Virus record (IMG/VR): IMGVR_UViG_3300030104_000676
Location: 1 to 21,929 of that record
Length of the DNA stretch: 21,929 nt
Source: a virus
Direction: 5' to 3' (one strand)
Part shown: one piece after another, positions 1 through 21,929 of the stretch
Position numbering within the stretch: position 1 is the first letter of the stretch
Layout: every line of letters begins with the position of its first letter
The notes under the pieces: generated by a model
Seen by the model: only the letters and a program-made list of their open reading frames with translations
Databases searched by the model: none
What the model was told of the DNA's origin: nothing
Position numbers and translations under genes: made by a program

Positions 1-1
1 A

Positions 2-94
2 CAGGCGATCCAGCAGTTCGGTCCACAAGCGATGGACATTGCTGATCGTCAATTCCGAGAAGCCCAACAAATTGAAGCCCAAGGAGCAGAGTAA
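2..94 (+). CDS. Portal (head-tail connector) protein, C-terminal end only
   Basis: Only the last 30 codons and the TAA stop are present; the gene enters from the left edge. The visible tail is hydrophilic and Gln/Glu/Ala-rich, ending in IEAQGAE. The identification rests on position: in T7-like phages the portal gene (T7 gene 8) lies directly before the scaffold gene, and here its TAA overlaps the scaffold ATG as TAATG. The portal is the dodecameric ring through which DNA enters and leaves the capsid. The fragment alone has no diagnostic motif, so another gene in that slot cannot be excluded. Confidence 0.7.
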   Translation, partial: QAIQQFGPQAMDIADRQFREAQQIEAQGAE

Positions 95-855
95 TGGTCG
101 AGAGAGTTCAGATGGAGACCGGGGTGACCGGTCCTGAGGCACCCACTGAGGAAGTAAAGGCTGAGACCACGGAGCGCCCTGAGTGGTTGCCCGAGAAGTT
201 TGAGTCAGCCGAAGCGATGGCTAAGGCTTATGGGGAGCTTGAGTCCAAGATGGGCGGCAACGCCCCTGAAGGTGAGCAAGCGGAGTCCTCAGACGATGAG
301 GAATACGAATACGAATACGAGGAAGGCGAAGCTACGCCTGAGTCCACCGGGATCTCCGTCGAAGCGATGGAGGAGTTCTCTAACGAGTTCTACGAGAACG
401 GCGATCTGTCCACCGAGTCTTTGGAGCGGATCGAGAAGGAGTTCAACATTCCTCAAGACATCGCCAAAGCCTACGTCGAAGGTCAGAAGGCGCTGGTCGA
501 GCAGACTCGTAACTCCATCTACAACGAAGTAGGTGGCAAGGATAGCTACGATGCCATGTTGGATTGGGCTAGAGACTCACTTCCCGAAGCTGAGATTGCA
601 GCCTATGACGCAGCTATTGTCTCCAACGACATGAACACTGCGAAGATGGTGGCTAAGGGTCTACATGCTCAGTTCACCGAAGCCAGTGGTAAAGCCCCAG
701 CGTTAGCCCGTGGATCTGCCTCCGCCATTGGTGGTGGTGAGGGTTACCAAAGCTGGCAACAGGTGTCTGCGGACATGCGGAACCCGAAGTATCGCACCGA
801 CCCTGCATACCGAGACCAAGTCGCACAGCGGCTATCTGTCTCTAAACTAAAATAA
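94..855 (+). CDS. Capsid assembly scaffolding protein (T7 gp9-like)
   Basis: This is a 253-residue, strongly acidic, helix-rich protein placed between portal and capsid, the position of the T7 scaffold. The N-terminal third is disordered and acidic, with an EEYEYEYEEGEA run near residues 69-80. The middle (about 95-200) is helical, and a short basic-ended segment closes the protein (RLSVSKLK), as scaffolds often bind the coat protein through a basic C-terminal helix. Scaffold guides coat assembly and then leaves the procapsid. The start is supported by AAGGAG at 81-86, seven bases upstream, and by the TAATG overlap with the portal gene. The family is recognised by context and composition more than by sequence identity. 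Confidence 0.85.
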   Translation: MVERVQMETGVTGPEAPTEEVKAETTERPEWLPEKFESAEAMAKAYGELESKMGGNAPEGEQAESSDDEEYEYEYEEGEATPESTGISVEAMEEFSNEFYENGDLSTESLERIEKEFNIPQDIAKAYVEGQKALVEQTRNSIYNEVGGKDSYDAMLDWARDSLPEAEIAAYDAAIVSNDMNTAKMVAKGLHAQFTEASGKAPALARGSASAIGGGEGYQSWQQVSADMRNPKYRTDPAYRDQVAQRLSVSKLK

Positions 856-865
856 GGAGTGAACG

Positions 866-1057
866 ATGAAGCCTGGATACAAGACCACTGAGTTCTGGAT
901 GGCATTAGGTGCCGCCACCATTGGTGCTGCAACGGCTTCTGGAGTCATTCCATCTGATGGAGCTTTAGCACAAGCCATCGGCTTGATTGCAACGGCACTG
1001 GTAGCCCTTGGCTACACTGGTGCTCGCTTTGCGCTGAAGAAGCAGCCTCAGAAGTAA
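866..1057 (+). CDS. Small two-helix membrane protein, holin candidate
   Basis: A 63-residue protein with the N-terminal pattern KPGYKTTEFW followed by two hydrophobic segments (about residues 10-28 and 34-56) and a cationic tail (KKQPQK). Two short helices joined by a tight polar turn and a basic C-terminus is the layout of class II holins, and similar KTTEFW proteins recur in phages as holin-like. A holin would form the inner-membrane lesion that times lysis. It has a good Shine-Dalgarno site (AAGGAG just after the scaffold stop). Its place between scaffold and capsid is unlike T7, where only a promoter lies there. The holin role is inference; a virion membrane-interacting protein is the alternative. 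Confidence 0.55.
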   Translation: MKPGYKTTEFWMALGAATIGAATASGVIPSDGALAQAIGLIATALVALGYTGARFALKKQPQK

Positions 1058-1233
1058 GAGAATTAGGCCCGGTGTTCGGGTCTATGTTTGGTTGAGTGTT
1101 AAGTCGAAAACTCAAAACACTACAAGCGCGGCCCGTCGAGGCGGATAACCGGACAGTCAGAGGTGTGCATTGAGCCTGTCGTCTAAACCCGACTTGTTTC
1201 AGTTGTGCCTTTAACTAATCAGGAGATTCTAAA
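1058..1233 (+). promoter_or_regulatory. Structured leader region upstream of the capsid gene
   Basis: This 176-nt gene-free gap precedes the most highly expressed gene of the phage. It contains a 7-bp hairpin (1065-1071 with 1077-1083, one G-U pair, loop GTGTT). It also holds two mutually exclusive short stems (1092-1097 with 1110-1115, or 1095-1100 with 1116-1121), and an 8-bp bulged hairpin (1152-1159 with 1171-1180). TCGGGT at 1076-1081 could instead pair with ACCCGA at 1187-1192. T7 carries promoter phi10 at this position, but no T7-type promoter core is evident here. AGGAG just before the capsid ATG is the ribosome site. Confidence 0.4.
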
Positions 1234-2259
1234 ATGGGCAACATGACTGCCTCCCGCGTGGGGCAAGTAGGTGGATCAGGTGACGCACAGGCGTTGTTCC
1301 TGAAGACTTTTTCCGGTGAGGTGCTCTCAGCGTTTGAAGAACGCAACGTGATGATGCCTCTTCACACTGTTCGGACGATCCAAAGTGGTAAGTCTGCACA
1401 GTTCCCGATGACTGGTGTGGCGACTGCTGCTTACCATGTCCCCGGCAACGAGATCACTGGAACGGCGATTAACCACGCCGAACGAGTCATCTCGATTGAC
1501 AACCTGCTGACTGCGTCTGCATTTATCGCGTCAATCGACGACGCAATGAATCATTACGACGTTCGTAGCATCTACACCCGTGAGATCGGCTACGCTCTTG
1601 CGAACCACTGCGACAAGGCTGTGATTCGCACGGCTATCGCTGGCTCGCTGGACACGACCGATGCGATGGGCAACACCGCCGGTGGCAACAAGACCACTGG
1701 CTCTACTGGCGATGGTCTGGTAGGCGCTCTGCTTGATGCGGCGCAAACTCTGGACGAGCGTGACGTTCCCCAAGGGGACCGCTACGCCGTGGTGACGCCT
1801 GAGATGTTCTACAAGGTTCTCAAGGCGACGGGTGACACCAACCAATCGGGCTACGTCCTGAACCGGGACTTCGGCGGCACTGCCTCCCCAACCCAAGGCG
1901 GCTCGCAAGCCCTCATGGTTGGTGGCATCCAGGTGCTTATGTCGAACCACATCCCGACTGCGGATGAGGGCACGGCTACGGGCGCTCTTGGTGATGGCAC
2001 GGACGGTGTCCGCAACGACCCGTTCGTTGACGCGGGCGCGTCGGGCGCTAGTGCTGGTGAAGGCTACTCCGGTATCGACTTCACGGGCTACGAAGGCGTG
2101 GTCTTCCACCGCTCTGGCATGGGCACGGTTAAGCTCCTCGACCTCGCGGTTGAGAGCGATTACTTGGTCCAGAACCAAGGCACGCTCATGGTGGCGAAGT
2201 ATGCCATGGGCCACAACTTCCTGCGTGCGGAAGCCTGCATTGGCCTCAAGGCATCGTAG
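1234..2259 (+). CDS. Major capsid protein (T7 gp10A-like)
   Basis: At 341 residues it is close to T7 gp10A (345). The HK97-fold family features of T7-like coat proteins are visible. There is an N-terminal LFLKTFSGEVLSAFEE segment near 22-37, then the E-loop region with SGKSAQFP near 50-58. A central DNLLTASAFIASIDDAMNHYDVR stretch and YAVVTPEMFYKVLK near 188-201 follow, and the protein ends in HNFLRAEACIGLKAS. A Gly/Ala/Ser/Asp-rich loop at about 240-280 (GASGASAGEGYSG) is probably surface exposed. The coat lattice of the head is built from this protein. Two adjacent TAG stops end the frame and no slippery sequence is seen, so a T7-style 10B frameshift product is not supported. Strong AGGAG ribosome site; a hairpin terminator follows. 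Confidence 0.96.
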   Translation: MGNMTASRVGQVGGSGDAQALFLKTFSGEVLSAFEERNVMMPLHTVRTIQSGKSAQFPMTGVATAAYHVPGNEITGTAINHAERVISIDNLLTASAFIASIDDAMNHYDVRSIYTREIGYALANHCDKAVIRTAIAGSLDTTDAMGNTAGGNKTTGSTGDGLVGALLDAAQTLDERDVPQGDRYAVVTPEMFYKVLKATGDTNQSGYVLNRDFGGTASPTQGGSQALMVGGIQVLMSNHIPTADEGTATGALGDGTDGVRNDPFVDAGASGASAGEGYSGIDFTGYEGVVFHRSGMGTVKLLDLAVESDYLVQNQGTLMVAKYAMGHNFLRAEACIGLKAS

Positions 2260-2282
2260 TAGCTGAGTTGATCTGATATTGG

Positions 2283-2312
2283 GCTGGGTTCCTTCGGGAA
2301 CTCAGTCCTCTT
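2283..2312 (+). terminator. Hairpin terminator after the capsid gene (Tphi-like position)
   Basis: A 10-bp stem (2283-2292 with 2297-2306, two G-U pairs) closes on a TTCG tetraloop, followed by a pyrimidine-rich CCTCTT. The tetraloop and stem strength are typical of intrinsic terminators, and T7 places its RNA polymerase terminator Tphi at exactly this point, between genes 10 and 11. The 3' tract is not a long T run, so read-through or an RNA-processing role is also possible. Confidence 0.75.
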
Positions 2313-2336
2313 ACTTACACAAGAGAGGAACTGACT

Positions 2337-2945
2337 ATGGCGATGTCTGGCACGACAAAGCTCAACGCTGTAAATACCATTCTGTCAGCGGTAGGCGAGG
2401 CACCTGTCAACAACTTGGCCAATGTCACTGCGGATGTTCGTGTTGCCGAGTCAGTTCTTGATGAGGTCAGCCGGGAAGTCCAAAGCGTCCCGCACCACTT
2501 CAACACCGTTAAGAATGTCGAGCTTCACCCCGACTCAACTGGCGAAGTCAACCTAGCCAGTAACGTGGTTCGGGTAGACCTTGAAGACGACAACGTGTCT
2601 TCGGACTACGACGTAGTCATTCGGGGAACCAAGTTGTTCAACCGGAAGACCAACTCTTACACCTTCCCTACGACCCTGAAATACACCGTCGTCTCTTTGA
2701 TGGAATGGGACTTCCTCCCAGAGCCCGCAAAGCGATACATAATGATTCGTGCTGCACGGATCTACCAAGACCGTGTCTTGGGATCAGAGAAGATCTCAGC
2801 GTTCACCCGAGGTGACGAGATGGCTGCTTTGGTGGCCCTACGTGAGTTCGAGATGGAGAGCGCAGATTATTCCGTATTCGACAGCTACGACGTAGCTCGA
2901 ATCATCGACCGCACATCCGTCATTAACCGTCTTAGCAGAGGCTAA
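2337..2945 (+). CDS. Tail tubular protein A (T7 gp11-like)
   Basis: At 202 residues it matches T7 gp11 (196). The N-terminal KLNAVNTILSAVGEAPVNNL followed by VAESVLDEVSREVQS is the family signature (AVN.IL..IGE.PV, then a helix with ..R.IQS). The C-terminal half has the expected AARIYQDRVLGSE motif (about residues 142-154). Twelve copies of gp11 form the adaptor ring joining the portal to the nozzle. AGAGGA lies about eight bases before the ATG; an in-frame ATG two codons later is the only alternative start. The next gene begins two bases after the stop. Confidence 0.95.
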   Translation: MAMSGTTKLNAVNTILSAVGEAPVNNLANVTADVRVAESVLDEVSREVQSVPHHFNTVKNVELHPDSTGEVNLASNVVRVDLEDDNVSSDYDVVIRGTKLFNRKTNSYTFPTTLKYTVVSLMEWDFLPEPAKRYIMIRAARIYQDRVLGSEKISAFTRGDEMAALVALREFEMESADYSVFDSYDVARIIDRTSVINRLSRG

Positions 2946-2947
2946 AT

Positions 2948-5893
2948 ATGCTGGTCAGCAAGACTCTTCCCAACCTAATCAATGGGGTCTCTCAACAGCC
3001 TGATGCGCTGCGGATGGACACCCAATGCACGGCGCAGGAGAACGCCTATCCCTCAGTGGTTGAAGGGTTGACGAAGAGACTTCCGACTGAGCACGTAGCA
3101 CAGACGAACTTGGCGGCTGATGCTAAGACGTTCGTTCACACCATCAACAGAGAAGCTCCAGAGCAATACACAGTTATCCTCCGCGATAAACTGATCCGCG
3201 TCTACGACAAAGACGGGGCGCTCAAGACTGTTGAGATGGGCACTGGAACAGGGACCAACAACGCCGACGTTACCTACTTAGACACTGGGAACGCCGATAC
3301 GTCATTGAAGGCGCTGACGATTGCTGATGTGACCTACATCGTCAACACCGAGAAGACCACGGCGATGACGGGGACCACAACGACTTCGGTATCCCCGCAT
3401 GAAGCGTTAATCTTCATCAACCAAGCCTTTGCTAGCTCAAGCTACACGGTAGACATCGAGCAGCCAGGGGCGAGCGGGACCATTAGTTCAACAGAAACCG
3501 CTGGTGAACCTGGCGATGCCGTCACAATCGCTACCAATATAGCGAACGACTTAAACACACTTAGCTCCCCCAGCGCACTACAGCACACATCCCCAACAAC
3601 CAGCGTTTCTAATTTTCAGACTGGAGGGGGCGGCACTGTTAATGTCCAAAACAAGTATGTAGGCCAGTCGTTCACCGCCACGTCTACGGACCCCTTAGTG
3701 TCTTTTACTTGGAAGTCAGACGTAGACCTTTCTGACAAGACGTTTTATTGGTCGCTTCACTCGGCTGATCCAAGCACTGGTGCTCCCACATCTAACTTTG
3801 ACGCTGGAGGCCAACTCACAACCGGAACGTGGCAGACTGGCCCAGTGGCCAACGCTACGCAGCAAGTCAATTTTGGAACCGTTTACCCTACGGGAAACCC
3901 GTTTGTCCCTACTGTTGGGACGCGCTACTGGATTCGGTGCTCATACGCCAATGTAGGACCAAAGCCAGTTCCCCGAGGGTGGCTACACGATACAGCGGGT
4001 TACGCCACTGGAGAGTCCTACTACAACGGGGCGGTTCAATCTGGGGACTTCTGGTTCAAGGTTAACGTGGCTGGAGCTACGTCTGGAGCAATCAATGCAG
4101 AGGCCAGTGGTCCCGTAATCTACGTGTCGTCGAACGAGCCTTTCGACATCAAAGGCACGAACAGTTACACGGACAACTACATTGATGTCTTCAAAGGCTC
4201 CGCTCAGAAGCTTTCTGATCTTCCAGTCCAAGCCAAGGACGGGATGATTATGAAGATCGCAGGGAGCGTGGACGCAGGGGAAGACGACTACTACTTGAAG
4301 TTCGTCTCCAACGCTCAGGGCATCACTGGTGGCGGCAACATTGGCCCTGGTGTTTGGGAAGAGTGCGCGGGGCCAGGGATTGAGGACGGGCTAGAGCCGG
4401 ACGCTTCAACCATGCCTCACTTGCTTATCAAGCAAGCAAACGGGACGTTTGTCTTTAAGCGTGCGGATGGTGAGAACCACACTAGCGGTTCTGATACCTA
4501 CGACTACAGCACGTTTAAGTGGGGGTCGCGACTCGCAGGAGACAAGCTCACAAACCCTGACCCCACGTTCATCGGCAGGACCATCAACAACCTGTTCTTG
4601 TTCAAGAACCGCTTTGGGATCTTGTCTGATGAGAACATCGTGATGAGTGAGGCTGGGGAGTTCTTCAACTTCTTCAGAGCCACCGCGATTGATCTACTGG
4701 ACACAGCGCCGATCGACATTGCTTCTGCAAGCAGTGAAGTGTCCATCTTACGACACGCGGTTCCACTGGCTGAAAAGCTAGTAATCCTCTCGGATGCCGG
4801 TCAGTTCATCCTTCAATCGGATACTGCCTTGTCGTCCAAGACGGTCGCGATGGCCCGTTCAACGGCCTACAACATCCTTAAAGATGCCGAGCCTAGTGCT
4901 TCGGAGAACGCAGTGTTCTTCGCGTTCAACCGTGGCTCCTTCTCTGGCGTTCGCGAATACATCCCTTCGGATGTCGAAGACAACTTTGAAGCCATCGACA
5001 TCAGCGCACAGATCCCCAAATACATCCCAGGGAAGATCACCAAGATCGTCGCGGCTAACCATGAGAACGTAGTGTTCTGCATGACTGAAGGAGACCCCGA
5101 TGCTCTGTATGTCTACAACTACTACAACGGTGATCGGCAGCGCATCCAGAGCGCATGGCACCGCTGGGAGTTTGGGACTGGAGCTAAGATCCTCAACATC
5201 GACCTGATCGACACTGACCTCTACCTGACTGTCTATAGGACTGGCGGGGTGTTCATTGAAAAGATGGCGATTGAGGTCGGCAAGACGGACTCTGGGTCTA
5301 ACTACGTCGCTCGGCTTGACCGAAGGGTATCGAACACAAGCACGGGAGTATCAGTCAACGGGAAGCTGGTCACTTTGCCTTACTCCGTCACCAGCGGAAG
5401 AACCATTGAAGTGATGACAGCAGCCGGTAAACGGCTTCCAGCCGTCCCCGATGGCGGTAGTCAGGTCACGTTTGACGTTGGCGAAGACATGACTGGTGTT
5501 TCGTTCTTTGCAGGCGAACCCTACACGATGTCATACACGTTCTCTGACCTAGTCCTTAGAGAGCAAACCAAAACAGGCGGATTGGCCGTGATGACCGATG
5601 GTCGAATCCAAGTCCGCTACGGCACGATCACGTTCGGCGAAAGCGGTTCGTTCAATGTTGCCGTCACCCCAGACTTCCGAGACACCAGCACTCACACGTT
5701 CACAGGACGAATCTTGGGCGCAGGCTCAATGAAGTTAGGGGAGGTTCCGCTGGAGTCTGGGGAGCTACGTTTCCCTGTCTTCTCTAAGGCAGACCAAGTC
5801 AACATCACTGTCACCAATGACGCTCCGCTTCCCTGTAATCTGCTATCAGCAGAATATGAGATTTCATGGAATCCACGCAGCCGTCGTATGTAG
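2948..5893 (+). CDS. Tail tubular protein B (T7 gp12-like nozzle) with inserted beta-rich module
   Basis: This is the 981-residue homologue of the nozzle protein, which forms the tail tip and carries the DNA channel. Family hallmarks are the N-terminal LINGVSQQPDALR (10-22), SVVEGLTKRLPTEHV (36-50), SDLPVQAKDGM (about 423-433), ASTMPHLLIK (about 487-496), and an NLFLFKNRFGILSDENIVMSE stretch followed by QFILQSDTALS. T7 gp12 is 794 residues, and much of the excess lies at about 215-378, a Ser/Thr/Gly-rich segment starting near VGQSFTATSTDP. It splits the core between DLNTL and GPVIYVSS and resembles two modules of the fibre-type gene at 14822-16390. Ribosome site AGAGG. The last 28 bases overlap the next gene. 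Confidence 0.95.
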   Translation: MLVSKTLPNLINGVSQQPDALRMDTQCTAQENAYPSVVEGLTKRLPTEHVAQTNLAADAKTFVHTINREAPEQYTVILRDKLIRVYDKDGALKTVEMGTGTGTNNADVTYLDTGNADTSLKALTIADVTYIVNTEKTTAMTGTTTTSVSPHEALIFINQAFASSSYTVDIEQPGASGTISSTETAGEPGDAVTIATNIANDLNTLSSPSALQHTSPTTSVSNFQTGGGGTVNVQNKYVGQSFTATSTDPLVSFTWKSDVDLSDKTFYWSLHSADPSTGAPTSNFDAGGQLTTGTWQTGPVANATQQVNFGTVYPTGNPFVPTVGTRYWIRCSYANVGPKPVPRGWLHDTAGYATGESYYNGAVQSGDFWFKVNVAGATSGAINAEASGPVIYVSSNEPFDIKGTNSYTDNYIDVFKGSAQKLSDLPVQAKDGMIMKIAGSVDAGEDDYYLKFVSNAQGITGGGNIGPGVWEECAGPGIEDGLEPDASTMPHLLIKQANGTFVFKRADGENHTSGSDTYDYSTFKWGSRLAGDKLTNPDPTFIGRTINNLFLFKNRFGILSDENIVMSEAGEFFNFFRATAIDLLDTAPIDIASASSEVSILRHAVPLAEKLVILSDAGQFILQSDTALSSKTVAMARSTAYNILKDAEPSASENAVFFAFNRGSFSGVREYIPSDVEDNFEAIDISAQIPKYIPGKITKIVAANHENVVFCMTEGDPDALYVYNYYNGDRQRIQSAWHRWEFGTGAKILNIDLIDTDLYLTVYRTGGVFIEKMAIEVGKTDSGSNYVARLDRRVSNTSTGVSVNGKLVTLPYSVTSGRTIEVMTAAGKRLPAVPDGGSQVTFDVGEDMTGVSFFAGEPYTMSYTFSDLVLREQTKTGGLAVMTDGRIQVRYGTITFGESGSFNVAVTPDFRDTSTHTFTGRILGAGSMKLGEVPLESGELRFPVFSKADQVNITVTNDAPLPCNLLSAEYEISWNPRSRRM
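3590..4081 (+). other. Inserted beta-sandwich-like module inside tail tubular protein B
   Basis: This segment codes for about residues 215-378 of the nozzle protein. It reads QSFTATSTDPLVSFTW..., SADPSTGAPTSN, PTVGTRYWIRC. The order 'QSFT - STDP - strand - G.P - G..YW' is repeated in the 522-aa protein downstream (QSFTVSSTDP, NSGVPSGTL, PTPGTTYWAVF). Such modules resemble the 'choice-of-anchor' beta-sandwich type seen in secreted bacterial proteins. A carbohydrate- or surface-binding role is inferred. Boundaries are approximate. Confidence 0.6.
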
Positions 5894-6348
5894 CGAACCT
5901 TGCAGTCCGTCGATCTACAGAAGCGGACTGTAAGTTCCTATCTAGGCACCTAAGAAAAGCGGACTACAACGAAGTCAAAGCGGTGCTTGGAGAAGTCACG
6001 GCTGACGGCTTGTTGTTCTCCATGCACTGCACGGAGGAACCATACACCATCACAGATGACGGCATTCCTGCTGGCATCTTTGGAGTAGCACCAGTCAGTG
6101 ACGGTGTAGGAGCCGTATGGCTTCTAGGAACTGATGCACTTGTCCATGGCAAGTGGAGGTTCCTTCGGGAGTCTAAAGAGTGGCTAGAGAAGATCTCTGA
6201 GGGATACGACTTACTGTTCAACTTCGTGGATGAGAGAAACAAGCTGCATATCCGATGGATTGAGTGGCTTGGGTTCACCTTCATTCACCGTCATCTCCAC
6301 TACGGGGCTGAAAAGCGCCCGTTCCTAGAGTTCGTGAGGATTGTCTAA
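5866..6348 (+). CDS. Internal virion protein, T7 gp13-like (acetyltransferase-like fold)
   Basis: This 160-residue protein sits directly after the nozzle gene, where T7 has gene 13 (138 aa). The recognisable stretch is residues 69-140: AGIFGVAPVSDGVGAVWLLGTDAL, then a WRFLRESKEWLEKISEGYDLLFNFVDE helix/strand pair, and HIRWIEWLGFTFI. This parallels the T7 sequence (W..S....R....KFRK....YDTLWNYV...HIRFL...GA.F). The whole has the look of a degenerate GNAT fold. T7 gp13 is needed for virion maturation but is a minor component. It overlaps the preceding gene by 28 bases and ends in TAATG with the next. The Shine-Dalgarno is weak (GAG), consistent with translational coupling. Acetyltransferase activity should not be assumed. 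Confidence 0.85.
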   Translation: MESTQPSYVANLAVRRSTEADCKFLSRHLRKADYNEVKAVLGEVTADGLLFSMHCTEEPYTITDDGIPAGIFGVAPVSDGVGAVWLLGTDALVHGKWRFLRESKEWLEKISEGYDLLFNFVDERNKLHIRWIEWLGFTFIHRHLHYGAEKRPFLEFVRIV

Positions 6349-6962
6349 TGTGCGTGATTCAAGCCGGAATGTTGGGCCTGCAAGCTGCGGGAGCCGCTGC
6401 GGCCAACATGGCGTTAGTGACTTTGGCAACGACAGCAGTCTCCTACCAAGGTCAGAAGCAACAAGCTCAAGCCCAGAACGCCATGATGCGGCGACGGCAA
6501 GAGCAAGGCACTAAGCTGGCTGAAGAGAACTTTGCCAACCAGACCGGACAAGCCGCTGCACGGACCATGCAAGAGCGTGAAGCCGCTGCGGATGAGATCC
6601 AAAAGGTCGCCAGTGAAGGCCGAAAAGCTGCTGCTCTAGCCTCACTTTCTGCCAGTGAGCGCGGGGTTACAGGGCAAGGTATCGACCAAATCTACGCTGA
6701 CTTTGAGGCGCAGGAACTCCGATACCAAACTCAGGTCAAGAGATCACTGAGCTTCCGTGAGCAAGCGATCCGAGACAACCTTGAGCAAGCCCGTATGGGC
6801 GCTCAATCCAACATTATGAACCTACAGTTCATGCCAAGAACAGGTCCAAACCTGTTGGCGGGTGCGCTGCAAGTCGCTGGGTCGGCTTACGGTGCTTACA
6901 ACCAATACAGCTTCCAAGGGCCAGACCCTAGGATCACCCCTTCTAACGTAGGAAAGCCCTAA
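6348..6962 (+). CDS. Internal virion protein B (T7 gp14-like ejection protein)
   Basis: At 204 residues it is near T7 gp14 (196). It begins with MCVIQAGMLGLQAAGAAAAN, a short hydrophobic helix that fits gp14's role as the outer-membrane pore of the ejectosome. A long charged helical region (about 40-150) follows, including QGQKQQAQAQNAMMRRRQEQ and the family-typical SERGVTGQGI turn near 101-110 (gp14 relatives carry a similar ..S.RGV.G.S). A Gly/Ala-rich segment closes the protein (LLAGALQVAGSAYGAYNQY). GAGGA precedes the start, which overlaps the previous stop as TAATG. The following gene also starts on this gene's stop. Confidence 0.9.
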   Translation: MCVIQAGMLGLQAAGAAAANMALVTLATTAVSYQGQKQQAQAQNAMMRRRQEQGTKLAEENFANQTGQAAARTMQEREAAADEIQKVASEGRKAAALASLSASERGVTGQGIDQIYADFEAQELRYQTQVKRSLSFREQAIRDNLEQARMGAQSNIMNLQFMPRTGPNLLAGALQVAGSAYGAYNQYSFQGPDPRITPSNVGKP

Positions 6963-9286
6963 TGGTAAGACGAGTAGTTGGAGCTTCTTCCGCACCTACC
7001 CCCGACTTTAGTCCCTATAAGGCTGTAACTCCTGCGGCGGGTATGACGGACTTCTACCGTCAACCAGGGACAATGGCGATCCCTGAGTCTGAGTTCTCTC
7101 AGGTAGCCTCGGCTCTACAGTCAATCAGCCCCACACTCAGTAAAGTCATTGGGGACCAAGCGGAAGCTGCGAACCAAACTGCGGCTGACCAAGGACGTAT
7201 TGATGCTGAGAAGTTGGACGCAGAGCAGGCTAGGGAAGCCATGCGGGGCAACTTCAAGAACCTAGAGAAGAGCGGGAAGATCCCAGTAGGTGCATCGCCG
7301 TTTCGGCTTGCAGCCATGCAGGCGTCGTTGGGTAAGCAGGCGATTCAGAACGACCTTCGCTCGATCCTGAACGAAAACATTGGCCGCTTTACGGACCCGT
7401 ATAGCAAAGAAGACCCCGCCGCGTTTGTCCAAGAGCAGTTTGCCAAGATTGTCGAAGATCGAGGCATGGATTTCTACGCCAAAGGCGCAGCGACGGAAGC
7501 GTTAGATCAGGTCGAAAGCGCGTTCTTGAACAGAGCTTCGTTGATGAAGTCTGAGAACCGTGCGGAGCAAGGCAGGAAAGACCTAACCAGTGATACCTTT
7601 GTCGGGTTGCGCCAGCCCACTCCTCCAGAGGTAAAAAACGCTGCTGAAGCAACTCAGTACTACCGGGGAAACCTCCAGAAGTTAGTGGATGAGTTCTACA
7701 AGACCACAGGCGAGTCGGGCCGCCCGCAAGTTCTGATGGGCCTGAAGGCCGCAGCTAAGTCGTTTGCGGATGCCGGAGATCGAGAGCAAGCGGATGCACT
7801 GATTGATGCCGCTGAAGGCGTCAAGATCGGTGGGCAAAAGCTCGGCGAAAGTGAATCTATTGCTTTTCAAAATCTTCGTGAAGAGGTCCACGACCGCGCA
7901 GATCGGGCGGAAGCCAAGGAAGACACCGACCGAGACCGAGCCATCAAAAACCGCAGCGTCGCAGTAAATAACGAGGCTTCTCGGCTCTACTCCGAATACC
8001 TAGGCATGGGTCCAGATGCCTTCCGAAAGGCCGACTTCGGATCGCGTAAAGACGAACTTAAAAGTCGCTTAATGGACAACGAAAAGTTGGACGAAGATGA
8101 CGCTGAGTTGGCGGTAGCGGAACTGGTGAGGAGATTGGAGTCTCATCAGAGGCAAGAAGAACTGGACCCAGAAACCATGGCTAATGTTCTCAAAGTGATT
8201 AACGACGACAAGGTGCCCTTTGAGACCAAAATGACGATCTTGTCAGAGAACATGGCAGCACTCGGAGAGCAGTTCACCCCGCTCTATAACTCGGTCACTA
8301 CTAAGAACAGCGAAAACAGAGCATTCCAAGCGTTCTACAACGCAACAACTAGCGACCGAAACACCTATATTAACGATGTGGCGGTTCAGGCCGAAAAGGC
8401 GGGGATTACAGGCTCGCGCTTACTTTCCCTCCGAGACGGGATTAGGGCTCGGGTTGAACAGGTTGCCCGTGATGTTTCTGGGATGGAGTTAACTGACGCG
8501 GCTAAAAGAGAGGAGTTCCGAAAGCGAGCCGAGAAGATCCGAGACGAAGCGGTGGAGATTCTTGAAAAGGAAGAAAGGCCCGAAGAGCCATTATCAATTC
8601 CTGCGGATGCTCCGCCGGATGTCCGCGATGCGATGATCCGTGAAAGGATGACGACAGCAGAAGGACAAGAATCTCCGCTTCCGAAAGCGGAGACCTCTTG
8701 GTATGTCGATGATTCTGACGCGACCATCAACATGGAGGTTCTTCAAAATGCTAAGGACTACGGCCCTGAGAGCGTTAAGAAGGCAAAAAGCACCATCTAC
8801 AAAGACAGCCTAGCAGAAGAACAAAAGGCTCTAAAAGGCAAGATTCAGTTTGACCAGATGCTCCGCCGCAACCGGGCTTTCGATGTCTTCGGTATCGCAA
8901 GTTATGACACTGAGTTTCCTTTCACTAAGGAATATTTGCGGTTGCGTAGCGTCACGGGGTTCAGCCTTGAAGAGATCCGCAGCAATGAGGTTCTAAAGAC
9001 AGGAGAGGGGCTAGGCATCACGATCCCTCCAAAAGTGCTTAACCCTAAGCATGTAATGCTGATTAGAAACATGCGATCAGCTAAGGCTTTAGATATTTAC
9101 GCCCAGACTGAGGAAGGCGAGGCAAAGATCATTGAGATTATGAAGTCTCTGCCGAAAGACTATCGATTTATCCCTAAAGACCACACAGGGCCGCTCACAG
9201 GCCAGCTTCAAGACGCATTCAATAAGTTTGTTGAGCAGCAAATAGAAATCCTGGAGCGATACCGCCCTACTCAGGAGGCTAAATAA
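6962..9286 (+). CDS. Internal virion protein C (T7 gp15-like ejection protein)
   Basis: The 774-residue protein matches T7 gp15 (747) in length, position and composition: almost entirely helical, highly charged, with no membrane segment. The N-terminus (FSPYKAVTPAAGMTDFYRQPG, then SALQSISPTLSKVIGDQAEAAN) looks like the entry of gp15-type proteins. A conserved-looking ...MQASLGKQAIQNDLRSILNENIGRFTDPYSKEDPAAFVQEQF region lies near 119-162. In T7, gp15 and gp16 form the periplasmic tube and DNA-translocating motor after ejection. AGGAAAG precedes the start, which overlaps the gp14-like stop as TAATG. No catalytic motif was found. Confidence 0.87.
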   Translation: MVRRVVGASSAPTPDFSPYKAVTPAAGMTDFYRQPGTMAIPESEFSQVASALQSISPTLSKVIGDQAEAANQTAADQGRIDAEKLDAEQAREAMRGNFKNLEKSGKIPVGASPFRLAAMQASLGKQAIQNDLRSILNENIGRFTDPYSKEDPAAFVQEQFAKIVEDRGMDFYAKGAATEALDQVESAFLNRASLMKSENRAEQGRKDLTSDTFVGLRQPTPPEVKNAAEATQYYRGNLQKLVDEFYKTTGESGRPQVLMGLKAAAKSFADAGDREQADALIDAAEGVKIGGQKLGESESIAFQNLREEVHDRADRAEAKEDTDRDRAIKNRSVAVNNEASRLYSEYLGMGPDAFRKADFGSRKDELKSRLMDNEKLDEDDAELAVAELVRRLESHQRQEELDPETMANVLKVINDDKVPFETKMTILSENMAALGEQFTPLYNSVTTKNSENRAFQAFYNATTSDRNTYINDVAVQAEKAGITGSRLLSLRDGIRARVEQVARDVSGMELTDAAKREEFRKRAEKIRDEAVEILEKEERPEEPLSIPADAPPDVRDAMIRERMTTAEGQESPLPKAETSWYVDDSDATINMEVLQNAKDYGPESVKKAKSTIYKDSLAEEQKALKGKIQFDQMLRRNRAFDVFGIASYDTEFPFTKEYLRLRSVTGFSLEEIRSNEVLKTGEGLGITIPPKVLNPKHVMLIRNMRSAKALDIYAQTEEGEAKIIEIMKSLPKDYRFIPKDHTGPLTGQLQDAFNKFVEQQIEILERYRPTQEAK

Positions 9287-9288
9287 CC

Positions 9289-12200
9289 ATGGAAGAGCCA
9301 GCACAAATTGAAACGCTCGATGCTTACCTGAGAAGGCGTGAAAAGGAAAAGCAAGACCAAGGACAACTTGAGCAACTCCAGCAGCAGCAATACGAAGAAG
9401 ACCTGAGCTTCTTCGAGAGTGTTGGCGACCTCGTAGCAGCCCCCTTCCGAGGGGTGGCTGGGGCTGCTGAAGGTGTCTACGGACTTGCTGATGCAATGCT
9501 TGGGGACATCCTGCCAGATGCGCCGGAGAACTTTGGTCTTGGGGGGTCCAAAAGTCTGGCGGGAGGCATGGTTGAAAGCATCGTTCAGTTTGGAACCGGG
9601 TTTATTCCAGGCTTAGGCGTCGCATCCGCGCTTGGAAAGGCAGGTAAGATCGGCAAGGCCGTGAACGCGGGCAACAAGGCCGTCCGATCCATGCAAGCAG
9701 CGGGTCGTAACGTCCCTGCGCTACTCCTTGCGCGGGGCATGGAAGCTGGCAAGTATGCGACAGCCGGTGCCATCGCTGACTTAACGGTCTTTGATGGGCA
9801 CGAACAACGACTGTCTAACATGATCCAGATGGTGCCGGAGTTGCAGAACCCGGTCACTGAGTTCCTTGCGGCTAATGAGGAAGACTCTGAGCTTCTTGCA
9901 CGACTGAAGGCTGCACTGGAGGGCGCGGGTCTTGGCGTTGCCGTTGACGGTGTAATGATCGGACTCCGCGCCTTTCGTGCGGGTGCCAAGGCGATGCCAG
10001 ACAAGCAAGCTGCTTCGGTGGCTTTGGAGCAGTCCTTAAAAGAACAGGACGCTGCTAGGGCGGCTGCAAAAGAGACCGACGAAGCTGTTGAGGAAACCGT
10101 AGAGGCAGAAGCCAAGCAAGCAGTAGTCATCGACGACGACCTCAAGCAGATGACCAAGTCGCAACTGCGCGAGGAAGCCAAGAAACACCCCGGCGTCAAG
10201 CGCAACGGTAAGGGGGTCACTGTTCAGTCACTTCGCGAAGGGATCGCGGAAGGGCGTGCGGCTGCTAAGAAGGAGACCGGAGAAGGCGTAGAGCAAGCCG
10301 CAGAGGGCGCTGCCAAGCAAGTTGATGAGGCAGCAGAATCCGCCACCAAGCAAGCCGACGAGGCAGCAGAAGCCGCACCAGAGAAGACCGCTGACGAGAT
10401 GCGGGATGATCTCACATCCTCTGAGAACGGCGGCGGCACTGCGGAGATGGTCGAGAAGTATCTGACTAGGCGCGTCGATGACCAGTTAAAGCAGTCAGAG
10501 AAGGCCGTCGATGAGTCGAGCCTGACCCGTGAAACCGGGGAGGTTTATGACAGAGAGGTCGGCGCTCAGTTCAAGAAAGACGCTGATACTGCTTTGGAGA
10601 ACGCCAAACTGATCGACGAGGCGACTGGAACTAAGTTGACGGCGCTTGAGGTCCAGATCCGCGATGCGGGAGAAGTGACTGAGGAAACTCGGAAAGCACT
10701 TATCAAGAACCGCTACCGCATGGGGGCTATCCGCGAACTGATGGAGCAGACACGGGCGCGGCTTGAGTCTGTAATGGAAGTGGCGGTAGACAAGACTAAA
10801 CCTCCGATTGAGACTCGAAAGAAGCTCGCGGAGTTCCTGCTGATGCAGAAGAACTTTAAGACGCTGTCGAACAACATCCGCGCTACTCAGAGCGAGTTCG
10901 GTCGCAACCTTCAGTCTATCCAACGACGGACTGGTGATACCCAAGCCGGAAGACTGGCTAGGGAGATCCCTGAAGAGTCACCACTTGAGAAGTTCTCGCT
11001 GGAAAACCTTAAGCAAGAGGAAGTGGTTAACCGGATCTTGGACATTGCCGGTGGCGAAGATGCTGTCCGAAAGGAAATAGAACTGTTTGGAGCCGCCTTT
11101 GCTAACAGCACCAGCGCAGGCTTGAAGTATGCCCGTGGCAAGGCGGGTTTGATGGGTGCGATCAACGAGTGGTGGATGAACTCCATCCTGTCAGGACCAA
11201 CCACAATGATCGTCAACCTAACCGGTGGCCTAGCCACCACCCTGATGTCTCCTATTGAGAGAGCAGCGGGGTTTGCCGCCGTGGGAGATTTAGAAAAAGC
11301 CAGCGTTGAGTTTGGACGCTTGTTAGCCATTCCCGCGCACATCCGCGATTGCCTCAAGACGGCAAAGACGGCAACGATGAGTGGCGAAGGTGTCCTTGAA
11401 AAAATTGGCTCACGAGCCGATGACCAAGCTCCTGTGGGTGGATCGCAAATTGAACGGCTGATTGATGAAAGCCGTCTAACTAAAGACATCCCCGATGACA
11501 ACATGGGGCTTATCGCTACTAAGTGGATGGCCCGTAACGTCGTCAACGCCCCCGGTAAGTTTCTTGCAGGGACCGACGAGTTCTTCAAGCAGTTGAACTA
11601 CCGGACTACTGTGAAGGCTGAACTCTACAAGAAAGCCATTGACGCACGGAGGAATCTGATTGGGCCTTCACCAGATGGACCTGCAAATCTCAGCCAATTA
11701 GACGAATGGGTTGAGCAGGAGTTCAAATACATCGTGGATGACGGCCAGTTCTTGTCGTCTCAGAAGTTCGTTGAAGAAGCGGAAGCCAAGTTCGCTCGGA
11801 ACGACCCGAACCGGCCAGTGAAGATCCACGAATACGTCACTGAGAAGATGCGCCAATACAGCCCTATTGCTGAAAAGGCGCTGGCTGCGGCTCGCGATGT
11901 GACGTTTACAACGCCTCTCAGCCAAGAGCGAGGGATGATGTCGGGTCTTGGTAAAATGCTGTCTGACGCCACAGGCAAGTATCCCGCTGGTCGCCTCATC
12001 CTCCCGTTCGTTCGCACGCCTACCAACGTGATGCAATACGTGTTCGAGCGCGTCCCTGTTGTGGGTAGAGGGCAAGGGTCCGCGATCCAAAAGCGTCTTG
12101 GTCAAATGTTTGCAGATGACCGCGCAGCTTTGCAGGGTCTTGACCAAGAAGCCCAAGCAGAAGCCCTTGGTCGCCTTGCAACAGGCATGACATTATTTAC

Positions 12201-13206
12201 CGGAGCCACCGTCGCAGCAATGAACGGGGGGATTACCGGCGGAGGTCCAAAGGACTACAAACAACTCCAACTAAAGAAGCAGACTGGATGGCAACCCTAC
12301 TCCATCAAGGTTGGCGACAGCTACATCTCCTACCAGCGACTTGACCCCTTCGCATCGTTCTTTGGTCTATCCGCCGACTTGGTGGACATCATGAACAAGG
12401 GCGACGAGGAGCAGCGCAAGGACGGGGAAGACCTTGCCTTGGGAGTAATGATGGCGATTTCCAAGAACATCACATCCAAGACCTACCTCAAGGGCATCAA
12501 GGACTTTACTGGCGTCCTGTTTGACCCTGAGATGACTGTTCCTGGGTTCGCACGACGGACGATCGCGTCTTTCGCTGTCCCCAACATCTTTGCCCAAATG
12601 GCAAGGTCGGGTCCGGACCCATTGATGGACATTAAAAACATGACCGACGCGCTGAAGGCGCGAATCCCTGGTCTGTCCGACGAAGTCCCTCACCGCCGCA
12701 ACATGCTGGGCGAGGAGATCATGGACAACGGCACATACGCTGCCGTGGACCTCATCAACCCGTTCTCTTACTCCACCGTCAGTGACGACAAGATGATGCA
12801 GGAGTTCGACCAGATCGGTCACGGGTTTGCCGCGCCGAAGTCATTGAAAAACGGTGTGGAGCTTCGCAGTTACTTTAACAACCGAGACCAGTCTGCTTAC
12901 GACAGGTGGCAAGAGTTGTCGGCGAAGACGCGCCTTAACGGCAGGACTCTGCGGCAAGAACTGAACAAGCTCATGTCGTCTTCTAAATACAAGCAGCTTC
13001 CTTACGAGCCAGTAGATGGTTTGGATAGAAGCCCAAGAGCGCGACTGATTCAGACCATTCTGAACAAGTATAGATCGAGAGCCTACTCCGAAATGCTTGA
13101 CGAGTTCCCCGAGGTAAACAAGCGAGCCAAGATCGTAGACATGATTAAGAGCCGTCGCCGTGTCGGCCAAGACTACAAAGACCTTCTAGCACTCATTGAG
13201 GACTAA
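9289..13206 (+). CDS. Internal virion protein D (T7 gp16-like ejection protein), no transglycosylase domain seen
   Basis: At 1305 residues it matches T7 gp16 (1318). T7 gp16 starts with a lytic transglycosylase domain; here the N-terminus is instead a charged segment (LRRREKEKQDQGQLEQLQQQQYEED) followed by hydrophobic Gly/Ala-rich helices (about 45-250, such as VGDLVAAPFRGVAGAAEGVYGL and AALEGAGLGVAVDGVMIGL). A SAP-like helix-extension-helix segment (MTKSQLREEAKKHPGVKRNGKGVTVQSLREGI, about 288-319) comes next. An 11-residue Ala/Glu repeat (about 343-364) follows. The C-terminal half carries stretches typical of gp16 relatives (NSILSGPTTMIVNLTGG near 630, LILPFVRTPTNVMQYVFERVPVVGR near 904). 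AGGAGG lies 11 bases upstream of the ATG. Confidence 0.87.
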   Translation: MEEPAQIETLDAYLRRREKEKQDQGQLEQLQQQQYEEDLSFFESVGDLVAAPFRGVAGAAEGVYGLADAMLGDILPDAPENFGLGGSKSLAGGMVESIVQFGTGFIPGLGVASALGKAGKIGKAVNAGNKAVRSMQAAGRNVPALLLARGMEAGKYATAGAIADLTVFDGHEQRLSNMIQMVPELQNPVTEFLAANEEDSELLARLKAALEGAGLGVAVDGVMIGLRAFRAGAKAMPDKQAASVALEQSLKEQDAARAAAKETDEAVEETVEAEAKQAVVIDDDLKQMTKSQLREEAKKHPGVKRNGKGVTVQSLREGIAEGRAAAKKETGEGVEQAAEGAAKQVDEAAESATKQADEAAEAAPEKTADEMRDDLTSSENGGGTAEMVEKYLTRRVDDQLKQSEKAVDESSLTRETGEVYDREVGAQFKKDADTALENAKLIDEATGTKLTALEVQIRDAGEVTEETRKALIKNRYRMGAIRELMEQTRARLESVMEVAVDKTKPPIETRKKLAEFLLMQKNFKTLSNNIRATQSEFGRNLQSIQRRTGDTQAGRLAREIPEESPLEKFSLENLKQEEVVNRILDIAGGEDAVRKEIELFGAAFANSTSAGLKYARGKAGLMGAINEWWMNSILSGPTTMIVNLTGGLATTLMSPIERAAGFAAVGDLEKASVEFGRLLAIPAHIRDCLKTAKTATMSGEGVLEKIGSRADDQAPVGGSQIERLIDESRLTKDIPDDNMGLIATKWMARNVVNAPGKFLAGTDEFFKQLNYRTTVKAELYKKAIDARRNLIGPSPDGPANLSQLDEWVEQEFKYIVDDGQFLSSQKFVEEAEAKFARNDPNRPVKIHEYVTEKMRQYSPIAEKALAAARDVTFTTPLSQERGMMSGLGKMLSDATGKYPAGRLILPFVRTPTNVMQYVFERVPVVGRGQGSAIQKRLGQMFADDRAALQGLDQEAQAEALGRLATGMTLFTGATVAAMNGGITGGGPKDYKQLQLKKQTGWQPYSIKVGDSYISYQRLDPFASFFGLSADLVDIMNKGDEEQRKDGEDLALGVMMAISKNITSKTYLKGIKDFTGVLFDPEMTVPGFARRTIASFAVPNIFAQMARSGPDPLMDIKNMTDALKARIPGLSDEVPHRRNMLGEEIMDNGTYAAVDLINPFSYSTVSDDKMMQEFDQIGHGFAAPKSLKNGVELRSYFNNRDQSAYDRWQELSAKTRLNGRTLRQELNKLMSSSKYKQLPYEPVDGLDRSPRARLIQTILNKYRSRAYSEMLDEFPEVNKRAKIVDMIKSRRRVGQDYKDLLALIED
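10315..10380 (+). repeat. Two tandem 33-bp repeats in the gp16-like gene
   Basis: Units 10315-10347 and 10348-10380 both begin AAGCAAG and contain GAGGCAGCAGAA. They encode KQVDEAAESAT and KQADEAAEAAP. The 11-residue amphipathic period fits a helical or right-handed coiled-coil spacer between the SAP-like segment and the following helical domain. Confidence 0.75.
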
Positions 13207-13209
13207 CCC

Positions 13210-14811
13210 ATGCCCAGCAACTCATCACCATTTAGCTACGTTAGATACGAGTCATCGGGTTCGGCTGGTCCCTACTCGATCAACTTCGACTACCTGTCTT
13301 CCAGCCACCTTTCGGTCAGTTTGAACGGTGTCACTCAGGCTACTTCGGCCTACACAATAGACACCAACGCCAACACGGTGACATTCAACTCTGCGCCCGC
13401 CGCAGGTGTAGTCATTGTGATTGAGCGTTCGACCCCAAAGGGCAAAAGCGCATTCCAAACGGATGTTGCAGACTTCTCGGACGGGTCCGTATTGACTGCG
13501 GAAGACCTAGATCAAGCGGCTCTTGGCCTTCTGTATGTAGCTCAAGAAGCGGACGACTCCGGCAATGCTAACAGTCTGAATAAAGACTTGCAGGACGAGA
13601 AGTGGGATGCGTCAAACACGACTATCAAGAACGTCCCGCTTCCTGCCTCTTCGTTAGATGCAGTGAACAAGGACTACGTTGATGGGCTGTCGCTCTACAA
13701 CTCTCCGACACCGTTGCAGGTCTACACGTTCACGGGCAACACTACGGACACAGCGTTTGTTATGAGTCCTGCGCCTCAGTCTGCGGACCCTAAAGCGTTT
13801 ATCGTAGACGTTGGTGGTGTTGCACAACGCCCAACGACGGACTACACAATCAGTGGATCAACGATCACGTTCGGGACCGCCCCACCTGCCGCTACCATCA
13901 CAGTCCGAAACATCGGGGTAGCTCGTGACACCCTTGCACAGCCCATCGTTGCAGATGGAACGGCTAACAACAGCCTGACGGTTAAGGCAATCAACAGTCA
14001 GACCAGTAAGCTACAAGAGTGGCAGAACACCAGCGGGGTCGCTCAAGCTTCCATCGCCACCGATGGAGACGCGGTGTTCAAAGACGTTGCGGCTACTGGC
14101 AACATCAGCGGAGTAGGCGTCACTGCGTCCGGCAACATCAGTGGGGTAGGTGTCACTGCGTCCGGCGACATCAGCGGAGTTAATGTCACTGCGTCTGGAA
14201 CGGTGACTTCCGCAGGGGCGCTTACTGCTAGCGGACTCCTGAATGTTGTTGGTGCCCTTCAGTTCAACGGGCAAACAGGCATCAAGATCCACGGAATCAC
14301 TAAGTTCGATTTGGTTGACGCCAATGGTCAAGGGACGACCAATTCCGCGCCCTCACCCTCAGCTACGAACTCATCTAGTGTATCCGATGCCAACTACGTC
14401 CTATCAGGCATTAGAGCAACAATCACACCTCAGTCTTCTAGCTCTAAGTTTCTTGTTCTTGGCTCCATCAACGGGGCGGCGGGTGTTACTGGCGCACTAG
14501 TCGCCGACCAAAAGAGAGCCGGGGTCTATGGGACTATTATCTTGAACAATACGCCTTCAAACGGGCGAGGAAACATCCACAACGGGACTCGAATTGGAGC
14601 GCAATATAAGTGGCTTCAATATGTCACAGGTCCAAACTTTGTTCACGGATCTATACCAATCCAAACAATCTACGAACCGGCAAGCACAAACCAGTTCACA
14701 TTAGATGTAGCGTTTCAAAGCTACTACGAAAGTAGTGCAAGCATTCTTACCAGTGAGTCGCGTGCTATTCTTGGCAACCGATTCGTTGTTGCAATTGAGT
14801 TCAGCAGCTAA
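13210..14811 (+). CDS. Tail fibre protein with T7 gp17-type N-terminus
   Basis: The 533-residue protein starts with the T7 tail-fibre attachment domain (about 1-150): FSYVRYESSGSAGPYSINFDYLSSSHLSVSLNG, then VIVIERSTPKGKSAFQTDVADFSDGSVLTAEDLDQAALGLLYVAQE. This is the classic pattern of the domain that docks the trimeric fibre to the tail. A second beta domain lies at about 150-245. Three 11-residue repeats (NISGVGVTASG-like, 298-330) suggest a shaft. The C-terminal part (about 350-533, with ITPQSSSSKFLVLGSINGA) resembles the distal domain of many environmental phage fibres and is the likely receptor-binding end. GAGGA before the start overlaps the gp16-like stop region. Confidence 0.93.
   Translation: MPSNSSPFSYVRYESSGSAGPYSINFDYLSSSHLSVSLNGVTQATSAYTIDTNANTVTFNSAPAAGVVIVIERSTPKGKSAFQTDVADFSDGSVLTAEDLDQAALGLLYVAQEADDSGNANSLNKDLQDEKWDASNTTIKNVPLPASSLDAVNKDYVDGLSLYNSPTPLQVYTFTGNTTDTAFVMSPAPQSADPKAFIVDVGGVAQRPTTDYTISGSTITFGTAPPAATITVRNIGVARDTLAQPIVADGTANNSLTVKAINSQTSKLQEWQNTSGVAQASIATDGDAVFKDVAATGNISGVGVTASGNISGVGVTASGDISGVNVTASGTVTSAGALTASGLLNVVGALQFNGQTGIKIHGITKFDLVDANGQGTTNSAPSPSATNSSSVSDANYVLSGIRATITPQSSSSKFLVLGSINGAAGVTGALVADQKRAGVYGTIILNNTPSNGRGNIHNGTRIGAQYKWLQYVTGPNFVHGSIPIQTIYEPASTNQFTLDVAFQSYYESSASILTSESRAILGNRFVVAIEFSS
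14101..14199 (+). repeat. Three tandem 33-bp repeats in the tail fibre shaft
   Basis: Units 14101-14133, 14134-14166 and 14167-14199 encode NISGVGVTASG, NISGVGVTASG and DISGVNVTASG. A degenerate fourth (TVTSAGALTASG) follows. Copies differ mainly at synonymous sites. Gly/Val/Thr spacing fits a beta-helical or collagen-like trimeric shaft. Confidence 0.85.
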
Positions 14812-14821
14812 GGACTAAACC

Positions 14822-16390
14822 ATGACTCAAAAGATTGATACTTCGATGTTGGAGGATGTTGCCTCCAAGACTCCTTCATCGGCTCAAGACGCTGACGTTG
14901 GCAAGGTTGTCCAGCTAAACGCTTCAGGACTTGTTCCTGCGGAATATCTAGGAGCAACTGGTTTATCGGCAGTGGACGGTCGCCAGCTAGCTTTAGAAAT
15001 TGCGGACCTTAAAGGCGCTACTCTTAACTTTGGTGCAGGCCAAGCTGATGCTTTTGATGCGGACACTATTGGAGCCACAAGCACCAATGAGTTCTACGAT
15101 GCGACGAACGACTGGTATGAAGACGGCTCTAACTCAGACGAAGGAACATTTGGTCTGACTGGAGGGACGAATCATGCAGCTTGGGGCGACGGTAACAGCA
15201 ACGGTAAGCATGTTGCACACCTAGACACAGTTGCAACCACAGGTAACCTAAGCAGCGTTAAGATCAACGTAGACAGCGTGTCTACATCGTTTAACGCGCA
15301 GTGCTCCGTTTACAGCAACAACAGCGGTAGCCCTGGGACCATTGTAGGCGGTGCAAGTGGCACTGTATCCATCTCTGAGACAGGTGATAAGACGTTCACT
15401 TGGGCTTCTGGCGGCCCTTACCTGAACTCGGGGAATACTTACTGGTTCATCTTTAGCGACGTTAGTGGCGGCTCTGGAAACGCGACGATTGACTACGCGG
15501 CCTACGACTCTACGCACTCCACAGGGAACCACGACACAATTACGTCGATCACGTCAAACACTAGCGCGACAGCCCGTGTTCAATTTGCGATTGCGGAGCA
15601 CCCTTCGGAAGTCGAAACAATCGCGACCTACACCGGCCACAACAGAGGCGATGCAGGTATGTATGTAGAAGTCCCAACGACTTCCACTACAGCGGCACAG
15701 AGCTTCACGGTTTCGTCTACAGATCCAATCTCAAAAGTCCGCCTGTGGACTACAGCTTCAGGTCCAAACATCTCGATGAGGATTGAGACGGACAACAGCG
15801 GCGTTCCAAGCGGGACTTTAGTTGCCTCTGGTGCTGAAAAGGCTAGCACTGCGGCACAAGCAGGTGGCCACCCTCATATGGCGTTAACCACCCCGTTCTA
15901 CCCCACTCCTGGGACAACGTATTGGGCTGTCTTCCAAAGCACTGATGACACTGCGCTACGCATCGGCTTAACGAAGCCAAACGCAGCATCTTCAACCTAC
16001 GCTAACGGAAATGCTTACTGGACTGGTGGAGGGACTAGCGGCGACCTTGACATGTTGGTGTATCAACTGACGCAACCACGCAACATGACGTTGGTAAGCG
16101 GTGCAATGACTGCCGATACTGCACCTACTACTGGACGGATTAGCGTTCAAGCTGAGTTCGTTGAGTCTGCTACGGTCAACACACATATGACCGCAGAAAT
16201 CAGCCGAGATGGTGGCACTACTTGGTCACTGGTGACACTGACCGCTGGAGCTACTAACGCCAACTTCACCATGTATTCCGGTGAAGCCGCGCTCTCCTCA
16301 CAACCCTCTGGAACTTCCATGAAGTATCGGATTAAGACGCTTCAAAACAAGCGAATCCGCGTCAGTGGGGCTGTTCTGAGGTGGAGCTAA
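14822..16390 (+). CDS. Second fibre-type virion protein with two choice-of-anchor-like modules
   Basis: The 522-residue protein has no T7 counterpart in this position. Residues 23-45 (AQDADVGKVVQLNASGLVPAEYL) match a short linker common in phage fibre proteins. Two beta-rich modules follow. One is at about 135-262 (SVKINVD..., SNNSGSPGTIV, LNSGNTYWFIF). The other is at about 292-418 (QSFTVSSTDP, DNSGVPSGTL, PTPGTTYWAVF). The C-terminus (about 425-522, ISRDGGTTWSLVTL..., PSGTSMKYRIKTLQNKRIRVSGAVLRW) is a beta domain seen at ends of environmental phage fibres. It follows the gp17-like fibre by 10 bases (AAGGA ribosome site). It could be a second receptor-binding protein attached to the fibre or tail. 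The exact partner is unknown. Confidence 0.75.
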   Translation: MTQKIDTSMLEDVASKTPSSAQDADVGKVVQLNASGLVPAEYLGATGLSAVDGRQLALEIADLKGATLNFGAGQADAFDADTIGATSTNEFYDATNDWYEDGSNSDEGTFGLTGGTNHAAWGDGNSNGKHVAHLDTVATTGNLSSVKINVDSVSTSFNAQCSVYSNNSGSPGTIVGGASGTVSISETGDKTFTWASGGPYLNSGNTYWFIFSDVSGGSGNATIDYAAYDSTHSTGNHDTITSITSNTSATARVQFAIAEHPSEVETIATYTGHNRGDAGMYVEVPTTSTTAAQSFTVSSTDPISKVRLWTTASGPNISMRIETDNSGVPSGTLVASGAEKASTAAQAGGHPHMALTTPFYPTPGTTYWAVFQSTDDTALRIGLTKPNAASSTYANGNAYWTGGGTSGDLDMLVYQLTQPRNMTLVSGAMTADTAPTTGRISVQAEFVESATVNTHMTAEISRDGGTTWSLVTLTAGATNANFTMYSGEAALSSQPSGTSMKYRIKTLQNKRIRVSGAVLRWS

Positions 16391-16392
16391 AG

Positions 16393-16599
16393 ATGAACGA
16401 CGAACTTATGTTGGCCTTGGGCCGTCTTGAAGGAAAAGTAGACTCTCTAATAAGCCGCCAAAGTGTGGTGGACGAAGAGATGCGTAAGTTTGACTCACGG
16501 CTTCGCTCTGTTGAGCAATCAAGAAGCTGGCTAGTGGGAGCAGCCGCCTCTGTAGGGGCGCTTGTTTCCGCTGGCTTTCAATGGATCACAAAGGGCTAA
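16393..16599 (+). CDS. XhlA-like membrane protein, holin-associated candidate
   Basis: A short coiled-coil with C-terminal membrane anchor: ALGRLEGKVDSLISRQ, then FDSRLRSVEQSRSWLVGAAASVGALVSAGFQWITKG. This pattern (heptad helix, W, then one hydrophobic helix) is that of the hemolysin XhlA family, which cooperates with holins in some phages. The start is taken as ATG at 16393 (68 aa) because GGAG lies at 16383-16386, six bases before it. A GTG at 16381 would add four residues but has no ribosome site of its own. T7 gene 17.5 (holin) occupies a similar place after the fibre gene, which supports a lysis role by position only. Confidence 0.6.
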   Translation: MNDELMLALGRLEGKVDSLISRQSVVDEEMRKFDSRLRSVEQSRSWLVGAAASVGALVSAGFQWITKG

Positions 16600-16601
16600 C
16601 C

Positions 16602-16946
16602 ATGCGAACCGTAGATTTAATGGACCAGACCGTCACTGGAGCAACGACGGGATCGACGTTTACCTTTGAAATGCCCAAGGGAAACCGTGGTGTTGTAAAC
16701 TTCTTTCTGTCCAGCATTAACGACACCAACGGAAACGTGACGGCCCAACTAGAAGGGCGTCTATCTGACCGTATGGAGTTCGTCGTGGTGGATATTGATT
16801 CATCTGGGACTGATGTGGTCACGCTAACAAGCACTAACCACACGGTTACAGCCCAAGATATTCAGATTTACCCTCAGATGAGGGCCAAGGTAAACGCTGT
16901 TAACACCGCAACTAGCGCGGTTGTTGACATCAAACTTTCTAATTAG
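16602..16946 (+). CDS. Small hypothetical virion-type protein, paralogue A
   Basis: A 114-residue, mostly beta-predicted protein. The ATG at 16602 is chosen over one at 16581 because AAAGGG ends six bases upstream and because the paralogue starts at the equivalent point. It is clearly related to the gene at 17147. Shared blocks are GSTF.(F/L)EMPKGNRG(V/I)V, EGRLS..M(E/D)FV, (D)IQ(I/L)YP(Q/E)MRA(K/R), and a final T.T.A.V(D/V)...L. Function is not recognised. A small structural or decoration protein is a reasonable guess from size, beta content and its place among virion genes. Confidence 0.7.
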   Translation: MRTVDLMDQTVTGATTGSTFTFEMPKGNRGVVNFFLSSINDTNGNVTAQLEGRLSDRMEFVVVDIDSSGTDVVTLTSTNHTVTAQDIQIYPQMRAKVNAVNTATSAVVDIKLSN

Positions 16947-16958
16947 GAGGACAGTTAT

Positions 16959-17147
16959 ATGCCTAAAGGTGGTGGAGGTGACAGTGGCGGTGGTGACTCT
17001 GGTGGTCCGGTAGTCAAGCAGCGCACTCGTTCAGTTAAAGGTCGTCGCGTAGCCCGGAAAACGAAGCGTCGCGCTAAACCTAGTGGCGGGATGTCCGCTA
17101 TGAAAATTGGAGAGAAGAAGAAGAAGCAGCAGGAGGGTAATTACTAA
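16959..17147 (+). CDS. Small basic glycine-rich protein, unknown
   Basis: A 62-residue protein with two halves. An N-terminal Gly/Ser/Asp-rich stretch (GGGGDSGGGDSGG, 4-16) is followed by a very basic segment (RSVKGRRVARKTKRRAKPSGG, about 24-44) and a lysine cluster (KIGEKKKKQQ). It has one of the best ribosome sites of the window (AGGAGG, 16945-16950, eight bases upstream). Its stop overlaps the next ATG as TAATG. The composition suggests nucleic-acid binding or a disordered virion peptide. No known family was recognised. Confidence 0.65.
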   Translation: MPKGGGGDSGGGDSGGPVVKQRTRSVKGRRVARKTKRRAKPSGGMSAMKIGEKKKKQQEGNY

Positions 17148-17467
17148 TGATTGTCAAAACTTTGCTCGACCTTACGGGCCAAACTGCCGTTGCAACCGGG
17201 TCTACGTTTGACCTTGAAATGCCGAAGGGAAACCGTGGCATTGTCCAAGTCAAGGGGACTAACTACACCATGACCGCCTTAACGGTAACGATTGAAGGAC
17301 GACTTAGCCCTAGCATGGACTTTGTCGCAATTTCTAACGGCGCAATATCGCAAAACGGGGAGGGATCAACTGCGGTTGAAGACATCCAGCTTTATCCTGA
17401 GATGCGAGCAAGAATCAGCACTTTTACAGGGACAACAGCCGACGTTGTCGTCCAACTAGGGTGTTAA
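17147..17467 (+). CDS. Small hypothetical virion-type protein, paralogue B
   Basis: A 106-residue relative of the protein encoded at 16602-16946. The anchors are MPKGNRGIVQV (28-38), IEGRLSPSMDFV, EDIQLYPEMRARI and the hydrophobic end DVVVQLGC. It lacks several residues present in paralogue A in the loop after MPKGNRG and near the middle. The two genes flank the small basic gene, so the block looks like a tandem duplication with an intervening gene. The stop is followed almost immediately by the small terminase gene. Function is unknown. Confidence 0.7.
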   Translation: MIVKTLLDLTGQTAVATGSTFDLEMPKGNRGIVQVKGTNYTMTALTVTIEGRLSPSMDFVAISNGAISQNGEGSTAVEDIQLYPEMRARISTFTGTTADVVVQLGC

Positions 17468-17468
17468 G

Positions 17469-17687
17469 ATGAACGAGAACGGACTCAAGGAGCTTCATAA
17501 CGTCATTGCGATGGAACTCCTTGAACGACTGAAGAGTGGTGACGCAACTTCTGCGGACCTCAACGTGGCTCGTCAGTTCCTTAAAGACAACGGAATTGAC
17601 GCTTCCACAGGCCAATCAGAGCCTTTGTTAAATCTGTCCAAAGTGCTCCCTTTTGACCCTTCGGAGCCTGTTGAAGACGTAGGCTAA
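17469..17687 (+). CDS. Terminase small subunit (T7 gp18-like DNA maturase A)
   Basis: A 72-residue helical protein. LKELHNVIAMELLERLKSGDATSADLNVARQFLKDNGID (5-43) is the typical core of small terminase subunits in this phage group (L..LH..LA.ELL.RI..G.ATAADLNVARQFLKDNGI). It would recognise concatemeric DNA and hand it to the large subunit. T7 gp18 is 89 aa. Position between the fibre block and the large terminase also agrees with T7. AGGG eight bases upstream gives a modest ribosome site, with coupling to the preceding stop likely. Confidence 0.85.
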   Translation: MNENGLKELHNVIAMELLERLKSGDATSADLNVARQFLKDNGIDASTGQSEPLLNLSKVLPFDPSEPVEDVG

Positions 17688-17694
17688 CAATGCG

Positions 17695-18189
17695 ATGGCT
17701 ACCCCTCCTGACGAATACGAAGACACCTCAAACAAGCAGACCTTTATCGTGAAAGACGAACGCGCAGCTCTGAAAATGAAGCGGGAGGAAGCGCGAGCAG
17801 CCCGTGAAAAATACAAGGCTGTTGTTGCGCGTGAACGAGAAGAGGCCAACGCTAAACGTGCGATTCAGCGGGAAGAGATCAAGCTAGAACTTGCGAAGCT
17901 ACGGCTCAACCAAAGCGCGTCGGAGAAAGCGCGGACTAACTTGGCTCTTACTACTCCGGCGATCCTAGTTGTCTTGATCGGTGGCTTTATCGGGATGCTA
18001 GGGACAGGAGCCATCCCTGACGAGTCGGTGTCTGTTGCCTCAGCCCTGTTAACTCTTTTGGTCACAGGGCTTATGGCTAATCTCAGAAGTATTATTTCCG
18101 AGGGTAGCCCTACAGAAGAAAACGGTAACGGCCATGAGCCGAAGCCAAAGCTCCCTGCTAAGAAGCCAGAACCACCTAAGAAACCATGA
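17695..18189 (+). CDS. Coiled-coil membrane protein in the lysis-gene position
   Basis: A 164-residue protein with a long charged coiled coil (about 18-82, DERAALKMKREEARAAREKY...). Two membrane helices follow (about 83-103, TPAILVVLIGGFIGMLG, and 112-130), then a Pro/Lys tail (EPKPKLPAKKPEPPKKP). T7 has its inner-membrane spanin (18.5) between the terminase genes, but a spanin has one N-terminal helix followed by a periplasmic coiled coil. Here the order is reversed and there are two helices, so holin-like or another membrane function is at least as likely. The next gene starts within its stop (ATGA) and encodes a lipoprotein, which suggests the two act together. Confidence 0.6.
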   Translation: MATPPDEYEDTSNKQTFIVKDERAALKMKREEARAAREKYKAVVAREREEANAKRAIQREEIKLELAKLRLNQSASEKARTNLALTTPAILVVLIGGFIGMLGTGAIPDESVSVASALLTLLVTGLMANLRSIISEGSPTEENGNGHEPKPKLPAKKPEPPKKP

Positions 18190-18410
18190 AGAAGTTGATC
18201 TCTGTAGCAGCCTTAGTGCTGTTCTCTTCGTGCGAAGGCATCTCTGTTGCCGACGCATACGTAGCGGCTGACCAAGCCACCTACGACGTGATTGCCCCTC
18301 AATACCGCGCCTACGTGGAAGCTGACGAGAACCTTGATGCTCCGTCTAAGGCTTCTCGAATGCGCTTGGTAGAAACCTGGAAGATGCGCCTGGAGGCGAA
18401 CAAGAAGTGA
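18186..18410 (+). CDS. Small lipoprotein, possible outer-membrane spanin subunit
   Basis: A 74-residue protein with a lipoprotein-type signal: MKK, hydrophobic LISVAALVLF, then SSC with Cys16 as the lipid attachment site (the -3 position is Phe, tolerated but not ideal). The mature part is about 59 residues, charged and helical (DENLDAPSKASRMRLVETWKMRLEANKK). T7 places Rz1-like lipoprotein gene 18.7 here. Unlike Rz1 it is not proline-rich and not embedded in the upstream gene. It overlaps the preceding gene by 4 bases (ATGA) and the following by GTGA. The spanin role is inference from position and lipobox. Confidence 0.55.
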   Translation: MKKLISVAALVLFSSCEGISVADAYVAADQATYDVIAPQYRAYVEADENLDAPSKASRMRLVETWKMRLEANKK

Positions 18411-18688
18411 GTGACATGACCCCTGACGTTGCAGCCTTAGCAGACAAGCTCAAGGCTTCTGTTACTGATCCCACCAAGCAAGCGATGCTTGAAGCAATGG
18501 CTGCTGATGCCAGTCGAGTTGCCATGTTGGCGATGACTGATCCTGCTGCGGCTGAAGCTGAAGTTGCGATCATCAAGGCGACCATGGCCAACATTGGTCA
18601 AGCTGAAGCTGCTAACGCCGTTAAAGCCGTCACTGATTGGGTGGCTGACACGGTTGGTCGAGTGATGAGCAAGGCTCTTCCGGTCTGA
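18407..18688 (+). CDS. Small Ala-rich helical protein, unknown
   Basis: A 93-residue protein, almost all helix and rich in Ala/Met/Asp (LEAMAADASRVAMLAMTDPAAAEAEVAIIKATMANIGQAEAANAVKAV). There is no signal peptide or clear membrane segment. The start GTG at 18407 overlaps the lipoprotein stop as GTGA and has GGAGG ten bases upstream. An in-frame ATG at 18416 is the alternative and would be 19 bases from that site. Its stop overlaps the large terminase ATG as TGATG, so it is translated in the packaging/lysis operon. No family recognised. Confidence 0.65.
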   Translation: MSDMTPDVAALADKLKASVTDPTKQAMLEAMAADASRVAMLAMTDPAAAEAEVAIIKATMANIGQAEAANAVKAVTDWVADTVGRVMSKALPV

Positions 18689-20352
18689 TGACGGACCCAC
18701 GGCTCAAGGATTTCCGAAACTTCCTGTTCTTATGCTGGGAGCACCTCGGACTTCCTGAGCCGACCCCGGTCCAATACGACATCGCGGAATACATCCAGAA
18801 CGGTCCAAAGCGCCGTTGCGTGATGGCGTTTCGTGGTGTCGGTAAAAGCTGGATCACTTCAGCTTTCGTTGTCCACCAACTGCTACTAGATCCCACCAAG
18901 AACATTCTGGTGGTGTCTGCATCCAAGCAGCGAGCGGATGACTTCTCTACGTTCACGCTGCGGCTGATTGATGAGATGCCCTTGCTGCAACATCTCAAGC
19001 CGCATGAGAACCAAAGAAACTCAAAGATCGCCTTTGACGTAGGGCCAGCCCCGGCTGCCCATGCTCCGTCCGTGACTTCCAAGGGGCTGACCTCCCAAAT
19101 TACTGGTAGTCGAGCAGACATCATCATCGCAGACGATGCAGAGTCCTTGACCAACTCTGCTACTCAGATGATGCGCGACAAGATGTCGGAGCAAGTCAAG
19201 GAGTTCGATGCTGTGCTGAAGCCTGGGGGTGCAATTCTCTACTTGGGAACCCCCCAGACTGAAGCCAGTATCTACAACCAGTTACCAGAGCGGGGCTATG
19301 ACATCCGCATCTGGCCAGCAAGGATGCCCACGGAAAAGCAGCGACTCGGCTACGGCAAACGCCTAGCCCCGATGATCGTTGATATGGAGCTAGAGGAGGG
19401 CGACCCAGTCGATCCAAAGCGGTTCAACACATATGACCTGCTAGAACGAGAAGCCAGCTACGGAAAGTCTGGGTTCGCTCTCCAATTCATGCTGGATACG
19501 TCACTGTCTGACGTAGACCGATACCCACTCAAGCTCTCAGACCTCGTAATTATGAGGCTCGACCGAGAGCAAGCCCCAGAGAAGATCCTGTGGGCTGGGT
19601 CTCCAGAGTATGCCTACAAAGACCTCCCCTGCGTAGGGATGGCTGGAGACCGCTACTACATGCCCATGGGCGTCTCTGGTGAGTTTATGAACTACCAGGG
19701 GTCAGTCCTAGCCATTGACCCGTCAGGTCGAGGTAAGGATGAGACGGCCTACGCAGTGGTGAAGATGTTGAACTCACAACTCTTCGTCACCGCAGCCGGT
19801 GGACTACCTGGGGGATACGACGATGACACCTTGAAGTCTCTGGCGATGATTGCCAAGGACCACAACGTCAATGAAGTCATCATCGAGTCCAACTTCGGTG
19901 ACGGGATGTTCACCGCGCTGTTCCAACCAGTGTTGGCAAAGATCCACAAGGTCACCATCAACGAAGTCCGTCACTCCGTCCAAAAGGAGAAGCGGATCTT
20001 GGATGTCCTTGAGCCAGTGATGAACCGTCACAAGCTGATCGTGGATGAGTCGGTGATCCAGTCGGACTACAACTCGACCCAACACCTACCAGCAGACAAA
20101 TCTCTCAAGTATCAGTTGTTCTACCAGATGACACGACTGACCAGAGACAGAGGATCACTGGCCCATGATGACCGTCTGGATGTCCTGGCTATCGCGGTCA
20201 ACTACTGGACTGAACAGATGTCCAGAGATGTTGACGAAGCCGTGGACTACCACAAGAACGAGAAACTGAGACGGGATCTGGAGAGCTTTACAGAACACGT
20301 CCTAGGACACCAAGGAGACCGGGGGGACTCATGGATAAATACGATGAACTGA
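18688..20352 (+). CDS. Terminase large subunit (T7 gp19-like packaging motor)
   Basis: At 554 residues it is close to T7 gp19 (586). ATPase motifs are visible: Walker A FRGVGKSW (48-55), Walker B DIIIADDAE (144-152), and coupling motif LYLGTPQ (184-190). The nuclease domain has the RNase H-like acidic residues in LAIDPSGRGKDETAYAVV (Asp344, Glu352), VIIESNFGDGM (Glu400) and AHDDRLDVLAIA (Asp493, Asp494 and Asp497). It pumps DNA into the procapsid and cuts the concatemer. The ATG overlaps the upstream stop (TGATG). The gene's last 22 bases overlap a 55-aa gene in another frame. Confidence 0.98.
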   Translation: MTDPRLKDFRNFLFLCWEHLGLPEPTPVQYDIAEYIQNGPKRRCVMAFRGVGKSWITSAFVVHQLLLDPTKNILVVSASKQRADDFSTFTLRLIDEMPLLQHLKPHENQRNSKIAFDVGPAPAAHAPSVTSKGLTSQITGSRADIIIADDAESLTNSATQMMRDKMSEQVKEFDAVLKPGGAILYLGTPQTEASIYNQLPERGYDIRIWPARMPTEKQRLGYGKRLAPMIVDMELEEGDPVDPKRFNTYDLLEREASYGKSGFALQFMLDTSLSDVDRYPLKLSDLVIMRLDREQAPEKILWAGSPEYAYKDLPCVGMAGDRYYMPMGVSGEFMNYQGSVLAIDPSGRGKDETAYAVVKMLNSQLFVTAAGGLPGGYDDDTLKSLAMIAKDHNVNEVIIESNFGDGMFTALFQPVLAKIHKVTINEVRHSVQKEKRILDVLEPVMNRHKLIVDESVIQSDYNSTQHLPADKSLKYQLFYQMTRLTRDRGSLAHDDRLDVLAIAVNYWTEQMSRDVDEAVDYHKNEKLRRDLESFTEHVLGHQGDRGDSWINTMN

Positions 20353-20498
20353 AGAGAGCGACAGACCGACTGGTAGACACCTACGATGACTACCTGAACC
20401 AAGAAGTAGTCCCTGAACTACTGACTCAACGGTTGATGGAAGTCACCAAGCTGGTGGACCACCTAGTAGGCCCTGAGAAGGCTGAAGATCCTCTCTAA
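20331..20498 (+). CDS. Short gene overlapping the end of the large terminase gene
   Basis: A 55-residue frame starting inside the terminase gene (22-base overlap). The purine-rich AAGGAGACCGGGGGG stretch directly upstream supplies a ribosome site. The product is acidic and helical: MDKYDELKRATDRLVDTYDDYLNQEVVPELLTQRLMEVTKLVDHLVGPEKAEDPL. Regular leucine/valine spacing suggests a small helical bundle. T7 has short gene 19.5 after the large terminase, so position is comparable, but no sequence relation is claimed. Confidence 0.65.
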   Translation: MDKYDELKRATDRLVDTYDDYLNQEVVPELLTQRLMEVTKLVDHLVGPEKAEDPL

Positions 20499-20501
20499 GC
20501 C

Positions 20502-20546
20502 ACGATCTTCACTGGAAGGTATCAACCCACCAGTAAAGAAGATCGT
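20502..20546 (+). terminator. Strong hairpin just after the terminase operon
   Basis: A perfect 9-bp outer stem (20502-20510 with 20538-20546) continues as a 5-bp stem (20511-20515 with 20530-20534, three A bulged) and a 3-bp tip (20518-20520 with 20525-20527, loop ATCA). It begins four bases after the last stop codon. No T run follows, so an RNase III processing or mRNA-end-protecting role is as likely as termination. Confidence 0.6.
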
Positions 20547-20593
20547 AGATCCTAGAGACCACTACAGCCCTCAGAGATAGGAACGACTCTTTG

Positions 20594-20609
20594 AGAAGCC
20601 CAGGCTTCT
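20594..20609 (+). terminator. Short hairpin, possible terminator
   Basis: A 6-bp stem, AGAAGC with GCTTCT, closes on CCAG. It is followed by TTGGGG, not a T tract. It lies between the hairpin at 20502-20546 and the large stem at 20646-20757. Termination is only a possibility. Confidence 0.35.
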
Positions 20610-20645
20610 TGGGGTCGAAGAGCACTCAGGACTCAGGAAAATACC

Positions 20646-20757
20646 TTTCCAGATTCTAGTAGCGGAGATCTCCCTTACCTTTAGATCCAGACTTTTGCAT
20701 CCTTGGCTGGGTTGTGGGGGGTAAGGGGGGTCTTCTGCTACACTAGGATCTAGGAAA
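20646..20757 (+). ncRNA. Large imperfect stem-loop, candidate structured RNA
   Basis: Positions 20646-20679 pair with 20720-20757 in about 34 base pairs, four of them G-U, interrupted only by single-sided bulges at 20736, 20741-20742 and 20752. The 40-nt loop contains a further stem (20684-20690 with 20707-20713). The G-U pairs mean RNA pairing is better than DNA palindromy. It lies in a gene-free stretch between the packaging genes and the promoter-like boxes. Whether it is a separate transcript, an RNase III site, a terminator or a packaging signal cannot be decided from one sequence. Confidence 0.6.
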
Positions 20758-20779
20758 ATCACCATAAGTATCTATTAGT

Positions 20780-20820
20780 AATACTCTTAAGTAGTATTCT
20801 TATTAGTTATTCTTATTAGT
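20780..20820 (+). repeat. AT-rich segment with inverted repeat and 13-bp tandem repeat
   Basis: AATACT at 20780-20785 is inverted as AGTATT at 20793-20798 around CTTAAG. Two perfect tandem copies of TATTCTTATTAGT follow at 20795-20807 and 20808-20820. The segment is much more AT-rich than the rest of the window and lies just upstream of the paired CTATAG boxes. It may ease strand opening or hold a host-type promoter; TATATT at 20830-20835 resembles a -10 box without a clear -35. Confidence 0.55.
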
Positions 20821-20837
20821 ACTCCTTCTTATATTCC

Positions 20838-20869
20838 CATCTATAGACATCCTAAGTCATCTATAGACA
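20838..20869 (+). promoter_or_regulatory. Tandem CATCTATAGACA boxes, candidate phage RNA polymerase promoters
   Basis: CATCTATAGACA occurs at 20838-20849 and again at 20858-20869, exactly 20 bp apart and 15 bp before the HNH gene start. The CTATAG core is shared by promoters of single-subunit phage polymerases (T7 CACTATAGGG, SP6 CACTATAGAAG). The phage polymerase gene is not in the window, so recognition cannot be tested directly. A repressor or regulator site is the alternative. Confidence 0.5.
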
Positions 20870-20883
20870 GCTAAAGAGAGACC

Positions 20884-21111
20884 ATGGCCAAACCTAGAGA
20901 CTACAAGAAGGAATACAGGGACTACCACAGCAAGCCCAAGGCTAGAAGAATTAACAACCTAGTCCGTAAAGCACGTAGGAAGGTTGGTCTTAAAGAAGGA
21001 GATCCAAGAGAAGTGGATCACAAAAAAGCCCTGTCCAAAGGAGGCTCCAACGGCCTGGACAACCTCCGTATCGTCTCTCGAAAGACGAATCGGAAGAAGG
21101 GCAATAAGTGA
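20884..21111 (+). CDS. Small HNH endonuclease
   Basis: A 75-residue, very basic protein. The C-terminal half carries the HNH core: VDHKKALSKGGSNGLDNLRIVSRKTNRKKG (44-73), with Asp45-His46 as the first motif half, Asn60-Leu61 in the middle and Asn69 as the last position. The basic N-terminus (KPRDYKKEYRDYHSKPKARRINNLVRKARRK) would contact DNA. Small HNH proteins next to terminase genes occur widely in phages and in several systems assist packaging; free-standing homing is the other option. GAGAG lies a few bases before the ATG. The stop overlaps the next ATG as TGATG. Confidence 0.88.
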   Translation: MAKPRDYKKEYRDYHSKPKARRINNLVRKARRKVGLKEGDPREVDHKKALSKGGSNGLDNLRIVSRKTNRKKGNK

Positions 21112-21410
21112 TGAAACTGGTCCTGGTCCACTGGATCGACATCATCGGTGATGACCACAATCCTTGGAGCAGTCTGGAACAGGCCAAGGAGATGAAGCCT
21201 GAACCTATAGCCACCATCGGGAAGGTGGTGGAAGACAATGACCAACACATGGTCGTAGCCTCAAGCTGGAACGAAAACGGTGGACTGCTAGGGAACCTGA
21301 ACTGTATCCCGAAGGGAGTGGTTCAGAGCGTTGTAGAAGTAGAGCTTGAGGATGTTGAGGATGTTGAGGATGTTGAGGATGTTGAAGAAGGCTGGGGAAG
21401 TTTTGGCTGA
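21111..21410 (+). CDS. Small conserved-type phage protein with acidic repeat tail
   Basis: A 99-residue protein. The N-terminal 78 residues (KLVLVHWIDIIGDDHNPWSSLEQAKEMKPEPIATIGKVVEDNDQHMVVASSWN..., then IPKGVVQSVVEVE) have the shape of a small phage protein family with pattern V.W.D.....W....E......P..I.T.G.V..D, IPKG; no function is known to me. The tail is (EDV)x4 then EEGWGSFG, encoded by four exact 9-bp repeats. The ATG at 21111 is used, overlapping the HNH stop (TGATG); a GTG one codon earlier is also in frame. It is the last gene before the repeat-rich terminal region. Confidence 0.75.
   Translation: MKLVLVHWIDIIGDDHNPWSSLEQAKEMKPEPIATIGKVVEDNDQHMVVASSWNENGGLLGNLNCIPKGVVQSVVEVELEDVEDVEDVEDVEEGWGSFG
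21348..21383 (+). repeat. Four exact 9-bp tandem repeats (GAGGATGTT)
   Basis: Units start at 21348, 21357, 21366 and 21375 and are identical in sequence, encoding EDV each time. Identity without synonymous drift points to recent slippage expansion. Copy number changes keep the frame and lengthen the acidic tail. Confidence 0.9.
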
Positions 21411-21456
21411 AAAATCTGACAGGGTTACGTATAGTGACTCAGCTGATTTACCCCCT

Positions 21457-21911
21457 ATACGGTCCTACCGTATTCGATTGCGCTATGCCGTATCCGGCCT
21501 GGTCGTATTCGGTTAGACCGTATTCTCATTCTTGAGACCCATTTCCGAGATTCGAGACGCTACGATTACGCCGGATCAGATACGGTCGTATTCGGTTTGG
21601 CCGTATCTATGCAGCCAAGCCACACTGAGCGCCACCGATCACGGCCAAGCCCTAGAACTATGCGGCTACCGGTAGACTGTTTATCTACTGCGGTCAAAGG
21701 CCTAGCCAACTACGGCATCATCGTATTCGGTTAGACCGTAACACTATGCAATGATGCGTTCGGTCCTGTCGTATTCGGTTAGACCGTAACTATGCATCCG
21801 GTCCTGTCGTATCCGGTTAGACCGTAATCACTTACATTTGCCCGTCAATATTTTGTCGGGCAATTCTAAGATTCCGACAACCCCACTGAGCACGAGCGTT
21901 CGGTTTCACCG
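21457..21911. repeat. Seven CGGT-N3-ACCG palindromes with flanking consensus
   Basis: The 11-bp palindrome occurs at 21460-21470, 21510-21520, 21593-21603 (one arm GCCG), 21728-21738, 21776-21786, 21814-21824 and 21901-21911. Five copies share a wider unit (CGTATTCGGTTAGACCGTA and close variants). The first is a 7-bp-arm palindrome, ATACGGTCCTACCGTAT (21457-21473). The third sits inside longer arms, GATACGG at 21579-21585 and CCGTATC at 21601-21607. Two 38-bp direct repeats (21761-21798, 21799-21836) contain copies five and six. Dyad symmetry suggests binding sites for a dimeric protein or conserved RNA hairpins. Confidence 0.85.
21838..21863 (+). terminator. Hairpin near the right end
   Basis: TTGCCCG (21838-21844) pairs perfectly with CGGGCAA (21857-21863). 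The inner bases add C-G, A-T and A-T pairs after one T-T mismatch, around an AT-rich loop. TTCT follows. It is the most terminator-like structure of the terminal region and could stop transcription before the genome end. Confidence 0.5.
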
Positions 21912-21929
21912 TATTTTACTATGCACTAT

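Follow-up and report, generated by a model that had tools for sequence, protein, structure and literature searches.

Nozzles of T7-type tails are usually seen as passive conduits and gates, and host recognition is left to the fibres. Two nozzles of this type with solved structures are T7 gp12 (794 aa) and gp23 of the cyanophage P-SCSP1u (806 aa). The nozzle tip has been described as a beta-barrel in which one alpha-helix replaces a strand; it is the most distal part and points toward the outer membrane (PMC6702177). In phage SU10, four Ig-like domains are located between propeller blades 2 and 3 of the nozzle. They touch adjacent nozzles and lend stability to the tail, and on straightening they form an extension of 28 nm; sequence similarity between the SU10 and T7 nozzles is undetectable (PMC9509320). 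In Vibrio phage OWB, the tail tubular proteins, including TTPB, bind the host receptor Vp0980. TTPB is thus a T7-type tail tubular B acting as a host-binding protein, and binding is not attributed to any extra domain in the parts of that report consulted here (PMC7241545). Mutations in tail tubular B also arose during adaptation to a new host (PMC7599783).

The window analysed here, i.e. the whole stretch of DNA and at the same time a whole virus record of 21,929 bases, holds the late genes of an uncultured T7-like podovirus. They code for the scaffold, the major capsid protein, both tail tubular proteins (A and B), a gp13-like protein and internal virion proteins, then for a fibre of the gp17 type, another fibre-like protein, small proteins and the large terminase. 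The T7-type gene order is kept, from scaffold and capsid through tail tubular A and B to the internal proteins and the fibre. The gp17-type fibre (13210-14811) has three near-identical tandem repeats (GNISGVGVTAS / GDISGVNVTAS) ahead of its C-terminal part. Two small proteins (16581-16946 and 17147-17467) with a common 'STFTFEMPKGNRGVV / STFDLEMPKGNRGIV' motif look like paralogues; a Gly/Lys/Arg-rich ORF separates them, and Pfam gave no match. Further downstream (20884-21410), a small HNH endonuclease ORF (Pfam HNH, 1.5e-5) is followed by an ORF ending in an acidic EDVEDVEDVEDVEE repeat. In the related contig L095 (related contigs carry L numbers throughout), the large internal virion protein (16266-20732, 1488 aa) is longer by a stretch that contains HEVWHALERS, a metalloprotease-like HExxH motif, again with no Pfam match. 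This stretch was not seen in the window counterpart (9289-13206, 1305 aa). The features of the nozzle gene are as follows.

2948..5893, plus strand: tail nozzle protein (tail tubular protein B, T7 gp12 homologue), 981 aa, assigned by Pfam PF25675, PHROG 457 and phmmer against the PDB
3560..4084, plus strand: inserted module in the nozzle-tip domain, residues ~205-379, delimited by a gap at window residues 204|377 in every insert-less relative, equivalent to T7 gp12 T206 to S209
3665..4060, plus strand: conserved core of the nozzle module, residues ~240-371, from an alignment of five insert-bearing nozzles; predicted all-beta

The nozzle ORF matches Pfam PF25675 (Phage_nozzle) with E=5e-219 and 729.9 bits (cut-off 27), the match being split in two stretches, and PHROG 457 (tail protein, 1e-208) covers residues 1-981. 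In phmmer searches of the PDB, its core matched the solved nozzles of P-SCSP1u (1.4e-130) and T7 (gp12, 3.8e-90). These alignments come in two pieces with a segment omitted, the P-SCSP1u pieces being residues 2-207 and 399-981. A preliminary description of this DNA had proposed that an insertion interrupts a T7 gp12-like core, and the two-piece alignments with intact flanks bear this out. The T7 and P-SCSP1u nozzles resemble the window nozzle in family, gene order and core; however, they have a short turn at the insertion loop and lack the ~172-residue tip module. Alignment of ~70 nozzles placed 172 extra residues between window positions 204 and 377, which corresponds to ~92% of the 187-residue excess over T7 gp12. 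The insert thus explains much of the extra length (981 versus 794), as had been suggested. The segment first pointed out, residues 215-378 (nt 3590-4081), lies inside 3560..4084.

Once T7 gp12 was included in the alignment, the insertion site fell at T206|S209 in T7 numbering, directly after the stretch 'DAQWLAEELAKQMRT'. Taken with the published description of the tip, this alignment puts the module within the nozzle-tip domain, and its assignment to the tail tip agrees with the earlier proposal. Among six other nozzles compared, those of four cultured phages and L002 (56% identical) have no counterpart of residues ~205-379, and the L001 nozzle (69% identical) has its own divergent segment at this place. 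No direct or inverted repeats of at least 14 nt, as a trace of a mobile element, were found around the insert, and its GC content equals that of the flanks (0.536 each).

Homologous inserts were found in nine other nozzles (L001, L008, L009, L010, L011, L012, L025, L095 and L096). Including the window, seven inserts are distinct; one sequence is common to L009, L010 and L012, and the L095 and L096 inserts do not differ in the core. In a tree of the nozzle core, built without the insert region, all ten carriers of the insert group together in a single clade (FastTree support of 100; a single change, with 0 of 500 shuffles as low). The sister clade consists of 18 metagenomic nozzles, all of them insert-less. 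Because the ten carriers fall in one clade, a single gain in the clade ancestor is most likely. That the segment is an ordinary part of the gp12 core can be ruled out, as it is absent from T7, P-SCSP1u, CRP-114, LUZ100, HTVC011P, RHEph21 and 18 of 18 sister-clade nozzles. Alignment of tail tubular B homologues thus finds close relatives, and the gp12 family generally, devoid of it. A tblastn search of 50,697 phage records with the nozzle segment returned nothing at E<=1. Degenerate-pattern scans, of limited sensitivity, located the module among viral sequences only in nozzles of this clade and, as a search for a bacterial source, found no relative in genome contigs.

The preliminary description had also related the insert to a fibre-type protein of the same phage. 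The fibre genes comprise the following features.

13210..14811, plus strand: tail fibre with a T7 gp17-type N-terminus (Pfam PF03906 Phage_T7_tail, 6.4e-25), separate from the module-bearing protein
14822..16390, plus strand: fibre-like protein, 522 aa, with conserved N-terminus (1-104), module 1, module 2 and conserved C-terminal domain (420-522), from alignment with the L008 and L011 homologues
15134..15595, plus strand: fibre module 1, residues ~105-258, missing in the L011 homologue and present in that of L008; matched by NF041539 (choice_anch_R)
15596..16078, plus strand: fibre module 2, residues ~259-419, missing in the L008 and L011 homologues; matched by the nozzle-insert HMM, hhalign and NF041539

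The insert is clearly related to fibre module 2. The Smith-Waterman score was 85 compared to 38+-7 for shuffled sequences (0 of 1000 shuffles reach it), a profile HMM built from seven nozzle inserts scored module 2 with 53 bits (0/2000 shuffles), and hhalign gave 98.1% (E=1.1e-13), at an identity of ~26%. For module 1, the Smith-Waterman score was not significant (269 of 1000 shuffles were equal or better) and hhalign gave 27.6%. The nozzle-insert HMM scored the window module 1 with 15.5 bits (0/2000 shuffles) and that of L008 with 7.5 bits, a value reached by 5 of 2000 shuffles. The order QSFT..STDP, G.P turn and G(T/N).YW, initially noted for the insert and both fibre segments, is upheld for module 2. 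Module 1 does not have QSFT..STDP; it reads 'DTVATTGNL' at this place and keeps only a GSP turn and GNTYW.

A common family is indicated by the choice-of-anchor R model NF041539. It matches the fibre-like protein with 33.8 bits, above the curated cut-off of 30, and the best stretch (140-248) is module 1. The L008 module 1 is matched as well, and only these two modules exceed the cut-off. Fibre module 2 remains slightly below it (27.7 bits), the nozzle inserts of L008 (19.5 bits) and L025 (16.4 bits) are also below, and the window insert has no match to this model. Profile searches thus place fibre module 1 in the family and leave the window insert outside. By these scores the nozzle insert is a relative of choice-of-anchor R rather than one of its filed members, and its link to module 1 is transitive, via NF041539. 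The phrase 'choice-of-anchor R' was not found in a literature search. In a Pfam scan of six nozzle inserts no family, CBM included, appeared at E<=10, and the fibre-like protein gave BNR alone (0.043). Sequence searches of the PDB with the insert profile and a joint profile found no relatives.

The modules of the fibre-like protein vary between related phages. The L011 homologue (203 aa) has no module, that of L008 (365 aa) has module 1, and the window protein (522 aa) has both, with both termini kept in all three. On this comparison the modules behave as cassettes, with 0, 1 or 2 per phage. The nozzle insert is present in all of the window, L008, L011 and L095 phages; at the sequence level, modules of the fibre-like protein come and go and the nozzle insert stays. 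The C-terminal domain of the fibre-like protein is common to Rhizobium phage proteins. The L095 homologue (22152-22901) keeps the N-terminal ~51 residues (69% identical) before a different payload, and the N-terminus therefore looks like an attachment tag.

It had been proposed that the phage copied one module into both nozzle and fibre. When fibre module 2 was used as query, the L025 nozzle came first (27.8 bits), followed by L008 and L001, and the window nozzle was outside the best 20 matches. A recent copy within this genome was rejected on the clade inheritance of the insert, the patchy occurrence of module 2 and this better L025 match. Since the insert is clade-wide, module 2 is absent in L008 and L011, identity is only ~26% and module 2 prefers the L025 nozzle, copying is unlikely and separate acquisition from a shared pool would fit better.

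Structure prediction for the insert alone (six rows) yielded an all-beta model with mean pLDDT 56 and pTM 0.57, the strands reaching pLDDT 70-80. Its best match was a phi812 baseplate domain (Z 7.2), followed by PHR, CBM and lectin-type domains, none of them above chance level, and Foldseek returned nothing at E<=0.001 among PDB and viral structures. The model of the fibre modules had a mean pLDDT of 58 (strands 70-85). Here, module 2 matched the phi812 baseplate domain with Z 12.9 (rmsd 2.8 over 137), the Cwp84 lectin-like domain (Z 11.2), the Douge central fibre (10.4) and an esterase CBM (8.2). Module 1 matched CBM6, CBM35 and CBM29 (Z 6-8), and the best Foldseek E-value of this model, 8e-4, was for the same phi812 protein. 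Several domains of the Douge baseplate and central fibre have carbohydrate-binding-like folds and, expressed singly, attached to the host surface (PMC13033339); the stretch matched here may or may not be one of these. The two models were compared through their match lists and are not fully independent, because the fibre alignment contained nozzle inserts. The lists overlap (phi812, 8h2i_bG, PHR, Cwp84 and the FjoAcXE CBM), which supports one fold for insert and fibre modules, predicted to be a beta sandwich of lectin/CBM-like shape, the nozzle model being of low confidence. The lists thus give no sign of differing folds, and the choice-of-anchor-like fold first suggested for the insert is consistent with its predicted beta sandwich.

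Position, predicted fold and evolution together make it probable that the nozzle insert is a host-surface-binding domain on the tail tip. The additional host-surface contacts that had been proposed are plausible on the same grounds. On this view, the ancestor of a small T7-like podovirus clade would have gained an accessory beta-sandwich domain a single time, in the loop that follows the alpha-helix in the barrel of the nozzle tip. At the cell-facing end of the tail, six copies would be displayed, presumably surface-exposed. The fibres would touch the host first; each nozzle-tip module would then bind a host-surface molecule, probably a glycan, and the modules would keep the ejection end on the envelope, either ahead of channel opening or during it. 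Domains of this broad family also serve as a cassette in the fibre-like protein, with 0, 1 or 2 copies per phage.

The insert changes fast. Within the insert clade, mean pairwise identity is 38% in the insert, 34% in the tip before it, 53% in the tip after it, 72% in the propeller and 84% in the N-terminal platform. Between window and L001, the insert is 37% identical compared to 84% for the propeller, and pN reaches 0.47 for the insert, compared to 0.10 for residues 446-740. The synonymous sites of the insert are saturated, so that dN/dS could not be computed as a test of positive selection on it. Fourteen core positions are invariant in the five aligned insert-bearing nozzles (Q240, F242, W255, W268, F319, P321, T325, Y327, G344, W345, Y352, G355, D367 and F370), and nozzles sharing these positions are ~60-70% identical overall. 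Fast change around a kept core would suit a surface facing a partner that itself changes, but the whole region is fast. The tip varies just as much in the sister clade, which has no insert (30% identity before the site, 55% after). The speed is therefore a property of the region and does not prove recognition by the insert.

The main rival to host binding, by analogy with the Ig-like domains of the SU10 nozzle, is a bracing or extending role, in which the module makes the nozzle tip longer or firmer, or contributes to keeping the distal gate shut, and does not bind the host. We consider this unlikely, though it is the most serious alternative. According to its published description, SU10 gp17 likewise has extra beta-sandwich domains at the distal end of a propeller-based podovirus nozzle, and offers a mechanical precedent (PMC9509320); it differs in having four Ig-like domains, in their location at blades 2 and 3 and in their mechanical role. 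Retention of the module by every clade member also agrees with a structural function. However, bracing should preserve contact surfaces, and the insert is far less conserved than the propeller (38% and 72%, respectively). Moreover, the relatives of the insert are cassettes in a fibre-like protein, and its fold matches are lectin/CBM-type and phage baseplate or central-fibre domains. Still less probable is a neutral passenger, tolerated in a permissive loop under relaxed constraint. Tip loops do take unrelated inserts elsewhere (L031 in the same loop, L063 and L072 in a nearby one), and the region evolves fast with or without the insert; yet the reading frame is intact, the length is kept at ~156-181 residues, at least 14 core positions, mostly aromatic or glycine, are invariant, and pN/pS of the insert is below 1. 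Least probable is a docking of the nozzle insert onto fibre module 2 that would hold the fibre-like protein on the nozzle: the same domain family does occur in both proteins of one phage, but L008 and L011 have the insert and no fibre module 2 (L011 has neither fibre module), and the nozzle module therefore needs no such partner.

Host binding by the insert, our preferred reading, can be set beside a wider pattern in related nozzles. L031 has 119 aa in the loop of the window insert, and L063 and L072 have an insert in an earlier tip loop. Further inserts are found in L062 and L068 (~124 aa at 98|99), L049 and L050 (~310 aa at 513|518) and L053 (546 aa at 833|836). The profile of the window insert matched none of the large inserts of L031, L049, L050, L053, L062, L063, L068 and L072, and a Pfam scan of some of these other inserts identified no family. 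Two nozzles are split into two ORFs, L054 (4111-7608 and 7611-8456) and L063 (6507-10193 and 10200-10790), with the break at about Pfam position 590-605 and extra sequence at the ORF junction; in L054 this sequence consists of DUF285 leucine-rich-type repeats (5.5e-15). The second ORF starts at an overlapping TAATG stop/start in L054, and AGGAG precedes the second ATG in L063. The core tree does not place these two nozzles as sisters. Inserts at several loops among related contigs indicate, by alignment, that the nozzle accepts domains there. Modules of this kind did not turn up for T7-type nozzles in a literature search, which leaves their absence from the literature unproven.

A broader and more tentative reading, for which the odds are somewhat against us, is that the nozzle may be a second receptor-binding protein. 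Its tip loops and other parts would take interchangeable recognition domains from the fibre pool, and recognition would be split between fibres and nozzle. The main evidence found so far for a receptor-binding role of the nozzle is the work on Vibrio phage OWB. A clade with a fibre-type module at the nozzle tip, and relatives with unrelated domains in their loops, make this role directly testable. The insertion site, in addition, is mapped and naturally permissive, and it lies in a protein of solved structure.

Follow-up and report, generated by a model that had tools for sequence, protein, structure and literature searches.

A conserved two-module hairpin element behind terL in a clade of marine T7-like phages

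What is a long, stable hairpin doing just behind the packaging genes of a phage, and does it act as RNA or as DNA? The question is raised by the window (the whole 21,929-nt stretch of DNA analysed here), the late half of a T7-like phage with scaffold, capsid and a T7-type large terminase subunit (TerL). The initial annotation had reported a stem of about 34 bp at 20646-20757, with one-sided bulges, an apical sub-stem and four G-U pairs, and had listed a non-coding RNA, an RNase III site, a terminator and a packaging signal as possible functions.

A hairpin that is part of a larger element

Folding 20646-20757 as + strand RNA confirmed the hairpin, with a main stem of 36 pairs (20647-20682 with 20717-20756), three one-sided bulges (at 20752, 20740-20741 and 20733) and the apical sub-stem. 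Including this second stem in the loop, the fold comprises 45 pairs and reaches -59.8 kcal/mol; G-U pairs had been undercounted, as there are 7 in the main stem and 10 overall. Chance formation is unlikely, as had been supposed: the + strand of 20636-20767 folded at -60.9 compared with -38.2 +/- 3.87 for shuffled sequences (z -5.87), none of 200 shuffles being as stable, and the - strand was unremarkable (z -1.64, 18/200). For the wider stretch 20582-20770, + strand z-scores were -4.87 with RNA parameters (0/200 shuffles) and -2.78 with DNA parameters (2/200), and the - strand RNA fold gave -0.46 (67/200).

Aligning the flanks of this hairpin across relatives brought out a second, smaller hairpin upstream (P1) and two direct repeats. 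The fold at 20646-20757 is real, but it is only the central part of an element spanning about 20582-20763, downstream of terL and ahead of the predicted terminal repeat (Table 1). The element consists of two tandem modules, P1 with its tail R1 and the long G-hairpin with its tail R2, both following one layout: a hairpin with G's at its end, G(G)YC (in most subgroups), a spacer, GACTC in R1 or GATCT in R2, and an end word. Across relatives the 3' arm of the long hairpin reads G6-TAA/TA/TTT-G6.

Table 1. Positions of the element, its parts and neighbouring features in the window
Feature	Position	Strand	Basis or content
P1 hairpin, module 1	20584..20617	+	fold, 22 distinct stems in 35 loci, covariation
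P1 lower stem	20584-20590/20611-20617	+	
P1 upper stem	20593-20599/20604-20610	+	
Tail R1	20611..20645	+	GGGGTC ... GACTC (20630-20634) and word AGGAAAAT (20635-20642)
Segment A	20646..20659	+	outer part of the rod, pairs with R2; weaker hairpin with R1
G-hairpin core, module 2	20665..20735	+	3' arm GGGGGG-TAA-GGGGGG at 20716-20730
Tail R2	20727..20763	+	GGGGTC ... GATCT (20747-20751) and word AGGAAAAT (20752-20759)
Whole element by covariance model	20582..20760	+	E 2.7e-8; no training rows from the window's subgroup
terL, T7-type terminase large subunit, upstream neighbour	18688..20352	+	Pfam PF22530 5.4e-42; PHROG 38 2.2e-114
Small HNH protein gene (75 aa), directly 3' of the element in part of the clade	20884..21111	+	PF01844 1.5e-5
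A5TCTGA...C5 element, matches T7 concatemer junction	21410..21455	+	predicted terminal repeat start ~21427

The terminal repeat boundary in the window is inferred from T7, where AAAAATCTGA (A5TCTGA) starts at 39761, 17 nt before the terminal repeat at 39778, and CCCCC lies downstream. The window has both a T7-type TerL and this junction sequence, from which the repeat is expected to start near the position given in Table 1, placing the element in the interval where T7 has phiOR. An A3+TCTGA..C5 combination follows terL in 39 of the 70 loci whose DNA continues for 700 nt or more beyond that gene (25/45 with the G motif described below, 14/25 without) and occurs nowhere in 310,379 upstream bases. 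As an observation in its own right, AAAAATCTGA...CCCCC, found in the window, in L018 from 6273 and in 37 other loci, may mark the start of the terminal repeat in T7-like phages generally, and would allow the repeat to be placed in many metagenomic genomes of this kind. Contig ends were uninformative as a guide to genome ends, several contigs overlapping at their ends in the manner of circular assemblies.

The hairpin is followed by the genes of the 75-aa HNH protein and of a second protein of 100 aa, beyond which lies an extended, repeat-bearing non-coding stretch. A nine-base tandem repeat, TTGAGGATG (21346-21390), lies inside the 100-aa gene and encodes a VED-rich tail, and phage-specific palindromic repeats in non-coding DNA at 21488-21827 (e.g. 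TCGTATTCGGTTAGACCGTA) are possibly operators, as are other non-coding palindromes in G004 (3680-7280) and G003 (14333-37150). An HNH relative is found upstream, not downstream, of terL in L049, L050, L051, L052 and L056.

Paired changes and matched tails among relatives

Scanning viral contigs for TerL yielded 80 loci, 48 of which carry a G5-8/N2-4/G5-8 motif within 900 nt after terL; among the 32 without it, L009 and L032 have less than 30 nt of DNA after terL and L069 has 136. Throughout L001-L038, L012 excepted, the motif supplies the 3' arm of a strong hairpin on the + strand in every locus whose DNA covers the region, and in L040-L048 the stems are weaker. Stems among relatives are near-perfect and run from about 19 to 36 bp.

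A covariance model (named R1, with no relation to tail R1) was built from 19 rows, none from the window's subgroup, and + strand matches with E below 0.01 were accepted. It matched 19/74 sources in a first set, including the window, all of L001-L008 (L008 at 0.0043) and L011, then 13/44 in a second and 4/79 in a third. Some matches are near copies of training rows, which is not so for the window, L001-L008, L011, L180, L197, L210 and L237. The element occurs once per complete contig (3/3 searched) and lies 3' of terL wherever a window-type TerL is present on the same stretch. L197, L210 (E 0.008) and L237, which came from a scan for the G motif, carry the element by the model, each behind a TerL, with the same repeats and the same CTC/TCT difference. 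At E up to 5, + strand matches were absent from all of L039-L080, and no match was found in the DNA searched from eight named phages, CRP-361, MedDCM S45-C18, MedDCM S42-C7, HTVC019P, LUZ100, RHEph01, CRP-125 and HTVC109P.

Several other hits were set aside. Matches on the - strand in L006 (E 0.006) and in L076, L078 and L071 (E 0.04-0.1) were taken as chance or as a palindrome read backwards. As a lone marker, TGGGGGGTAAGGGGGGNCT matched 48 contigs, only 19 with a window-type TerL, and in contigs lacking one it fell within an open frame of 80 aa or more in 11 of the 19 inspected; GGGGGGTTTGGGGGG gave at least 120 matches, and among the matches listed the model found the element in only 3 of 76 newly listed loci.

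L180 (PBMS01000033.1), a close relative (TerL 92%), sits in a contig assigned to a marine Euryarchaeota MAG; an error of binning seems likelier than an archaeal host. Outside the clade, GGGGGGTAAGGGGGG occurs near terminase genes, on the opposite strand, in L121, L124 and L142 (checked) and L140 (by similarity); in L121, L124 and L140 the partner arm is U-rich and the hairpin largely G-U. Similar contigs with one conserved GGGGGGTAAGGGGGG hairpin are L106, L107, L114, L116, L129, L130, L134, L135, L137, L141, L143, L145, L146 and L149. Only the G-arm part of this set fits the covariance model, weakly where at all, and our guess, from contig size, is that these are perhaps filamentous phages.

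Checking the relatives for compensating changes did reveal paired changes. In alignment A2 (19 rows, covering P1 and the lower G-stem) 93.0% of cells are paired, and 34 cells have changed on both sides, compared with 11.0 +/- 2.9 in shuffled alignments (0/500 reaching this value) and 1-13 in slid versions. These figures include L018 and L019, which are one column off in the 5' arm and count against the structure. Seven pairs show both-side change, a number less striking on its own (reached by 44/500 shuffles). P1 provides a second line of evidence, with 22 distinct stems in 35 loci (leaving out L126, whose anchor was mis-set, and L010 and L040, without an anchor). Each locus was folded to define P1, which sets own pairing at 1.00 by construction; the swapped pairing of 0.47 is thus the informative part, and A2 serves as an independent check.

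The G tracts of the long hairpin allow RNA pairing to be weighed against DNA pairing. Among 38 distinct hairpins (leaving out L046, L048, L072, L073, L077 and L079, whose stems are weak or unlike the rest), the bases opposite the tracts are 308 C, 125 U and 30 unpaired. The linkers are TAA in 14, TTT in 12, TA in 11 and TT in 1, and linker and 5'-arm partner change together. In A2, columns 90-94, 98 and 100-103, where the 5' arm faces fixed G's, hold 112 C-G, 55 U-G and 4 other combinations. That the 5' arm is nearly all C or U here points to RNA pairing, since selection on the G tract alone would also admit A and G opposite it, and DNA pairing would avoid T. The pattern favours + strand RNA over DNA pairing, with single-stranded DNA still a possible carrier. 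Comparison of relatives shows, at the level of sequence, that the predicted fold is kept by paired + strand changes and that module 2 keeps a fixed pair of G tracts as its 3' arm; to the extent of a conserved RNA fold, the idea of a phage non-coding RNA gains support.

The same comparison shows that R1 and R2 keep like end words within a phage, together with their position 3' of terL. The word differs between phages (for example AGGAAAAT in the window, AAGGAAAG in L018, AGAATGAA in L033, AAAGTGAA in L038), GACTC and GATCT stay distinct, and in the loci checked the word occurs in this context in R1 and R2 only. This match was judged by eye, L010 being doubtful. In a permutation test over 15 distinct combinations, tails of one phage differed at 0.73 of 6 positions and crossed tails at 3.18, with 0/10000 permutations as low; the count includes automatic word picks that were wrong (L019, L104) or uncertain (L010) and leaves out L103 (no R2 word) and L040 (no word). 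A rule-free test of the best 18-nt match pointed in the same direction, more weakly (own 13.23, swapped 11.88, shuffled 11.41), the own match equalling or exceeding every partner's in 14/30.

Possible roles of the element

Our tentative reading is that the late transcript carries the element as a structured RNA acting in cis, that a phage factor binds it, and that it works at the right end of the genome close to packaging; we rate this as possible rather than probable. A single phage factor would bind both tails, and such binding would require the tails to stay alike. In several subgroups segment A could pair with either R1 or R2; once R2 is transcribed, A may change partner, extending the rod and exposing R1. 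As the R1:A hairpin alone is weak in the window (-6.9 kcal/mol), pairing of A with R2, which closes the rod, should prevail as soon as R2 has been transcribed. Partner exchange would not be general, because segment A is not complementary to the end word in the TTT subgroup. As the least certain step, the bound RNA might mark or hold late transcription at the right end (the phiOR interval) for concatemer processing and packaging. At the T7 right end, late transcription, replication and packaging are coupled, and all ten contigs searched encode a single-subunit RNA polymerase. If a phage factor does recognise the RNA, the matched tails would be natural specificity pairs for finding it.

The strongest rival among a DNA site, an RNase III site, a terminator and a promoter leader is a DNA site for packaging or replication, in which R1 and R2 would bind terminase or a replication protein and the hairpin would form in one DNA strand, as has been proposed for the T7 concatemer junction. 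The location, with terL on one side and the predicted terminal repeat on the other, is compatible with a packaging signal, and direct repeats of one word, in some cases with GACTC or GATCT present twice at a distance of 9-10 nt, along with G tracts fixed in sequence, could also be DNA sites. However, 29% of the G-tract pairs formed are G-U (125/433), which is costly in DNA, and folding with DNA parameters is less distinct from shuffles than folding with RNA parameters (z -2.78 versus -4.87). Moreover, a clearly similar small terminase is limited to the window and L001-L003 (plus duplicate copies of two of these), whereas AGGAAAAT is also found in L004, L005, L007 and L011. We consider a DNA site somewhat unlikely.

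Unlikely, too, is a site of RNase III-type processing and 3' stabilisation, at which terL mRNA would be split from the right-end genes: long near-perfect stems between genes transcribed in the same direction suit it, but a host nuclease leaves the conserved G tracts and co-changing end words unexplained. We think it improbable that a phiOR-like phage promoter lies at the start of the element, making the hairpins a transcript leader. GGTGACT/CGACTC boxes just 5' of P1, which we take to resemble the SP6/T7 promoter consensus, and the position of T7 phiOR about 100 nt after gene 19 speak for this idea; yet the spacing from box to P1 varies, syntenic low-mismatch matches are coding sequence, and in the window the box doubles as the 5' side of the lower stem of P1. 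The box has no repeat or second promoter-like copy in the window, and no promoter family was recognised in three contigs. The suggestion of a strong terminator (of host or phage polymerase) found least support and is very improbable: despite a highly stable hairpin on the + strand where the late genes end, and the annotated terminators after terL in Pseudomonas phage LUZ100, the + strand has no terminator-like site, none of 38 distinct hairpins is followed by a T tract, and further genes of like orientation come directly afterwards.

Comparison with known systems

The structured RNA that we favour, covariation-supported and found in marine T7-like phages, is unlike any RNA family in the library searched. 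Rfam 15 gave no match in the window, nor was a tRNA found, and in a permissive search of 20353-20890 the best of four hits was the microRNA model MIR5649 (22.4 bits; cut-off 100). A search of open-licence literature turned up no published description of the element, an absence that carries little weight. A phage RNA with a defined fold and a link to packaging is the pRNA of phi29; the element differs from it in having no Rfam match. On the boldest view, the two-module RNA beside terL might itself serve genome packaging in this clade, its matched tails binding a terminase or procapsid component and an exchange of pairing between the near-identical tails switching it between two states. Packaging RNAs would then not be confined to the phi29 group, which we regard as a long shot. 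The lambda nut and HK022 put sites are phage RNA hairpins with linear boxes, present in two copies, that act on host polymerase in early operons; the element differs in its late position and in the presence of a phage polymerase.

Herpesvirus pac1 has a short A/T-rich core between C tracts, and the distance from it to the cleavage site is about 32 bp (PMC10763189). G6-TTT-G6 read on the other strand looks alike, a likeness only. Here the predicted genome end, inferred from T7, is about 700 nt away rather than about 32 bp, so that the element does not lie at the roughly 30 bp from a cleavage site that typifies pac1, and pac1 has no counterpart of the pairing arms and matched tails. The closest setting is that of T7 itself. 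Its right end showed no + strand match to the covariance model in 37300-39937 at E up to 5 and no counterpart of the tandem modules, yet the stretch from gene 19 to the terminal repeat, with phiOR, gene 19.5 and the concatemer junction, occupies the same place as the element, and T7 and these phages alike have A5TCTGA before the terminal repeat and C5 downstream.
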